From the NCBI RefSeq assembly GCF_001983935.1, contig NZ_CP017641.1:7862001-7926000 (forward strand): a stretch of 64,000 nucleotides of DNA, given 5' to 3'. Positions 1 to 64,000 of this stretch are shown piece after piece. The notes beneath the pieces are model-generated. The model worked only from the letters and a program-made list of their open reading frames with translations, was not told the origin of the DNA and did not search any database. The DNA is from Fuerstiella marisgermanici (lineage in GTDB: Bacteria > Planctomycetota > Planctomycetia > Planctomycetales > Planctomycetaceae). Both the position numbers and the translations under genes were made by a program. The first letter of the stretch is position 1, and the number at the start of each line of letters is the position of its first letter.

Positions 1-759
1 GGAAGACGGTTCCGGCACGGACGTAAAGGCGATGCCCGCAAAGTTGTCCGAGAGCGTGCCAACCGAAGTTCCAATGCCGGTGGTCGGGTCGAGAGTCCCA
101 AGCAACCGAATTCCTCCAGCCTGTCTGAAGACTCCCCAAAGCACATCGTCCTCAGGATTGAGGGCAAGTCCATTCATCCCATCAATAGCACCTCCATCGA
201 CAGTGACGCTTAAACTCGAAACAACCGCCCCATTAGATGGGTCCAACGTATAGAGCGTGTCGGAGAATACCGCTGCGCCATACAATGTGCCTCCAACGAA
301 CGCCAACCCCTTCAAATTTTCAGGTGTCGTCCCAATACCTGTAGCGGAGCCACCAAGTGCAGTGTCAAAGAGTACGTCATCGCGATCGGCAACAAGAAAC
401 GTCCCCGTGGCAGAATTATATGTCATTGAAAGGTTTTCATCCGTAACATCCGGCCCCGTAAATTGAGTTGATGAAACGATCGTAGAGGTGCCAGTATCAA
501 TACTTTCCCAAAACCGATCCCCATCGGAAATGCCCGATGCATGATACAGCAACCCGTTCGAAGGATTGAACCCAATCGTTTCGCCGTCGTCCCCGTTCCC
601 CAGGCTCATGATGAATGTGGATGTCGCGTCCGTCAGACTAAGCGAGTACAAACTTGACGGTGTAGTCGCTCCATCGCCGGTTATGCCGATCAGTTCCGCC
701 TCAAGCCGCCCCGCTGCAATCGCAATCACGCATACTGCCAGACTGAATATTCGCATCAT
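1..759 (-). CDS. PEP-CTERM sorting-domain protein, 3' end cut by window
   Basis: The minus strand is open from the ATG pair at 757-759/754-756 to the window edge (253 codons, no stop). The first 22 residues form a signal peptide (MMRIFSLAVCVIAIAAG, cleavage probably after RLEA). The body is rich in G, T, S and D with repeated short beta-strand units such as NPSNGLLY and LDPSNGAVV, as in secreted beta-propeller-like planctomycete proteins. The last visible residues are VPEPSS, the start of a PEP-CTERM signal that exosortase would recognise; the transmembrane helix and basic tail lie outside the window. A purine-rich stretch (AAGGGGCAAG) before the start can serve as ribosome binding site. Reading-frame continuity is seen; PEP-CTERM sorting is family knowledge; the ligand or role is unknown. 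Confidence 0.82.
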   Translation of the reverse strand, partial: MMRIFSLAVCVIAIAAGRLEAELIGITGDGATTPSSLYSLSLTDATSTFIMSLGNGDDGETIGFNPSNGLLYHASGISDGDRFWESIDTGTSTIVSSTQFTGPDVTDENLSMTYNSATGTFLVADRDDVLFDTALGGSATGIGTTPENLKGLAFVGGTLYGAAVFSDTLYTLDPSNGAVVSSLSVTVDGGAIDGMNGLALNPEDDVLWGVFRQAGGIRLLGTLDPTTGIGTSVGTLSDNFAGIAFTSVPEPSS

Positions 760-977
760 TTGCTTGCCCCTTGTTGCGGTAGTCGATCGCGTGTGAACCG
801 GAATTGGATTCCGCAAACCACCAATACTGAATTAAGGATTCGGGTAACGCAATCCACAAGTAGACAATTTTCACTAATCCCCCCATCCACCGCAGGGGCA
901 TGAACCTTCGTACAGTATCAGCACGGCACTTTAAAGCAGTAAGACACGCGCGGGTGCATCCGCTGTATGGTCCGTTT
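760..977. other. Intergenic region upstream of the PEP-CTERM gene
   Basis: This stretch separates the start of the minus-strand PEP-CTERM gene from a transposase remnant. It has no convincing reading frame. It should contain the promoter of the PEP-CTERM gene, but no clear -35/-10 pair could be picked. Confidence 0.4.
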
Positions 978-1226
978 TTAGAGGGCGAGGTTTTTCCAGA
1001 GGTTGTGCCAGTTGTTGTTAATGTTGTGAGCTTTCAGTGCGGTCACTGCTGATGCTCCAATCGGCGACCAGTGCATGCCAGGGCCTTTCAGGCGAATTCC
1101 GACCAACTGTTTGGCCGTGGATTCGATCATGCCCGAGCCGATCTGCCAGTTGTTCTCACGGTAGGCGGGATAGTTCGTCAGGCCCACTCGACTTCGGAAG
1201 TAACCCAACAAGATCGCGGGAAGCAA
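978..1226 (-). pseudogene. C-terminal remnant of an ISKra4-type transposase
   Basis: The frame encodes about 82 residues. Its core, YPAYRENNWQIGSGMIES followed by RLKGPGMHW and a W-rich tail (NNNWHNLW), matches the C-terminal end of ISKra4-type transposases, in which the glutamate of GSGxIES is the last residue of the DDE triad. Everything upstream of that region is missing: the frame begins beside a poly-G tract and no N-terminal or central catalytic part is present within 1 kb. It is therefore a truncated, non-functional copy. Family assignment is by motif recognition only. Confidence 0.7.
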
Positions 1227-1229
1227 TAA

Positions 1230-1314
1230 GGGGGGGGGGGTAAGGGGAGGGGGAGAAATAAGGGGAAGAAATAAGGGGACATTCTGCTTTTTCCAATAAG
1301 TTCAATGTCCCCTT
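1230..1314. repeat. G-rich tract (possible G-quadruplex) with adjoining 11-bp inverted repeat
   Basis: An 11-base G homopolymer (1230-1240) is followed by G-runs of four or five at 1244-1247, 1249-1253, 1262-1265 and 1275-1278, separated by short A/T-rich spacers (aataagggg units). The last unit starts a perfect inverted repeat, AAGGGGACATT (1273-1283) and AATGTCCCCTT (1304-1314), with a 20-base loop. The tract sits at the truncated edge of the transposase remnant, so it may mark the junction of a former mobile element. G-quadruplex formation is inferred from the spacing of the G-tracts. Confidence 0.5.
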
Positions 1315-1499
1315 TTGCGTTCCCGTTCTGCAGGTTGATGGCTAAGATGAAGTCTCTATTCGTCGTTTGGGCCAAGTTGTCCTGGTGGTAAATCATATGC
1401 CGATGTCGCCTTCAGCGAAGTGCCGACAGGAGGGCCTTTCTACCGGAAGGGGCTTTCGGCTCAGGATGTCGAGTCTATTACAGGCGGATTGATCCGAGT

Positions 1500-1616
1500 C
1501 GTTTAACCCGTAGCCGAAGGCGCAGGCGTTGCAGGGGCGGGCTGTGTCGCAGCGGAAGCGGAATACCCACGGACGCCGATCAGAGGACGCCTGCGCCTCC
1601 GGCTACGGGTTAAACG
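1500..1616. repeat. Long inverted repeat, copy 1 (30-bp arms)
   Basis: Arms at 1500-1529 and 1587-1616 are reverse complements with one mismatch. They begin and end with CGTTTAACCCG / CGGGTTAAACG. The 57-bp centre contains gcagcggaagcggaa. The repeat is flanked by sequence also seen around copy 2 (for example cagcgaagtg and ggtggcct), so the tandem unit is larger than the palindrome, about 230-260 bp. There is no coding potential: short frames here change between copies. It resembles a large REP/MITE-like palindrome rather than a terminator. Confidence 0.8.
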
Positions 1617-1733
1617 ATCCACTGACTTCGCCGCCAAAGGTGGCCTTCAGCGAAGTGTCGCCCAGTACGTCCTTTCTGTCGGAAGGATTTTCGGCTTGGG
1701 GGTCGAGTCTATTGGAGCCGGATAGATACGAGT

Positions 1734-1873
1734 CGTTTAACCCGCAGCCGAAGGCGCAGGTGTTGCTGGGGACGGCTGTGTCGCAGCGGAAGCGGAACAC
1801 TCACGGAAGCGGAAGCGGAAGACTCACCGGCGTCGATCAGCGGACGCCTGCGCCTTCGGCTACGGGTTAAACG
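1734..1873. repeat. Long inverted repeat, copy 2 (30-bp arms)
   Basis: Second copy of the element at 1500-1616, with arms at 1734-1763 and 1844-1873. The left arm has a few substitutions relative to copy 1, and the centre is longer because the ggaagc hexamer is repeated (ggaagcggaagcggaag). The flanks repeat too: ttcagcgaagtg precedes and a gccgccaa-ggtggcct block follows each palindrome. The two copies therefore arose by tandem duplication of a unit containing the palindrome. It lies about 215 bp upstream of the start of the next gene. Confidence 0.8.
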
Positions 1874-2089
1874 ATTCACTGACTTTGCCGCCAATGGTGG
1901 CCTGCGGCGAAGTGCCGCTCGGCAAGCGTCACCTACAGTAGGTCGTGTCGGAAAGTGACACGAGCCGAGAGCAACCATTGCATCGGCCGTACTTCCATCC
2001 GTCAAGTCAGGGCACTTCGTTGGCCGACTGAAATTTGTTACGCTCTGTGCGATCGAACACACTTCACGCAACACTTCAGGTATTCCGCA

Positions 2090-5000
2090 ATGAATCGATT
2101 CTTGTGCCCTTTGTTGTTCGTTGTCTTGGCCCTGAATGTAACGAATTCGGCACCGGCTGCGGACGACACCGACATCCTTCGGAGAGAGAACCTGGTCGCG
2201 TGGTGCATCGTTCCGTTTGATGCGGCCAAACGCGGTCCCGCAGAACGAGCGGTCATGTTGAAAGAGCTGGGGATTACTTGCTGCGCCTACGACTGGCGAG
2301 CCGAGCATGTGCCCACCTTTGAACAGGAGATTATTGAGTACAAGAAGCACGGGATCGAATTCTTCGCCTTCTGGAGCGTCCACGATGACGCATTCAAGCT
2401 GTTCGAGAAGTACGACCTGCACCCGCAAATCTGGCAGATGATGAGTGACCCGGGCGAAGGTGATCAGGCAGCGAAAGTCGAGAAAGCAGTTCAGGCCATG
2501 CTGCCGCTTGCCAACCGAACGGCTCAATTGGGCTGTAAGCTGGGCCTCTACAATCACGGTGGCTGGAGTGGCGAACCCGTGAATCTGGTTGCCGTTTGCC
2601 GGCGGCTGAGGGAACTTGGGCAGAAGCATGTCGGCATCGTCTACAACTTTCATCACGGCCATGGCCATATCAGCGATTGGCACAAATCCTTCGCCATGAT
2701 GAAGCCGTATCTGCATTGTCTGAATCTGAACGGCATGAATGACCAAGCCAAGCCAAAGATTCTGGGCATCGGCAAGGGGGCTCACGAACTGCAGATGATC
2801 CGCACAGTCGTAGAAAGCGACTACGACGGGCGGATCGGAATTCTTGATCATCGCAACGATCTGGATGCGCGCGAATCGCTACAGGAAAATCGCGACGGGC
2901 TGGAACTCGTGAGAAAGCAGCTCGCGAAGCAATCCGAAACGGCGGCGGTTGGAAGCCCAGGCCACGGAATTCCATACAACGCAGCCCACGTCGCGGAACT
3001 CGTGACTGACGCCGCAAAGCACGGCGATGTAAAACGTGGCGCGGCGGTGTTTGCCAATGCGAAGTTGGCGTGTTTGTCGTGCCATCAAATAGGTCAGCAC
3101 GGCGGCACAGTCGGGCCGGATCTGTTGAAGGTGCTGAAGGAACGTAAGCCGAATCACATTGTCGAATCAGTGTTGTGGCCGAAACGCGACGTTAAACCGG
3201 AATTCGCCGTGTGGCAGGTGGTGACAACGTCCGGTCGCGTGGTCAGCGGATATCGTGAGAAGTCTAAGGTTGAAGGCTCAGGGGTGAGGGCCAACAAGGA
3301 CAGTGGCGATGTCGTCGTTCTCTGCGATCCGGCAACTGGCAAGCGAACCCCGATTGCTCAAACCGACGTGGAAGAAATGGTCGAAGGAAGCACGGTGATG
3401 CCCAGCGGCTTGACGGCTGCTATGTCGCGGCAACAGCAGCTCGACCTGTTCCGTTTTCTGAATGAACTCGGCGAAGTCTCAGACGTACCGCCCGCAGTGA
3501 AACACGTGATCGCACATTCCAGCATGCATGGCCCGGCGACGTTTCCGATCGTCGCTGCCCCGATGGCTCCCGAACGCTGGTCGAACGCCACTCATCCTGT
3601 CACTCGAGACCGCCTGTACGATTTCTACACGCGGCAGGCAGAATACTTCCGATCGCAGCATCATGTTCCGATGCTGTTGGCCCCGTTTCCTGGCATGGAC
3701 GGTGGCCAGCAGGGGCATTGGGGCAATCAAAACGAAGACACATGGCGTGATGGCCGCTGGAACGAAACGAAGCTCGGTTCCGTGCAGTCGGGCGTGCTGC
3801 ATGCGAACGGAAAAGCGATCGCCCGAGCCGTCTGTGTGCGACTCGGCGACGAAGGACAGATGTCGGCCTGCTTTAACCCGGACACATTAACCTACGAAGC
3901 CGTGTGGCAGGACGGCTTCGTTAAGTTCGATGCCGTGCGTCATGGATTCGTGGGCGGCTTGCGATTGGACGGTGAGCTAGTCGCTATGGAACCACAGTCA
4001 CCGCCGGACGAGCCGTTTCGCTATCACGGATTCTACCGGCACGGCGACCGCGTGATTTTCGCCTACCGTATCGGCGATGTGGAGTATCTGGATTCGCCGT
4101 GGGTCGAAGACGGGAAGTTTTCACGCGAACGAGCTTCGATCGAACAGCATTCGCTGCGACACGTTTTGGGTGGTGGTCCGCCTCAGTCGCCGATTGAAAT
4201 CGAAACGAAAATTATTCCCGGCAACGGACGGCCGTACGCCATCGATACGATCGAACTGCCCTACGACAATCCATGGAATGCTCAACTGTTTTGCGGCGGC
4301 CACGATTTCCTGCCGAATGGCGACGCACTGGTTTGCACGATGCAGGGAGATGTGTGGCGCGTTAGCGGCCTGGATTCCGGTTCTGATGAAGTTGGCAGGG
4401 CGACATGGCGACGGTTCGCGTCCGGCCTGCATCACGCGTTGGGGTTGGTCGTGGCGGACGACGGTATCTACGTACAATGCCGCGACCAGTTGACTCGCCT
4501 AACCGACCTCAACAATGACGGCGAAGCGGACTTCTACGAATGCTTCAGCAACGCCTTCAAGACGTCGCCCGCTGGGCACGATTTCATTTGCGGATTGCAG
4601 CGAGATACCGCTGGCAACTTCTACACGGCGTCCGGCAACCAGGGCTTGCTACGCATTTCTCCCGACGGTCAGGACGTCAAAGTTCTGGCGACCGGTTTTC
4701 GCAATCCGGACGGCTTGGGCATTCTGCCGGACGGCACGTTGACCGTCCCCGTGTCTGAAGGCGAATGGACTCCGGCGTCGGCCATCAATGCCGTTCGGCG
4801 AAATGTGGCTGCAGCTTCCAGTGTCGGAGATTCCCCAACGGCTAACGCTCACGGCCAAGGCGATCAACCACCTCACTTTGGCTACCGAGGCCCGCGTGAC
4901 GGCCAGCCTCCTGAACTGCCGCTGGCCTACCTGCCTCGCGCATTGGACAACTCAAGTGGCGGCCAGGCGTTTGTTAACAGCGATGAATTCGGACCGCTGA

Positions 5001-6103
5001 AAGACCAGCTGCTGCACTTTTCGTTCGGTGGTGGTACATGGTTTGTCGTGCTGCGAGACGAAGTGAACGGCCAGGCTCAGGGGGCCTTGGTCCCGATGAC
5101 GGGTGACTTTCTGTCGGGCGTTCATCGAGGTCGCTTCCATCCGAAGGACGGGCAACTTTACGTGACAGGCATGGCAGGCTGGGGTTCGTACACACCAGAC
5201 GATGGCTGCTTTCAGCGAGTTCGGTTCACCGGCGACAAGTTCCAAATGCCGGTCGGCTTTCATCTTCACGAAAACGGAGTGAAAATCGACTTCGACCAGC
5301 CGCTGGACCAATCGATTGCAGGCGACATCGGTCGCCAGTTCGCTCAATGCTGGAACTACCGTTACAGCGGCGCGTATGGATCGGTTGAATTTTCCACGAC
5401 TCATCCGGGCGTCGCCGGGCACGATCCGTTGGCAATCACGTCGGCTCATGTTTTGAAGGGTGGCAAGTCGCTGTTTCTTGAGATTCCGGATCTGCAGCCT
5501 GTGAGTCAATTGCATCTGCGACTGCACACCAACAAAGACGAAGCCGTTTCGTACAATCCGGCTGGCGGTGGACACGATTTGTTCATCACCGCGCATGAAC
5601 TCGATAAGCCCTTCACAGACTTCCCCGGGTACGTGCCGCGACAAAAGACGATTGCTGCTCACCCGCTGCTGACGGATCTGGCTATGAATGCAGAACGGGT
5701 TCCCAACCCGTGGGCGAAGCCCATCAAGGGAGCTCGCCCCATCAACGTCGCGACTGGCAAAAACTTGTCGTATGCGACAAAGGAATTCACTGTTAAAGCT
5801 GGCGAGGCGCTAGCGTTCACGTTGGAGAACCCGGACGTCGTGCCGCACAACTGGGTGTTGGTTCAGCCCGGCGCGTTGCAAAGTGTTGGCGAACTCGGGA
5901 ATCAGCTCATCGCCAATCCGAAAGCGTACGCTCGTCAGTATGTTCCGGAATCGAACCATGTCATTGCTCACACCGACATCGTGTCACCCGGCGAAAAACA
6001 AACGATTTACTTCGCGGCCCCGGAAACGCCGGGTCACTATCCGTTTCTGTGTACGTTTCCGGGGCATTGGATGGTTATGAATGGTGTGATGGTGGTTGAA
6101 TGA
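2090..6103 (+). CDS. Giant secreted multidomain protein: TIM barrel, cytochrome c, beta-propeller, azurin-like cupredoxin
   Basis: 1337 residues from the ATG at 2090. This start is chosen because it opens a signal peptide (MNRFLCPLLFVVLALNV); the frame is open further upstream but without signal-like sequence. Residues about 25-270 look like a sugar-phosphate-isomerase-type TIM barrel. A planctomycete heme-binding domain follows with C328-L-S-C331-H332. Residues about 450-690 contain a YDFYTRQAEYFRSQ-type domain, and about 690-1080 a glucose/sorbosone-dehydrogenase-like propeller (NPDGLGILPDG). The C-terminus is a type-1 copper domain: VPHNW supplies His1253 and CTFPGHWMVM supplies Cys1321, His1326 and Met1330, in the azurin spacing. 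The likely role is periplasmic sugar oxidation with internal electron transfer from propeller to heme to copper. That role is inference; the motifs are seen. Confidence 0.88.
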   Translation: MNRFLCPLLFVVLALNVTNSAPAADDTDILRRENLVAWCIVPFDAAKRGPAERAVMLKELGITCCAYDWRAEHVPTFEQEIIEYKKHGIEFFAFWSVHDDAFKLFEKYDLHPQIWQMMSDPGEGDQAAKVEKAVQAMLPLANRTAQLGCKLGLYNHGGWSGEPVNLVAVCRRLRELGQKHVGIVYNFHHGHGHISDWHKSFAMMKPYLHCLNLNGMNDQAKPKILGIGKGAHELQMIRTVVESDYDGRIGILDHRNDLDARESLQENRDGLELVRKQLAKQSETAAVGSPGHGIPYNAAHVAELVTDAAKHGDVKRGAAVFANAKLACLSCHQIGQHGGTVGPDLLKVLKERKPNHIVESVLWPKRDVKPEFAVWQVVTTSGRVVSGYREKSKVEGSGVRANKDSGDVVVLCDPATGKRTPIAQTDVEEMVEGSTVMPSGLTAAMSRQQQLDLFRFLNELGEVSDVPPAVKHVIAHSSMHGPATFPIVAAPMAPERWSNATHPVTRDRLYDFYTRQAEYFRSQHHVPMLLAPFPGMDGGQQGHWGNQNEDTWRDGRWNETKLGSVQSGVLHANGKAIARAVCVRLGDEGQMSACFNPDTLTYEAVWQDGFVKFDAVRHGFVGGLRLDGELVAMEPQSPPDEPFRYHGFYRHGDRVIFAYRIGDVEYLDSPWVEDGKFSRERASIEQHSLRHVLGGGPPQSPIEIETKIIPGNGRPYAIDTIELPYDNPWNAQLFCGGHDFLPNGDALVCTMQGDVWRVSGLDSGSDEVGRATWRRFASGLHHALGLVVADDGIYVQCRDQLTRLTDLNNDGEADFYECFSNAFKTSPAGHDFICGLQRDTAGNFYTASGNQGLLRISPDGQDVKVLATGFRNPDGLGILPDGTLTVPVSEGEWTPASAINAVRRNVAAASSVGDSPTANAHGQGDQPPHFGYRGPRDGQPPELPLAYLPRALDNSSGGQAFVNSDEFGPLKDQLLHFSFGGGTWFVVLRDEVNGQAQGALVPMTGDFLSGVHRGRFHPKDGQLYVTGMAGWGSYTPDDGCFQRVRFTGDKFQMPVGFHLHENGVKIDFDQPLDQSIAGDIGRQFAQCWNYRYSGAYGSVEFSTTHPGVAGHDPLAITSAHVLKGGKSLFLEIPDLQPVSQLHLRLHTNKDEAVSYNPAGGGHDLFITAHELDKPFTDFPGYVPRQKTIAAHPLLTDLAMNAERVPNPWAKPIKGARPINVATGKNLSYATKEFTVKAGEALAFTLENPDVVPHNWVLVQPGALQSVGELGNQLIANPKAYARQYVPESNHVIAHTDIVSPGEKQTIYFAAPETPGHYPFLCTFPGHWMVMNGVMVVE

Positions 6104-6183
6104 CCGAATGCGTCCAAAGAAGCTGTCGCTGTTTTGAGAACGCTGGCTCGTACTGCTGAGCCGCTGCTTCGAGCCTTGGGTGG

Positions 6184-7455
6184 TTGGTGGCAATGTCGGG
6201 GGCGATGAATCGCAGTGGTGCCAGTCGGCGGCGTCCGATAAACTTGCCTTTGGCGAGCACCAAAGGGCGAACAAACCACATGCGCAGTAGCGATTCGATC
6301 GACAGCACACCTCCACCGGTCCCCACGGATCGCAGCACATTCAACTCGTATCCGTTCTGGTCGCCTCGATTCTGGGCTGGGATGCGTCTTGAACACTGGT
6401 TGCCGTTGCTGGCTCGCAACGGCTTTCGCGTTCATCCGTCGCGGTTGCCGTGGGCCCTGTTGACGACGGCATCCGCCGCCAGCAGCAGCATGCTGTATCT
6501 GATGCAACAACTGGTCTACGGGCGTCGGATCAACGCCACAGAACCCGTCGCGCCGCCGATCTTTATTCTGGGCCATTGGCGCACTGGGACAACGTTTCTG
6601 CAGGAAATGCTATCGCACGATCCTCGGCTGACCTCACCGTCCAATTACCAGGTTTACTCCGCAAACCATTTCCTGCTGACGGAAGATCTGGCCGTTAAGT
6701 ACCTGAACTTTCTGCTTCCTTCGAAGCGGCCGATGGACAATGTGACGTTGAAGTGGGAAAGCCCGCAGGAGGACGAATGGGCGCGGATCACGATGGGCCT
6801 GCCATCGCCGTATTTGCGAGTCGCTTTCGCTCGCCAGCCGCCGCCGTTCGCCGAATACCTGAACCTGGACGGAGTCAGCCCGGCCGCGATCGAAGCGTGG
6901 AAAGCGGGGTTTATGAAGTTTCTACGGATGGTCACTTTGAAGACCGGAAAGCGACTGGTGTTCAAATCGCCTCATCACACCGGGCGGTTGAAAGTGTTGC
7001 ATGAGATGTTTCCGGACGCGAAGTTCATTCATGTGACGCGGGATCCGTTTACCTTTTTCCCGTCCACTTTAAGGATGTATCGCTCATTCGATCACACGCA
7101 GTCGCTGCAAAAACCGTCCGAAAATGACGGTCTTGAGGATTATGTGCTGGATTCCGGTCGACGGATGTATGACAGTTATCACTCCTATCGGGGCCAGGTG
7201 CCGGAAGACCAAATTCTGGACGTCCGCTACGACGATCTCGTCAAGAACCCAGTCAGCACGATGAGAGACATCTACTCGCGTCTTAGTCTGGGCGACATTG
7301 AGCCAGCGTTAGGCGGATTCGAAAAATACTTGGCTCCCCGTAAGAACTACGTCACCAACCGTCATCAACTGCCAGACTACTGGCAAGCACGAATTCGTTC
7401 TGAATGGGGCCAGTATTTCGAATCTTTCGGATACAACTCAGACGATGAAGGCTAG
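6184..7455 (+). CDS. Sulfotransferase family protein
   Basis: 423 residues. The PAPS 5'-phosphosulfate loop is visible as FILGHWRTGTTFLQEML (residues about 126-142), and the 3'-phosphate-binding segment as FIHVTRDPFTFFPSTLRMY (about 280-300). Both are diagnostic of sulfotransferases that move a sulfuryl group from PAPS to a hydroxyl or amine. The first 50 residues are poorly conserved in style; an alternative ATG lies at 6280. The stop overlaps the next gene's start by 11 bp, so translation of the two is probably coupled. With an MprF-like neighbour, the acceptor may be a lipid or envelope glycan, which is inference. There is no signal peptide; the short hydrophobic stretch near residue 95 may associate with membrane. 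Confidence 0.85.
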   Translation: MVAMSGAMNRSGASRRRPINLPLASTKGRTNHMRSSDSIDSTPPPVPTDRSTFNSYPFWSPRFWAGMRLEHWLPLLARNGFRVHPSRLPWALLTTASAASSSMLYLMQQLVYGRRINATEPVAPPIFILGHWRTGTTFLQEMLSHDPRLTSPSNYQVYSANHFLLTEDLAVKYLNFLLPSKRPMDNVTLKWESPQEDEWARITMGLPSPYLRVAFARQPPPFAEYLNLDGVSPAAIEAWKAGFMKFLRMVTLKTGKRLVFKSPHHTGRLKVLHEMFPDAKFIHVTRDPFTFFPSTLRMYRSFDHTQSLQKPSENDGLEDYVLDSGRRMYDSYHSYRGQVPEDQILDVRYDDLVKNPVSTMRDIYSRLSLGDIEPALGGFEKYLAPRKNYVTNRHQLPDYWQARIRSEWGQYFESFGYNSDDEG

Positions 7456-8692
7456 GCACAGCGACCGCCCCGAAGACGGGTATGCAGCCACAGCGAGACT
7501 ACAAATGCCAGCCCCGTCAAATTCTACGATTGAAGCATCGCGTCCCAGCCAGGCCCCAATTCATCAGGTTCCGCCGATTGATCGCAGCTTTGAGCGTCTT
7601 GAGCAATTGGCTCGCGTTCACGGCGGTTCTTACGATTCGTACATCGCGACCGACACGCAGGGCAAAGAATACTTCTGGTCATCCGATGGCCAGGGCGTTT
7701 TGTGCACAGTGCCGAAGGGGGGATACGTATTCGTGTATGGCGGCATTCTTGCGCCACAGGAATCGCGTCGAGCTTTGGTGACGGAATTTCTGGCGGACTG
7801 CAAGCGCAAGCGGATGACGCCCAGCTTTTTTAATGCCGGCCTGGAAGACGTTCAGCTTCTGGAAGAGTTCGGTTTTCGAGCCACCAAGTTTGGTGAAGAA
7901 CCCATCGTCGAACTGGAAAACTGTACCTGGCGCGGCAAGGACTACGAATGGGTGCGGCGTCAGACAAACTACTGCTTGCGCAACCAGCTGCAGTTTGAAG
8001 AAGTCCGACGCGACCAGATGACGGGCGCGGAATGGAACGCGTTGATGGATGAGATGGATGTGATCTCAGCCCATTTTCTGGAAGAGAAACCTCACGCCAG
8101 CCGCATGCAGAACATTGTCAGCCGTTTCTGTCGCGATCTGATGTTCGGCCAGCGAATCTTTGTCGCTCGCAACACAGAATTGCAGCGCGTGGAAGCGTTC
8201 GTGATCTGCAATCCGTGCCTGGACCAAAACATGTGGGCCATCGAATCGTATCGCAAGCGACGCGATGCCGTGCGAGGCGTGATCCCGTTTTTGATGCATC
8301 AGTGCATGACGGTCTTTCAGCAGGAAGAAGCGTCATACGTCACGCTGTCGATGCTGCCGCTGATCCGATGCGAAACGCCGCGACCGGGGGACAGCTGGGT
8401 ACTTCGTCGCATGGTGACACTGGCGCACAAGCGATTCGGAGCCATCTACGATTCGGCCGGTCTGTACCATTTCAAGACACGGTTTCGACCTCATCGTTTT
8501 GATGACCGTTTCATCTGTGCGTACCATCGAGTAACGCCAGGCTTGCTGTGGGCGGGCATGCAGTCGTGGGGCTTTCATCAGGTTAGCCTGACGACCACAC
8601 TGAAGAAGCTGTTTCACCAGAAGAAAAAGAAGGCGGACCGCAGCCAGCTGGCAAAGCCGAAGGCCACGGGTGATAACCGCAATGCGGCATAA
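7445..8692 (+). CDS. MprF-like (DUF2156) GNAT-fold acyltransferase domain protein
   Basis: 415 residues, starting at an ATG inside the end of the sulfotransferase gene. Residues about 80-345 show the DUF2156 pattern: a YGGILAP strand, LLEEFGFRATKFGEEPIVEL, a basic WVRRQTNYCLRN helix, and ESYRKRRDAVRGVIPFLMH ahead of YVTLSMLPL. This is the domain that in MprF transfers aminoacyl groups from charged tRNA to phosphatidylglycerol. The MprF flippase/transmembrane part is absent, so this is a stand-alone cytosolic form with a basic tail (FHQKKKKAD). A later ATG (7505) is possible. Substrate is unknown; coupling to the sulfotransferase suggests a joint lipid or peptide modification. Confidence 0.72.
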   Translation: MKARHSDRPEDGYAATARLQMPAPSNSTIEASRPSQAPIHQVPPIDRSFERLEQLARVHGGSYDSYIATDTQGKEYFWSSDGQGVLCTVPKGGYVFVYGGILAPQESRRALVTEFLADCKRKRMTPSFFNAGLEDVQLLEEFGFRATKFGEEPIVELENCTWRGKDYEWVRRQTNYCLRNQLQFEEVRRDQMTGAEWNALMDEMDVISAHFLEEKPHASRMQNIVSRFCRDLMFGQRIFVARNTELQRVEAFVICNPCLDQNMWAIESYRKRRDAVRGVIPFLMHQCMTVFQQEEASYVTLSMLPLIRCETPRPGDSWVLRRMVTLAHKRFGAIYDSAGLYHFKTRFRPHRFDDRFICAYHRVTPGLLWAGMQSWGFHQVSLTTTLKKLFHQKKKKADRSQLAKPKATGDNRNAA

Positions 8693-9018
8693 GACAGGCT
8701 GGCATCGTGCGGTTTTGCTTCTCTACAGGCCTACAGCGTATTACGCTGACTTGTGGCCGCGGAACAGGCGTTTCGTACCATGAGTGCCGTATGCCACGAG
8801 CCCGAACCGTTCACGACAAAAGGTAAACTGCTCTAAGATCGCGATCCGGTCAGTTTAAGACGGGCGCAGGTTTGCGGTCTCAGCGACAATTTCTACAATC
8901 CGTAAGACGTTTTGGCAGCCGCGCAACCTCACGCGGTCAACAATTCCGGCGACCTTTCTGCTACGCAGGTAAGCACTCACCTGCCGCTCGCCCGAATCAT
9001 GTGCCTTAGAAAAAACAG
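8693..9018. other. Intergenic region with a short hairpin
   Basis: No reading frame of interest. A small perfect hairpin, CAGCGTATTACGCTG (8734-8748), lies 42 bp after the MprF-like gene but has no T-run, so it is at most a weak terminator. The remaining sequence should hold the promoter of the rimK cluster; no convincing consensus was found. Confidence 0.35.
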
Positions 9019-9516
9019 ATGAAACAGGCGAAGCCCAAACAGCCGCCACAAGCCATTGGCTGGCGCGAATGGCTAGCGTTGCCTGCCCTTGGCATCCAGG
9101 CAATCAAAGCGAAGATCGACACAGGCGCGCGTTCCAGCTGCCTGCACGCGTTTTCAATTAAGCAGTTTGAGCGGGACGACCGGACCTGGGTTCGCTTTAA
9201 GGTTCACCCCATTCAGCGCGATTCGAAGACGACGATGGAGGTGGAAGCCGAAGTTCTGGAATTCCGCAAGGTGCGAAGTTCCAGCGGTCACGCAAACGTT
9301 CGCCCGGTGATTCTCACGCCCATCACGTGGCTGGATCAGTCGTGGAACGTCGAAATCACTTTGGCTTCGCGAGACGAAATGGGATTTCGCATGCTATTGG
9401 GACGAGAAGCAGTGCGAGGCCGGTTTGTGGTCGATGCGGGAAATTCCTGGTATGGCGGCAAGCCGGAACAGGCGGTTCGGAAGAAGAAGTCTAACAGAAA
9501 AAAGGACGTTTCATGA
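9019..9516 (+). CDS. RimK-associated retropepsin-like / putative ATP-dependent zinc protease (PF05618 type)
   Basis: 165 residues. The family signature KAKIDTGARSSCLHA lies at about residues 30-44 and gives the D-T-G-A catalytic aspartate motif of retropepsin-like folds. The strand FRMLLGREAVRGRFVVDAG near residue 115-133 is equally typical. The family is annotated either as an ATP-dependent zinc protease or as an aspartic protease and is repeatedly found beside rimK. In Pseudomonas a member (RimB) removes or trims glutamate tails added by RimK. Here the stop overlaps the rimK start by 4 bp (ATGA), implying coupled translation. The lysine-rich C-terminus (KKKSNRKK) is unremarkable. Confidence 0.85.
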   Translation: MKQAKPKQPPQAIGWREWLALPALGIQAIKAKIDTGARSSCLHAFSIKQFERDDRTWVRFKVHPIQRDSKTTMEVEAEVLEFRKVRSSSGHANVRPVILTPITWLDQSWNVEITLASRDEMGFRMLLGREAVRGRFVVDAGNSWYGGKPEQAVRKKKSNRKKDVS

Positions 9517-10730
9517 AACTCGCCATCCTCTCCCGCAGCCTGGGTTGTTACAGCACAAGACGACTTAAAGAAGCCGCTCTGCAGCGCGGCCACAAAGTCA
9601 AAGTGTTGAATACCATCCGGTTTTCCATCGATCTCGAACAGGGAAGCCCGGACCTGTACTTTCGGTCCAAGCAGCTTTCCAACTACGACGCCGTTCTGCC
9701 GAGGATTGGTGCCTCCATCACGTACTTCGGTACCGCTGTTGTTCGCCAGTTCGAACAGATGGATGTCTTTTGCGCGAACTCGTCGGCCGGCATCACGAAC
9801 TCACGCGACAAGCTTCGTAGTCTGCAGATTTTGAGCAAGCATCATATCGGAATTCCGGAAACAACGTTCGTCCGCGACCGGAAAGACGTGTTGCCGTCTA
9901 TCGAACGGATCGGCGGTGCGCCCGTTATTATCAAGCTGCTGCAGGGGACTCAGGGCGTCGGTGTGATTCTTGCCGACTCGGCCAAGGTTGCAGAAGCGAT
10001 CATTGAAACGTTGCAAAGCACGCAGCAGAACGTCCTGGTGCAGAAATTCGTTGCCGAAAGCAAGGGCCGCGACATTCGAGCATTCGTGGTGGGCGATCAG
10101 GTGGTCGGTGCGATGCGGCGAGTTGCTCAGGGATCAGAATTCCGCAGCAATGTGCATCGCGGTGGGCATACCGAACGAGTGGAGCTGGACTCAACGTATA
10201 CCGAAACGGCTGTTCGAGCGGCTCAGATCATGGGGCTGCGAGTTGCCGGTGTGGACATGCTGGAAGGCAACGATGGGCCTCAAGTGATGGAGGTCAATTC
10301 TTCACCAGGGCTTGAAGGCATCGAAGGCTGTACTCAACTGGACATCGCTGGAGCCGTCATCGATTACATTGCGGCTCAGGTGGACTTTCCGGAAGTCGAC
10401 ATTCGGCAACGGTTGACGGTGAGTCGTGGCTACGGGGTTGCCGAATTGCACATCCCTGAAGGTTCGGACTACGTGGGAAAACGCATTGCGGATTCCGGAT
10501 TGCACGAACAGGACATCAACGTCCTGACGTTGTATCGCGGTACAACAGTGATCCCGAATCCAAAGCATTCACGCGAACTGGAAGCGACCGATCGGTTGCT
10601 GTGCTTCGGAAAACTGGAATCCATGAAGCGACTTATCCCCGAAAAAACGCGGAAGCGTCGAAAGCCAAAAGTTAAAAAACTGCCGGATGACGCTCACCCG
10701 ACAGAGCCTTCCGGATCCGGTTCAAACTAA
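9513..10730 (+). CDS. rimK: RimK-type ATP-grasp glutamate ligase fused to a TrkA-C (RCK-C) domain
   Basis: 405 residues. Residues 1-295 are a complete RimK: the N-terminal MKLAILSRS start, VIIKLLQGTQGVGVIL for ATP binding, VLVQKFVAES, GRDIRAFVVGDQVVGAM, and the Mg-binding QVMEVNSSPGLEGIE. Such ligases add glutamates to the C-terminus of ribosomal protein S6 or make related peptide bonds. Unlike the usual RimK of about 300 residues, it carries a further domain at about 305-385 (YGVAELHIPEGSDYVGKRI, then LTLYRGTTVIPNP and LEATDRLLCFG), which has the TrkA-C fold pattern. In K+ transporters this domain binds ligands, including cyclic di-AMP in some proteins. Regulation of ligation by such a ligand is inference. 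Confidence 0.88.
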   Translation: MKLAILSRSLGCYSTRRLKEAALQRGHKVKVLNTIRFSIDLEQGSPDLYFRSKQLSNYDAVLPRIGASITYFGTAVVRQFEQMDVFCANSSAGITNSRDKLRSLQILSKHHIGIPETTFVRDRKDVLPSIERIGGAPVIIKLLQGTQGVGVILADSAKVAEAIIETLQSTQQNVLVQKFVAESKGRDIRAFVVGDQVVGAMRRVAQGSEFRSNVHRGGHTERVELDSTYTETAVRAAQIMGLRVAGVDMLEGNDGPQVMEVNSSPGLEGIEGCTQLDIAGAVIDYIAAQVDFPEVDIRQRLTVSRGYGVAELHIPEGSDYVGKRIADSGLHEQDINVLTLYRGTTVIPNPKHSRELEATDRLLCFGKLESMKRLIPEKTRKRRKPKVKKLPDDAHPTEPSGSGSN

Positions 10731-11907
10731 CTTTCGTACGTTGGCCTGGAAGGGCCAGTGTGCACATTTCGATGTTTTAGGTAGACAGACAACAGTGGCT
10801 TCACCCCTGCTACAGCGTAAATCGGTCGACGACTGGAACGGCACTAAAGTTCCCCCCGGTGAATCTCAGGACATCGATCTGGCGATCACTGAGAGTTACA
10901 GCGGCATGACGCTGCGGATTCCTCTGCACGTGCGTCGAGGTAAAGAAGAAGGCCCAACCGTATTCGTTTCTGCCGCGTTACACGGTGACGAAATCAACGG
11001 CACGGGAGCCGTCCGGTCACTGTTGATGGCACCGGACTTTGAAGTGACCCGTGGCAGCGTGATTCTGATTCCGGTTTTGAATCTGCTGGCCTTCGATCGC
11101 CACTCTCGCTACCTGCCAGACCGCCGCGACCTGAACCGTTGTTTTCCAGGCACGTCGAGAGGCAGCCTGGCAAGTCGCATGGCGCGAGTCGTGTTCACGG
11201 AAATCGTGGCTCGCAGCGACTTCGGCATCGACCTGCATACGGCGGCTCTGCGGCGCACCAACTATCCGAACATCCGCGGCAATATGTCGATCCCTGCGGT
11301 GCGCACATTGGCAGAAGCTTTCGGCAGCGAATTGATCGTGAACGGAGTTGGGCCCAAACGATCATTGCGCCGTGAAGCGACGGCCGCCGGGTGTCCGACC
11401 ATCATTCTGGAAGGCGGCGAAGTCTGGAAGGTTGAACCGTCCATTGTCGAAGCGTCGGTCCGCGGCATCTGCAATGTTCTGCGGCACATGAAGATGATCG
11501 AAGGCGAACCGATCACTCCCGATTACCAGGTCGTGATTGAGGAAACGAAGTGGTTGCGTGCAGAGAGTGGCGGCTTCCTGCAGTTTCATGTAAAACCTGG
11601 CGACATCGTGAAGAAGGATCAGCCGATTTCGACTAATGCCAGTCTGCTGGGGCATGAACAAAGCGTTCTGACCGCTCCGTTTGATGCGGTCATTATTGGT
11701 ATGACGACCATTCCCGCTGTGAGTCCCGGCGAACCGATTTGCCATCTGGGCAAACTGCCCGACGGCATTCAGCCAGCCAGCCTGCGGCGACAGCGGAAAG
11801 AGGGTGACGGTATGGAGTCGCGCCTCGTCGACGAACTGGCGTCGAACGTCATGGTTGTGAAACGCAAGCCAAACGCGGAATCCGGCGAAAATGAGCTGCC
11901 CAGCTAA
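10687..11907 (+). CDS. Succinylglutamate desuccinylase/aspartoacylase (AstE/AspA) family deacylase
   Basis: 406 residues, overlapping the end of rimK by 44 bp. The zinc site of this M14-like family is visible: His and Glu of VSAALHGDEINGTGA (about residues 96-110), and the second His in FGIDLHTAALRR (about 180). The arginine-rich DRRDLNRCFPG is the substrate-carboxylate-binding segment of the family. A C-terminal barrel (HVKPGDIVKKDQPI) is also usual. The family removes acyl groups from amino acids. Its place in a protease-RimK-deacylase cluster, an arrangement seen in several phyla, points to turnover of glutamyl or N-acylated peptides made by RimK rather than arginine catabolism. Confidence 0.85.
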   Translation: MTLTRQSLPDPVQTNFRTLAWKGQCAHFDVLGRQTTVASPLLQRKSVDDWNGTKVPPGESQDIDLAITESYSGMTLRIPLHVRRGKEEGPTVFVSAALHGDEINGTGAVRSLLMAPDFEVTRGSVILIPVLNLLAFDRHSRYLPDRRDLNRCFPGTSRGSLASRMARVVFTEIVARSDFGIDLHTAALRRTNYPNIRGNMSIPAVRTLAEAFGSELIVNGVGPKRSLRREATAAGCPTIILEGGEVWKVEPSIVEASVRGICNVLRHMKMIEGEPITPDYQVVIEETKWLRAESGGFLQFHVKPGDIVKKDQPISTNASLLGHEQSVLTAPFDAVIIGMTTIPAVSPGEPICHLGKLPDGIQPASLRRQRKEGDGMESRLVDELASNVMVVKRKPNAESGENELPS

Positions 11908-12230
11908 GAGGGTGCCGCAGTAGATTTCGCCACAAAAAAAGCCCAACCGGAGATCGACCTTACAGCCCGGTTTGGTACGCTCAGGACCGCAATTTCGTAG
12001 ATTAGCGGGCCCAAGGCCCTGCTATTTGCCTGGCGTGGGCAAGCGTCCCTGGATCGATTTTGGTCCTCTGCGTTTTGGGGGTTTATCTTCGGTCCCAGCC
12101 GGTCAGGCCGGGCTGTGCAAACGCTTGGGCCGTTGGCTCTGAAGGGGCATGCGGGCTTTTTTTGCCCTGCCGTCTGGAAATCCGAAAAACTGCGCAGCAG
12201 GTCGTTCTGTCGGTACACTAACAGGTACCT
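11908..12230. other. Intergenic region upstream of the ECF sigma factor gene
   Basis: No reading frame of interest. It holds an imperfect stem around a T7 loop (12151-12170), which is unlikely to terminate transcription because the T-run lies in the loop. The promoter of the sigma factor gene should be here; no motif could be assigned with confidence. Confidence 0.3.
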
Positions 12231-14012
12231 ATGCAGGAACTCACACCGAAACCTGATGCCGAATCCCTCAACGACCGCGACCTTCTGCGCCGGTTCCTTT
12301 TGGATTCTGACGAAGCCGCGTTCGCGGAAATTGTGCAGCGGCATCAGGGGCTGGTGATGGGGGTTTGTCGGCGAGTCATCGGCAACACGGCCGACGTTGA
12401 CGATGCGTTTCAGGCGACATTTATCGCGTTGGCTCGGCGGCCGAAACAAATTCGGAAGGCCGTTTCTCTTTCAAGCTGGTTGTACACCGTCGCATGGCGG
12501 ACCAGCGTGCGTTTGGTAAGACAACGCAGGAAGCACCCCGTGGAAGAACTCACCCAACATCCGCCCGACCGGCAATCCGAAGCGCTCGACAAAATCGCGA
12601 ACGCTCAGGACTGCGTGGTGCTGGATGAGGAACTGAATTTTCTGCCGTCGAAGTATCGTGAAGTGCTGGTGATGACGTACTTCGCAAATCAAACCAGTCA
12701 GCAAATTGCCGATCAGCTTAACGTGAGCAAAGGCACCGTCGACGGTCGCATCCGACAGGCTCGCAACATCCTGCGAGTCCGTCTGGCTCGACGCGGTGTG
12801 GCCATCGGCGTGTTGGCGGTGGCGGCCACGATGAGTACCGGTGCCAGTGCGGCGGCGTCACCGGCTCTGCTTCAATCAACTCTTCAACTGGGTGCTCAAA
12901 CACTCAGCGGTTCCGTTCCGGGAACCACCGACCTTTCCCATCTCGAACCTCTTATTCGACCGGAGACGATTATGGCCAGTTCAAAACTGATTCTTGGCAG
13001 CATGTTGTGTGCGACTGCTGTTGTGGGACTTGTGGCTGCGAACGGTGCGCCGTTGGGCATGGGCGACGATGAGTCACCGAAGGTCGAATCGGCCGTCTCG
13101 GAAGATTCGGGTGATTCGACCACCGGCGATGATCCGTTTGGTGGCGGCAGTGCTGCTGATCATTCAGTCGTGATATTAGGTGCGGCGGATGCCGCGGCGA
13201 CGAAAGTTGCGGATGCAGCAAGGGGTGCGGCAAAATTCACGCCGTATGCTGCAGACGCTCGGCCGGTTGAAAAATGGATGCACGAAGTGCTTGATAAGCC
13301 TGTCAGCGGCCTTGACTTTCAAGGAGAGGTACCGCTGTCGGAGGTTCTGGAAGTCATTGGTAGATACTTCACGAGCGAATACGGTGAGAAGGAAGGTGAA
13401 AAGTTCGCGATGGCTTTCCACGCCGACAAGGCTGAGCTGTCAATAGTGGGCCTGGATGGACTGGATGGCGTCTTGGTTTCCGACATCGATTTCGACGGAA
13501 TGACTCTTCGTAACGCGCTCAAGCTAATCTTTGACCAAACGGATGACGCCGCCAATTCCCTGGCGTCAGAGCCCCTGACGTACGTCATCAAAAATGAAGT
13601 GATGCTCGTTACGACTGTGCAGAAAGCTGAGTCTGACGATATGCTCGTCACCAGAGTCTATCATGTTGGAGAACTGCTGAATCTGGATTATGCAAACGGG
13701 CTCACAGGAGCCGGTCCCAAAGGCGGTGCAGGTTTCTTCTCCATTCCAGCGAATGCCGCACAGTTGGGCGGTGGCGATGGCGGAGCGGGAATGGACGGCG
13801 GTGGAGGCGGTCAACCCCCAACGCCACCAACTCTCGCCACGCTCGTCATGGAAATGACGTCGCCTCCCTGCCGCTGGCTGGAGCTTGATGGTGAAGGTGG
13901 AGCGATCCGCATCGTTGGCCAGACACTCGTGGTTCGCCAAACACCCAAAGGCCACGAAGAAGTTGTTCGCCTGCTGAACCTGCTTTACGAATCAGCGGTC
14001 GATCAGCAATAG
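12231..14012 (+). CDS. ECF sigma factor with C-terminal membrane and STN-like periplasmic extension
   Basis: 593 residues. Residues about 15-90 form sigma-70 region 2 (DEAAFAEIVQRHQGLVMGV, DVDDAFQATFIAL), and about 125-185 region 4 with the helix-turn-helix QTSQQIADQLNVSKGTVDGR. A hydrophobic segment follows at about 190-212 and a second at 248-270 (MASSKLILGSMLCATAVVG). Residues about 300-500 resemble the short N-terminal domain of secretins and TonB-dependent transducers (LRNALKLIFDQ, YVIKNEVMLVTT), and there is a glycine-rich patch at about 515-530. Planctomycete ECF factors with such tails are known. Membrane tethering would let an envelope signal control the sigma domain. An internal ATG at 12972 has its own GGAG six bases upstream, so the tail may also be made separately. 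Confidence 0.87.
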   Translation: MQELTPKPDAESLNDRDLLRRFLLDSDEAAFAEIVQRHQGLVMGVCRRVIGNTADVDDAFQATFIALARRPKQIRKAVSLSSWLYTVAWRTSVRLVRQRRKHPVEELTQHPPDRQSEALDKIANAQDCVVLDEELNFLPSKYREVLVMTYFANQTSQQIADQLNVSKGTVDGRIRQARNILRVRLARRGVAIGVLAVAATMSTGASAAASPALLQSTLQLGAQTLSGSVPGTTDLSHLEPLIRPETIMASSKLILGSMLCATAVVGLVAANGAPLGMGDDESPKVESAVSEDSGDSTTGDDPFGGGSAADHSVVILGAADAAATKVADAARGAAKFTPYAADARPVEKWMHEVLDKPVSGLDFQGEVPLSEVLEVIGRYFTSEYGEKEGEKFAMAFHADKAELSIVGLDGLDGVLVSDIDFDGMTLRNALKLIFDQTDDAANSLASEPLTYVIKNEVMLVTTVQKAESDDMLVTRVYHVGELLNLDYANGLTGAGPKGGAGFFSIPANAAQLGGGDGGAGMDGGGGGQPPTPPTLATLVMEMTSPPCRWLELDGEGGAIRIVGQTLVVRQTPKGHEEVVRLLNLLYESAVDQQ

Positions 14013-14116
14013 GTGCTCGAGGTTTCTTGCTTTCGCCATTATGAGCTTGCCTCACAGGCCGGATTGCCCACGACGCAAGGTCGTGGGTGATCTGGCAGTG
14101 CGTTCCGCCGCCCGAT

Positions 14117-14749
14117 TCATTCTGGCGGTTTAGTCGAATCGGCCCTACGACTCAGATTCAGTTTCGCCGGGCCGCTGACAAACGAGCTGCCCATCTCAAA
14201 GAAACGCAGCTCACGCTCAGCCGCTGATGTTACGCCGATTCGCTGAGAAACGGCAATCGATGGCTTTACGTTTTCCGTAGCAGCGATCCAAAGACGACGG
14301 CCAGTTGATAAGTTCCAGCCATCAAGGTCGCGGCCGATGTCGAACGCTTCGCACAGTCGAGCCGGGCCGCGGCACAGGTCTCTCAGCTTTTCCGTCCGTC
14401 GACGCTGCTGCATGTGTGGGATGCCAAGCAGTGGCTCGACGGCTCGGATCAAAACTGCCGACGCGGTGCCCTGCTCTTCCGTTACGACATTCACACACTG
14501 CCGAGCATGTATGGTGTAAACATACGCTCGGCCAGGTGGCCCGAACATGCTGGCGTTTTTCCGGCTGATGCCTTTGAACGAATGAGAGGCCGAATCGCCT
14601 TCTGCCAGATACGCTTCGGTTTCCACAATACGGCCAACGGTCATTCCTGAACGACTGCGCCGACACAGGAGCTTGCCCAGCAGGTCACGAGCGACGTCAA
14701 CAACACTGCGTGCGTAGAAGTCCTGAGTTATTGGCTCGTTAATGGGCAT
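14117..14749 (-). CDS. 3-methyladenine DNA glycosylase (AAG/MPG family)
   Basis: 210 residues, the normal length for bacterial AAG-type glycosylases. These flip out and excise alkylated purines (3-methyladenine, 7-methylguanine, hypoxanthine) in base excision repair. Visible landmarks are the ARDLLGKLLCRR start, IVETEAYLAEGDSASHSF with the catalytic glutamate, GRAYVYTIHARQCVNVV, AVLIRAVEPL and LCRGPARLCEAFDIG, with the usual PRxGV-type segment altered to SQRIGVTSAAE. The gene stands alone, convergent with the sigma factor gene. Its downstream gap to that gene holds no clear terminator. Confidence 0.93.
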   Translation of the reverse strand: MPINEPITQDFYARSVVDVARDLLGKLLCRRSRSGMTVGRIVETEAYLAEGDSASHSFKGISRKNASMFGPPGRAYVYTIHARQCVNVVTEEQGTASAVLIRAVEPLLGIPHMQQRRRTEKLRDLCRGPARLCEAFDIGRDLDGWNLSTGRRLWIAATENVKPSIAVSQRIGVTSAAERELRFFEMGSSFVSGPAKLNLSRRADSTKPPE

Positions 14750-14880
14750 CGCCTATGGATCGACTCCGGTACAAACTATGTCAGCCGCCAGCGACCAACG
14801 GAAGCAGCGCCGGCGCTTCAGATTCCTCACCGTCGTCCGGCCCACCACGCCAATCGCCCGCCGGTGCGTACCGGCCCGGC

Positions 14881-15639
14881 TTAGCGGACAGCGCCGCCGT
14901 TAACGTTGATGACCTGGCCGGTGATGTAGGCGGCGTCGTTGCTTAACAAATAGCGAGCCATGTTGGCGACATCCTGAGGTGTGCCCCAGCGTTTCAGCGG
15001 CGTTTCGTCCATAACTCGCTGCTGCCAGTAGTCGCTGGTTTCTTCGCCCCACGCCGTTTTGATCCAGCCCGGAGCAATGCAGTTGACTCGCACGGATGGA
15101 GCGAGGCTCAATGACAACGATCGTGTGAAGCCCATGATGGCGTTCTTGGCGGCGGCAAACAGTTCACCGCTGTCGCCTTCCATGCCTCGATCGGACTGAT
15201 CCCAGCCGATATTCAGGATGCTGCCGTGCCCCTGGTCCGCAAATCGCTCTCCGAAGGATCGAGACATTTCGATCGTTCCTGTGATGTCGATGTCCAGCAG
15301 CATCTGTAGTTTGACGGCGTAGTCGAGGTGCTTGAGTTCCCCTGTCAGCAAATCAGCGCCAGCGTTGTTCACGATGGCGTCGACCGGACCGAACTTGAAG
15401 CATTCGTCGACAAACGCGTGCCGGGATAGCCGGTCGGAAATGTCCACCTGGAAGATTGAGGCCGTGCGTCCCAGATCTTCGACTTCCTGAGCGGTCTGGA
15501 CGGCTCCGGTTTTGGACCGCCGGTAGCTGACGACAACTTCGGCGCCGGCTCGAGCGCATTCCAGAGCGATGGCTCGCCCGATGCCGCTTGAGGAACCAGT
15601 GACGACGATGCGTTTGTTGCTGAGGTCTGCGAATGACAT
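14881..15639 (-). CDS. SDR-family oxidoreductase lacking the canonical catalytic Ser and Tyr
   Basis: 252 residues from the ATG at 15639, chosen because MSFADLSNKRIVVTGSS aligns with the usual SDR start; the frame is open 12 codons further upstream. The Rossmann motif TGSSSGIG, the NNAGAD motif and the C-terminal ITGQVINVNGG are intact, so NAD(P) binding and FabG-like fold are well supported. However, the active site departs from the family: the YxxxK motif reads FAAAK (Phe for Tyr), and the strand that normally carries the catalytic Ser reads ILNIGWDQ. Either the protein uses a different chemistry or has a binding role. Lysine of the motif is kept. Confidence 0.85.
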   Translation of the reverse strand: MSFADLSNKRIVVTGSSSGIGRAIALECARAGAEVVVSYRRSKTGAVQTAQEVEDLGRTASIFQVDISDRLSRHAFVDECFKFGPVDAIVNNAGADLLTGELKHLDYAVKLQMLLDIDITGTIEMSRSFGERFADQGHGSILNIGWDQSDRGMEGDSGELFAAAKNAIMGFTRSLSLSLAPSVRVNCIAPGWIKTAWGEETSDYWQQRVMDETPLKRWGTPQDVANMARYLLSNDAAYITGQVINVNGGAVR

Positions 15640-15884
15640 GCACCACAGATTAGCGGCGTTTTGGCGAGAATCCACCCAAACCGACGGCCTGCGGTCGCTG
15701 AATCATGTGGCCAGCACGAGCACAGTGTCGTCGTCGCTTTAAGGAATCGCGGTCCGAATTGCTCGAAACTGCGGCAGAACCCGGTGAACTGCTTTTTCCG
15801 TGCTCAGTTGCTTGGTAAAACTCTCGAAATCCGCGAGTTGTCTTCTGCGGATATTCTGCGCGCTGACCTGGAAGAGTCCCCAAT

Positions 15885-17024
15885 ATGAGCGGTCGACCGG
15901 CAAAACTGGCATTGGCAAATGGAAGTGTGTTTTCTGGCATCAGCTTCGGTGCTGAAGGCGAAATTCACGGCGAAGTCGTCTTCAACACCAGCATGACCGG
16001 CTATCAGGAAATCCTGACCGACCCGTCCTACAACGGGCAGATCGTGACGATGACCTATCCGTTGATCGGCAACTACGGCGTCAACGAGGACGATGTCGAA
16101 AGCAAAGGTCTGTCGCTGCGAGGCTTCATTGTTAAAGAATTATGCGACGAACCCAGTAATTATCGGTCGACGGAATCACTCGACAGCTACCTGAAACGAA
16201 ACAACGTCATCGGCCTGCAGGGTATTGATACTCGGGCGCTGGTGCGGCAGATCCGCATCCACGGTGCGATGCCCGGAATCCTGTCCACCTCCGACCTGGA
16301 CGATGCTTCTCTGGTGCAGAAGGCCAAAGACGGGCCGTCGCTTGTGGGAATCGACCTGGCCTGTGAAGTCATGCCGAAGGAAGCCGCCGACTGGAGTTCT
16401 CCGTTGGTATCGCTGGGGCGGCCCGTGCAATTCGGAGCTGCCGCAGGGGCCGACACGGGTCTGCACATTGTCGCCATCGACTACGGCATGAAGTGGAACA
16501 TTCCTCGTTATCTGCGAGATACCGGCTGTAGGGTGACCGTTGTGCCGGGCAAATCGACGGCGGAAGAGATTCTGGCACTCAACCCGGACGGTGTGTTTTT
16601 GTCAAATGGACCGGGAGATCCAGAACCACTGGACTACGCGGTCGAGACGATTCAGTCGTTGCTGGGCAAGACGCCGATTTTCGGAATCTGTCTGGGACTG
16701 CAGCTGCTGGGACTCGCCTGCGGCGGCAAGACATACAAACTGCGTTTTGGGCATCGTGGAGCTAACCAGCCTGTCCTGAACAAGGCGACTGGCAAAGTGG
16801 AAGTGACGTCGCAAAATCACGGATTCGCTCTGGATGCCGATTCGCTGCCAGCCGATGTTGAGGTGACTCATATCAACCTGAATGACGACACGGTCGAAGG
16901 TATCCGCCATCGGCAGCATCCAGCGTTCGGAGTTCAATACCACCCCGAAGCCGCTGCCGGTCCTCACGACAGTCATTACCTGTTTCGCGAATTCGTGGAA
17001 CTGATGCGCGGCGTGACGGCATAA
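15885..17024 (+). CDS. carA: Carbamoyl-phosphate synthase small (glutaminase) subunit
   Basis: 379 residues, typical for CarA, which hydrolyses glutamine and channels ammonia to CarB for pyrimidine and arginine synthesis. The N-terminal CPSase domain is marked by GEIHGEVVFNTSMTGYQE and the GIDTRALVRQIR segment. The class I glutamine amidotransferase domain (about 195-375) shows the catalytic Cys in FGICLGLQLLGLA, and the His-x-Glu pair in GVQYHPEAAAGPHDS. carB is not adjacent. About 140 bp separate it from ndk, so the two could be transcribed together, but this is not shown. Confidence 0.96.
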   Translation: MSGRPAKLALANGSVFSGISFGAEGEIHGEVVFNTSMTGYQEILTDPSYNGQIVTMTYPLIGNYGVNEDDVESKGLSLRGFIVKELCDEPSNYRSTESLDSYLKRNNVIGLQGIDTRALVRQIRIHGAMPGILSTSDLDDASLVQKAKDGPSLVGIDLACEVMPKEAADWSSPLVSLGRPVQFGAAAGADTGLHIVAIDYGMKWNIPRYLRDTGCRVTVVPGKSTAEEILALNPDGVFLSNGPGDPEPLDYAVETIQSLLGKTPIFGICLGLQLLGLACGGKTYKLRFGHRGANQPVLNKATGKVEVTSQNHGFALDADSLPADVEVTHINLNDDTVEGIRHRQHPAFGVQYHPEAAAGPHDSHYLFREFVELMRGVTA

Positions 17025-17162
17025 CTCAATCCGACAGCTCGTTGTTGCTGCGGCAGGTCCTGGCACTGTTCATTCCTGCTGACTCAATATTTTATATCCA
17101 GAACCAATCACTTATCGATCGGGCTCGGCTTTCACACAGTCAAGCCACCAGGAAAGAAGCTC

Positions 17163-17630
17163 ATGGCCTCCGAACGTACTCTTATTCTTGTTAAACCTGA
17201 CGGCGTGCAGCGAAAGCTGATTGGCACCATTGTTTCTCGCATTGAGAACAAAGGGCTGAACATCATCGCCCTGAAAATGCTGAACGTGACTGCGGAACTC
17301 AGCAAGCAGCACTACGCTGAGCATGTTGAAAAACCGTTTTATCCTGATCTGGAGAGCTTCATCACGTCCGCGCCTGTCGTGGCGATGATTGTCGAAGGTC
17401 CGGAGGCAGTTTCAGTGATGCGAATGTTGATCGGGGCCACCAACGGTCGCGAAGCAGCGCCGGGGACCATTCGAGGCGACTACGGCAGCAGCCGTCAGAT
17501 GAACATGATTCACGGCAGCGACAGTGTCGATTCTGCGAAGCGAGAGATCGGAATCTACTTCACCGACAACGAAATCTGCAGCTACGGTGTGGCGCTGGGT
17601 GACTGGGTCTGTGCGGCGGACGAGCTATAA
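17163..17630 (+). CDS. ndk: Nucleoside diphosphate kinase
   Basis: 155 residues, close to the family norm of 140-150. The N-terminal ERTLILVKPDGVQRKLIG is the standard NDK start, and MNMIHGSDSVDSAKREI carries the phospho-accepting histidine (about residue 118). The enzyme equilibrates NTP and NDP pools by a ping-pong phosphohistidine mechanism in the cytosol. The active-site flank reads RGDYGSSRQMNMIHGSDS instead of the commoner RGDFA...NVVHGSDS, a mild variation. A purine-rich AGGAAAGAAG a few bases upstream of the ATG is a good ribosome binding site. Confidence 0.96.
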   Translation: MASERTLILVKPDGVQRKLIGTIVSRIENKGLNIIALKMLNVTAELSKQHYAEHVEKPFYPDLESFITSAPVVAMIVEGPEAVSVMRMLIGATNGREAAPGTIRGDYGSSRQMNMIHGSDSVDSAKREIGIYFTDNEICSYGVALGDWVCAADEL

Positions 17631-17673
17631 GCCCTTCGAATACGTGCCCCACTAACGCCAACTGCGTCGTGGG

Positions 17674-18345
17674 TCACATGATGGCTTTTTGCAGGGGACA
17701 GCCAAGACCAACGTCCTCCCCGCTGCGATATGCGTTGAGTACCTGCCGTGATTGCTGAGCCAGCATGCGGCGGACTTCGCGTCGCTTGCCACGTTCTCGC
17801 GGGATCTTCATGTGATCGTAGGCTGTCGTCTGGTGCCTCATCCAGGCAATCACGGCTGATTCAGCTCGCTGTTCAACGGGGATTCGCTGAGTTCTCGCGA
17901 CTGTGCCGCTGCCGACGGGAGTGGCGTGTTCGGTGATCGCCGTGGCCATTTTGTCGGCGATGTCGTGGTAGCGAGGAGCGAAGTTAAGAAAGTGCAGCAC
18001 AGCGTCGCGAAATGTGTCGACGTATTCGTCCTGCTTCTTCTCACGGCGTTTCGCATCGGCCGCTCGCCGTTTTGTGTACGCGTCCGTCGACCGTTCGGCG
18101 TCCAGTTCCTCGCGGATGCGAGCAATCGTGGAGGCGTCTGCATAGACACCCCGCGAAAACGTCTTGCGGCCCTTCTGCTCTTTGACCGTCCAGGACGGAC
18201 CGGCCGCTTTGACGCGTCGCGTGAGTCCCGCATCACCGGGCGGTAGCAGTTCCCAATCGGCGGGGACTTCTTCAATGCGGCCACCGGAGAAGATAACCGT
18301 GCGTTCGCGAATGCCGGGTGAAACGTCGAGAGATTTCGGTTTCAT
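17674..18345 (-). CDS. DUF2293 domain protein
   Basis: 223 residues. The DUF2293 core is at about 140-210, with AVIAWMRHQTTAYDHM, then IPRERGKRREVRRMLA and a YRSGE tail. The N-terminal half has a short FSGGRIEEVPADWELLPPGDAGLTRRVK segment, a basic Trp-containing patch and a charged helix rich in R, K and E. The family is of unknown function; its basic nature suggests nucleic-acid binding, which is inference. The start lies 13 bp after the stop of sucD on the same strand, so it is probably the third gene of a sucC-sucD operon. Confidence 0.8.
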   Translation of the reverse strand: MKPKSLDVSPGIRERTVIFSGGRIEEVPADWELLPPGDAGLTRRVKAAGPSWTVKEQKGRKTFSRGVYADASTIARIREELDAERSTDAYTKRRAADAKRREKKQDEYVDTFRDAVLHFLNFAPRYHDIADKMATAITEHATPVGSGTVARTQRIPVEQRAESAVIAWMRHQTTAYDHMKIPRERGKRREVRRMLAQQSRQVLNAYRSGEDVGLGCPLQKAIM

Positions 18346-18358
18346 GGCGTTGTGGAAA

Positions 18359-19252
18359 CTATTTACCCATCGCCTGTTTCATCGCATCGCCCATGCCAGC
18401 GGGGCTGTCAGAAACGACAACTCCGGCATCTCGCATGGCGGCCATTTTTTCGGCCGCTGTGCCGCCACCGCCGCTGATGATCGCTCCTGCGTGTCCCATG
18501 CGTTTGCCGGGAGGGGCTGTCTGACCGGCGATGAATCCGGCGACAGGTTTGGTGACGTTCGACTTAATGTATTCGGACGCTTCCTGCTCCGCACTGCCGC
18601 CGATTTCACCGATCATCAGGATACCTTCGGTCTGAGGATCGTTCTGGAACAGCTCCAGCAGGTCGATGTAGTTCGTGCCGGCAATCGGGTCGCCACCAAT
18701 ACCAACGGCAGTGCTCTGCCCCAGACCGACTCGACCAAGTTGCCATGCCGCTTCATAGGTGAGCGTGCCACTCTTGCTGATGATGCCGATGGAACCGGGC
18801 GTGTGAATGTAGCCGGGCATGATGCCGATTTTTGCTACGCCAGGAGTAATCACTCCCGGGCAGTTCGGGCCGACCAATCGGCTTTTCGAACCCCTCATCG
18901 CGTTGCGGACGCGAATCATATCGATCACTGGAATGCCTTCTGTGATCGCGATGATCAGGTCAATGCCTGCATCGGCAGCTTCCAGAATGGCGTCCGCACA
19001 AAACGGAGGTGGAACGAACACCATGGACGTGTTGGCGCCCGTCTTTTCTTTGGCTTCGCCGACCGAATTGAAAACGGGGAAGCCATCAACTTCGCTGCCG
19101 CCTTTGCCTGGAGTCACTCCGCCGACAAACACATCAACGCCGGGTTGACATTCCTGAGCGTATTCACGGCATTTCTGGCTGTGAAACAGCCCGGAGGTGC
19201 CGGTGATGCCCTGACAGATAACTTTGGTTTCTTTGGTGACAAGGATGCTCAT
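18359..19252 (-). CDS. sucD: Succinyl-CoA synthetase (succinate-CoA ligase) alpha subunit
   Basis: 297 residues. SucD binds CoA and carries the phosphohistidine in the TCA-cycle step between succinyl-CoA and succinate. Seen here are the N-terminal [17 protein letters not shown] Rossmann segment, [14 protein letters not shown] and the phosphohistidine motif [18 protein letters not shown] near residue 245. Length and order of motifs are normal. It follows sucC after 86 bp on the same strand, and a DUF2293 gene follows after 13 bp. Confidence 0.97.
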
Positions 19253-19338
19253 TGGAATTTTCAGTTTTCGGTGTTCAGATTTCAGACGGGCATCGCGGCA
19301 AAGCGGATATCAAAACCGCAGCACAAGCGATCTTGTAG

Positions 19339-20526
19339 CTACGCCGACAACGAGGCGACTACCTTCCTGGCAGCGTCCGTCAGGTCGGTAGCGGTGATGA
19401 TGTCTCGGCCACAGCCGTCCAGCATTTCTCGCGCTTTGTCGACGTTGGTGCCTTCCAATCGCACGACCAGCGGTACCGTGATGCCCACTTTTTCGTAGGC
19501 TTCCAGCAATGCTTCGACGATCACGTCGCAACGCATAATGCCGCCAAAGATGTTGACCAGGACAGCCTTGACGTTGTCATCCGACAGGATGATGCGGAAG
19601 GCTTCGGACACTTGATCCACATTGGCCCCACCCCCAACGTCCAGAAAGTTGGCCGGTTCCGCTCCGTGCAGCTTGATGATGTCCATGGTGCTCATCGCCA
19701 GCCCGGCTCCATTCACCAGGCAGCCGATGTCGCCGTCCAGGTTGACGTAGCTTAGCCCTGCATCGCCCGCTCGAACTTCCGACGCGTCTTCTTCGGACAG
19801 GTCGCGTAGTTCCAGCAGGTCTTTGTGACGGAACATCGCGTTGTCGTCGAAGCTGACTTTGGCGTCCAGAGCCAGCAGCTGCCCGTCTTCGGTCAGCACA
19901 AGCGGGTTGATTTCCGTCATGCTGCAGTCGTTGTCGACGAAGAACTTGCAGAGCTTCGGCAGGAATTTTTCCGCACTGCGGACGGCGGTTTTGTCGAAAC
20001 CGAGCTGGTAGGCCAGCTTACGCGCCTGATATGGAAACAGGCCAGCGTCCAGGTCGAACGGTTCGGTAAGAATCTTTTCCGGGCTGCTGTGAGCCACTTC
20101 TTCGATTTCCATGCCGCCTTCCGACGACATGATCAGCACGGGACCGCCGACTTCGCGATCGACTACGATTCCCAGGTACAACTCTCTGGCAATCTTGAGG
20201 CCCTGTTCGACAAACAGCGTGTTGACCTGCTTGCCTTCGTCGCCCGTCTGGATGGTGACCAGCGTGCTGCCGAGCATTCGAGCCGCGTTTTCTTTGGCTT
20301 CGGCGGCAGAACGGACCAGCACAACGCCGGCCTGATCCGGATGCTCTTTGAATCGGCCCTTGCCTCGACCGCCCGCGTGAATTTGAGACTTCACGACGGC
20401 AATTTCGCCGCCCAGCTTGTCGTAGGCCGCCGCAACTTCATCGGCAGACTTGCAGACAATGCCTTCCGGCACCGCCACGCCAGCTTTTCTGAGGAGCGAT
20501 TTGGCTTGGTATTCGTGGATCTTCAT
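19339..20526 (-). CDS. sucC: Succinyl-CoA synthetase (succinate-CoA ligase) beta subunit
   Basis: 395 residues from the ATG at 20526. That start is preferred because [17 protein letters not shown] is the canonical SucC N-terminus; the frame is open 28 codons upstream without family resemblance. The ATP-grasp domain is visible ([16 protein letters not shown], DRDxxx-like [15 protein letters not shown]), followed by [19 protein letters not shown] and the CoA-ligase domain with [16 protein letters not shown]. SucC provides nucleotide and succinate binding for the SucCD tetramer. First gene of a sucC-sucD-DUF2293 run. Confidence 0.97.
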
Positions 20527-20704
20527 GCGGCAATTTCCGTCGTGGACGGTGGAGTCGAACGTGTGACATATGGTCGGATAGCAGCGTGTCCGGAACTGTG
20601 AGGGACTCACAAGTTAAGGAGCAGGCGAGACTATAGCGACCACTGCTGGGGTGTTCGAGCTTGCCGGATACAGATCGAAGGAATTCGACCAATTTGCAGG
20701 CAGA

Positions 20705-21544
20705 TCAACGAAACGGCGTTGGTGGGTTCTGCATCGGAGGTGTCGGTGGACGGTCGACCAGCGGTGACTTGTTGCCGGCAACTACAGCGAGTCGCACCAT
20801 CTCAGCAGTGCTGCCCACGCCAAGTTTTCGAGTGGCATTGGCGCGATGTTTTTCGATGGTCTTGACGCTGATGTCCAGTTCATGAGCGACGCTTTTATTC
20901 GGCAGCCCGTCGGATACCAACGCAACGACTTGAGATTCGCGACGGGAGAGTCTCGCCATCTTTTTGCACGCTTCTTCACGACGCGTCATCCACTGTTCGA
21001 AAGCGACTTTCCGCTCTTCTGCGGCTGGGTCTTCAGTTGTGTCGTCGACAGCCGTGCTGGCTTGTGCGGAATCCGGCGAAGCAAACAATGCGTTCAATCT
21101 GGTTTTTGATGTCGTCAGGTCCGCGAGATTCAGGACTGCTCCCTGTATCTGGCCCGAGTTGTTTTTCAGCAAGCAGCCGACGGCTACGAAGCATCGTTGA
21201 TGCAATGGAAACGCTTCTGCGATTGCATCGCCAGAACCGTTTTTCGCGTGTTCGGCAGCGATGTGGCCAGCTGTGTCACAGATTGTCTGCCACACAAAGG
21301 CCGTCGGTTCGGTTGTGCCATCAATCGGAGATGGCTCCGACAACTGAGTTCGCAACGCTTCGTTTAGCAGCGCTGGTTGGAAGTTCGCATTCAGCACCAT
21401 CATCGGATGGTGAACCTCATTAATCTGCGTTCGCCACTGTTCGATTTGTTCGGCCGAAAGCTCTGCTGGTCTTGGTGCATGGCCAAACAGTCCCTTTGAC
21501 GGAATGATGTGGCCTTCGTTCCTGTTGATGGAATGTGAGTCCAT
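20705..21544 (-). CDS. PAS-like sensor / LuxR-type HTH transcription regulator
   Basis: 279 residues. The C-terminal part (about 195-262) is a LuxR/FixJ helix-turn-helix: LSRRESQVVALVSDGLPNKSVAHEL, then DISVKTIEKHRANATRKLGV. Residues about 35-140 have a PAS-like layout (HHPMMVLNANFQPALLNEALR, GAVLNLADLT), a flavin- or ligand-sensing module in many regulators. A charged linker with a TxxxDDTTEDPAAEE acidic patch joins them. There is no phospho-receiver domain. The gene is monocistronic, 178 bp from sucC, and reads in the same direction as sucC. Target genes are unknown; a proline-rich tail ends the protein. Confidence 0.83.
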   Translation of the reverse strand: MDSHSINRNEGHIIPSKGLFGHAPRPAELSAEQIEQWRTQINEVHHPMMVLNANFQPALLNEALRTQLSEPSPIDGTTEPTAFVWQTICDTAGHIAAEHAKNGSGDAIAEAFPLHQRCFVAVGCLLKNNSGQIQGAVLNLADLTTSKTRLNALFASPDSAQASTAVDDTTEDPAAEERKVAFEQWMTRREEACKKMARLSRRESQVVALVSDGLPNKSVAHELDISVKTIEKHRANATRKLGVGSTAEMVRLAVVAGNKSPLVDRPPTPPMQNPPTPFR

Positions 21545-21945
21545 GATGCTAAATCCCGATATTGAGTGACTGAACGTTTAAGTCGGGATGCAGCCAAAGG
21601 TGCGATCCCGTAGTAGGACTTGATTCGGGAAAGTTATCCCTCGGCAGCATCCGGAAGTTAGCAAAACTGCCAAGGGGGCAATTCTGTTTGGAAGGTTCTC
21701 CTGGTACTATTGCTACCTACGTGTCCTCTTGTGCAGTCATCGTCTTAGGGCGCAGCGGGCATCTGCCTGGGGCAAATGCCGACGGAGGTTTTTACGTAGT
21801 GGGGCCACGTTGAGCCGGGATGTGACGCAGCGGTGCGCAGTAACTCTCATGATGTCATGGAGAGTTCCCGCTTTCGAGCGTGTTTCCCCTTGCTTGAGGG
21901 GAAACACGCGGTGCGACAGCGTTTGCCTTCAGCGAGGAAGGCGGT
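21545..21945. other. Intergenic region between the LuxR-type regulator and purA
   Basis: About 400 bp without a supported gene. It holds two inverted repeats behind purA (see the terminator entry) and the promoter side of the minus-strand LuxR-type gene. No reading frame here has family resemblance. Confidence 0.35.
21842..21909 (-). terminator. Two hairpins behind purA, probable transcription end
   Basis: A perfect 13-bp stem, GCGTGTTTCCCCT (21878-21890) with AGGGGAAACACGC (21897-21909) and a six-base loop, lies 36 bp after the purA stop. A second stem (AACTCTC...GAGAGTT, 21842-21866, with ATGA/TCAT extension) follows. Neither is followed by a T-run on the minus strand, so termination would not be of the classic intrinsic type. 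RNA 3'-end protection is an alternative. Confidence 0.5.
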
Positions 21946-23229
21946 TTAAGCGATACGGATCGTCTGTTCGCGGTCGGGGCCGACGCTGACAATCGAAACC
22001 TGTCGACCAATTAGCTCACTGGCAGCTTTGACGTATTCCTGAGCGGCCTGTGGAAGGTCACCAAAGTTGCGGATGCCGGTGATGTCTTCGGACCACCCGT
22101 CAATGCGTCGCAAAACCGGCTTGGCAGCCGCCAGATCTTCGCAGCGAGACGGCATGTCACGCGTGATGGTGCCATTGATGTCGTACGCTTCGCAGATAAA
22201 CAGTTCATCAAAACCGCTCAGCACATCCAGCAGGGCGATGACCACACTGTCGACGCCACTAATCCGGGCGCTGTAGCGAGTGGCCACGGTATCCAGCCAG
22301 CCACAGCGACGCGGGCGACCGGTGACGGTGCCGTATTCGTTGCCAGCATCGCGAATCTTTTGGCCGATGTCATTGTCCAGTTCCGTTGGGAACGGGCCAC
22401 CGCCAACTCGAGTTGTGTAGGCCTTCGCCACGCCGATCATGTTTTCGATGGCTCGTTCGGGAACCCCACTGCCGCTGTGAATGCCACACCCCGAACTGTT
22501 GGACGATGTGACGTACGGAAACGTTCCGTGGTCGACGTCCAGCAGGCTTCCCTGAGCTCCCTCAAACAACAGCTTCTTTCCAGCTTCCAATGCGTCCAGA
22601 AGATACGCGGTGGAATCAGCCACCATCGGACGCAGTCGGTCTGCGCACGCTGAGTAATCTTCAATAATCTGGTCGGCGTTCATTTGCTCGCCGTCCGGAT
22701 TCAACGCGTTCAGCACCTTCTGCTTGAACGGCACGATCTCTTTGACCTTCGCAGCGAAGGAATCTTTGTCAATCAAATCGCCCATGCGGATGGCATGAAA
22801 ACGGCCCACCTTTTCGCGATAGCAGGTGCCAATGCCACGCATCGTGGTGCCGATGGCTTCGCCGCCGCGAGATGCTTCGAAGGCTGCTTCTTCCAGAAGG
22901 TGCCACGGGCAGATGACGTGAGCTCGATCGCTGATCATCATGCGATCGCCGTATTCGATGCCGCCGCTTTGAAGCGTGTCCAGTTCTTTCAGGATCGCGG
23001 GCGGGCTGATCACGACGCCCGGAGCAATCACAGACTTCACGTGGTCCTGCAGAATGCCGGTGGGAAGCAGGCTTAGCTTATACGTGTTGCCACCAAATTT
23101 GACGGTGTGGCCAGCGTTGTTTCCGCCCTGATAGCGAATGACGATATCGTGTTTTTCGGTCAGCAGGTCAACGATTTTGCCTTTGGCTTCGTCGCCCCAC
23201 TGGAGTCCAATTACTGAAGTAGCCGGCAC
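21946..23229 (-). CDS. purA: Adenylosuccinate synthetase
   Basis: 427 residues from a GTG at 23229, chosen because [18 protein letters not shown] matches the family start; an upstream in-frame GTG (23286) would add 19 unconserved residues. PurA joins IMP and aspartate with GTP in the first step from IMP to AMP. Seen are the phosphate loop [18 protein letters not shown], the [10 protein letters not shown]-like segment, [24 protein letters not shown], and [12 protein letters not shown]. Length and motif order are normal. The gene is monocistronic. Confidence 0.96.
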
Positions 23230-23527
23230 AGTTGGTTTCTCGCACAATGCGGCCGGACGATTCCGCTGACCGCTGTTTTTGAACACAAAAAGAAACCGGG
23301 CGTTGGGATTTCCAACGTCCGGCAGACAGCGGTGCGAGATTGTACTGACTCAGTCGTGATTCCGAAACGACACGCCCCGGTTTTTGCAAAAGCAACGTTT
23401 TCCACTCTGAGATTGCGCTGCTGCCGCTTTCGCGAATGCGGCAGACTGGGCGTTTCGCGGGACCAGGCCGGATTTGAGCAGGTTTCACGCGAACGAAGTG
23501 CTCACCTGCTCGCTTTCTCAGGCTTCG

Positions 23528-26038
23528 TCACGGCTTCTTAAACTTAACCGGCAGCGGGAATTCCAGGGTGTCTTTGTTCGGCGTGAAGCCGTTACCATCG
23601 ACATCCACAAAGACTGGGTTTGTCAATGCCGCCGGATGCTGAGCACCACCTTGTGGCCCCATCACGTCGCCCAGGACTTCCGTTTGATGACCGGTGACGA
23701 CCACAATGTGGCTGTCTTCCTTCAACGTTAGGTTCAGAGTTTGGTCAAACTTGACCACGCCGTCTGTGAACTTGTCCGCGTGGTCCGTTCGAGTGAACTG
23801 GAAATCTTCGGCCACTTTTCCGTTGACCAGCAGGAACACAGTATCGACGTCAAACCAATTCGGACACTGCACTCGCACCCGGACCTCAACTTTGCCGTCG
23901 CTCGCCGTCAATTCCTGACCACTGACGCATGACTTGCCACCGGCAGCAAAGGTGGCTTCCAGGTATGGTCCGTTCGACATGATCAGTCGTCCCTGTTCCG
24001 ACGCATGCACCATTTCTTTGTGGTCGATCTTTGCCGGAGCATCGGTGCTGCTCTGAATCCAGTTTCTCAGCCAACCACTGCCGTGAAAGTTGTAGTGAGC
24101 GTCCGTGTTGACAACGCCGTAAATGCGAAAGCCCTGGTTCAGCAACTGCAGCCAGTTCAGCATGCGGTTGTTGTTGAACGCCTTGCCGTTGCGAGAGTCG
24201 AATTGCTCTCGCTTGAGGATGTGGTCGATCGGATGAATCTCCACCACATCCATCATTGGGAACGACCGCGAGTAACCGCCGTCCGATGTGCCGTCGCCGT
24301 CCTTGTCGTAGAACAGCCAACCCATGTCCGGGTGGTTCTGTTGAATAAGCTTCTCACTGCGATCGTCCCACAAGGCAAGCCGTTCTAACTGCGTTTCCGG
24401 GCTGCCATCGGTCACAGGTCCGCCGCCGTCCTGAGTTCGCGGCGTGTACTTCATCGGGAACGCGTTCTGGTGATTCAGTGGCAAGGGGCTGCCGGTGAGT
24501 TCCATGCCGGACACTGTGGCCATGAACGATTTCAGGCCAAGGTCCGCGATGTGATGTTCGTACGTGCTGACGCGGTTGTGTTCGGTGCATGGAGCGAACT
24601 CAATGTGTTCGGCCGCCAGGTTCAGCACGCGTCCCTTCTGGCTGCCCGTGTTGTCGCCGGATGGAGAACTGTGGCTATGAAAGTCGCTGCTGACCCAGCC
24701 GGGCGTTTGCACCGAATGCTTCAGCGACGCGTTCAATTCCGCCGTCTTTCCGGCTTCGACCACAACTTTGGTGAATACGGCGTCGTGTTCGGGGCCGTGG
24801 CTGACGATGACGTCGTAGGTGCCTTCCCGCAGCGCGGTTTCAAACTTGCCGTTAGCCGTGTACGCCAGGTTTCGAACGAAGTGTTCTGCGGTTTCCGGCC
24901 CCCAGTCGGGCGTCGGCGTGTCACCGTTGCCTTTAAATTCGACTTTGGCGGGAATGGGGTGACCCTCGCCATCGGTGATGCGGGCCGCGATTTGCCCGCG
25001 ATGCAATTTCGGCAGGTTGTGCAGGCTTGTCTGTGAATTGTTTGCCCTCACGGTCAGGTCCAGCGAAGGCTGTTCGCTCACGGCGACACCGTCCACAATA
25101 TATTTCACCGTGTATTCGCCGGGAGGTAGTCGAGTCTCTGCGAACCCCGTGCTGTCCGAAACGATCGTCCCGCGCGAGCCGGACGCGGAACGAATTTCCA
25201 TCCGCGCGCCGACTACCCGTGTCTGGCTTGAGTCATCAATGCTCAGCCTCACACTTTCGCACCGCGGGCGGCCTGACAGTTCATCCGCGATCGCCATGAC
25301 CTCGGCCTGGTTTTTGCCGACAATCATCTGGCGGGAGAGCGTAAACGATTCGCCCGGCTTCATAATCACAGCGTGACCGCCCTCGGCCTGGTACGTCAGG
25401 ATACTTTCTCGGGAATTGCTGTTCGTGCGAATGCGGAAACCGTCCGCTCGAACACCGTACGCCTGTTGCCAGAAGATGTCGTGGAAGTAGAACAGGTCGT
25501 GAGTTCCGTTGGGTGACTTCACCATGTCCTCTTTACCGCCATCGGCGCGAATGTCGTCCTCCAGAGCCAGCGTCCAGTCGCTGTTTGTCGTATTGGTCCA
25601 GGTCGACGTGATGTCCATAATCGGCTGATTCGAATTCATCCGATACGTCACCTCACATTTTGGTCGCTTGTCAGAACCGGGCGAAGTGACCACAACCGTT
25701 CCGGTTTTATTTGAGATCTGCGCGAACGGAAACTTGCGTCGACCGGGATAGAAAACGCTGAGTTGATCGCTTTCGTGTTCCGTGACCGCCAGGTCTAACA
25801 GACAGCCGCCTACGCTTCGCACCGTCATATTGGCGTTGCGAGTTGCTATCGGCGCGGCAATTACGGCCTTCGCTGACTTGTTGCCGATCGCATAGTCGCC
25901 ATAGATAGCATCGACTTCCTTGCCGCTCGGCACAAGCTGGTCGTAGTTGGCTTCGGTCAGGACTTGTGCGTGACCTGTGCTCGAGGTGCCGGCAACCAGC
26001 ACTAGCACGAAAGCGGACAACGGCAGGACGTTCTTCAC
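23528..26038 (-). CDS. Secreted CehA/McbA-type PHP metallohydrolase
   Basis: 836 residues from a GTG start with a signal peptide (MKNVLPLSAFVLVLVAGTSSTGHA). The N-terminal half contains beta-rich modules, including an Ig/carboxypeptidase-regulatory-like repeat (residues about 260-330 and 350-420, with GEYTVKYIVDG and REGTYDVIVSHG). The PHP-type catalytic domain begins near residue 448 with WVSSDFHSHSSPSGDN; metal ligands continue in APCTEHNRVS, VVEIHPIDHIL and GVVNTDAHYNFHG. CehA/McbA enzymes hydrolyse carbamates or phosphoesters; the natural substrate here is unknown. It acts outside the cytoplasm. No partner gene is adjacent. Confidence 0.82.
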   Translation of the reverse strand: MKNVLPLSAFVLVLVAGTSSTGHAQVLTEANYDQLVPSGKEVDAIYGDYAIGNKSAKAVIAAPIATRNANMTVRSVGGCLLDLAVTEHESDQLSVFYPGRRKFPFAQISNKTGTVVVTSPGSDKRPKCEVTYRMNSNQPIMDITSTWTNTTNSDWTLALEDDIRADGGKEDMVKSPNGTHDLFYFHDIFWQQAYGVRADGFRIRTNSNSRESILTYQAEGGHAVIMKPGESFTLSRQMIVGKNQAEVMAIADELSGRPRCESVRLSIDDSSQTRVVGARMEIRSASGSRGTIVSDSTGFAETRLPPGEYTVKYIVDGVAVSEQPSLDLTVRANNSQTSLHNLPKLHRGQIAARITDGEGHPIPAKVEFKGNGDTPTPDWGPETAEHFVRNLAYTANGKFETALREGTYDVIVSHGPEHDAVFTKVVVEAGKTAELNASLKHSVQTPGWVSSDFHSHSSPSGDNTGSQKGRVLNLAAEHIEFAPCTEHNRVSTYEHHIADLGLKSFMATVSGMELTGSPLPLNHQNAFPMKYTPRTQDGGGPVTDGSPETQLERLALWDDRSEKLIQQNHPDMGWLFYDKDGDGTSDGGYSRSFPMMDVVEIHPIDHILKREQFDSRNGKAFNNNRMLNWLQLLNQGFRIYGVVNTDAHYNFHGSGWLRNWIQSSTDAPAKIDHKEMVHASEQGRLIMSNGPYLEATFAAGGKSCVSGQELTASDGKVEVRVRVQCPNWFDVDTVFLLVNGKVAEDFQFTRTDHADKFTDGVVKFDQTLNLTLKEDSHIVVVTGHQTEVLGDVMGPQGGAQHPAALTNPVFVDVDGNGFTPNKDTLEFPLPVKFKKP

Positions 26039-26202
26039 GGCGGGGACTCCAAACAGGATGAATCAAACGTGGAACTATTCAGTTTACCGACGAATAGAGA
26101 GTCTGTCGTCCGTCAATTAATGGTTGACGAAGAACGAGTTCGTCTGTTGGCGGCCTGACTCGCTGAGGCGGACCTGGTAGCGTTCGGTTCGGAGCGATTC
26201 CG

Positions 26203-26670
26203 CTACGACAAGCCTCCAAACTGCCGCACGGCTTCGTACGCCACCGTGTTCACGGTGCTGGCCAGATTCAGGCTTCTCACCAAGTCTGTCATTGGCAGTT
26301 TGAGTTTGTTGGGCGGCAATTCGTTTAGGATTGAGGACGGCAGACCGCGTGATTCGCTGCCAAAAAGCAGGATGTCGCCTCGCGAAAATTCCGCTTCCCA
26401 AACCAATCGCGTGGCCGTTTTGGTCAGATACCACACCTGCGAATCAGGCAATCGCTGCTGCACTTCCTTCCAGCTATCAACGGCTTCCCAGTCGAGATGC
26501 TGCCAATAGTCCATCCCGGCTCGCTTTAGATACCGGTCATCCAGCTTGTAACCCAACGGCCGAATCAACCACAACTTCGCCCCAATGGCCACGCATGTGC
26601 GACCGATGTTGCCAGTGTTTTGAGGGATCTCGGGCTGGTAGAGTACGACGTTCAGGATTGAGGATGGCAA
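26203..26670 (-). CDS. trmL: tRNA (cytidine/uridine-34 2'-O) methyltransferase
   Basis: 155 residues from a TTG at 26670, chosen because it places the family N-terminus ([20 protein letters not shown]) immediately after the start and gives the usual length of about 155. The frame is open to 26919, and an ATG at 26805 would overlap the divergent gene's start codon. SPOUT-family landmarks are [43 protein letters not shown] and the knot-forming [17 protein letters not shown]. TrmL methylates the ribose of the wobble nucleotide in tRNA-Leu isoacceptors. A GTGGAG precedes the TTG at suitable spacing. Confidence 0.88.
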
Positions 26671-26803
26671 GGAGGCTCCACGATTTCTTAATGCAGTCAA
26701 GGAACGCCCCCTCGACGACAGATTTGGGGCGACCAGTAAATTTCTATGCAACCAGGCAAAGAATCTGTGACGAATGATCTGACAGTTTAGTAAAGGATAC
26801 GTC

Positions 26804-28690
26804 ATGCGCCGATTCTCTGAACTTCTGTTTATCATGCTGCCGCTGTCACTGGTTGGATGTCGCGATGCTTCAGATACGAAGTCGCCTACGAATGGCGCGA
26901 ATGCAATTTCGACTGACAACGCAGACTGGATCGATTACTACCGCGTTCCGGATGCCCAGGGGCGGCCATTCGCCGACACTGATATCGCGGCCATTGTTAA
27001 CGATTTGAAGAGTGGCGAATGGACGGTTCGCCTACGCGCGGCCAACGCCGTACCTTGGCGTGGAGGCGGCGATTTTGGAGCGGCGCTTGTGCCACTGGTG
27101 GATGCATTGCATTCGGAACACAGCGAATTGCAGGTCGCAGCAGCAAGTGCAATTAGCAATATTGCAGCAGGTGCGATTGAGCGTAACGAACGAATTGCCG
27201 ACTTCGAGCTGGCCCTCGATCCCTTGATGAAAATTGCTCAGGGACCACATTCGGAAGAGTGCCGACGCTGGGCAATCATGGCGCTCGGCGGGGCCGCCAG
27301 GAATCTTGGGGGCAATGCTATTGCTCAAACGATTCCGGTCTTCAAGAAGACGCTTCGTGATCCGGTGGACCAGATCTTTCGGCGGTCCGTGGAAGGGTTA
27401 GCCGGTTTCGGCCCGGCGGCGAGTACGTCCATCCCGGACATCATCATTCAACTGGATCAAGGCGGCTATCGAGCGATGATGGCGGCGACTGCGTTGCAGC
27501 AGATTCACAGCGAACCGGGTCTGTGTGTTCCGGCGTTGATTCGAGCGTTGAAGCGACTTGATGCCCCTCAAAAAAGAATTGCGGATGCGCTGGCCGAATT
27601 CGGATCGGCATCGAAAGAAGCAGTGGAGGAGCTGATTCCCCTGCTGAGCAATGGCGACGGGAATGTCGTGATAGCGGCTGCAAACGCGCTGGCCCGCATA
27701 GGTGCTGATGCTGCTGCAGAGCCATTGGGGCACGCCTATACAAACGCAAAGAACCGTCGCGAGGTCAAAGTCGCGTGCCTGACGGCTCTCGCGATGATCG
27801 GGCCGTCCGGAGAACACGTGGCCGTTTCTGCCATTCAGCACGAACGGCAGTTCTTAGTTTCGAACAGCGGCTTTAGCTTTCCGTTGCCACCGAAGTTGTT
27901 GACGATCCTGGCGACAGCTCCGAAGCTGGAACGGCTGGATCTCAACGACTCCGGTTTCGGCGACGAAAGCCTTCCAAGCCTGTCGAAGATGTTGCAGGTT
28001 CGAGAACTATTGTTGCCGAAATCGACCACTGATCACGGACTGGCGTGCGTCGCTGAGTTGACTCAGCTTCAACTTCTGCAGATTGGCAACGGAGTTACCG
28101 ATGAAGGCCTCAATTTGATTGAAAAACTGCAACGACTTAGGCGACTAAAAATCGATAGCCCGTCTGTGACGGACGACGGGTTAAAGTCGTTGCGCTCTCT
28201 TGCGAACCTGTTAGTGCTACAGCTTCCGAAAAGCGTTTCCGGAACAGGTCTGAAGCATCTGTCGGCTTCTACTCAACTGCAGGAACTTGTGCTGCCTGGT
28301 GCAACAGATCGCGGTCTGCAGTCGTTGTCCAAGTTCTCTGCACTTAGGAAACTGACTGTACATGGCCGGTCGGTAACCGATGAGGGAATGGCCCATTTCG
28401 TAGGCGTGAAGAAGCTGGAAGATCTTTCCTTACGCCATACGGCTATCTCCGATTCGGGTGTCGCGTTGATTGCCCGCCATCTTCCGCAGCTTCGAAAGCT
28501 GAATCTCAATCACTGCGCGATCACGGCGGCTTGTGTGCCGGAACTCTGCAGGTTGAGGGAACTCGAATTCCTCGGTGTCTACAACACATCACTGGCTGGC
28601 CAGCGCGACGTCCTGAATATGTCGCAAACAACTGCTGTTCAGACCCTCCGCAGGTCGCTCCCTCAATGCGAAGTTATGTATGCCGACTAG
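26804..28690 (+). CDS. Lipoprotein with HEAT repeats and leucine-rich repeats
   Basis: 628 residues. The N-terminus is a lipoprotein signal with lipobox LVGC (Cys19). Residues about 55-350 form alternating helical HEAT/PBS-type repeats (for example [16 protein letters not shown] and [19 protein letters not shown]). Residues about 370-610 are leucine-rich repeats of the planctomycete type ([38 protein letters not shown]). Both repeat classes make binding surfaces, so a periplasmic or outer-membrane scaffold role is likely. No catalytic domain is seen. The start codon overlaps, on the opposite strand, a possible but disfavoured trmL start. Confidence 0.85.
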
Positions 28691-28717
28691 CTCACTTCGA
28701 GAATTGGCGAGGCACGG

Positions 28718-30115
28718 CTACGCAAAAATATCCGTCACCGGTCGCCCGTTCGCAATCGGGAACGGGCGGTTGAAGGTGTCTCGGATTTCTGTGGCGGGAT
28801 CGATGCCGAGAGCGTGGTACATCGTGGCGGCGAGGTCGCCGGTGGTGACGGGGTCTCGATCGGGGACGGCTCCGTAGCGATCCGATTCGCCGTAGACAGC
28901 GCCGCCTTTGGTACCGCCGCCGGCCAGTAAAGCCGTGTAGCACTTCGGCCAGTGGTCGCGACTGATGTTCTTGTTGATCTTGGGCGTGCGTCCGAATTCG
29001 CCAAACCACATCACCAATGTTTCATCCAGCAGACCGCGATCTTCAAGATCATTCAGCAGCACGGGCAACGTGTGGTCCGTGATTGGCAGATGCCGCACCG
29101 GCAGAATTTCGAACATCCGCGTGTCGTCGAAGCCGTGCGTGTCCCAGCCGCCCTTTGTTTTACTGCGGCCCCCGATGCTGCGATCGAAGTAAACAGTCAC
29201 AAACTTCACGCCACTTTCCACCAGCCTTCGCGCCAGAAGACAACTTTGTCCATAAGTCGTGCGCCCATAGGTGTCTCGTAATTCGGTGGGTTCCTTTGAA
29301 AGATCGAAAGCAGTTCGCACCTTCTTCGAATTCAGCATGCTGATCGCTTTTTCGTAGTAAGCGTTCAGGCCCTGAGCAGCCGCTGATTCGTCCAAAGCTT
29401 TCGCCTGCCGATTGATGATCTGCTGCAACTGCCGTCGGTCACTTAACCGGCCCAGCGGCACATCGGATGGAAGACTCAACTGCGACAGTTCGAAGTTTTT
29501 GTCGTTCGGGTCGTTGGGAATGAACAGCGGGTCGTGAATCTTCCCGAGAAAGCTAGCTCGCTGGCCAGGCGTGGTCGAACCATCCGCGATCGTGTGTGGA
29601 TAAGACACGAATGTCGGCAGGTCGTTGGTGTTCGGAGCCACCCTGTCAACTACCGAGCCGAATGCCGGAAACAGGTCCAGAGAATCTCGCAATCGCTGGT
29701 CGTCGATTGGTGGTTCCATGCCGGTCAACGCCGTATAGCCGGCGCTGTTGTGGTTGTTCATGGTGTGATGCACCGTGCGGATCTGAGCGATCTTGTGCAT
29801 CACCTTCGCTGTTTCAGGCAGGTGCTCGCATACATGCATACCCGGCACCGAAGTAGAGATCGGAGCGTACTTCGATCGGTATTCGTCTGGCGCGTTGAGT
29901 TTCATGTCGAAGGTGTCGACATGGCTGGGGCCGCCCCATTGAAACAGGAAGATGACCGACTTTGCTGTGGCTTTTGGCGCATGAGCCACCACAGGCTTGT
30001 TCTGAGCCTGCAACAACTTTGGCAACGTTAGTCCCAGCATGCCGGGACCGCCGACGCGCAGAATATCGCGACGGTTGAAGTGGGATGCGCTGTGTAGAAG
30101 GTTGTGTAGCGACAT
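28718..30115 (-). CDS. DUF1501 protein with Tat-like signal
   Basis: 465 residues. The N-terminus NRRDILRVGGPGMLGLTLP has the twin-arginine pattern (R15-R16) followed by a hydrophobic stretch. The body shows the DUF1501 landmarks: FLFQWGGPSHVDTFDMK, MHVCEHLPETA, TVHHTMNNHNSAGYTALTG, GWDTHGFD and VMWFGEFGRTPKIN, which resemble sulfatase/phosphatase-fold metal sites. Planctomycetes carry dozens of these, almost always next to a DUF1549/DUF1553 gene, as here (6 bp apart, same strand). The pair's biochemical role is unknown; a link to extracellular polymer handling is often proposed. Confidence 0.92.
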   Translation of the reverse strand: MSLHNLLHSASHFNRRDILRVGGPGMLGLTLPKLLQAQNKPVVAHAPKATAKSVIFLFQWGGPSHVDTFDMKLNAPDEYRSKYAPISTSVPGMHVCEHLPETAKVMHKIAQIRTVHHTMNNHNSAGYTALTGMEPPIDDQRLRDSLDLFPAFGSVVDRVAPNTNDLPTFVSYPHTIADGSTTPGQRASFLGKIHDPLFIPNDPNDKNFELSQLSLPSDVPLGRLSDRRQLQQIINRQAKALDESAAAQGLNAYYEKAISMLNSKKVRTAFDLSKEPTELRDTYGRTTYGQSCLLARRLVESGVKFVTVYFDRSIGGRSKTKGGWDTHGFDDTRMFEILPVRHLPITDHTLPVLLNDLEDRGLLDETLVMWFGEFGRTPKINKNISRDHWPKCYTALLAGGGTKGGAVYGESDRYGAVPDRDPVTTGDLAATMYHALGIDPATEIRDTFNRPFPIANGRPVTDIFA

Positions 30116-30121
30116 TTCGGA

Positions 30122-32380
30122 TTACCTCCGCAGCAGGAACTCATTCGAATTCAATAGTGACCAGGCGACATCTTCCAGCCCTCGTTTTTGATGGGACTGG
30201 CCAGCGACATATGCCGACAGCGATTTGGCTTCGTCTGGCGTTGGAGGACGACTAAGAGCGGCCCAATACAATTGATCGATGATTTCGGCGTGAGGCCTTC
30301 CTGCCGCGATCATCTGGTCGATGCGATTATTCGATTGTTGCAGTAACTGGCTGACCAGTTCGCCGCTGACCATTTCAAACGTTTGAGCCAGCGTGGTTTC
30401 GTTGGTGCGTTCACATTCGCAGGTTTGCAAACGATTTGGCTTGCCGAATAGCCTGAGGAATCGGTCTCCAATTTCCGGAGGGCTGTAGCGATGGCCACCG
30501 TTGCGAACGCCCTTCAACTGTACGGCTCGAGTCCCGGCATCATGCCCTCCAAATTTGGCGGGCACATCCAGCACCTGGACGACTGCGTCCAGCGTTTGCT
30601 CTGCCGTCAGCCGCCGCAGCGAAGTTCTTGCAAAGGAGACGGTGTCGTTTGCGTTGGTGTCGTTGGGGATTGATGAGAACTGGTAAACGTTTGAATTCAT
30701 GATGACGCGCATGAGGTGTCGCACGTCGAAGTCGGCCGCGACGAACTCGTCACGCAAGCCGTTTAATAATTCCGAATTCGATGGAGGGTTTGTCGAACGG
30801 AAATCGTCGATGGGATCGATGACGCCCTGCCCCATTAGTTGAGCCCAGATGCGGTTGGCCTGAGTCACTGCGAAGCGTTCGTTCGACTTGTTGCCTAGCC
30901 ATGCCGCCAGTCGCTGTAGTCGGTCCGGTTCAGGATCACCGGCCGCCAGAACTTCGGCATCTACCAGCGATTCATCGCCCAGAAATCTCAACCCGGCCAC
31001 CTTTCCGTTTGTCGGGTTTTTGATATCTCCCTCATCCTTAATCTGCACAATCTGTTCGCCGTTGAATTCATGCTTATCACTTTTGTCGCGGCGTTTGTTC
31101 TCGACGATTTTGTAGTCGATGCGAGCGAAGAAATTCGACCAGTCGTAGTAATCGTTCTGAGTCCAGTGGTCGAACGGATGGTTGTGGCACTTGACGCACT
31201 GCAACCGCACACCGAGAAACAATTGAGCGACCGCTTCGCCACGTTCGGCCGGTTTGCGGATCGCTCGGTAGAAATTCGCAGGCGGAACTTCATACGTACT
31301 GCCGCGAGCCCCAATGATTTCGGCCGCAAACTGATTCAGCGGTTTGCCTTCCGCGACGCTCGATCGAATCCAGTTGTGGTAGACTTCGACGCCTTTTTTG
31401 TCGAGCGTTTTTTCTTCGACTCGCAGCAGGTCTGCCCAACGCAGCGTTTGGAAGTCGTTGAATTCTTCAGACGCCAGTAGCTGGTCGATCAGCTTTGACC
31501 GCTTGTCTGCGTCGGTTGAATTTGCAAACGCCTGAGCCTGTTCAATCGTCGGCAGAAGGCCCGTCAGGTCGAGGTACGCTCGCCGAAGAAACGTCGTGTC
31601 TTCGCAAAGTTCAGACGGGTTGATTTTCAGTCGCTTCAATTGAGCGAACACTGCTTCATCAATGAAGTTCTTCGGCTTTGGTGCGGCGAAAACAAAGTTT
31701 GGGCGTTCCGGCACGAACTCAATCCGCACGGGAACTTGCTGGTTCAGGTAACGCACAACGACTGTCGTCATGCCGGCTTCGTGGGCTGTTGCAACGCCTT
31801 CTGCAGAGACGGATACAAACGTTGCTGACGATTCGAACACTGCCAGGGATGTGACGTCTCGCGATGTTCCGTCAGCGAAGGTGGCTTCCGCTGTGATCTG
31901 CACAGAACGATCGGGCGCGTAAACCGTCTTGTGCGTCGGTGAAACCTTCAACGCCACCAACGCTGATGCTTGTTCCCCGTCGCCTGGTGCACCGGCGGCG
32001 ATCCATGCTCGCAGAATCTGATAGGCTTTTGATGTTTCCGAAAATCGCCGACCACCTTCGTGAGGGACGACCATTGACGGCTTTTGCAGCAGCAGGCTGT
32101 CTGCGGGGTTCAACGGTGTGACTCGCCGAGCGGCTGATTGACGAGTGAGCGTGAGGTAGTCATCGTCGGGATCCTGCCCACGCAGAGACAACTTCAACCC
32201 ACCTTTGCCGTGCGCGTTTCCGTGGCACGTGCCCTGGTTGCAGCCCGACTTCGACAACACGGCCATCACTTCGTTGCGAAAAGAAGGAGGTGATTCCTGC
32301 GCTGACGTTGGAATGGAAAGGCCCAACGTGCCTGCAAGGACCAGTCCGAGCAGTCGAACTCTGTTGCAAAAGTGAAGCAT
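30122..32380 (-). CDS. DUF1549/DUF1553 protein with Ig-like domain and Cys-His motifs
   Basis: 752 residues from the ATG at 32380, which starts a signal peptide (MLHFCNRVRLLGLVLAGTLGLSIPTSAQ); the longer frame upstream lacks one. A GCNQGTCHG motif (C47, C52-H53) and an Ig-like Big_2 segment (about 145-225, VQITAEATFADGTSRDVTS) come first. DUF1549 follows (about 240-450, LRRAYLDLTGLLPT, then LQCVKCHNHPFDHW with a CxxCH), and DUF1553 ends the protein (about 490-745, NRIWAQLMGQG, RRLTAEQTLDAVVQVL). It is exported and probably acts with the DUF1501 protein, whose gene begins 6 bp downstream. Heme binding at CxxCH is plausible but unproven; the first motif has the unusual C-x4-C-H spacing. Confidence 0.92.
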   Translation of the reverse strand: MLHFCNRVRLLGLVLAGTLGLSIPTSAQESPPSFRNEVMAVLSKSGCNQGTCHGNAHGKGGLKLSLRGQDPDDDYLTLTRQSAARRVTPLNPADSLLLQKPSMVVPHEGGRRFSETSKAYQILRAWIAAGAPGDGEQASALVALKVSPTHKTVYAPDRSVQITAEATFADGTSRDVTSLAVFESSATFVSVSAEGVATAHEAGMTTVVVRYLNQQVPVRIEFVPERPNFVFAAPKPKNFIDEAVFAQLKRLKINPSELCEDTTFLRRAYLDLTGLLPTIEQAQAFANSTDADKRSKLIDQLLASEEFNDFQTLRWADLLRVEEKTLDKKGVEVYHNWIRSSVAEGKPLNQFAAEIIGARGSTYEVPPANFYRAIRKPAERGEAVAQLFLGVRLQCVKCHNHPFDHWTQNDYYDWSNFFARIDYKIVENKRRDKSDKHEFNGEQIVQIKDEGDIKNPTNGKVAGLRFLGDESLVDAEVLAAGDPEPDRLQRLAAWLGNKSNERFAVTQANRIWAQLMGQGVIDPIDDFRSTNPPSNSELLNGLRDEFVAADFDVRHLMRVIMNSNVYQFSSIPNDTNANDTVSFARTSLRRLTAEQTLDAVVQVLDVPAKFGGHDAGTRAVQLKGVRNGGHRYSPPEIGDRFLRLFGKPNRLQTCECERTNETTLAQTFEMVSGELVSQLLQQSNNRIDQMIAAGRPHAEIIDQLYWAALSRPPTPDEAKSLSAYVAGQSHQKRGLEDVAWSLLNSNEFLLRR

Positions 32381-32674
32381 AGGATTAGCGGGAGATGCGG
32401 GATTTGGCAGGACGAAATGGCAGGGCCAACATTGTATGGCTGAATGCTGGTCAACTCCAGTACGACTGAGATTATTAGGCTCTTCTGGGCCATTCGGTTT
32501 TCGAGACGTCAGCTTAAGGAACGGCTGCCTCCTCGGCTGCGAGTCGCTTTGTCGTTCAAGCAATGATATGGATCCTCACTTGACAGTCGCCGGATTCGGC
32601 TGTTTGATTGGCACGTTCGTCGACAGCAAGTTGTCGGTTTTTATTTGGTTTGTTTTGAGCGCGAAGGAAGTCTC

Positions 32675-33547
32675 ATGCCTGCGTCACGTCGTCAGTTTCT
32701 CACTCATTCGGTTGTCGGTCTGGCGGCACTGTCGACTCCGGCATTCGCCGCGCTGCGCCGTGCTCCTTCGAAACTGAAGCTGGGCCTTGTGACCTACAAC
32801 TGGGGTAAGAACTGGGACGTGCCGACCATCATTAAAAACTGCGAAGCCACAGGTTTTGCCGGAGTCGAACTCCGCAGCACTCATAAGCACGGTGTCGAAA
32901 TCACGATCGACGCGAAACGCCGTGAGGAAGTGAAGAAGCAGTTTGCAGACAGCGACGTCGAACTGGTAGGACTCGGCAGCGCATGCGAATATCACGCCGT
33001 CGACAAAGCGGTCCTGAAAAAGAACATCGACGAAACCAAAGAGTTCATCAAGCTATGCAAAGACGTCGGCGGAACGGGAGTGAAGGTGCGTCCCAACGGA
33101 CTGCCGAAGGAACGTAGTGTCGAAGAAACTCTGGAACAAATCGGCAAGTCGCTCAACGAAGTCGGTAAGTTCGGAGCCGATCACGGCGTGCAGATTCGAG
33201 TCGAAGTGCATGGTCGCGGCACGGCTGAGATCCCTCACATGAAGACCATCATGGACGCCGCCGATCATCCCAACGTCGCCGTCTGCTGGAACTGCAACCC
33301 TCAGGATCTAAACGGCGAAGGCCTGGCACACAATTACAATCTGCTGAAGGATCGCATGGGCACGGTTCACATTCACGACCTTCGCAACGAAGCCTATCCA
33401 TGGAAGGAACTTTTCCCAATGCTGCAAGCTACAGATGCCGAATCCTTTACCGGCTGGGCATTACTGGAAGACGGCAAAGTGCCAGACGATATCGTCGCCG
33501 CGATGCATGAAAATACGAAGGTGTGGCAAACGCTGACGGCTGAGTGA
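32675..33547 (+). CDS. Sugar phosphate isomerase/epimerase-like TIM-barrel protein with Tat signal
   Basis: 290 residues from the ATG at 32675, preceded by GAAGGAAG. The N-terminus SRRQFLTHSVVGLAALSTPAFA is a twin-arginine signal, so the protein is exported folded, probably with metal. The remainder is an AP-endonuclease-2/xylose-isomerase-like barrel: LGLVTYNWGKNWDVPTI, GFAGVELRSTHKHGVE, VKVRPNGLPKERS, VRVEVHGRGTAEIPH, VAVCWNCNPQD and GTVHIHDLRNE. The E, H, D residues on successive strands fit the divalent metal site of the family. The substrate is unknown. The following small gene starts close behind, which allows cotranscription. Confidence 0.87.
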   Translation: MPASRRQFLTHSVVGLAALSTPAFAALRRAPSKLKLGLVTYNWGKNWDVPTIIKNCEATGFAGVELRSTHKHGVEITIDAKRREEVKKQFADSDVELVGLGSACEYHAVDKAVLKKNIDETKEFIKLCKDVGGTGVKVRPNGLPKERSVEETLEQIGKSLNEVGKFGADHGVQIRVEVHGRGTAEIPHMKTIMDAADHPNVAVCWNCNPQDLNGEGLAHNYNLLKDRMGTVHIHDLRNEAYPWKELFPMLQATDAESFTGWALLEDGKVPDDIVAAMHENTKVWQTLTAE

Positions 33548-33603
33548 AAGCAGCGCGTCTATGTTCTTGTGCGGACAACGCTTCGATCCTGTTCAGGGTT
33601 CTA

Positions 33604-34020
33604 ATGCCTAAGAAGACCAATGAGAATCCGTACGCACCACCGGTGGCAGTTGAGTTCGCAGAGCATAATATCAATCCGCCGACGAAATCGTTCGGATTGA
33701 ATCGCTTATTGCTCTGGTGTTTCGCCCCTTCTCTGCTTGCCATGGGAGTCATGATTTTGGCTAAAAGGCCGAGTCTGGTTGCGTTTGTCTACGCGCCGAT
33801 TGGATTGTTTTTTGCTGAAGGTGGCTGGGTAATACTGTTAGGGAAACGCGATCTTTTGTTGTTAGCGTCATCTGCGACGATTCTGGTGCAGTGCGTCCTC
33901 ATAGGGCTCATTCGTTTGCGACAGTCGCAGGTTGAGGCTTCTGCCGTGGCCGTATTCGGTTTGCTCAAGGCTGCCTGGTCTGCCTATTTTTGGGTGTACC
34001 TTGTCTCGTACTTGGCGTAG
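33604..34020 (+). CDS. Small membrane protein with NPYAPP motif
   Basis: 138 residues from the ATG at 33604; a GTG 60 bp upstream (33544) overlaps the previous stop but would add a Cys-rich stretch unlike any family start. The N-terminus MPKKTNENPYAPP is the short NPYxPP motif common at the start of small planctomycete membrane proteins. Four hydrophobic segments follow (about 30-50, 57-78, 85-107 and 112-137). No enzymatic motif is visible and no function can be assigned. Confidence 0.68.
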   Translation: MPKKTNENPYAPPVAVEFAEHNINPPTKSFGLNRLLLWCFAPSLLAMGVMILAKRPSLVAFVYAPIGLFFAEGGWVILLGKRDLLLLASSATILVQCVLIGLIRLRQSQVEASAVAVFGLLKAAWSAYFWVYLVSYLA

Positions 34021-34232
34021 CCCGCAAGTTGCCGTTGCTGTCCACCGTTTTGAAGGGAAGGTCTTGCGCAAACGAGAAATTTGCGGGTTTATGCGTTTTC
34101 CCGGAAGTCCATCTTTCATTGATTGTGGGCGGGATCGGCATTCGTACACTAAGGGGAGGCAGCCGCGCATGAAGCCCGGTAAGTTTACTGGCGAGGGAAT
34201 GCAAACATCTGCGGGCCGGGCAGATTGCGTCC

Positions 34233-36287
34233 ATGTCAGAGGCCGCGAGCAACACTTCGGAACCAACGTCACGATCTCGCGAAGATTTCGTGCGCCTGCT
34301 GCGCAGTAAGGCTGAAGACGCGGCTCATGCGTCCGTACACCACGCGTCGCTCTCGCAGCAGTATATGGAGCTGTCTCAGAAGTTCGCGCAGTTGGCCGAA
34401 CAAGCCGATTCGACCGGGCTGGCTGAACTGCAACAAACGCTGGCTTCGCTGGAAGGACAGGTCCCCAACACGACGTCGGAGACCAATACGCCGGCACGCA
34501 ACTCACAGCCGTCCGATGCCCCAAACAAAGTGCCGTCGCCGCACTTTGCGGGTACTGCAACGCCAACGTCAGATTCGAACGATGGATTGCGTGATGAACC
34601 GTCGGGCGTGGCGAATCCTGTTTCGCCGACGGACCCTTCAGCTGCGAAGGCTCCGTCGAAAAGTAAAGGCGGCCGCCGGCCGAAGACTCGCAAACTGGTC
34701 GAACGATTTCGGTCCGCTCAGCCAATGGCGAAGCGGCGAGTCAAAATCAAGGCGAAGAAATCGGACCTCAAACCAAAGCAACGGTCAGCAGCGGAGGAAC
34801 TTAAGAAGGGCAGTAGCTCCATTGCGACGAGTACACTGCTGTTTGCGGTGCTGGTGTTCTTGCTGAGTCTCTATACATGGCAATTGGAAATCGACACGCC
34901 GCTGAATCCGATCATGGCTGCCTTTGCATCCGAAGTGAAACCGGTGGAGGAACCTCTGCCGATTGAGCCACCAGAAGAAGAAATCGGTGAGCAAACCGAA
35001 AAGGTTGTTGAAGATCCTGTGGACGAACCTGAGGAGGAAAAACCGGACGAATCTGAACCGGAACCCGAAGAGGAAATGGCGGAACCACCTGCCGAAAATA
35101 TTGAAGCGGAAATGGCCGAGGCGCCACTGCCGGAAGTTGTCAACGGCACGGAACCTGCCGCCGCGGAAGCAACGGATGCGGTCGACATGGCGTCGCTCAA
35201 CAATCGCAGCGATGCGGGACGCAAGGCAATGCTGCAGAAGTTCGGCGGTTCTGCAGCCAGCGAGAACGCCGTTCAATTGGGACTGGAATGGCTTCTTTCC
35301 GTGCAGCATCCCCAGGGCTATTGGGACTTCGTCAGCGTGGGACCAGCAGGCAGTGCGGGCACCGTCAACAATCCGATCGGCGGCACAGCCTACGCGCTGT
35401 TGCCGTTTCTCGCGGCCGGGCAAACTCACAAAGAAGGCAGCTATCAAAAGCAGGTTGGGGCCGGTCTGGCGTATCTGGCCAGCGTCGGCGTCAACGCTCC
35501 GGCGGGCTACGACCTTCGAGGCATGTTGAACAAGCAAAGCAAAGACAAGGAACCGAACGAAGCCTACTACGTTCACGGCGCCGCGACTCTGGCACTGTGT
35601 GAAGCATACGGCATGACGAATGATCGTCGATTAAAGAAGGCGGCCGAAGGCGCGGTCAAGTTCATCGTCAATTCTCAGGACCCGCGCGGCGGAGGCTGGC
35701 GCTACAATCCTCATGACGCCGGTTCCACTTCGGTGACCGCCATTCAGGTGATGGCGTTGGTGGCGGCGAAGAAAGCAGGCATCAAAGTACCGGACGCCAC
35801 CTTCAAAGGCGTCATGCATTATCTGGACAGCGTGCAGGTCGACGGCGAAGGTCGCTACGGTTATGAGATCAATAAGAAAAAGTACACGGGAGCAGTCACA
35901 GCCATGGCGCTGCTATGCCGCATCTACTGCGGTTGGGGGCGAGACGACGGTGACATGCGAGCCGGCATCGCCCTACTGGACAAGGCTGGCCCATACGACA
36001 ATCTCTACAGTCTGTACTTTGCGACTCAGGTGATGAAGAACTGGGGCGGAGCTGAATGGGAACGCTGGAACACTCGTTTTAGCAACGACCTTGTCGCTCA
36101 ACAGGAAACCGAAGGTCCAGCCAAAGGAAGCTGGAAACCCCGCACCGGCGCGATTCACGCCAAGCAGGGCGGTCGCCTGCTAACAACCGCCCTGGCGACG
36201 CTCACCCTGCAAGTCTACTACCGCTACAAGCCGCTGCTGCCGGAAGAGAATGGCCCGCCGGTGAACGCCGCGAAGTCGGCGGCTTGA
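34233..36287 (+). CDS. Membrane-anchored prenyltransferase/squalene-cyclase-like repeat protein
   Basis: 684 residues. Residues 1-190 are soluble and low-complexity with a heptad-like start, ending in a basic stretch (KRRVKIKAKK). One transmembrane helix lies at about 195-215 (STLLFAVLVFLLSLYTW). An acidic Pro/Glu-rich linker (about 225-300) follows, then an alpha-alpha toroid at about 340-665 made of repeats such as GLEWLLSVQHPQGYWDF, VKFIVNSQDPRGGGWRYNP and GVMHYLDSVQVDGEGRYGY. The last type is shared with squalene-hopene cyclases and prenyltransferases, but the cyclase DXDD motif is not seen, so a binding rather than a cyclising role is likelier. The linker suggests the toroid sits away from the membrane. 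Confidence 0.83.
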   Translation: MSEAASNTSEPTSRSREDFVRLLRSKAEDAAHASVHHASLSQQYMELSQKFAQLAEQADSTGLAELQQTLASLEGQVPNTTSETNTPARNSQPSDAPNKVPSPHFAGTATPTSDSNDGLRDEPSGVANPVSPTDPSAAKAPSKSKGGRRPKTRKLVERFRSAQPMAKRRVKIKAKKSDLKPKQRSAAEELKKGSSSIATSTLLFAVLVFLLSLYTWQLEIDTPLNPIMAAFASEVKPVEEPLPIEPPEEEIGEQTEKVVEDPVDEPEEEKPDESEPEPEEEMAEPPAENIEAEMAEAPLPEVVNGTEPAAAEATDAVDMASLNNRSDAGRKAMLQKFGGSAASENAVQLGLEWLLSVQHPQGYWDFVSVGPAGSAGTVNNPIGGTAYALLPFLAAGQTHKEGSYQKQVGAGLAYLASVGVNAPAGYDLRGMLNKQSKDKEPNEAYYVHGAATLALCEAYGMTNDRRLKKAAEGAVKFIVNSQDPRGGGWRYNPHDAGSTSVTAIQVMALVAAKKAGIKVPDATFKGVMHYLDSVQVDGEGRYGYEINKKKYTGAVTAMALLCRIYCGWGRDDGDMRAGIALLDKAGPYDNLYSLYFATQVMKNWGGAEWERWNTRFSNDLVAQQETEGPAKGSWKPRTGAIHAKQGGRLLTTALATLTLQVYYRYKPLLPEENGPPVNAAKSAA

Positions 36288-36662
36288 CTGCCAGCGAAGT
36301 GGCCGAGCATGTCTGCGATTCTTAGGCCGGACCAAGCGCTACGGCGCAGTTCCGGCAACGCGCGCCGCCGGAGCAGCGCAAACACATCTCATCCGGCCGC
36401 CGACATTCACAAACCGATCACGTGGACCCGGAACAACCCGCGTTCCACGGTGTTTGCTCGTTCCGGCCTACTCCACTGGCTCTGCCAATGCGATTTCTGG
36501 ATGCCGAGCAAAGGAACTGACAGAGCCAGTGGCACACGGTGCTGATCAAACGCAACAAAGCGCCTGCGAAGCAAATATTCCATGCTTCCCGCATTCCGCT
36601 TTTTGCATCAGAACAAGATCAGCCCGTGCTACATGAGCTGCTGTTAGCCAGGGTTACTGAAT
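36288..36662. other. Intergenic region with a palindromic repeat element
   Basis: No supported gene between the convergent ends of the toroid protein gene and the kinase-like gene. It contains the inverted repeat described at 36473-36532. Confidence 0.4.
36473..36532. repeat. Palindromic intergenic element, copy A
   Basis: Perfect 12-bp arms, CCACTGGCTCTG (36473-36484) and CAGAGCCAGTGG (36521-36532), enclose 36 bp; GGCACA follows the right arm. The core GAGCC(C)AGTGGCAC recurs at 49151-49167 and a shorter form (GTGCCAGTGGCAC) at 41876-41888, always between genes. It looks like a dispersed REP-type element. Confidence 0.65.
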
Positions 36663-37811
36663 TCACTTCAGCCAGCCGAGAAAGTCCATCCGGTCGAGGA
36701 TGCCCTGCGGTATCCCGTTAATCGGTCTGGCGTTCATTCGCAGAGGGTCCGGCTTCAGTGGCGCGGGGCGGAGTACACGGGGGCGCATTTGCATTTGTCC
36801 GGGCTGAGGCACTGGCTTCTGCGGTGGTTGAGCTCTGCACCGCAGTCTGTATTGAGTGACCTTGCCCTGCAGGTAGGTCTTCAGCTGGTCAGCCCCTTTG
36901 GTAATTCCTGCCGCCAACGCGGGCGCGAATGGTGTGTACATGTCGTCGAGTTCTCCGCGCTTGATCTGCCAAAAACTGAACTCGTCGCCGTTCGGAAAAC
37001 GCACCGTGATAGACTGTTGCCCCGGTCCGAATGCGTCGAACGCGAGCGTTTCGCCGACTGACTTCGCGCAGGCTTCAGCGTATCGCTTCCGTTTGAGGGG
37101 TTCAGTCAGAGTCTTGAGTTCGTCGAATCGCCCGTGGCCAACCAGATTAGACTTTGGCGAGTAGGGGTCGAACGTATCCAGGCCGATGACCCGGGTTCCT
37201 TGTTCGGCAAACATGACATTGCCGGGGTTCATCCATTTCCCGTTCGAAGTATCGAATCGATCGTTGTTGCCGTTGAAAATGTCGACGGCCAGTACTTTCC
37301 CAAGCTGAGGCCATAAGGATTCGTCGGCGAATTTGACGATTTGTTCTTTGACCTTTCCTCTGACAGGCTTTGCAAAGCCGCCAACCTTTTTGGTGAACTC
37401 GGCGTCGCTGAGTCCGGATACCTGAGGCATCTTGACCCACGTGTAGCGCCCGGCGACAGCGTCGGTCACATTACTGTATCGGTTCGGTGGAGGCGGTGCT
37501 GGCGGCCCACCAGGGAGTGGGGGAAGTGGTCTGAACTTTTGTCTTGCAGTCTTCAGGAATGCCGTGATTTCTGGCCCGTCCATGATCTTCGTGTTGACCA
37601 GTTGATCATTGACGTTCTTCATCAACTTGCTGCCCCACTTGATCGAAAGAGCCGTGTCGTCATCCGATCGTCCGAGCACCTCCATACCCTTGGCTTCGCC
37701 TTTCACAACAACCTTCTTGCCATTCACCGTCAGGAAGTAAACCGGGTGATCATCCAGGCCCTTGTCGACAGTGAATTGCCCCTCGACAATTTTCGGAACA
37801 GAGTTGGACAT
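36663..37811 (-). CDS. Protein with a PI3K/actin-fragmin-kinase-like catalytic motif
   Basis: 382 residues from the ATG at 37811, which has GAAAGG upstream; a TTG seven codons earlier is less likely. Residues about 173-215 contain D177-x3-G-N-N-D184-R, a Trp, N195-P-G-N198 and VIGLD212. This is the catalytic-loop and metal-binding pattern D...GNxDR...NxGN...D found in PI3/4-kinase-like, HipA-like and actin-fragmin-type kinases. An N-terminal VVVKGEAKG lysine could bind ATP. A Pro-rich loop interrupts at about 94-112 and a Pro-rich tail ends the protein. Similarity is to a fold motif only; targets and activity are unknown. It may be an atypical protein or lipid kinase, or an effector-like protein. 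Confidence 0.6.
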   Translation of the reverse strand: MSNSVPKIVEGQFTVDKGLDDHPVYFLTVNGKKVVVKGEAKGMEVLGRSDDDTALSIKWGSKLMKNVNDQLVNTKIMDGPEITAFLKTARQKFRPLPPLPGGPPAPPPPNRYSNVTDAVAGRYTWVKMPQVSGLSDAEFTKKVGGFAKPVRGKVKEQIVKFADESLWPQLGKVLAVDIFNGNNDRFDTSNGKWMNPGNVMFAEQGTRVIGLDTFDPYSPKSNLVGHGRFDELKTLTEPLKRKRYAEACAKSVGETLAFDAFGPGQQSITVRFPNGDEFSFWQIKRGELDDMYTPFAPALAAGITKGADQLKTYLQGKVTQYRLRCRAQPPQKPVPQPGQMQMRPRVLRPAPLKPDPLRMNARPINGIPQGILDRMDFLGWLK

Positions 37812-38369
37812 ATTTGGCCTTTCATGACGCAAGTTGTCGTTGGAATTCGGAAGTCAACAATTCAGAAACATGTTCGACGGTACTATCGAATCGGTGCGTG
37901 AAATTCCGGAAGTTTTCCAGAACAGTGAAACCTGGAAACCGTGAGACATCGTTCCTCTCTGCAACCTGGATCGCATAAGTCCCAAACCAGATTCGTCGTG
38001 GACACATACGTTCACTAGTGAACAAAATTAACTTCGCTTGGCCGCACAAGCCATTTCGGCCTCGCTAAACGGCGTCCACGAGAAAGGTGTAACACGAGGT
38101 TTGCATCAACGCGCGGTCTACTGAAAATGGCCAAGTGCCCGGTTCTCTATGGACGGGCCGTATGATCCAGAGCTGCCGAAATAGATTCGACCGGATCGGA
38201 ATGGGGTGGCTGATTCCGGAGTTCAATTCTGGCATAGTTGAAGACAGGCGCTGAGGTCCACCAATTGTTGGTCGTCAATAATTCGAAACAGTCACAAGTA
38301 TGAAAACGTACCCAAACGTTTCTCGAATACTATTGGCGGCTGCCAGTGACATCCCGTCGGCTTCCAATT
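37812..38369. other. Intergenic region upstream of the kinase-like gene, with a 14-bp perfect palindrome
   Basis: 558 bp without a credible frame. The only clear structure is the palindrome at 38010-38023. The sequence is A/T-richer than its surroundings near 38024-38033, in line with promoter function for the minus-strand gene at 37811. Confidence 0.4.
38010..38023. promoter_or_regulatory. Perfect palindrome GTTCACTAGTGAAC, candidate operator
   Basis: A 14-bp perfect dyad located 199 bp upstream of the kinase-like gene start. Size and symmetry fit a dimeric repressor site, but its distance from the start codon is large and no second copy was noticed in the window. Confidence 0.3.
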
Positions 38370-39092
38370 TCAGTTTCCTTTTGGTGGCTCGGCCGGAAGC
38401 CGTTCGAGAATGTCGAAACTGTCATCAGAGGACCGTTCGCCCTCCCACTTTTGCATCGCTGCTGGCGCGGGACGCACTACGAACGGATAATCTTTCGTTC
38501 CGTAGTTCCAGACCTCGTAAATTACGCCATCTCGCCAAGGTTTTTCCGTGAGATCGGGGGTAGGCAAGTTGAACGGAGCGTAATCCTTCGGATCATTCAG
38601 GTCGAACGCAGGCAAGTCACCATCCGCATATTCCTCTGACAGAAATCTCTCGTGATCAGCGTCAGGGATTGGAAAAGGCATAAACGCCCCGGAGACATGA
38701 GCATCCAATAGCTGGCCGTCGGACATAAACGTCCCACGCATTTTTGTGCCGCGCAGCAGAGCGTGTTTTAGATCTGCCCTCCAAATCGCAGCTTCATCCA
38801 AACACGCATTGTCGAGCATGCATCCCTGCAAATCTGCAAACATAAGGTCCGCGTCGTGTAGATTCGCATCTCTTAAATCGGACAACTGCAACGACGCCGC
38901 CTGCAAACTGACATTTTGCAAGTTTGCTTTGGATAGGTTGGTGAACCGCAGGTCTGCATAGTCAAACACGGCGCCCAAGGAACTGAGATGCTTGAGGTCG
39001 ATCTTGTGGTCAACAAGAAATTTCAACAACTGCCCGCGTTCTGGACTCAACGGTGGCCCCATCACAACGTCAGCGTTTGAGGCTTCGACTTC
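38370..39092 (-). pseudogene. C-terminal part of a pentapeptide-repeat protein gene, cut off by the IS256 element
   Basis: This half encodes the pentapeptide repeats (A/N-D/N-L-x-x pattern: FDYADLRFTNLSKANLQNVS, SDLRDANLHDADLMFADLQ, ADLKHALLRGTKM), a right-handed quadrilateral beta-helix, and about 100 C-terminal residues rich in D, P and aromatic residues. It has no start codon of its own before the IS boundary; the apparent TTG at 39098 lies inside the element. Deleting the element and one 9-bp target copy joins codon ...GAA of the upstream half exactly in frame to GCC at 39083. So this is the 3' part of one gene that began at 41174. Confidence 0.85.
39084..39092. repeat. 9-bp target site duplication, left copy (TTCGACTTC)
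   Basis: Identical to 40536-40544 on the other side of the IS. Nine bases is within the 8-9 bp usual for IS256-family insertions. The equality of the two copies argues for a fairly recent insertion. Confidence 0.85.
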
Positions 39093-40535
39093 GAGCAATT
39101 GTCAAATGTTGTGTTTTGGGTTTTTGATTTAGGCGGCGATATCATCCTGCATGATTCCGTCTTTGAAGGAACGTCCTTCGATGACGAGTGTGATCTTTTC
39201 GTGGCAGTTGAGTCGTCTCCATTTCTTCGATGCTGACTGAGCCAGCTTGAACATCATCGCTAAGCTCGCCCGTCTTGTTCCGCTGCCTTTGGTCTTGCGG
39301 TGACGAAGGCGGATCGTCGCGAAGGTGGATTCGATCGGGTTGGTTGTCCGCAAGTGACTCCAGTGTTCGGCCGGGAAATCGTAGAACGTCAGCAGCTCGT
39401 CGCGGTCCTTCTTCAGGCAATCGCAAGCCGCTGCATACTTCGCACCGTACTTTTCAATGAATTCATCGAATGCTTTGTTCGCATCGTCCTTCGTTTCTGC
39501 CTGCCAGATTTCGTGCAGGTCGCCTTTCGCTTTGGGTTGAACGCTCTTAGGCATCTTGTTGAGAACATTGGCCGTCTTGTGAACCCAACAGCGTTGTTCA
39601 CGAGTCTCGGGGAATACTTTGCGGATCGCGGCCCAGAAGCCAAGCGCACCATCGCCAACGGCAACCTTCGGTGACAATTGCAGGCCACGTTGCTTCAAGT
39701 CGACCAGTAACTCGCACCAGCTCTGCTCGCTCTCGCGGTAACCGTCCAGCACCGCGATCAATTCTTTCTGGCCTTCCGGCGTAGCCCCCATCAGCACCAG
39801 CAAACACTGCTTTTTATTGGCGTCATCCTCCAGTCGGACCTTCGCGTGAATGCCGTCGGCCCAGATGTAAACGTACTGCTTGTTCGATAGATCCCGCTTG
39901 CTCCAGTCATCGTATTCGCTGCACCACTGATCCTTGAGCCGGCAAACCACGTTGGGACTCAGCCCGGCGGCCCGCTCGCCGACGAGCGACTGCAACGCCT
40001 CGTTGAAGTCACCCGTGGAAATTCCTTTGAGGTAAAGCCAGGGGATGAGTTCTTCAATGGCCTTCGTTTTTCGCAGATAGCTCGGAAGCACGCTTGGCGA
40101 GAAAGCCACCCGTTTTTCGCGATCAGGATCGTTGTCGCGGACACGCCCCTGAGTGACCGGAATCGCTCCGGCACCGGTGAGGATGTCCCGCTCCGGAAGG
40201 CTTCCGTTCTTGACGACCAGTCGCCGGCCGTGCTCGTCAGTCCGATCCGCATGCATGGCGACGAACGCATCCACCTCGGCATCGACTGCGGTTTGTAGCA
40301 TCCGCCTGGCTCCCTCACGGACAATCTCGTCGAGCGGACTTCGCTCGTCGAACTGAGCCCGAAAGGAAATCACTTCGGGATCGAGCGCTTGACCCACTGG
40401 CACTTTGGTTCGGTCTGTTTTAGTCTTGCTCATAGCGTATTCCTTTGCCCACTTCGGGCCGTTGGAGAGGAGAAGTTCCAACAGGATGCGCCACCTTTCT
40501 CATTCACTCAAGAACACAACTTTCGACAATAACTC
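39093..40535 (-). mobile_element. Complete IS256-family insertion sequence, 1443 bp
   Basis: Terminal inverted repeats are visible: the left end starts GAGCAATTGTCAAATG and the right end, read inward, GAGTTATTGTCGAAAG; 19 of the first 23 positions agree, including GTTGTGTT. A 9-bp duplication (TTCGACTTC) flanks the element. One transposase gene fills it. Ends were set where the inverted repeat and the direct repeat are mutually consistent. The element lies in antiparallel-free orientation, meaning its gene reads on the same strand as the interrupted gene. Confidence 0.9.
39129..40433 (-). CDS. IS256-family (Mutator-type) transposase
   Basis: 434 residues from the ATG at 40433 (MSKTKTDRTKVPVG); the frame runs 16 codons further. 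The catalytic DDE residues are visible as D of YVYIWADGIH, D of VAVGDGALGFW and E of TNPIESTFATIR. The HKTANVLNKMPKSVQPKAK segment between the second D and E and the RRLNCHEKI tail are typical of the family. No frameshift or stop is present and the surrounding inverted repeats are intact, so the element may be active. Confidence 0.94.
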   Translation of the reverse strand: MSKTKTDRTKVPVGQALDPEVISFRAQFDERSPLDEIVREGARRMLQTAVDAEVDAFVAMHADRTDEHGRRLVVKNGSLPERDILTGAGAIPVTQGRVRDNDPDREKRVAFSPSVLPSYLRKTKAIEELIPWLYLKGISTGDFNEALQSLVGERAAGLSPNVVCRLKDQWCSEYDDWSKRDLSNKQYVYIWADGIHAKVRLEDDANKKQCLLVLMGATPEGQKELIAVLDGYRESEQSWCELLVDLKQRGLQLSPKVAVGDGALGFWAAIRKVFPETREQRCWVHKTANVLNKMPKSVQPKAKGDLHEIWQAETKDDANKAFDEFIEKYGAKYAAACDCLKKDRDELLTFYDFPAEHWSHLRTTNPIESTFATIRLRHRKTKGSGTRRASLAMMFKLAQSASKKWRRLNCHEKITLVIEGRSFKDGIMQDDIAA

Positions 40536-40544
40536 TTCGACTTC
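40536..40544. repeat. 9-bp target site duplication, right copy (TTCGACTTC)
   Basis: Matches 39084-39092. Read on the minus strand it encodes Glu-Val-Glu in the interrupted gene, in the same frame on both sides of the element. Confidence 0.85.
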
Positions 40545-41174
40545 GGCCCGTAACCACTCGGCTGACACACTGCTGTCACTGAAATTATACGTCGGAAACG
40601 TATTCAAAAACTGGGTTGGAAACGCCCGTTGATATCTGTAGGGACGCAGCAGTTTTGTGATCCAAGCGACGCGCACGGCAACGTCTTCATCCAGCTTTAT
40701 GAGTCCGCTTTCTGTTGAAGGCTTTGAGTCGCGAATCGCTACCTGAATGCTTTCAAGGACGGTTGCTAGCTGCGTAGTATTACCCGAGATTCGAGTCGAT
40801 TCCGCTATTTCACTTTGCACGGTGACCAATTCGTTTTGTTTCGCGAGCAAAGCAGTCTGCGACTTAAGCATCTCAGTTTGCCCTGTCAGTAACACATTTT
40901 GATCCGATATTAGCCCATTGGCTTGCCACGCGAAATAAAGCCCGAATAGAGCGACCAATCCAACGCCCGACGCTGCCGCGCCTGGAGCCAACGAAACGAC
41001 GATCCGCCACATGAGCGCGTTTCTGGCGGCCACTCGACGGGGATCAGATTCAGTAAGGCTGCGGCTAGTCAGGCCGTTCTGGAGCAAGGCAAATAATCTG
41101 TGTTCTTGCGCCCACAAGGAGGCTTGCAGTTGTTCCTGAGTTACAAATTCATTTTCGGGGTGCGGACTACTCAT
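40536..41174 (-). pseudogene. N-terminal part of the IS-interrupted membrane/pentapeptide gene
   Basis: The ATG at 41174 starts 213 codons that run to the target duplication; translation then enters the IS and stops at 40500 after eleven foreign residues. The segment has a soluble start (MSSPHPENEFVTQEQLQ), one transmembrane helix at about residues 57-84 (VVSLAPGAAASGVGLVALFGLYF), and a Gln/Glu-rich coiled-coil-like stretch at about 90-125 (TEMLKSQTALLAKQNELVTVQ). It contains no pentapeptide repeats. Joined to the 3' half it gives a 450-residue membrane-anchored pentapeptide protein. Truncated product could still be made and inserted in the membrane. Confidence 0.85.
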
Positions 41175-41472
41175 TTAGCTATTTTCCCCGGCTGGTGCAG
41201 CCGCGTTGGTGTGGCCCCCTGCCACTTCCGGCTACGCCAGATTTCTGGGTGCGTCAGGCGGAATTGGAAACAACGCAATGTTTCATGGCGCGGCGATCGC
41301 TGTCTCAGTACGCCGATATTTCTGCGAAGAGCTCGGATACGGGACAAAACACCTTGATTGTGCAAATAGCCAAAGTTTCTGTCGGGCAGATTCCCGCCCA
41401 ATAATGTTCGACACGCCTATTGCGCCGCGGGGGTGGTGTTGCACATTCCTAGTTTCTTACGAGGGACTGCAA

Positions 41473-41705
41473 TGGGGAAGAAGGGAGCGAAAAGCGTTTC
41501 GCGTGCTCCGATTGACGGAGCGGCGATGTTGCGGCGAGTGTTTCCTTTGCTGTCTCGGCTGGCCCATTCCGGGGCTAGCCGGGAATTGACAGCTGTTATT
41601 CAGCCAGTGTGAAGCCTTGGTTCTGGCTGGTGCGTTCAACCCGGTGCTAAATTCAAGCGGGGGATTGTAGCGGCATCGGGTTGGAACCGTACGCGACGAT
41701 CGACC
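41473..41705 (+). pseudogene. Decayed N-terminal fragment of an IS4-like transposase
   Basis: The frame from ATG 41473 reads MGKKGAKSVSRAPIDGAAML, then LPLL-like SRLAHSGASRELT before a stop at about 41612. A second frame continues with FNPVL-, then after a shift KFKRGIVAASGWNRT. The FNPxL...RGIVAASG pattern is typical of the N-terminal part of IS4-type transposases. At least one deletion and one frameshift have removed the intervening DQY-like segment, and the catalytic domain is absent. Recognition is by motif memory; confidence is moderate. Confidence 0.5.
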
Positions 41706-41875
41706 GGTGGTTGAATAGTCTCCTGCGGATTTTTTTCGGAATCGGTGCTAGTCTTCGAGTACGGCCCAGAATTGCTGTCGTCTGCAATGGTAACACACGC
41801 TGAACAGGAACCTATTCTCACGGTCACCAGTTAGTGAGTCCCATACGGTTCTTCCCACGTCGATAGCAGACTCCC

Positions 41876-41888
41876 GTGCCAGTGGCAC
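41876..41888. repeat. Short palindrome GTGCCAGTGGCAC (relative of the intergenic element)
   Basis: Thirteen bases with 5-bp arms around AGT. The right half, CCAGTGGCAC, matches the core of the elements at 36473-36532 and 49115-49169. It lies upstream of the protease gene. Confidence 0.45.
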
Positions 41889-42070
41889 ACACATACACTT
41901 CGTGGATGTGCTACGCAGTTACCTGAAACCGTCGTGAACCCAACTTGAATTGTTCGGCCTTCTTTGCCGCAGTTGCGATGGGACAGGCTTGCGCCTATCT
42001 TCTTGACGATTGATTGCTGAATATCGCGGCAGCCGAGGGCCTGCCTTACTCTCTGATTACGAATCCGACA

Positions 42071-43540
42071 ATGTTCAAAGTCCTACAAATCGTGGTCTAT
42101 CTGTTTGTGGTGTGTTTCACCAATGTCGCCACCGCCGATGATCCTGCGCCGCGTCATTCTACGGCCATCGTACAGACCATCGGCAAGGTTCAACCAGCCG
42201 TCGCTGCGGTTTATGTTCGCAAGAATGGCGGGCAGGGAGCGGGGAGTGGGTCTGTGATTGATCCGCGGGGTTATGTGCTGACGGCAAAGCATGTGGTGGG
42301 CGATGCTCATGTGGTGCTGCTGGCCGGAAGGCCGCCTCTGCAGGCGCAACTAATTGGCACCATGCCCGAGTACGATCTCGCGCTGTTGAAACTTGGTCGA
42401 AAAGCTTTCGACCGTCCGGCCTCACCCACCTACCCGCTGGCAGGGACACCTCCGGCGTTTATTCCGCTTGGCCGGGCCGATGAAATTATGCTCGGCGAAT
42501 CGATTCTGAATATTGGTAGCCCCGGTGGTCGCGGCATTGTGGTGACGCGCGGCATCATTAGTTCGCTTGGCATTTCCGGCGGCAATGCCCTGTCACTGGC
42601 GACTCAGTCGTCGAACGGTTTCAATCAGTTTCTGCAGTTTGATGCGGCGAATAACCCAGGCAACTCGGGCGGTGCACTGGTGAACGAAATCGGTCAACAG
42701 ATTGGTTTAGTCACGTCCAGCATTCGAGGTGAGGAAGGCGTTCACTTTGCGGTCCCGCCGGACACCATTCGCCAATCAATTTCGGAAATGCTGAACTCAG
42801 AACTGCGTCACCGTTATGTCAGCGGCATCACCGTTGATCCGCAGTTGGGTCTGGTCACGGTCACGCGGGTGGATGCGGCATCACCCGCCGACAAAGCTGG
42901 GATCAAATCCGGTGATGTGATTGTTTCGATCAACGGTCGCCCGCTGCGTGATCCCATCGACTGGGAGTTCACTCGCTTCGAACTAAGGCCGGAGCAGAAG
43001 ATCGAACTCGGGCTAAAACGCGGGGCCAGCGAACATTCTGCGGCACTAACACTTGCAAAGCGGGAGCCTCAGCCGGGCGTGACAGTTGAAGATGCCGCAC
43101 CGGGTTTGCTTAGTCGTGCGGCGGAATACGATCCGCGAATGGCTGATCCGCTAAGCGATGACGTGCGTCCGGCGGGGCCGCCGTCCGTGATTGCGGAAGT
43201 CACCGCTACTCCGCCCAATCTTCCCCGCGACGAACATTACGAAGTGTTGATGGAAGGGTATTTGAAAATCGATGAGCCTGGCTTGTATCGACTTGCGTTG
43301 AAGTCCGACGATGGTTCAAAACTATTCGTGCATGATCGGCTTACGCTGGACAACGGCGGCAACCATGCTGCACAGCTTCGCACTGGCTGGGCTGATCTTT
43401 CTGCTGGCCTGCATCCGATTCGTATCGAATACTATGAAGATCAGGGGCATGAAGTTCTTGAGCTGCTGATGGCTAAAGGCGACGAAGATCTGCGGCCAGT
43501 GACTTCCGAGGAATTGCTGCACGCCAGGTTGCCCGAATGA
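42071..43540 (+). CDS. Exported HtrA-like serine protease with PDZ and PA14 domains
   Basis: 489 residues from the ATG at 42071, which opens a signal peptide (MFKVLQIVVYLFVVCFTNVATA); the frame upstream is not conserved. The trypsin-like triad is visible: His74 in LTAKHVVG, Asp102 in EYDLALLKL, and Ser199 in NPGNSGGAL. A PDZ domain at about 250-335 (VTRVDAASPADKAGIKSGDVIVSING) follows. Unlike ordinary DegP/HtrA, which have one or two PDZ domains, the C-terminus is a PA14-like carbohydrate-binding module at about 385-480 (YLKIDEPGLYRLALKSDDGS, LHPIRIEYYED). The protein is probably a periplasmic protease directed to glycans or glycoproteins, which is inference. Confidence 0.88.
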   Translation: MFKVLQIVVYLFVVCFTNVATADDPAPRHSTAIVQTIGKVQPAVAAVYVRKNGGQGAGSGSVIDPRGYVLTAKHVVGDAHVVLLAGRPPLQAQLIGTMPEYDLALLKLGRKAFDRPASPTYPLAGTPPAFIPLGRADEIMLGESILNIGSPGGRGIVVTRGIISSLGISGGNALSLATQSSNGFNQFLQFDAANNPGNSGGALVNEIGQQIGLVTSSIRGEEGVHFAVPPDTIRQSISEMLNSELRHRYVSGITVDPQLGLVTVTRVDAASPADKAGIKSGDVIVSINGRPLRDPIDWEFTRFELRPEQKIELGLKRGASEHSAALTLAKREPQPGVTVEDAAPGLLSRAAEYDPRMADPLSDDVRPAGPPSVIAEVTATPPNLPRDEHYEVLMEGYLKIDEPGLYRLALKSDDGSKLFVHDRLTLDNGGNHAAQLRTGWADLSAGLHPIRIEYYEDQGHEVLELLMAKGDEDLRPVTSEELLHARLPE

Positions 43541-43573
43541 CCAACACGGCGAGCGCCTTCGGTTGACTAAACT

Positions 43574-46500
43574 TCACGCCGCCGCGGCAGTAACCGTTGA
43601 GCATTCAAAGCTTCGTTTCATCGCGATCAAATAGCAGGCGGGCACAAAGATCAGGGCAAGCACGGTGGCTCCCCCGACGCCGCCCGCGATTGTCACAGCC
43701 ATTGGTGGCCAGAAGCCTCCGCCGCCAAGGATCAACGGCAGGAAGCCGGCAATCGTGGTCAGCGATGTGGCGACGACGTGGCGAGTTGCTCGGATGACGA
43801 CCGCTCGGATGGCAGCGAGGTCGCCGTTGCGAGCTGCCTCGTCGCCCCGGATGGCGGCCAGCACGACAATCGAATCGTTAATCGCCACGCCGACCAGTCC
43901 CATCGTTCCGATGATCGCCATGAAGCCGAACGGAAAGCCGAAGACCCATAACGCGCCGAGGCCCAGGCCAACCGCGAGGAACGCCACGACTCCGACAAGT
44001 GCTGCAAGGCGGAATGAACCGAATGACAGCACCAAAGCGGCGACCATCATCACGGCCAGCACTCCGACACTTGCCATGAGGTTACCGATGGCATTGTCGC
44101 GTTGAGCCGATTCGCCACCGAATTCGAGTTCATAGCCCGGCGGTAAGGTGAACCCGGATTCCTTCAGCCGTCGCTGGAATTCGATTTGTATCGGCGCGGG
44201 AAGTTCGCCCGCTTTCAGAAACGCCTGGACCTCAGTCATGCGACGCCGGTCTTCGTGAGTGATCGCAGCCTGAGTCGATGACAGTTCAATCGTACCCAGC
44301 GATGTCAGCGGAATGCCTGCGTAGCCTGTGGAGTAATCTGATCGCGCTGGCAGCACGTCCAGCCCTTCGATGTTGTCCACGCTGCTTCGATTAGCGTCGC
44401 CAACTCGCACCCGTACCGGCAGCACTTCGGTCCCTTCCAGCACCAATCCGCCCACCGCGCCTTCCAGTGACGTATACATTTGCGTGGCCACGTCCTGATG
44501 AGTCAAACCAGCCAGACGCGCCTCTTCTTCATCAACGTTTACAGTAAGTCGAGGCTGCGGTTCTGACGTTTCGGCACGCACATGAGTTACTTCGGGGATA
44601 GATGCGAGGACGCCGTTGATTTCGTCGGAAATGTCGCGCAGGCGATCAAGATTCGGGCCGAACACCTGCACCTCAATCGGCGCTTCGAACGGCGGTCCCT
44701 GTTCAAGCTGCCGCACCAGAACTCGAGCCTGAGGAAACAGCGCATCCATATCTCGCTGCATGTTGTTGATGCGATTCGGCAGATCAGCGGCGGAATCCAG
44801 TTTTACCAACGCCTGAGCATATTGCGACTGGCCGCGTCGCGATGGAATCTGGTTGTAATAGAAAGGTGGCGCACTGCGGCCGATCCACCACGTGACGTCC
44901 TGCACGTCGTCTCGCTGCAACAGGATGTTTCTCATACGAGTTGCCTGGTTCAGCGTTTCGGCCAACGAGGTTTGCGTCGAGAAATCCAGTTCGATGGCGA
45001 TCTGGTCACGGTCGGCCGGCGGGAAGAACTGTTCCGGCAGCAGCCGTGCCTGAATGAAACCGACGGTCGGCAATGCGATGCCAATCAGAATTCCCACGAC
45101 AGGCCGCGTCGTCACCAGCCGAAGCAGTGACTCATAGCGCCGACCAAGCCACGCATTTCGCCAACCGTCGCGGAACCATGACGTACGGTGCGGGCCATCA
45201 GCAACATGCTGTGGGCTTAAGCTTTCCACAGCTGCTGTTCGCTGTGCTCCCAGAAAACCGGTCAGCGTCGGCACTACTGTCATCGCCAGCAGCAGAGAAC
45301 TGAAGATGGCGACGATCACATTCACCGCAATCGCGCCAACAAATTCGCCTGCCGGTCCTGGCATCAATGCGATTGGAGCGAACGCCAACGCTGTGGTGAA
45401 TGTCGATCCGAACAGCGGCACTGCGAGGTGATGAACGGTGCGCCCGACGGCATCCAAAGCGGATTCACCTGCGCGAAGTTTTTGTCCGACTTCATCAACC
45501 ACCACGATGGCGTTGTCGATGAGCAGTCCGAGCGCGATGATCAACCCGGTCACCGACATCTGGTGCACCGGGATATGCAGCAGACGCATGCCCGTCAGAA
45601 CCATGAACGCGGACAGCGGCAGAGCGGCTCCAACAATCAGGGCGCTGCGCCAGCCCATCAGGAACAGAATAACCAGCATCACAGACACTGCTCCGATCAT
45701 CAGATTCCGCAGCAGGTCGGTCAATCGTTCGGTGACGTAGCCGTCCTGACTGAAGACTTCGATCATGCGAATACCGCGCGGCAGTTCACGCTCAAATTCT
45801 GTCGTCACAGCTTCTGACGCGGAACTCCACCAGTCGATGCGCTGGCTGGGGCGAATCAGGCACGCCAGCACAATGGCTCGTTTTCCATCAACGATCGCCA
45901 GGTCTGTCGGCGGGTTGACCACATCGCGACGCACTTCGGCGATGTCGCCCACGGTGACCAATTGACCGGTGGTCGTTGTTCGGATTGGGATGGCAGAGAT
46001 GCGTTCGAGCGAATCCAGTTCGCCGGTCAGTTCGATCAGCAAATCGGTGTCACTGCCTCGCAGAAAGCCGGCCGAAAACCGAGAATCGCTTGCTGTGATC
46101 AGACGGCTGATATCAAGGGCCGTTAACCCGAGCGACGTGAGCTTCTGCGGATCGGCAGCGACTGTGATTTCTTCGTCCGGGGCGCCGAAAATATCCACGT
46201 CTTTTGTGCCGGGCACCCCCAACAGACGCTCACGAAGGTCTTCCGCCTGCCGACGCAGAATTGCATGCATGCCTGGTGGCAACGGCGAATCCAGTTGAGC
46301 CTCCGCATCATCCCACGCCAGGGCAATCAGCCGCGTGTAGGCCGTGACTTCTATCCGTTCAAACCTTGGTTTGGAGGCGTTCTCCGGTAGCTCGGCTTCT
46401 GCGTCTGCGATTCGGTCGCGGATTCGAGACCAAATTGCTGGCGCTGCGTCAGAGTAGACTTCATCACGCAATTCCACCGTGATTGTTGAGAACGACGAAC

Positions 46501-46747
46501 GCGAACTGCTGCGAACCTCTTTGATCTCGGCGATGTCGCGAAGTTCATCTTCGATCGGATCGGTCACCAGCGATTCGACCTGGTCCGCGTCGGCACCCGG
46601 CAGGCTCGTAAAAATGAAGGCCGCTCGTTCGGTTAATAGTGGATCCTCCATGCGAGGAAGAACCAAATAACTGGAAAGGCCTGCGACTGTAATGAGACCG
46701 ATCGTCAGCAGCGTCAGTCTGGGATTGCGAAGGAAGAGTGTGGACAT
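43574..46747 (-). CDS. RND-family efflux transporter, inner-membrane permease
   Basis: 1057 residues, the usual RND size. The N-terminus (RNPRLTLLTIGLITVAGLSSYLVLPRMEDPLL) and repeated transmembrane blocks define two halves of six helices each. Landmarks are ERAAFIFTSLPGADADQVESLVTDPIEDELR, GLLIDNAIVVVDEVGQKL (TM4 region with conserved acidic residue), and VGVAINDSIVVLAAI in the second half. It exports substrates by proton antiport through a periplasmic adaptor. The adaptor gene lies directly upstream on the same strand and a TetR gene precedes that. No outer-membrane channel gene is adjacent. Sequence style is closer to multidrug/lipid-type than metal-type pumps. Confidence 0.93.
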   Translation of the reverse strand: MSTLFLRNPRLTLLTIGLITVAGLSSYLVLPRMEDPLLTERAAFIFTSLPGADADQVESLVTDPIEDELRDIAEIKEVRSSSRSSFSTITVELRDEVYSDAAPAIWSRIRDRIADAEAELPENASKPRFERIEVTAYTRLIALAWDDAEAQLDSPLPPGMHAILRRQAEDLRERLLGVPGTKDVDIFGAPDEEITVAADPQKLTSLGLTALDISRLITASDSRFSAGFLRGSDTDLLIELTGELDSLERISAIPIRTTTTGQLVTVGDIAEVRRDVVNPPTDLAIVDGKRAIVLACLIRPSQRIDWWSSASEAVTTEFERELPRGIRMIEVFSQDGYVTERLTDLLRNLMIGAVSVMLVILFLMGWRSALIVGAALPLSAFMVLTGMRLLHIPVHQMSVTGLIIALGLLIDNAIVVVDEVGQKLRAGESALDAVGRTVHHLAVPLFGSTFTTALAFAPIALMPGPAGEFVGAIAVNVIVAIFSSLLLAMTVVPTLTGFLGAQRTAAVESLSPQHVADGPHRTSWFRDGWRNAWLGRRYESLLRLVTTRPVVGILIGIALPTVGFIQARLLPEQFFPPADRDQIAIELDFSTQTSLAETLNQATRMRNILLQRDDVQDVTWWIGRSAPPFYYNQIPSRRGQSQYAQALVKLDSAADLPNRINNMQRDMDALFPQARVLVRQLEQGPPFEAPIEVQVFGPNLDRLRDISDEINGVLASIPEVTHVRAETSEPQPRLTVNVDEEEARLAGLTHQDVATQMYTSLEGAVGGLVLEGTEVLPVRVRVGDANRSSVDNIEGLDVLPARSDYSTGYAGIPLTSLGTIELSSTQAAITHEDRRRMTEVQAFLKAGELPAPIQIEFQRRLKESGFTLPPGYELEFGGESAQRDNAIGNLMASVGVLAVMMVAALVLSFGSFRLAALVGVVAFLAVGLGLGALWVFGFPFGFMAIIGTMGLVGVAINDSIVVLAAIRGDEAARNGDLAAIRAVVIRATRHVVATSLTTIAGFLPLILGGGGFWPPMAVTIAGGVGGATVLALIFVPACYLIAMKRSFECSTVTAAAA

Positions 46748-46860
46748 GGTTTTGGGCAGTCGCAGTTAAGGTTGTTCGTGCCACTTCTTCCGTGAATGAC
46801 AGGTCGCCGCCGACCAGTTCTTGCGGGTGCGTGTGTTACAAGTGTCCGCGGTGTGGCGGC

Positions 46861-48165
46861 TCACGAGCGTGGCCGCTCTTCTGGCTGGTTTTCAACCCGG
46901 ACTTTCTGCCCCGGCACGACTCGATGAACGCCCGCTGCAACGATCCGTTCGCCCTCGTAGACTGTGCCTCGCACGATGGCGAAATCGGCATCGGTGTGCA
47001 GTACTTCCACCGATCGAGCTTTCAGGATGCCGACGTCATCAGAGAAACCATCCTGCTGTTCGACGACGTAAATCGACCATAGTCCACGCGACGCCGACGC
47101 CAGCGATGTTAGTGGTACTCGGAAACCGTCGATCGCCCGTTTTTCTGTCACGGCCATTCGCACCAATTGACCATCGGCCAGATGGTCCGGGTGAGCGTCA
47201 TCGACCGCGATCACAACCGTCTGTGTTCGCGTCTGCACATCAACCTGCGGCACGATCTGTTTGACTTTTCCGGTGAAGTTTGCGGTTCCGGCGGCTAAGA
47301 CGACGTAGTCCGTCTTCGTCAATTGATCAAGCAAAGCAGTGGGGACGCCAACACGAGCTTCAAGCTGATCGGATTCAATCAGTTCGAAGACTGGTTGCTG
47401 AGGATTCAGGAAATCTCCCTCGTCAGCCATTCTTTTGACGATGGTGCCTGCGAACGGAGCCATGAGCTGGCTGTCGGAAATGTCGAGCTGCAGCTGTTCT
47501 AACTGTGAATCAATCCCTGCCACCAACGCTTCCTGAGCAGCCACTTTTTCTGTTCGTGTGCCAGCTTCTAGTTCGTCCAGCTTTCTTGCCGCCGCGTCCT
47601 TTTGTGCGGCTGCGGCCTGCCATGCAAGTCGAGCTTCATCGATTGCCTGAGCGCTGGTGGCCTCACGCTGAAATAAGTCTTCGACCCGATTTAGCGTGGC
47701 TTTTTGCAGGTCCGCATCGGCAGCGATCGCAGCCAGTTCGGCTCTTGCAGCCGCGATCGTTTCCTGGCGCGGCCCCGCTTTTAGTTCAGCAAGGACGGCG
47801 GCCTGCTGCGACCGACTGGCCTGCAGTTGAATCAATTGGTTCTGCAGTTGACGCTGGTCAATCGTGGCGAGCACCTGTCCGTTTTGGACATAGTCGCCAT
47901 CGTCAACGTTGACACTTTCCAGCCGCGCAGGGCGTTCAAACGCCAGCCGCGTTCGACGTGCGGCGACGAGCGTGCCAGTGAATTGTCTGTCGCGTGTGAT
48001 CGATGTCGCCGCTTCCAGCACCAGCGTTTCGACCGGCATCGCCTCCTTGAATTCTGACAATTCCGCGTCGGGTTCGTCGGCTGTGAAGCCACCTGGCGAA
48101 CCGAGCCATGCTCCTGCGAGGCCGACTGCGGCGAACAGTGTGAGGAATGTTGCGGTGAGTTTCAT
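46861..48165 (-). CDS. RND efflux periplasmic adaptor (membrane fusion protein)
   Basis: 434 residues with an N-terminal signal-anchor (MKLTATFLTLFAAVGLAGAWLG). The lipoyl/barrel-sandwich halves are visible (VNVDDGDYVQNGQVLATID and LMAPFAGTIVKRMADEGDFL), separated by a long coiled-coil hairpin (about 115-235, RQETIAAARAELAAIAADADL, EEAGTRTEKVAAQEALV-type). A beta-barrel and membrane-proximal domain follow (NFTGKVKQIVPQVDVQTRTQT). It links the RND permease to an outer-membrane channel. It is 7 bp downstream of the TetR gene's stop and 113 bp upstream of the permease start, so the three genes form one operon. Confidence 0.92.
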   Translation of the reverse strand: MKLTATFLTLFAAVGLAGAWLGSPGGFTADEPDAELSEFKEAMPVETLVLEAATSITRDRQFTGTLVAARRTRLAFERPARLESVNVDDGDYVQNGQVLATIDQRQLQNQLIQLQASRSQQAAVLAELKAGPRQETIAAARAELAAIAADADLQKATLNRVEDLFQREATSAQAIDEARLAWQAAAAQKDAAARKLDELEAGTRTEKVAAQEALVAGIDSQLEQLQLDISDSQLMAPFAGTIVKRMADEGDFLNPQQPVFELIESDQLEARVGVPTALLDQLTKTDYVVLAAGTANFTGKVKQIVPQVDVQTRTQTVVIAVDDAHPDHLADGQLVRMAVTEKRAIDGFRVPLTSLASASRGLWSIYVVEQQDGFSDDVGILKARSVEVLHTDADFAIVRGTVYEGERIVAAGVHRVVPGQKVRVENQPEERPRS

Positions 48166-48172
48166 GAGTCGA

Positions 48173-48907
48173 TTACCAATCCTGCTTCAGTCTGGCAAAC
48201 TCTTTGGCAAACACCTCCGTCGCTATTTTCTGCATCGCAGCATCGAAATCCGTGTCTTTCGAAAGCGGCGTCCAGCCATAGCCATCAAGCAGGTGGTGAA
48301 TGTTGTTGCGGATGGCAAGAAACGGTTCGGCAATCCCCAGTTCAGCCATCGAATCGCTGGTCGCGATAATCGAATACGCGCCCTCCGTCATTGACCACAA
48401 ACCGAACACGACTGCTTCCGGCGTCATACTATGGGGAAGTGCGACATGCTTTTGCGCAATCGCGTCACGGACGATGCCCGCCACGATACCAACGCATTGC
48501 ATCTGGCAGGTCTTCACCAGAGTGCGGCGTTCTTCGGTCGTTTTGTCCCAGATCGAATCAGACTTCACGATCTGTTCGACGCGAAAGTGCTCCGGGTAAA
48601 GCCGGACAAACAATTCGGACGCGACGCCAATGGCCGCCAGCCGAACTCGAGGCACATCCGGGTACGCGGCCGCTCGCTGAAACATGTCGCGGCGTTTGTC
48701 CATTGTGGCGACCAGCAGCGCCAGAATGATCTCTTCTTTGCAACTGAAGTGATTGTAGATCGTGCCGCGCGAAACGCTTAATTCTTCCGCCAGCGAATCC
48801 AGTCCCAGGCCGTGATAGCCACCTTCCAGCACCATCTGCCGCGATAGCTGCAGGATCCTGTCCTCGCGGTCTTGTATGGCCTGCTTTTTTGGGGTGAGGG
48901 TGCTCAT
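48173..48907 (-). CDS. TetR-family transcription regulator
   Basis: 244 residues. The N-terminal DNA-binding domain is clear at about 15-65: REDRILQLSRQMVLEGGYHG, then LAEELSVSRGTIYNHFSCKEE. The larger C-terminal helical domain is the ligand-binding part and is variable. As first gene of the TetR-MFP-RND operon it is very likely the local repressor, relieved by an exported compound. The upstream sequence contains TGACATTCCGTCA (about 48950-48962 region), a dyad that could be its operator. Ligand is unknown. Confidence 0.9.
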   Translation of the reverse strand: MSTLTPKKQAIQDREDRILQLSRQMVLEGGYHGLGLDSLAEELSVSRGTIYNHFSCKEEIILALLVATMDKRRDMFQRAAAYPDVPRVRLAAIGVASELFVRLYPEHFRVEQIVKSDSIWDKTTEERRTLVKTCQMQCVGIVAGIVRDAIAQKHVALPHSMTPEAVVFGLWSMTEGAYSIIATSDSMAELGIAEPFLAIRNNIHHLLDGYGWTPLSKDTDFDAAMQKIATEVFAKEFARLKQDW

Positions 48908-48914
48908 CGGCCCC

Positions 48915-48942
48915 GTTATATTGACATCGCGCCAGATTTCAA
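48915..48942 (-). promoter_or_regulatory. Candidate sigma-70 promoter of the tetR-efflux operon
   Basis: Read on the minus strand, TTGAAA (48937-48942) and TATAAC (48915-48920) are separated by 16 bp. The transcription start would fall close to the ATG at 48907, which would make the mRNA leaderless or nearly so. The nearby dyad TGACATTCCGTCA overlaps the region just upstream of -35 and could be an operator. Confidence 0.4.
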
Positions 48943-49114
48943 TCGGAAATTTGACGGAATGTCAGAAATGGGCGAGGCTGCTCATTAGGGCGTCAAGGAC
49001 TTGGCCGGAAATCCCAGGCTGGCGGCGTATTTCAGGAACTCTGGCGAGTCCCACGGAAGTCTCCCCGTCCCAGCCTGCGGATGCGATCCGACTGCCCGGT
49101 TTGTTGTATATTGA

Positions 49115-49169
49115 TGCGTGCCACTGTTTTCCAGGTGATAGCAACACTGGCAGAGCCCAGTGGCACGCA
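49115..49169. repeat. Palindromic intergenic element, copy B
   Basis: Perfect 12-bp arms, TGCGTGCCACTG (49115-49126) and CAGTGGCACGCA (49158-49169). The internal GGCAGAGCC next to the right arm matches copy A (36521-36536). It sits between two minus-strand genes. Confidence 0.65.
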
Positions 49170-49215
49170 AACCGTCAATTCATGCCTGACGCACCAATAC
49201 GTTGCAGCGAGCGGA

Positions 49216-51111
49216 CTATTTTTCGGCGAATTGTGATGCGATAAAACGTCCGACGCCGCGGACGAAACCAGCGTCCAGCCGTGTTCGCAATCGGACGCCC
49301 TTGTCGGTTGGTCGAGCGTCCACCTGGATCAGGTCGTCGCCTTCTGCGATAGCTTCGCCAATCGTTCCGAACAACTCTTGTCTGCGAGCCGCCCGGCGTT
49401 GGCGAAATTCGCTCGTCGCGCGCCGTCGTTCGTCGCCGCCGTTCGCATTCTGGTCGGAAGGCTTGCCTCCTTTGGCGGCCTCGGCCAGCGCTGCTTGACT
49501 GGCTTCTTTCGCTGCGGCTTCTTTCGCCGCAGCGACGTCGCGGTTGGCCGATTGAGCGCCTTGAATAAGATCTTTCAATTCATTCACATGAACGACCACG
49601 CGGAACGACGCTGGGATTTCGCGTTCTGTGGGATTTTCGTGAGCGGCTGCGAGTTCATCCATGACGTTAGTCAGCACGTCAAAGGATTCCTCACCGCCCA
49701 AACATATCCAGGCCGAACGACCGCCAACTCCGACTGACACGCCAGGGCTTGCCCCAAACAGTTCCGTCGCGCCTGCGTCGGGTTTGTCGAATTCCAGGCG
49801 ATGGAATGTGATGCCAGCATGTTCGTTGTTCCCTGTTTCGATTTTGCCGATGCCGTCTTTTCCGTCGAGGCGTTGCAGGGCATCCAGCAAGCCCGCCGCA
49901 ATATCTTCACCGTCTTCCACACGGGCCGCGCCGACCACAACCAGCTTGTCGTCTGAATCGCGGTACATCTGGCTGAAGAAGTCGAGGTGTCCTTCTTTGA
50001 AGGTGGCCTGCAACGCTGAGATCGCATGAATAAGAGGGCTGCTTTCGTCGGGAATGCTGCCCAGATCCTGCTCTTCGATCAGTTGCGGCAAAAAGCCTTT
50101 CAGCCCCTCAAGAGCCCCTTCATAGCGCACTCGATCACGTTCGGCGATCACACTGGACAGTGACAGTGAAACCGGAGACTCCTCGCTTAACAGAGGCGTG
50201 AAATAGCTTGGTTTCGTTCCCGACGCGAGGATCTCTTCCAGCATCTTTGATCCGTCGCGCACGTCCATCACGAAGTCAAAATTCGCACCTGGTTCGTCGG
50301 GAGTGAGTCTCACGCCGATCGACATTTTGCGGCATTCGTCGAACAGCAATCTTAGTCCGTCGATGTCGCCCTGCATCCATGACTTGCGCATTGCGTACAG
50401 GCTTTCGGATTCGCCGTCGCGCTGCTGCATTTGGGTACTCATTGTGGACGTCAGCACGTTGAGGATCAGATCGCGCGTGCCCTTTGGCACGGCTTCCACA
50501 TCCAACATCACGCCGATATCAAATTGATTCACCAGGCCGGCCACCAGCGTGGATGGATCCGGAAGGTCTCGTTCGAACGCCGGATCCGGGTCCATCATGG
50601 GCAACTGGATAAAGGCATAGTCGCCTTGAGTTCTGATTTGCGTATTTTGGCGAGCACCAATCAATTCGTAGCGACCTTCTTCGACGGGATCCGGTCGCAT
50701 GATGACGGGGCCGAGTTCCATCATGGATTGAAACTCTTCCGGGCTGGACATCGGCAGGAACGCGACGAATTCAAACGCCGGAGGGAACACGCTGTCCAAA
50801 AAGACCATCATGCCAACTGGCCGATCCCAGTTCAGGCCTTGCAGACCGTTTAGGTTTTTGTCGAGCTGATCCAGGATGGCATCGACGGCGTCTGGCGTTC
50901 CGGCCAGTTCGAACATGAACGACGCTTTTTCTTTGAGCCGGTTTGGGCTGGCCGCCGTTATTACGACGAACGGTCGTTTCCCAAGCGAAAAAATGGGCTC
51001 CGGCTTATCGTCTTCGTCGCGTGCGATCGCAGGGGAATTGACACAGGCTAGTGACAGCAGCAGTGCGGCGGACAGCAGCTTTCGAACCGAAGGCAGGCGA
51101 AGACAGTTCAT
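49216..51111 (-). CDS. Secreted protein of unknown function (planctomycete-type)
   Basis: 631 residues from the ATG at 51111, which starts a signal peptide (MNCLRLPSVRKLLSAALLLSLACVNSPAIA); an open frame 52 codons longer has no signal features. The body is acidic and mixed alpha/beta with two similar-looking halves (VIMRPDPVEEGRYELIGARQNTQ, and later KIETGNNEHAGITFHRLEFDK). An Ala/Lys-rich coiled-coil stretch at about 515-560 (AAKEAAAKEASQAALAEAAK) leads to an Arg-rich segment. No catalytic motif was recognised. It is likely a periplasmic structural or binding protein; no function can be named. Confidence 0.72.
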   Translation of the reverse strand: MNCLRLPSVRKLLSAALLLSLACVNSPAIARDEDDKPEPIFSLGKRPFVVITAASPNRLKEKASFMFELAGTPDAVDAILDQLDKNLNGLQGLNWDRPVGMMVFLDSVFPPAFEFVAFLPMSSPEEFQSMMELGPVIMRPDPVEEGRYELIGARQNTQIRTQGDYAFIQLPMMDPDPAFERDLPDPSTLVAGLVNQFDIGVMLDVEAVPKGTRDLILNVLTSTMSTQMQQRDGESESLYAMRKSWMQGDIDGLRLLFDECRKMSIGVRLTPDEPGANFDFVMDVRDGSKMLEEILASGTKPSYFTPLLSEESPVSLSLSSVIAERDRVRYEGALEGLKGFLPQLIEEQDLGSIPDESSPLIHAISALQATFKEGHLDFFSQMYRDSDDKLVVVGAARVEDGEDIAAGLLDALQRLDGKDGIGKIETGNNEHAGITFHRLEFDKPDAGATELFGASPGVSVGVGGRSAWICLGGEESFDVLTNVMDELAAAHENPTEREIPASFRVVVHVNELKDLIQGAQSANRDVAAAKEAAAKEASQAALAEAAKGGKPSDQNANGGDERRRATSEFRQRRAARRQELFGTIGEAIAEGDDLIQVDARPTDKGVRLRTRLDAGFVRGVGRFIASQFAEK

Positions 51112-51400
51112 TTGGGGACCCTGTAGCTTGGCAGAGAATATCGTGGGGAAGCGGGCGAATAACGTGTGCAGGAACAGTCCCGAAGTGAGTTCTGCACAAT
51201 GGCACACCGAGATCGTCGAATACGCTGCGACGACCTCGGAACACCATCGTACTGGATTTCGGAACATGCCGTAGTTCGCCGGTCAGTGGCAAATCCAGGC
51301 ACTCAATTGTAGAAACTCGAAATCGTTGGCAAGGGGTCGCAGCACCTTGTGGAAACGGATGATCTGGTCGAAATTTGAGGCTTAACACAGGACAGCAATC
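51112..51400. other. Intergenic region between divergent genes
   Basis: 289 bp between the starts of the unknown secreted protein gene (minus) and the DUF1294 gene (plus). It should hold both promoters. No repeats or clear signals were found, apart from short A/T-rich patches. Confidence 0.3.
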
Positions 51401-51796
51401 ATGAAAACGCCCGATTTTCGCAAGCCGTGGCTGTTGATTGCCGGGTTCTGGTTCCTTTGTGCCGCCGGGCTTTTGGCCGCAAGTCTGCTGACAGACGCTT
51501 TTACGCCGGGGCTGGCGGGCGACCTGTATTGTGCCGCGGTGGCGCTGTTTAGCCCTCTTGCGCTGGCAGCGTTCGGGTGGGACAAGTGGAAGGCGGAGCG
51601 TGACGGCCGGCGGATTCCCGAAAAAAGGCTGCTATTACTGGCGTTTTTAGGCGGTTGGCCGGGAGCTGTTGCGGGTCAGCAGTGGTTTCGCCACAAGACG
51701 ATCAAGCCCGTTTTTCGCTCAATTCTGGTCGCCATTGCCGTGCTGCATCTGGTGGCGGTGGGATTTGTTGTCTATCGAAGTTTCGGTAGCGCGTGA
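51401..51796 (+). CDS. DUF1294 membrane protein
   Basis: 131 residues with four hydrophobic segments (about 13-33, 42-60, 76-92 and 105-127). The DUF1294 signature is clear: FGWDKWKAERDGRRIPEKRLL, then LGGWPGAVAGQQWFRHKTIKP. This short domain occurs alone or fused to cold-shock domains; its function is unknown. Length is somewhat longer than the domain because of an extra N-terminal helix. Confidence 0.85.
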   Translation: MKTPDFRKPWLLIAGFWFLCAAGLLAASLLTDAFTPGLAGDLYCAAVALFSPLALAAFGWDKWKAERDGRRIPEKRLLLLAFLGGWPGAVAGQQWFRHKTIKPVFRSILVAIAVLHLVAVGFVVYRSFGSA

Positions 51797-52196
51797 CAGT
51801 AAACGGCGCAAATCGCCGGTTCGTTTTTGATCTGTCTGGCGAATTCTGCCGCGCACTCGCGGGAAATGCGTTCTTTCCGCTGATCGACCACCCTGCTCTG
51901 GCCGCCGGGCAAATTTTTGCACCGTTCTGCACCGAAAGCCGTGTTGCTGCGGAAATCGGGCAAAGTTACAACCGCCGCGTCTCTCATTAGGCAGAAGAAT
52001 CGCCCGGCGCGAATTCCGTTGCCTGTCATCGAGTTCATGGCGGAAATCTGCGTCGTCTACTGACGTCGCCTTCGGCTCGGACTCGGTGACAAAGTCCTCT
52101 CTGAATTATCTGCTGCGAACGACAAGCAGGACGCTTGTAACACGCGGTACGTGAGTCATCACGGCTCACAATCTCATATCTGACTTGAGGAACGTC
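51797..52196. other. Intergenic region upstream of the inverse autotransporter gene
   Basis: 400 bp with no supported gene; short frames here have no family resemblance. It should contain the autotransporter's promoter. The ribosome binding site TTGAGG lies just before the ATG at 52197. Confidence 0.4.
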
Positions 52197-55100
52197 ATGA
52201 CGAACGTTCGTGAAATCACTACCCTCACTCGCCACTCGACGCCGTCAAATCCGGTGACAGGCGAAAGAGCGAACGCTGACTGCACGCGGCCAACTGTATG
52301 CGCGGGCCGAGCAATGTCGCTTGTCGCATTCCTGTTCGTGGTTTCCGGCTGGGCTCAATCAACAGTTGAGGCTCAAGACCACACGTACGGTCGCGAACAC
52401 GTCGGGTCTGCTCCGTCCGGAGCGGCCGGCGGCGTCATGGATATCAACCGCCAGGGCATGGGCGTCAATATTCGTGGCGGTCACGTAGCCGGTCAAACGG
52501 TGGGGCGCGAAGATTCTGCGTCGCTGTTTCAGGTGGCTCCTTATGTCAACATCGGCGACGGCCTGCTGTTCGGTGACGGTCGCCTGACCTACGCCAACGA
52601 AGGCGGTTTGGCCTGGAGCTTCGGTGGTGGCTACCGACACTACATCACGGCATGGGACACGATTTTCGGGATCAACGGCTATGCCGATCGAGATTCAATC
52701 ACGGACGCACACTTCCGCCAGTGGGGTGTGGGGGCCGAGTTGATTGGACGGACCTGGGAAGCTCGCGGCAACCTGTATCGCCCATACGGAAAACGGTCTG
52801 AATTGACCGGAACCCGAGCCGACGCGGATAGTGCAATCTTTGTCGGAAACCAGATTCAATTTAATCGCATTGATACGGTGTCGGAAGCTTTGGAAGGCTT
52901 CGACGCGGAAATCGGCTGGCTGTTGCCGGGTGAGTTCTCAGAACGCTTTGATCTTCGAGCGTTTGGCGGTGGTTACCATTACGAAGGCGTCGGGCAGGAC
53001 GGATTCAACGGCTTCAGCACTCGCCTGCAGGCAGATGTTGGCGAATGGCTGGAGCTGGGACTGAAACTGACTGACGACGAAGTCTTCAACACCAACGTGT
53101 CATTTAATGCGATTCTTCACTACGGCGGATTTAAGAGCCAGGAACACACCAGTCGGTCTGCGATTCAACGCATGGCCGAACCTGTTCGTCGTAATTTGAA
53201 CATTGCTGCAATCACAACGGACGTCGTTGTCGGGGGACAGATCGCCAGCGCTGCCGATGGTACTCCGCTGAACATCATCCACGTTAACAGCAACGCGGCG
53301 CCAGGCGGAACAGGCACGGTCGACAACCCATTCAATGCACTTTCCACAGGGCTTGGCGCGCCGGACTCAGACATCGTGTTTGTGCACGCAGGAAGCCAGT
53401 TTAATGTGGCCCCCGAAAACGTAGTGAATCTTGCCGACGATCAAAGTCTGTTCGGTGAAGGTCTGATCCGTGTCGAAACTCTTGGTGGTTCCTTTGTTGA
53501 GAATCGCAAAGTGATTAACACGATTGAACTCGCGGAAATTGGTCCGCTCGTGTTGCCTGATTCGCCAACGTTTGCCGCAGACCTTGCACTATTGGGACCA
53601 GACCCGTTTGGGCCGCAGCCTGAAGCGACGCCACTTGATCCTATTCTTGAGCGACCGATGCTGATTGGAACGGCAGGCGACGCGGTCCGCATGGGGAACC
53701 GAAGTCGTTTGGGCGGATTTATCATCGAAGCACCGACCGGCAACGGAATTGTCATCGATGGTGTCTCCGGGACCAACATCCGCGACACGCTGATTTCGAA
53801 TGCTGGTGGAACCGGTATCCTTGTGCAGAACACAATCGCTGACAGCACAACCACAATTCTGGACACGATGATTCGCGGAGCCGCTGGCCCTGCGTTCCAT
53901 GTTAACGGAGGAGCCGGTCTGATTGGCTTCAACAGCACCAGCACAACGTTGGATCCAGCTTACGGTTCGATCATTAACAGTTCTAACGAAGCTGTGCTGA
54001 TTGAAAACCGGCTGGGCGGATCCGTCAACATGCTGGGATCGACGATTGATGATATCGGAGGCACTGGAATCGTGATTCGTGGCACCGGCGTCGACCCGAC
54101 TCGCGGCAACGTCACCATCGACAATGCGAGTATTGTTGACAGCACCAGCACCGGTATCTCCATTACGAATGCGGAAGGCAATATCGCATTCCGAAACACA
54201 GTGAATGCCGCAACGGCCATCGACAACGCCGCAGGCGATTCTGTGCTGATCGACGGTGTGACGGCGGGTAGCCGCGTTACCTTCGAAAATCTAACCATCA
54301 CGAACCCGCGACTCGGCGGAATCAACATCGATAATCTCGGTGGCAGCTTTGTCTTTACACGGGACCTTGTGATTGGTGCTCCGGGTGCCGGAGCCGTAGC
54401 CGCTCCGGCCATCAGCGTGGCGAACAACTTGGCAACCGGTGACGTCACGTTTGGAAGAAGTGTGTCCATCCAGGGCAGTCTTGGTCGAGGCATCGAACTC
54501 GATTCCAATGCGGCAGGTAGTTCCTTCGCCATCAATGGCCAGCTGGCGGTCACCGCGGCGGCAGCCGAATCGTTGGCCATTGTTAACAACGCGGGAACCG
54601 CTCAGTTCCTCGGCGGCACCACCATTTCTCAACGTGGCGATACGGGTATTCTGATTTCGAATTCAACAGGATCTGTGTCCTTTGAAAACGGGACGTCCGT
54701 ATTAAACGAGAACCTGGTCAACCCAACTGCAGTACAGATCAACGACAACGAATCACTGGTACAGTTCGAAAATCTGGTCGTCACGAACGCACTGCTGGGT
54801 GGCGGCGTTAGCATGGTCAACAATGTCCTGGGCGCACTCGGCCCGGGCACGATGATCTTTAACAATATTGAGATCACGTCGGTCGGCGGCGTCGGCTTTG
54901 GCGGCGACAACAACACAAGCATTCGAGTTGACGACGGAAATATCTCATCGATTGGGGCTGCGGCTGTTAACATCGCGAACTCCGGAATCAACATTACTCT
55001 GGAAAGCGTCAACAGTTCGGCCAGCCCGGACTTTGGTATCAGTCTTGTTGAAACCAACGTCGCCGGACGCCGCAGTTTCCGCGTTCTGGGTGACACCACA

Positions 55101-56297
55101 CTTCCGGGCTTCGGCACGGGCGGCACAATTGATACGGCCGCGATCTCTGGTGTCAACCTGCAGAACGCTGGCCAGGTGTCGCTGTATTCGATGACGTTTG
55201 ATAACAACAACTACGGCTTCTTCATTCGAAACAGCGGCCTGTTGGAGGACGACGATCAGTACCTCGACCTGCAGTTTGATCAGGTATTGGATTCCGACAT
55301 TCGCGGGATCGACAGTGAGAACCTGGTTATCCTGAACATCGAAGATTCAATCTTCGATGGCAACGGAGATGCAGCAGCGGCGGCAGGGAACCCAGATCCC
55401 AACGGCGGGTTTCTTACCGTTAACCGCGAGTCAATTTTCCTGAATTACACGGAACGTCTGAACAACGAAGACTTCACACTCTTCACTCAGTTCGACAACC
55501 CTTACACATTGAATGTTGAACGCACCTCGTTTGCTGACAACTCAGACGACATCATCGTGATCACGAATTCGCCTGCGGCTGACGATGCCTTCCTGGATGT
55601 GAATATCACGGACAGTGATTTCCAGATGAACGACACGTTGGACATCGACCCCGGCGATCTTAGTGAAACCGCATTCCTAATGAATTGGGGCGGCGTGGCT
55701 CGAGTGAATCTGTTCAATAACAGCGTCAGTATGAACGGACTTAGCACGCTTGAAAGTCAGACGGCGTTCGAAATCGAAATGGATTCGTTTACGGATGAAT
55801 TGATTCTGGACATCGTCGCCAACACGATCCCGATTAGTGCTCAGCCAAACGCCGTTGGTATCAGTGTGGAAACCGAATCTGTTGCATCGATGCTGATCAG
55901 CAACAACGAATTCACGATGAGCGGCGAAAACAGTACGGGCATGTTGTTCGACCTTGGTCCGAACAACCAAACCGCGATCCTGAACAATACCATGATCTTT
56001 CAAAACGATGGCGGTACCGGAATGTTGTTTAGCATGGTGGAACAACCGGCATTGTTTACGATCAGTGGCAACAACATCGGTTTAACTGACCTTGCTGTTG
56101 GCACGAACGAAATTGGTATCCTGTTCCGCACCGTGATTGGAACGCCAAGTCTGCAGGGCAACCTGAACAACCAGATTGTGCTGCTGAATCCAGGGTTCAT
56201 TCCTGGTGGCGGAGGCATCCCGAGCAACATCGAAGTCTTCTTCCAGATTCCACGAGCCAACGGTCAGATTCTCGTGAACGGCGGATTGGTGCCGTAG
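52197..56297 (+). CDS. Inverse autotransporter: N-terminal outer-membrane barrel with beta-helix passenger
   Basis: 1366 residues from the ATG at 52197, preceded by GAGG; a TTG four codons upstream is an alternative. An extended signal region is followed by a hydrophobic core at about 40-58 (MSLVAFLFVVSGWAQS). Residues about 70-315 show the inverse autotransporter barrel pattern of amphipathic strands and turns (APYVNIGDGLLFGDGRLTYA, WSFGGGYRHYITAWDTIFGI, and WEARGNLYRPYGKRSE). The long C-terminal part (about 360-1366) has parallel beta-helix rungs rich in N, T, G and I (GGTGIVIRGTGVD, ILISNSTGSVSFENG). The order barrel-then-passenger is that of intimin/invasin-type (type Ve) secretion, so the beta-helix is probably displayed on the surface. 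Its ligand is unknown. A strong terminator follows. Confidence 0.82.
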   Translation: MTNVREITTLTRHSTPSNPVTGERANADCTRPTVCAGRAMSLVAFLFVVSGWAQSTVEAQDHTYGREHVGSAPSGAAGGVMDINRQGMGVNIRGGHVAGQTVGREDSASLFQVAPYVNIGDGLLFGDGRLTYANEGGLAWSFGGGYRHYITAWDTIFGINGYADRDSITDAHFRQWGVGAELIGRTWEARGNLYRPYGKRSELTGTRADADSAIFVGNQIQFNRIDTVSEALEGFDAEIGWLLPGEFSERFDLRAFGGGYHYEGVGQDGFNGFSTRLQADVGEWLELGLKLTDDEVFNTNVSFNAILHYGGFKSQEHTSRSAIQRMAEPVRRNLNIAAITTDVVVGGQIASAADGTPLNIIHVNSNAAPGGTGTVDNPFNALSTGLGAPDSDIVFVHAGSQFNVAPENVVNLADDQSLFGEGLIRVETLGGSFVENRKVINTIELAEIGPLVLPDSPTFAADLALLGPDPFGPQPEATPLDPILERPMLIGTAGDAVRMGNRSRLGGFIIEAPTGNGIVIDGVSGTNIRDTLISNAGGTGILVQNTIADSTTTILDTMIRGAAGPAFHVNGGAGLIGFNSTSTTLDPAYGSIINSSNEAVLIENRLGGSVNMLGSTIDDIGGTGIVIRGTGVDPTRGNVTIDNASIVDSTSTGISITNAEGNIAFRNTVNAATAIDNAAGDSVLIDGVTAGSRVTFENLTITNPRLGGINIDNLGGSFVFTRDLVIGAPGAGAVAAPAISVANNLATGDVTFGRSVSIQGSLGRGIELDSNAAGSSFAINGQLAVTAAAAESLAIVNNAGTAQFLGGTTISQRGDTGILISNSTGSVSFENGTSVLNENLVNPTAVQINDNESLVQFENLVVTNALLGGGVSMVNNVLGALGPGTMIFNNIEITSVGGVGFGGDNNTSIRVDDGNISSIGAAAVNIANSGINITLESVNSSASPDFGISLVETNVAGRRSFRVLGDTTLPGFGTGGTIDTAAISGVNLQNAGQVSLYSMTFDNNNYGFFIRNSGLLEDDDQYLDLQFDQVLDSDIRGIDSENLVILNIEDSIFDGNGDAAAAAGNPDPNGGFLTVNRESIFLNYTERLNNEDFTLFTQFDNPYTLNVERTSFADNSDDIIVITNSPAADDAFLDVNITDSDFQMNDTLDIDPGDLSETAFLMNWGGVARVNLFNNSVSMNGLSTLESQTAFEIEMDSFTDELILDIVANTIPISAQPNAVGISVETESVASMLISNNEFTMSGENSTGMLFDLGPNNQTAILNNTMIFQNDGGTGMLFSMVEQPALFTISGNNIGLTDLAVGTNEIGILFRTVIGTPSLQGNLNNQIVLLNPGFIPGGGGIPSNIEVFFQIPRANGQILVNGGLVP

Positions 56298-56326
56298 TAC
56301 TCAAGACAGCGAGAACCCTGAATTCT

Positions 56327-56361
56327 GAAGCCCGGCTTTTCGAAAAAGCCGGGCTTCTTTT
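56327..56361 (+). terminator. Rho-independent terminator of the autotransporter gene
   Basis: GAAGCCCGGCTTTT (56327-56340) pairs with AAAAGCCGGGCTTC (56344-56357) in a near-perfect GC-rich stem with a short loop, followed by TTTT. It lies 30 bp after the stop. Confidence 0.88.
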
Positions 56362-56436
56362 GTATCGATCGCCTGCCACCCACATTCAGTGGGTCAGTAT
56401 GGCAATTCCAAACGCTGTCTCTACAATTTCACGGCA

Positions 56437-59400
56437 ATGACACGTGATTCCCAGCAGGTCCCAACCTCGCTTGCTGAACTGACTGCGTTAATTAAAGCTG
56501 CACCGGGGTTTGCCGACGTCCTTAAGGCACTCGAATCCGGCCAAAGCGGCGCGATTGATGGAGCTTGGGGTTCGTCATGCGCGCTAAGTGTGGCTGCTTT
56601 GGCCCGGGCGGCTCCGGCAAGCACCTGGCTGGTGGTGGTGCCCAGCGTTCGCGACATCGACGACTTCTACGATCAGTTGGCGGAATTCCTGCCGTCGGAC
56701 GCAGAAACCAAGCAGTTTCCTGCCTGGGAAACGCTGCCCGATGAACACGACGTGACCGACAGCGTGTTTGCCGCGAGGCTGGGAGCGGTGCGGTTCCTGA
56801 ATGAAACTGGAGGGCAGAAAGAGGAAAGCCGAAGCGATGCGGCAGCCGCAGACCAGCAGTCGGCTGTGGCCGCTGATCCGTGGCATTTTTCGGCGGACAC
56901 CAGCGAGCCGCTGCCTGGTGCGTCCGAAGTGGAGCTCGCCAAAGAGCCGACGCCGCCGAACTCTCAGAGGAAATCCGCGAATGCAGGTCCCGCGCTAATC
57001 GTGACGTGTCTGCCCGCACTGCTGCAGCCCGTCCCCGCTCGCGCTGACATTGAGGGAGCGACGCGTCGGATCAAGGTCGGCGACGAATTATCCCTGGAAC
57101 CGCTCCTCGACTGGCTGATCGAACGCAGCTTCGACCGTGTAACTGCCGTCGAATTGCCGGGGGAGTTCTCTGTTCATGGCGGCATCCTGGATATCTATCC
57201 GCCGACCGAACCTGATCCCATTCGTATCGAACTGTTTGGTGACGAAGTCGAATCGATTCGTAGCTTCGACGTGGAAACTCAGCGACGACTAAACGATTTG
57301 GACGAAGTCGCCGTTGTCGCTCCCAAGCCGGTGAAGCCCCCCGACAAGCCTTCGCCAGGCGACAGCCTTCGTCCTCATACAGCGATCGCAACCGCCACCG
57401 AATCGCTGCTCGATTCGCTGCCGAAGGACACGGTCGTGGTTCTCAGCGACATGGCTCAGGCGATCAGTGAAGGCAAGATGTATCTGCAGCGGCTGTCCAA
57501 TCCGATAGGTATGTTCAGCGTCGACGCCACGATGGCGCGACTGACAGATTTTCCTTCTGTCACGATTGATGGTCTGGGAGCCGACAGTTACGAGACGTCG
57601 TGTCATCTGAAAATTGAAGCCGTCGAACGCTTCGCCAGCACGGGGCGCGACGCCCTGCCCGACCTCGCCGAATCACTCGGGCCAAACGATCGAGTTCTGT
57701 TGTCGTGCCACAACGAAGGCGAAAAAGAACGACTGGTCGAACTGATCGCGGAAACGGATGCGTCGGAAGGCCTGACTCTCAGCGAACGCATCTCGCTGTG
57801 CGTTGGCCGAGTCTCAAACGGCTTCCGCTTTGTCGAACGTGGCCTGATGGTCATCAGCGACAACGAACTGTTTTCGCGATCGCAGGCACGCAAGGTCAAG
57901 TCACGGCGCAAATCCGCTGACACTCGCGCGATCGATACGTTTTTGGATCTGAAGGACGGTGATCTTGTCGTTCACGTCAGCCAGGGGATCGCGAAGTATC
58001 GCGGCATGGCTTTGATGGACAACGAAGGGGAAAAGGAAGAGCACCTGCTGTTGGAATTTCGCGACAGCCTGATCGTGTACGTGCCGGCGTCGCTGATTCA
58101 TCTGGTGCAAAAATATATCGGCCCGGCCAAGTCGATGCCCGAACTGTCAAAGTTTGGCGGCACGGCGTGGGAAAAGAAGAAGGGCAAAGTTGCCGAAGCC
58201 GTCATCGACATGGCGTCCGACATGTTGAAACTTCAGGCCGAACGCAATTCGAAGCCGGGCCTGCAGTGCCAGCCGGATTCGCACATGCAGCAGGAATTCG
58301 AGCAGGCGTTTCCGTTCACGCCAACAGTCGATCAGGTGACCGCAATTTCGGACTTCAAAGAGGACATGCAGCGCATCCGTCCGATGGACCGTCTGATCTG
58401 CGGCGACGTTGGTTTCGGTAAAACTGAAGTCGCCATGCGAGCCGTCTTTAAAGCGGTCGACAATGGACGTCAGGTGGCCGTGTTGGTGCCCACAACCGTG
58501 CTGGCCGAACAGCACTTCCGCACGTTCAGCGAACGCATGGCCGAATTCCCGGTCAGCGTTGAAATGCTGTCGCGGTTTCGGTCGGCGGGCGAACAGAAAA
58601 AGATTATCGAGAAGCTTGGTAAGGGCGAAATCGATATCGTCATTGGCACGCATCGCCTGGTATCGAAGGACGTGAAGTTCCGTGATCTCGGACTGCTGGT
58701 CATCGATGAAGAACAGAAATTTGGCGTGAAGGTTAAGGACCGCCTGAAGCATCTGCGGCTGGAAGTCGACATTCTGACGCTGACTGCCACGCCGATTCCA
58801 CGAACGCTGCACATGTCGCTGTTGGGTATCCGCGACATCAGCAGCCTCACGACACCGCCCCGCGATCGTATGCCGATTGAAACGCGAGTTGGCCGGTTTG
58901 ACGAATCGCTGATTCGCAGTTCGATCATTCGGGAACTGAACCGAGGCGGGCAGGTTTACTTCGTTCACAATCGAGTTCACGACATTCAACGGATTGCTGA
59001 TCTCCTGCGGCAGATCGTCCCGGAAGCAACACTCACGATTGCCCACGGCCAAATGACGCCGGACGAATTGGAGATCGCGATGCTGGACTTCGTGGCTGGC
59101 AAGGCGGACATTCTTCTGGCCACGACGATCATCGAAAGTGGTCTGGACATTCCCAATGCCAACACCATGATCATTCATCAGGCGGACATCTACGGTCTGG
59201 CGGACCTGCATCAGTTGCGTGGTCGAGTCGGCCGCGATCGGCATCGAGCGTACTGCTACCTGATGCTGGAAGAGGGCAAGGTCGTCACCACCAAAGCGAC
59301 TCGCCGCCTGAAAGCGATCGAAGAATACAGCGAACTGGGTGCCGGATTCCGCATCGCTATGCGAGACCTTGAAATCCGCGGTGCAGGTAACATTCTCGGC

Positions 59401-59943
59401 ACCGAACAAAGCGGAAATATCGCGGCGGTCGGCTACGAATTATATTGTCAGCTTCTTGAGAATTCCGTTCGCACACTCAAAAAACAACCGCTGCGATATC
59501 AAACTCATGTGAAGATCGAACTTCCTGTCTCGGCCTTTATTCCGGATCGTTACATTTCAGAACAGAAGTTGAAGATCGAAGTTTATCGCCGACTCTCCCA
59601 GGCGAATTCTCTGCAACAACTGGCTGAACTGGAAGAAGAACTTCGCGACCGCTTTGGCCCCGTTCCCACACCCGCCAAACGCATGATTCGGTTGCGGGAA
59701 CTGAACCTGAGAGCCCTCGCCTGGAAGATCGAGAACGTTCGCCTGGAGGATGGGTACGCCGTGTTTCGGTATCGTGATGTGAAAATGATTAAGGTGCTTA
59801 GCTATCTGCATAAAGGCCACTTACGAGTTGTCGATCAACACGACGCCTACTGGCCACTGGAGGCTCGAGAAGAAGACGGCACCGCCGTCATGGAAGAACT
59901 GATCAAAGCCCTGTCCGAAGCCGAACCACCAGTGCCCGAATAG
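56437..59943 (+). CDS. mfd: Transcription-repair coupling factor
   Basis: 1168 residues from the ATG at 56437; a GTG 48 bp upstream is possible but its codons are not family-like. Mfd removes stalled RNA polymerase and recruits UvrA. Visible parts are the UvrB-like N-terminus (LPGEFSVHGGILDIYPPTEPDPIRIE), the CarD-like RNA polymerase interaction domain (DLVVHVSQGIAKYRGM), the translocase with Walker A GDVGFGKTEVAMRA (about 655), DEEQ box LVIDEEQKFG (about 755), TATPIPRTLH, and the TRG motif region LRGRVGRDRHRAYCYL. The C-terminal TRCF domain (DRYISEQKLKIEVYRRL) is present. Residues about 125-195 hold an insertion rich in E, S and P. Seven tandem repeats begin right after the stop. Confidence 0.95.
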   Translation: MTRDSQQVPTSLAELTALIKAAPGFADVLKALESGQSGAIDGAWGSSCALSVAALARAAPASTWLVVVPSVRDIDDFYDQLAEFLPSDAETKQFPAWETLPDEHDVTDSVFAARLGAVRFLNETGGQKEESRSDAAAADQQSAVAADPWHFSADTSEPLPGASEVELAKEPTPPNSQRKSANAGPALIVTCLPALLQPVPARADIEGATRRIKVGDELSLEPLLDWLIERSFDRVTAVELPGEFSVHGGILDIYPPTEPDPIRIELFGDEVESIRSFDVETQRRLNDLDEVAVVAPKPVKPPDKPSPGDSLRPHTAIATATESLLDSLPKDTVVVLSDMAQAISEGKMYLQRLSNPIGMFSVDATMARLTDFPSVTIDGLGADSYETSCHLKIEAVERFASTGRDALPDLAESLGPNDRVLLSCHNEGEKERLVELIAETDASEGLTLSERISLCVGRVSNGFRFVERGLMVISDNELFSRSQARKVKSRRKSADTRAIDTFLDLKDGDLVVHVSQGIAKYRGMALMDNEGEKEEHLLLEFRDSLIVYVPASLIHLVQKYIGPAKSMPELSKFGGTAWEKKKGKVAEAVIDMASDMLKLQAERNSKPGLQCQPDSHMQQEFEQAFPFTPTVDQVTAISDFKEDMQRIRPMDRLICGDVGFGKTEVAMRAVFKAVDNGRQVAVLVPTTVLAEQHFRTFSERMAEFPVSVEMLSRFRSAGEQKKIIEKLGKGEIDIVIGTHRLVSKDVKFRDLGLLVIDEEQKFGVKVKDRLKHLRLEVDILTLTATPIPRTLHMSLLGIRDISSLTTPPRDRMPIETRVGRFDESLIRSSIIRELNRGGQVYFVHNRVHDIQRIADLLRQIVPEATLTIAHGQMTPDELEIAMLDFVAGKADILLATTIIESGLDIPNANTMIIHQADIYGLADLHQLRGRVGRDRHRAYCYLMLEEGKVVTTKATRRLKAIEEYSELGAGFRIAMRDLEIRGAGNILGTEQSGNIAAVGYELYCQLLENSVRTLKKQPLRYQTHVKIELPVSAFIPDRYISEQKLKIEVYRRLSQANSLQQLAELEEELRDRFGPVPTPAKRMIRLRELNLRALAWKIENVRLEDGYAVFRYRDVKMIKVLSYLHKGHLRVVDQHDAYWPLEAREEDGTAVMEELIKALSEAEPPVPE

Positions 59944-60564
59944 CCGGGCCGCCCCGGCGGGCGATTGGCGTTGTGGTTGGGTGACGGTGTGGAAGCTGAA
60001 TCGCCGGCGTTGCTCACGTTGTTCGCGGGAGGCCGGGCTGCCCCGGCGGGCGATTGGCGTTGTGGTCGGGTGACGGTGTGGAAGCTGAATCGCTGGCGTT
60101 GCTCTCGTTGTTCGCGGGAGGCCGGGCTGCCCCGGCGGGCGATTGGCGTTGTGGTCGTGTGACGGTGTGGAAGCTGAATCGCTGGCGTTGCTCTCGTTGT
60201 TCGCGGGAGGCCGGGCTGCCCCGGCGGGCGATTGGCGTTGTGGTCGTGTGACGGTGTGGAAGCTGAATCGCCGGCGTTGCTCACGTTGTTCGCGGGAGGC
60301 CGGGCTGCCCCGGCGGGCAATTGGCGTTGTGGTCGGGTGACGGTGTGGAAGCTGAATCGCTGGCGTTGCTCTCGTTGTTCGCGGGAGGCCGGGCTGCCCC
60401 GGCGGGCGATTGGCGTTGTGGTCGTGTGACGGTGTGGAAGCTGAATCGCCGGCGTTGCTCACGTTGTTCGCGGGAGGCCGGGCTGCCCCGGCGGGCAATT
60501 GGCGTTGTGGTCGGGTGACGATGTAGAAGCTGAATCGCCGGCGGTGGCTCGTTGTTTGCCGGAG
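59943..60564. repeat. Seven tandem copies of an 89-bp repeat with an internal hairpin
   Basis: Unit boundaries fall at 59943, 60032, 60121, 60210, 60299, 60388 and 60477; the last copy decays by about 60564. Each full unit starts with the hairpin GCCGGG-CTGC-CCCGGC. Two alternating variants occur downstream in the unit (CCGGCGTTGCTCACG or CTGGCGTTGCTCTCG) and copies 4-5 and 6-7 share the same variant combination, so the array grew partly by doubling of a 178-bp pair. Since 89 is not a multiple of three, reading frames shift in each copy, and the resulting long open frame on the minus strand is not protein-coding in style. It starts immediately after the mfd stop. Confidence 0.95.
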
Positions 60565-60616
60565 GCAGCAAACGCCCTTGTTGTGGCGGCCAATAGACTT
60601 TGAGGTTCCAGCAAAA

Positions 60617-61039
60617 ATGAATGACTCAACCGCAGTACCACTCATCCGATATCTCAACACAGATCTGGATCTGGTCTGCGACACGGACCCGAAGTTCCTG
60701 ATCGATGACGTCGAAAAATCTGGCCTATACGCTCACGCTCACGATGGCGGCGACGGAGTGTTTAAGGTCCTCGTTGAGGACAGGAATGATTCTGAGCCGG
60801 AACCCAACATTATTCGGTTGCTGGAGGCGATTGAGACACTTTCAGAGGCAGGCCGGAGAGTCTGGAATCGCTGCTCGAAACGCGATTTCAACATCGGCTA
60901 CGACTGTGGCGACGGACCCTGGGGGTTTAATCAGGGCCTGTCCAATCAGACACTCCGTCGAATTGTCGAATGCGGCGCGACAGTCAGTATTACGCTTTAT
61001 CCTTTTCGGCCTGAGACGGAAGGTGAAGAAACGTCGTGA
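60617..61039 (+). CDS. Hypothetical protein, translationally coupled to the EEP-family gene
   Basis: 140 residues from the ATG at 60617 (AGCAAAA upstream); a TTG-like start 13 codons earlier would lie inside repeat-proximal sequence. The protein is acidic at first (LNTDLDLVCDTDP, DDVEKSGL), then has helical EPNIIRLLEAIETLSEAGRRVW and ends with a beta-rich TVSITLYPFRPETEGEE. No family was recognised. Its stop overlaps the next start by GTGA (61036-61039), so the two are probably produced together. Confidence 0.65.
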   Translation: MNDSTAVPLIRYLNTDLDLVCDTDPKFLIDDVEKSGLYAHAHDGGDGVFKVLVEDRNDSEPEPNIIRLLEAIETLSEAGRRVWNRCSKRDFNIGYDCGDGPWGFNQGLSNQTLRRIVECGATVSITLYPFRPETEGEETS

Positions 61040-62049
61040 CGGAAAAGGGAACAGCACTCAGTCCTCAGGTTTCGACAAATTTGAAATCAGCTCGCCGACA
61101 ACAGTTGCGCAGGTTTTTTGCGTTGCCGCTCATTTTGACTGCGACCGCCGGCGTGGCTGTGCGTGCAACCGTACGGGATTCTGTTCCGTTTCTCTCAGCA
61201 GTCTTCTATGCAACTCCGTGGCCCTTGCTGGCCGTCTGCTTCCTTGCGGTGGCCGGATTGTTGAAACCAACAGCATCGCGTACGACCTTTCGACTACTAC
61301 TGCTTTCTGCGGGAGCATGTGCGCTGATCTTTTTCTATCAACACTACGAATTTCCCGCCGATCGTTCTGTTGCCATCGAAGCTGATTCTTCGTCTGATCG
61401 TGATCTCAAAGTCGTGTTCTGGAATGTGGCTCGCGGCTTGCGTGGTTGGGACCCGGTGTTCGACAAATTGAAGCGGCTTGACGCGGACGTCTACGGCTTG
61501 GCCGAAGTGGATCCTCTGGACCACGATATGCTGCAGCGGTTGCAGCGTGAGTTTCCAAACTACGAAGTCGCTCCGTTTCAACATGGCATGGTGATTTTGA
61601 GCCGGTTCCCTATCGCGTCGCGGCAAAATATTGAGACCGCCAGTAACGCGTTTTTTGCTAGCGCTGACGTTGAAGTTGCCGGGCAGCAACTGCGTTTTAT
61701 TGTTGCCGACATGCATAGCTGGCCGCTGCTGTTTCGAGAAGCGCCGATGCAAACGCTTTGCGAAATTGCGATGGAAACCGCTGACCGGCCGACCGTCTTT
61801 ATGGGAGATTTGAACACGCCCAACGATTCGGTGTTTTGCGACAGGTTCCGCGACGAATTTGTCAGTCCGTTCGAACAACAGGGCCGCGGTTTCGATTGTA
61901 CGTGGCCCGTTCCGCTGCCGGTCATGGCCATTGATCATCTGTGGGTGAATAAACTCTGGGATGTGAAGAGCTGCAATCTTGGCTGGACGTGGGTGTCCGA
62001 TCATCGTCCGATTATCAGCGAGCTGCGGCTTCCGGTCGTAGCGCCATAA
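61036..62049 (+). CDS. Membrane-anchored endonuclease/exonuclease/phosphatase (EEP) family protein
   Basis: 337 residues from a GTG at 61036. Three N-terminal hydrophobic segments at about 25-45, 50-75 and 80-102 anchor the protein. The catalytic domain (about 115-335) has the EEP pattern: LKVVFWNVARGLRGWD, YGLAEVDPLDHDM, MVILSRFPIASR, RFIVADMHSW, FMGDLNTPNDS and AIDHLWVN plus VSDHRPI with the last histidine. These Asp/Glu/Asn/His residues form the metal-dependent phosphoesterase site. The domain probably faces the periplasm, which suggests a lipid- or nucleotide-phosphatase role; that is inference. Confidence 0.83.
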   Translation: MTEKGTALSPQVSTNLKSARRQQLRRFFALPLILTATAGVAVRATVRDSVPFLSAVFYATPWPLLAVCFLAVAGLLKPTASRTTFRLLLLSAGACALIFFYQHYEFPADRSVAIEADSSSDRDLKVVFWNVARGLRGWDPVFDKLKRLDADVYGLAEVDPLDHDMLQRLQREFPNYEVAPFQHGMVILSRFPIASRQNIETASNAFFASADVEVAGQQLRFIVADMHSWPLLFREAPMQTLCEIAMETADRPTVFMGDLNTPNDSVFCDRFRDEFVSPFEQQGRGFDCTWPVPLPVMAIDHLWVNKLWDVKSCNLGWTWVSDHRPIISELRLPVVAP

Positions 62050-62143
62050 CATGACTGGCCGATTTACGACCTTCGACTAAAATCGCCTCTGTTAGGTGCA
62101 AATCGTGCGCACCATTCCGTCACAAGTCTTGGAAAGGGCTATC

Positions 62144-62494
62144 ATGGCCAAAAAAGCAGACTGGCGCTACCACCGCAAAGGCTGAACATCGTGTACCCGC
62201 GCGCAGGAGTTTCTTGCGACCCATGATGTTGATACGAAAACAGAAATCGATGCCAAGAAGGAACGCTTCGGCGAAGAGGGGGCTCTTTCGTTGCTTGAAG
62301 GCATGACGAAAATGTTCGTCGCCAAGGGCAAAAAGGTGACCGAGGTAGACCTGAAAAAAGACCGGCCCGACGATGCCGCTCTTGCGAAACTGATGCTCGG
62401 GCCGACCGGCAACCTGCGAGCTCCAACCATTAAGGTGGGCAAGACCGTGCTGGTTGGGTTTCATCCGGAAACGTATGAGGCAGTGTTCGGATAG
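62144..62494 (+). CDS. ArsC/thioredoxin-like selenoprotein with U-x-x-C motif (UGA read as selenocysteine)
   Basis: 116 residues if the in-frame TGA at 62183-62185 (codon 14) is selenocysteine. GGAAAGG lies six bases before the ATG. The motif RYHRKG-U-TSC-TRAQEFL has the position and context of the CxxC redox motif in small ArsC-like, thioredoxin-fold proteins, for which both Cys and Sec forms are known. After the TGA the frame is open to TAG and keeps a strong thioredoxin-like end (NLRAPTIKVGKTVLVGFHPETY). A two-part hairpin sits directly behind the TGA (see that entry). The alternative is a single-base nonsense mutation of TGC or TGT. Sec requires selA/B/C/D elsewhere in the genome, which cannot be checked here. 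Confidence 0.82.
62186..62229 (+). promoter_or_regulatory. Candidate bacterial SECIS hairpin behind the UGA
   Basis: Outer stem ACATCGTG (62186-62193) with CATGATGT (62222-62229), eight pairs including one G-T. Inner stem CGCAGG (62202-62207) with CTTGCG (62213-62218), six pairs including one G-T, closing an AGTTT loop. The loop starts 22 bases after the UGA and has a G at its second position, which fits the known bacterial SECIS rules (loop 16-37 nt downstream with G among the first two loop bases). Confidence 0.6.
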
Positions 62495-62511
62495 TTTCGT
62501 CTGTATCTGTA

Positions 62512-62542
62512 GAAGCCCGGCTTTTCGCCAGGGCCGGGCTTC
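62512..62542. terminator. Hairpin between convergent genes
   Basis: GAAGCCCGGC (62512-62521) pairs with GCCGGGCTTC (62533-62542). The same stem sequence occurs in the terminator at 56327. There is no T-run behind it on the plus strand, so its strength as an intrinsic terminator is uncertain. It sits between the selenoprotein gene and the esterase gene. Confidence 0.6.
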
Positions 62543-62572
62543 TCACTTTCACCGCAGCAGGCAGCAGGCTGA

Positions 62573-63430
62573 CTATTCGGCTTCGGCATCGTTCTCTAGA
62601 TATGCTGCCAGCCGGTCGATTGCTTCATCTTCATAGAAGCCTCGACCGCCGTGAACGCCGCCGCGAATGATTTCAAACTGAACCGGTCGTCCCAGCTTTT
62701 TGTACCGGGCGTGCAGTTCATGAGCCTGTTCGATGGGCATTTGAGGGTCCCGGTCCCCGTGAATGAGCATCAGCGGCGGATCGTCTTTGTCCACATGAGC
62801 CACCGGGCTGGCCAGCTTTGCCAATTCGGCTTTTTCATCCGGCTGTCCGCCCAGCAGAAGTTGCAATGCTGGCACGCGAACCCTTAAGCCGTGCGGCGTC
62901 GACTGCGACAAAATTGTCTGCAGGTTGGACGCTCCGTAAAACGAAACGATCTTTTGAACGTCTGAAGAAGTGCCAACGTGGTCGCCGAGTTCGCCTTCCA
63001 ATTCCTTCACGCCGTTGCTGACACCCACCAGCGCCGCGAGGTGGCCACCGGCTGAAGCGCCCGCGATGATGAAGCGATCCGGGGCAACGTTGTACTTGCC
63101 CGCGTTCGCTCGCAGAAAGCGAATCGCCGCCTTGATGTCGTGAATCTGAGCCGGAAACTTTGCGACGGGGCTCAAGCGATAGTCCACGCTGGCGATCGCA
63201 TTCTGATGTTGTAGTAAATGAGCAATGGGCACACTGGATTTCGAGCCCGCGCGCCACGCTCCGCCGTGAACCCAAATCACCAGCGGAGCTGCCTTGACGT
63301 TCGCTGGCTGATAGATGTCAAGCAACAGACGGCGACCATCAACGGTGGCGTATTCGATGTCGCGATGAGTCGGTTCGGCGGCGACGGCGATTGATCCGGC
63401 GAGTACTAAGCAAATTGCGATACGGAGCAT
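62573..63430 (-). CDS. Secreted alpha/beta-hydrolase (esterase/lipase, BD-FAE-like)
   Basis: 285 residues from the ATG at 63430, which starts a signal peptide (MLRIAICLVLAGSIAVAA); the open frame continues 50 codons upstream without conservation. The oxyanion-hole motif is VIWVHGGAWRAG, the nucleophile elbow is GASAGGH (Ser in G-x-S-x-G), the acid is in LMLIHGDRDPQMP, and the histidine in RGGVHGGRGF. Its layout resembles feruloyl-esterase-like and short-chain carboxylesterases. It is exported and probably degrades acylated polysaccharide or small esters; substrate is unknown. Confidence 0.88.
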   Translation of the reverse strand: MLRIAICLVLAGSIAVAAEPTHRDIEYATVDGRRLLLDIYQPANVKAAPLVIWVHGGAWRAGSKSSVPIAHLLQHQNAIASVDYRLSPVAKFPAQIHDIKAAIRFLRANAGKYNVAPDRFIIAGASAGGHLAALVGVSNGVKELEGELGDHVGTSSDVQKIVSFYGASNLQTILSQSTPHGLRVRVPALQLLLGGQPDEKAELAKLASPVAHVDKDDPPLMLIHGDRDPQMPIEQAHELHARYKKLGRPVQFEIIRGGVHGGRGFYEDEAIDRLAAYLENDAEAE

Positions 63431-63524
63431 CTGATTCTTCCTCCAAACACCAAACCGGTAGGTCGCTGGTGCCGTAATTCTGTGCCAAACCTCGAAGACA
63501 AGGCATCCGTTTGGAACGAACCGC

Positions 63525-64000
63525 CTACGCTTCGCCACCGTACTGTGCACGATACGCCTGAATTTTTTCGAACAGTTCATCCGTCACGACCACTGTTCCA
63601 TCGACTTCGCGGCCGCGCAGGAAGTTTGCGATTTCTGCAATGTCGACGATCGCGAATGTCTGCATCGAAAATTCGTCCCGCAATTCCGTCAAAGCATTCA
63701 GTGTCCCCTGCCCTCGTTCCATACGATTGACTGACACCACCAGCCCGGCCACTGTGACATCGGCCGCCGTCTTCAGCACGGGCACCGTTTCGCGAATGGA
63801 CGTCCCTGCTGTGGTCACGTCTTCCACGATCAGCACTCGTTCGCCAGCGACCGGTTTGTGGCCAACCAGAGTTCCACCTTCGCCGTGATCTTTGGCTTCT
63901 TTGCGGTTGAAGCAAAACGGAACGTCGGTGCCTCGGCGGCTAAGTTCCATACTGACGGCGACGGCCAGCGGGATGCCTTTGTAGGCGGGGCCGAACAGGA
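63525..64000 (-). CDS. pyrE: Orotate phosphoribosyltransferase, 5' part beyond window
   Basis: The frame is open to the right edge; the N-terminal 50-60 residues lie outside. PyrE adds PRPP to orotate to make OMP in pyrimidine synthesis. Visible are FGPAYKGIPLAVAVSMEL, FCFNRKEAKDHGEGG and the PRPP-binding motif VLIVEDVTTAGTS. Both are diagnostic. The C-terminal extension (FLRGREVDGTVVVTDELFEKI) is normal for bacterial forms of this length. It is on the same strand as the esterase but its stop is 95 bp from that gene's start. Confidence 0.93.
   Translation of the reverse strand, partial: LFGPAYKGIPLAVAVSMELSRRGTDVPFCFNRKEAKDHGEGGTLVGHKPVAGERVLIVEDVTTAGTSIRETVPVLKTAADVTVAGLVVSVNRMERGQGTLNALTELRDEFSMQTFAIVDIAEIANFLRGREVDGTVVVTDELFEKIQAYRAQYGGEA

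Follow-up and report, generated by a model that had tools for sequence, protein, structure and literature searches.

The gene analysed here encodes a chain of 1337 residues in which a barrel of the xylose-isomerase type, a heme c domain, a six-bladed propeller and a cupredoxin follow one another (Table 1). It lies in a window of 64,000 nucleotides of the Fuerstiella marisgermanici genome, this being the whole stretch of DNA that was analysed. Two high-potential one-electron carriers and two sugar-enzyme folds on one apparently exported chain suggest a sugar-linked redox protein. Our preferred, still tentative reading (probability about 0.45) is a secreted planctomycete multi-domain redox protein that acts on carbohydrates or sugar derivatives, with the heme and the copper passing electrons. 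The modules, the folds and the conserved ligands of the protein were all computed.

The initial annotation had proposed one polypeptide with four modules, and this was borne out by a single open frame and by support beyond the motif for each module. A chance frame was ruled out by the 1337 codons and by conservation of the core in about one third of the sampled genomes of the class (60 full-length matches above 480 bits and 21 split ones among 249 class genomes). A GTG at 1955 is a possible earlier start and would add residues only N-terminal of the apparent signal peptide; the alignment with homologues runs from about residue 5–30 to residue 1337. Export had been proposed as well and agrees with the apparent signal peptide, and judged from the sequence the protein is probably secreted or periplasmic.

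Table 1. Features of the gene, with positions counted in the window
Feature	Position	Strand	Basis
Whole gene, stop included, 1337 aa	2090..6103	+	ATG at 2090 to stop at 6103, uninterrupted frame
Apparent Sec signal peptide, residues 1–24 (MNRFLCPLLFVVLALNVTNSAPAA)	2090..2161	+	Sequence reading
Xylose-isomerase-type TIM barrel, residues 25–292	2162..2965	+	Model, fold matches, alignment
Heme c domain TIGR02603, residues 312–459	3023..3466	+	Profile match, E 1.3e-20
CLSCH, residues 328–332, heme attachment and proximal His	3071..3085	+	C, C and H invariant in 72/72
M437, distal heme ligand	3398..3400	+	Invariant; aligned with Kustd1711 M292
DUF6797, residues 593–668	3866..4093	+	Pfam, E 1.1e-14, above cut-off
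Six-bladed propeller, residues 713–1049, fold of PQQ-dependent soluble sugar dehydrogenases	4226..5236	+	Structure comparison
Cupredoxin, residues 1216–1337, nearest auracyanin and azurin	5735..6100	+	Profile and fold matches
H1253, first copper ligand, in PHNW	5846..5848	+	Invariant
CTFPGHWMVM, residues 1321–1330, with copper ligands C1321, H1326 and M1330	6050..6079	+	Invariant

The structure was predicted in two parts, the barrel (residues 25–292; pLDDT 94.1, pTM 0.90) and the core (residues 291–1337; pLDDT 87.4, pTM 0.84). DUF6797 sits between the heme domain and the propeller, and some 150 residues rich in beta structure separate the propeller from the copper domain; the initial annotation had mentioned neither. 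A search of the PDB by sequence found no relative of the DUF6797 region, and in the literature that was searched DUF6797 was mentioned nowhere and no description of this four-module architecture was found.

The copper domain was identified by Copper-bind (PF00127) with 48.1 bits against a gathering cut-off of 21.2 (E 1.7e-12), and the azurin equivalog TIGR02695 reached 50.6 bits, below its cut-off of 105.1. A His, Cys, His and Met set stands at cupredoxin spacing and aligned with auracyanin and azurin. The distance of 68 residues from H1253 to C1321 is exactly the one claimed earlier, and the type-1 copper site that had been called likely is indeed probable from the four aligned ligands and the azurin-type ligand loop. 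The first copper His is preceded by Pro (PHN), presumably as in plastocyanin, where azurin is taken to have Gly. Nitrous oxide reductase, also a propeller with a cupredoxin, filled the top Foldseek rows, but with an rmsd of 23–30 Å, which points to a common order only, and the copper domain here has one Cys and not a CuA pair.

For the heme domain, TIGR02603 gave 73.8 bits (curated cut-off 68.15), and TIGR02604, the PVC-type CxxCH protein family, gave 33.6 bits, below its cut-off of 122.2. The domain profile matched the C-terminal heme domain of Kustd1711 (PDB 7zs0) at 1.4e-24, and M437 aligned with M292 of 7zs0, which is replaced by C in 7zs1 (M292C) and by H in 7zs2 (M292H), two further entries of the same protein (PMC11791136). 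The Kustd1711 heme is coordinated by His and Met and has a potential of about +350 mV, which is raised by a nearby calcium held in 7zs0 by main-chain carbonyls and one heme propionate (PMC11791136). The same axial pair is present here, as H332 and M437 are invariant and aligned with Kustd1711, and the CLSCH motif pointed out in the initial annotation thus marks a heme c that has both of its axial ligands.

The barrel reached 18.2 bits (E 0.0022) with PF01261 (AP_endonuc_2), below the cut-off of 31.1, and one standalone relative passed this cut-off at 33.2 bits. Fold matches at Z of about 20 were found to UlaE, IolI, sugar isomerases and epimerases and the Planctopirus protein 4ovx. The Glu/Asp/His/Glu metal site of sugar epimerases was looked for by profile alignment and was not found in the barrel. 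This alignment placed YNHGG opposite ENHGG of 4ovx and VYN opposite the Asp-bearing strand, so that in the register against 3wqo and 4ovx the canonical Glu is replaced by Y154 and the Asp by N186, and the remaining metal positions (His and the last Glu) are occupied by Asn (N212/N214) and by neighbours of H254. Thirteen pocket residues lying at strand ends (W38, D44, W115, Y154, N155, W159, N186, H188, H191, N212, N214, H254 and D259) do not vary across 50 rows, among them a standalone paralogue of 37% identity. We infer a live pocket with altered chemistry.

By sequence, the propeller matched Piru_Ver_Nterm (2.7e-8) and DUF7133 (3e-4), both below cut-off, and hmmsearch against the PDB returned mainly NHL-type repeats. 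GSDH (PF07995) was not among the whole-protein Pfam matches up to E 1, and hhalign aligned the propeller to GSDH proteins very weakly (probability 2.3%); in this alignment, the position that we take to be Lys377 of sGDH reads Gly. By structure, the modelled residues 713–1049 matched 3a9g (Z 24.3, rmsd 3.2 over 289 residues) and 2ism (Z 24.2, rmsd 2.9 over 276 residues), and SMP-30-like lactonases, DFPase and NHL domains followed at Z 20–22. Modelling therefore retained the propeller, and its earlier description as dehydrogenase-like is supported, in the predicted structure, by the Z of about 24 to PQQ sugar dehydrogenases. H830 (H123 in alignment A3), R871-N872 (R164-N165) and H1012-R1013 (H305-R306) are invariant in alignment A3 and presumably resemble the catalytic His, the RN pair and the RxR motif of sGDH. 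In the complete genome, pqqC had no match and all pqqE matches were far below cut-off. Adjacent pqqC and pqqE genes were detected in one of 29 relatives (G015), and this positive control indicates that the search works.

Relatives were collected by a pattern-based scan of GTDB genomes with six patterns, which yielded 80 loci; since the peptide FPGHWMVM was among the patterns, the sample is biased towards members that keep the copper site. Nearly all loci are planctomycete, one (L071) is labelled Verrucomicrobiales, and the titles of the metagenome-assembled genomes look doubtful for L060 (Akkermansia) and for L012 and L085 (Kuenenia). Among 72 aligned members, 27 have the barrel-heme-core order of the window gene (about 1330–1390 aa), 16 have an insert of some 200 residues separating barrel and heme (about 1500–1600 aa), 25 are without the barrel (about 1050–1150 aa) and in four the barrel occupies a frame of its own upstream. 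The insert is a lectin-like Laminin_G_3 domain in L013, the sole member of the second type that was scanned, and in L071. At two loci (L048 and L075), barrel and core are neighbouring separate genes, each with its own signal-like N-terminus, and at a handful of loci standalone barrels adjoin sulfatases, a gluconolactonase-like gene or PSCyt-type heme genes or gene pairs. On the core tree the architecture labels change 20 times (shuffled mean 35), and these many changes indicate that modules were gained or lost repeatedly.

Further rearrangements were found. L060 and L071, both of Verrucomicrobia type, have the barrel, a lectin-like insert, the propeller core and the copper site and are missing the CxxCH. 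In the window's own genus, five loci (L113 and L116–L119) show the order DUF6797-propeller-copper-heme, in which heme and cupredoxin remain together. The own genome holds 44 full or partial matches to the window gene. It also encodes one protein with the order heme-DUF6797-LamG-propeller and no copper site, and a copper-heme protein in which no propeller was matched. The protein is thus no one-off and belongs to a recurring planctomycete family with shuffled modules. The barrel, which had been called unusual in such proteins, is a regular module of this family, being present in frame in 43 of the 72 aligned members of the pattern-selected sample. Many homologues keep all four modules, but in some the barrel is split off or absent and in two the heme is missing. 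The term self-contained is doubtful, as modules are split, lost or permuted in relatives.

The cofactor ligands did not vary. C328, C331, H332 and M437 of the heme and H1253, C1321, H1326 and M1330 of the copper site are invariant in the 72 rows of alignment A1. In a whole-protein search of 58 relatives, 25 frames reached the C-terminus and all 25 had the four copper ligands, with the surroundings of the copper loop varying in some of them (e.g. CTYPGHSRVM). In a second unbiased search, the propeller and the following stretch were used as query against the 249 class genomes. Among its best 30 loci, copper was kept in all 29 with a complete C-terminus, CxxCH in 30 of 30, and the MP motif in 27 by pattern and, on visual inspection, in the remaining three. 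Among homologues that extend to the C-terminus, none was found to lack the His/Cys/His/Met set.

A separate observation concerns the genus of G010, where the barrel and the heme-core do not share a reading frame in any of the three genomes (L042, L039 and L101). The frame switches at an identical TAAAAAAAAAC (a run of nine A) in all three species, which is the sole A or T run of at least 8 in each locus examined (10.8, 17.9 and 4.3 kb). There the core has an open frame of 941–1017 aa, with CxxCH at residue 40, the first GTG at 70–80 and no ATG, GTG or TTG ahead of CxxCH, and this frame is therefore without its own signal peptide. Reading one A more, or shifting by −1, unites the two frames. 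The core N-terminal regions are 80–85% identical between the three species, which argues that the core frame is kept. In-frame family members, including the window gene, are without such a run. As the simplest reading, the sequences suggest programmed transcriptional slippage or −1 frameshifting that would yield the barrel alone and the full fusion; the alternatives are phase variation and an assembly error common to the three genomes.

In the preferred reading, the substrate would be a carbohydrate, and the catalysis and the path and direction of the electrons may be pictured as follows. The propeller would be the likely substrate or catalytic platform, and the barrel, with its re-tooled pocket, a second sugar-handling site. 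The His/Met heme c and the type-1 copper would be two high-potential one-electron carriers, passing electrons between the propeller platform and a respiratory partner, either soluble or in the membrane, for which the copper domain may be the docking end or exit. This reading is supported by the best matches of the propeller (sugar dehydrogenases) and of the barrel (sugar isomerases and epimerases), and by the Laminin_G_3 domain that many members insert. Further support comes from the eight invariant cofactor ligands, also in the motif-independent searches, from the solved heme relative Kustd1711 (His/Met, about +350 mV; PMC11791136) and from the pairing of heme and cupredoxin in the permuted relatives. 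The occurrence of the barrel as a separate neighbouring gene, or alone beside the genes named above, also speaks for a sugar-linked redox role; the neighbours of the standalone barrels, at a handful of loci, agree with the role in carbohydrate metabolism that has been suggested for PSCyt proteins (PMC5615132).

Several results count against this reading. There is no PF07995 match, the GSDH alignment is weak, pqqC is missing from the genome, and lactonase and NHL folds come at Z 20–22; in addition, two relatives keep the copper without the heme. Nor was a conserved operon partner found near the window gene, which has no neighbour in common with the other loci of the 80. PSCyt/DUF1549 and DUF1501 genes flank 17–20 of the 80 loci, but this is weak as a partnership, since the own genome already holds 70 PSCyt2 genes, at a density of one per 127 kb. 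The initial annotation was sound in its core as a proposal and went too far with the term oxidase, as no oxygen-reducing site was seen.

A true PQQ-dependent sugar dehydrogenase, a quinohemo-copper protein using scavenged PQQ and wired to the respiratory chain by heme c and copper, is possible if doubtful. The top fold matches of the propeller are PQQ sugar dehydrogenases, and invariant H830, R871-N872 and H1012-R1013 lie in motifs that we take to resemble those of sGDH. However, pqqC is absent from a complete genome by a search that does find the G015 pair, and the presumed Lys377 position is Gly, in a weak alignment. PQQ from outside the cell is a possible source, and CcSDH, a fungal enzyme, binds PQQ even though it is without several of the bacterial PQQ contacts (PMC4133262). 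A functional parallel would be the fungal pyranose dehydrogenase with heme b and PQQ. We consider it unlikely that propeller and barrel are non-redox modules (binding, lactonase-like or isomerase-like), with heme and copper serving only as a relay or for docking to a respiratory partner. The nearly equal matches to SMP-30-like lactonases, DFPase and NHL domains, the replaced metal ligands of the barrel and a heme that is dispensable in two members would fit, but the many invariant polar residues in the expected barrel pocket and in the propeller go beyond the needs of a scaffold. Cellobiose dehydrogenase and fungal PQQ pyranose dehydrogenase are electron donors to lytic polysaccharide monooxygenases, and the module logic here, a cytochrome with a sugar-dehydrogenase fold and, in relatives, a lectin-like domain, may look similar. 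Such a role is highly improbable for the window protein, as a search of its genome for the AA10 family (PF03067) of these monooxygenases found none.

Going further than the preferred reading, these proteins might be widespread, undescribed secreted planctomycete enzymes in which a non-canonical sugar barrel and a PQQ-free propeller are wired to heme c and type-1 copper, the link being controlled by A9 slippage in one genus. We regard this as improbable; if true, it would be a new way of oxidising or cleaving glycans. Planctomycetes have very many large secreted heme proteins lacking an assigned function, and the window family is among the more tractable ones, given a solved relative of the heme domain, invariant copper ligands and sugar-enzyme folds in the other modules. 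Learning what it oxidises or carries would offer a first handle on this dark redox proteome.

Known systems compare as follows. The barrel shares its fold with UlaE, IolI and Planctopirus 4ovx, whereas their Glu and Asp metal ligands are Tyr154 and Asn186 here. The propeller has the fold of PQQ-dependent soluble aldose sugar dehydrogenases (3a9g and 2ism) but no family match at the sequence level. Auracyanins and azurins have the same type-1 ligand set and a CxFPGHxxxM-type loop but are small free carriers, while the domain here is the C-terminus of a 1337-residue protein. Kustd1711, the diheme cytochrome c of Kuenenia stuttgartiensis (7zs0), has a heme domain of the same family, including the beta insertion and the aligned distal Met, but carries two hemes and is without barrel, propeller and copper domain. 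The pyranose dehydrogenase of Coprinopsis cinerea (heme b, PQQ propeller and CBM1) may be regarded as an analogous chain of cytochrome and sugar-dehydrogenase fold, but it is fungal, its heme b domain is of another kind, and it has neither copper domain nor barrel (PMC4133262). Closest in setting are the PVC-type CxxCH (TIGR02604/TIGR02603) and PSCyt proteins, with the TIGR02603 domain, a planctomycete origin and module shuffling; the available text of their description includes occasional carbohydrate-binding domains in PSCyt proteins and does not include barrel and azurin-like modules (PMC5615132). The arrangement appears to be new, and the protein belongs among the known planctomycete multi-domain heme proteins.

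In three species of one genus (loci L039, L042 and L101), the reading frame of the barrel and that of the heme core separate exactly at an invariant A9 run, and no start codon was found in the heme-core frame upstream of the heme motif at any of these loci. A split at this position, together with a core frame that has no start ahead of the heme, suggests programmed slippage or a -1 frameshift at the A9 run.

Module composition and order also vary among the relatives. Two members are devoid of the heme domain (see table), and a permuted order of DUF6797, propeller, cupredoxin and heme was observed in relatives from the genus of Fuerstiella itself (L113 and L116-L119).

Coordinates of features in the window and at related loci
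Feature	Location	Strand	Remark
Invariant A9 run	L039:7340-7348
Invariant A9 run	L042:7814-7822
Invariant A9 run	L101:1475-1483	reverse complement
Heme-less member	L060:6896-10861		keeps barrel, lectin-like domain, propeller core, copper site
Heme-less member	L071:6854-10894		keeps barrel, lectin-like domain, propeller core, copper site
~110-nt element	window 1400-1920		tandem and inverted copies; contains TCGTTTAACCCGTAGCCGAAGGCGCAGGCGT
Putative ATP-dependent zinc protease, RimK with TrkA_C domain, succinylglutamate desuccinylase-like protein	window 9019-11907	+	gene row
Sigma-70 family factor	window 12231-14012	+
PSCyt2/PSD1 (DUF1549/DUF1553) protein	window 30122-32563	-

A gene search of the window's genome and 28 relatives detected no pqqC in the former, and pqqC and pqqE occurred together in only one of the 29 genomes. 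Despite this absence of pqqC, the window's genome holds ten PF07995 sugar-dehydrogenase-like matches.

The ~110-nt repeat array lies directly upstream of the multidomain gene (2090-6103). Elsewhere in the window, the sigma-70 family factor carries a C-terminal extension of ~400 aa, in which a Pfam scan gave zero matches; the genes of the zinc protease row overlap at their ends, and the PSCyt2 gene is one of 70 in this genome.
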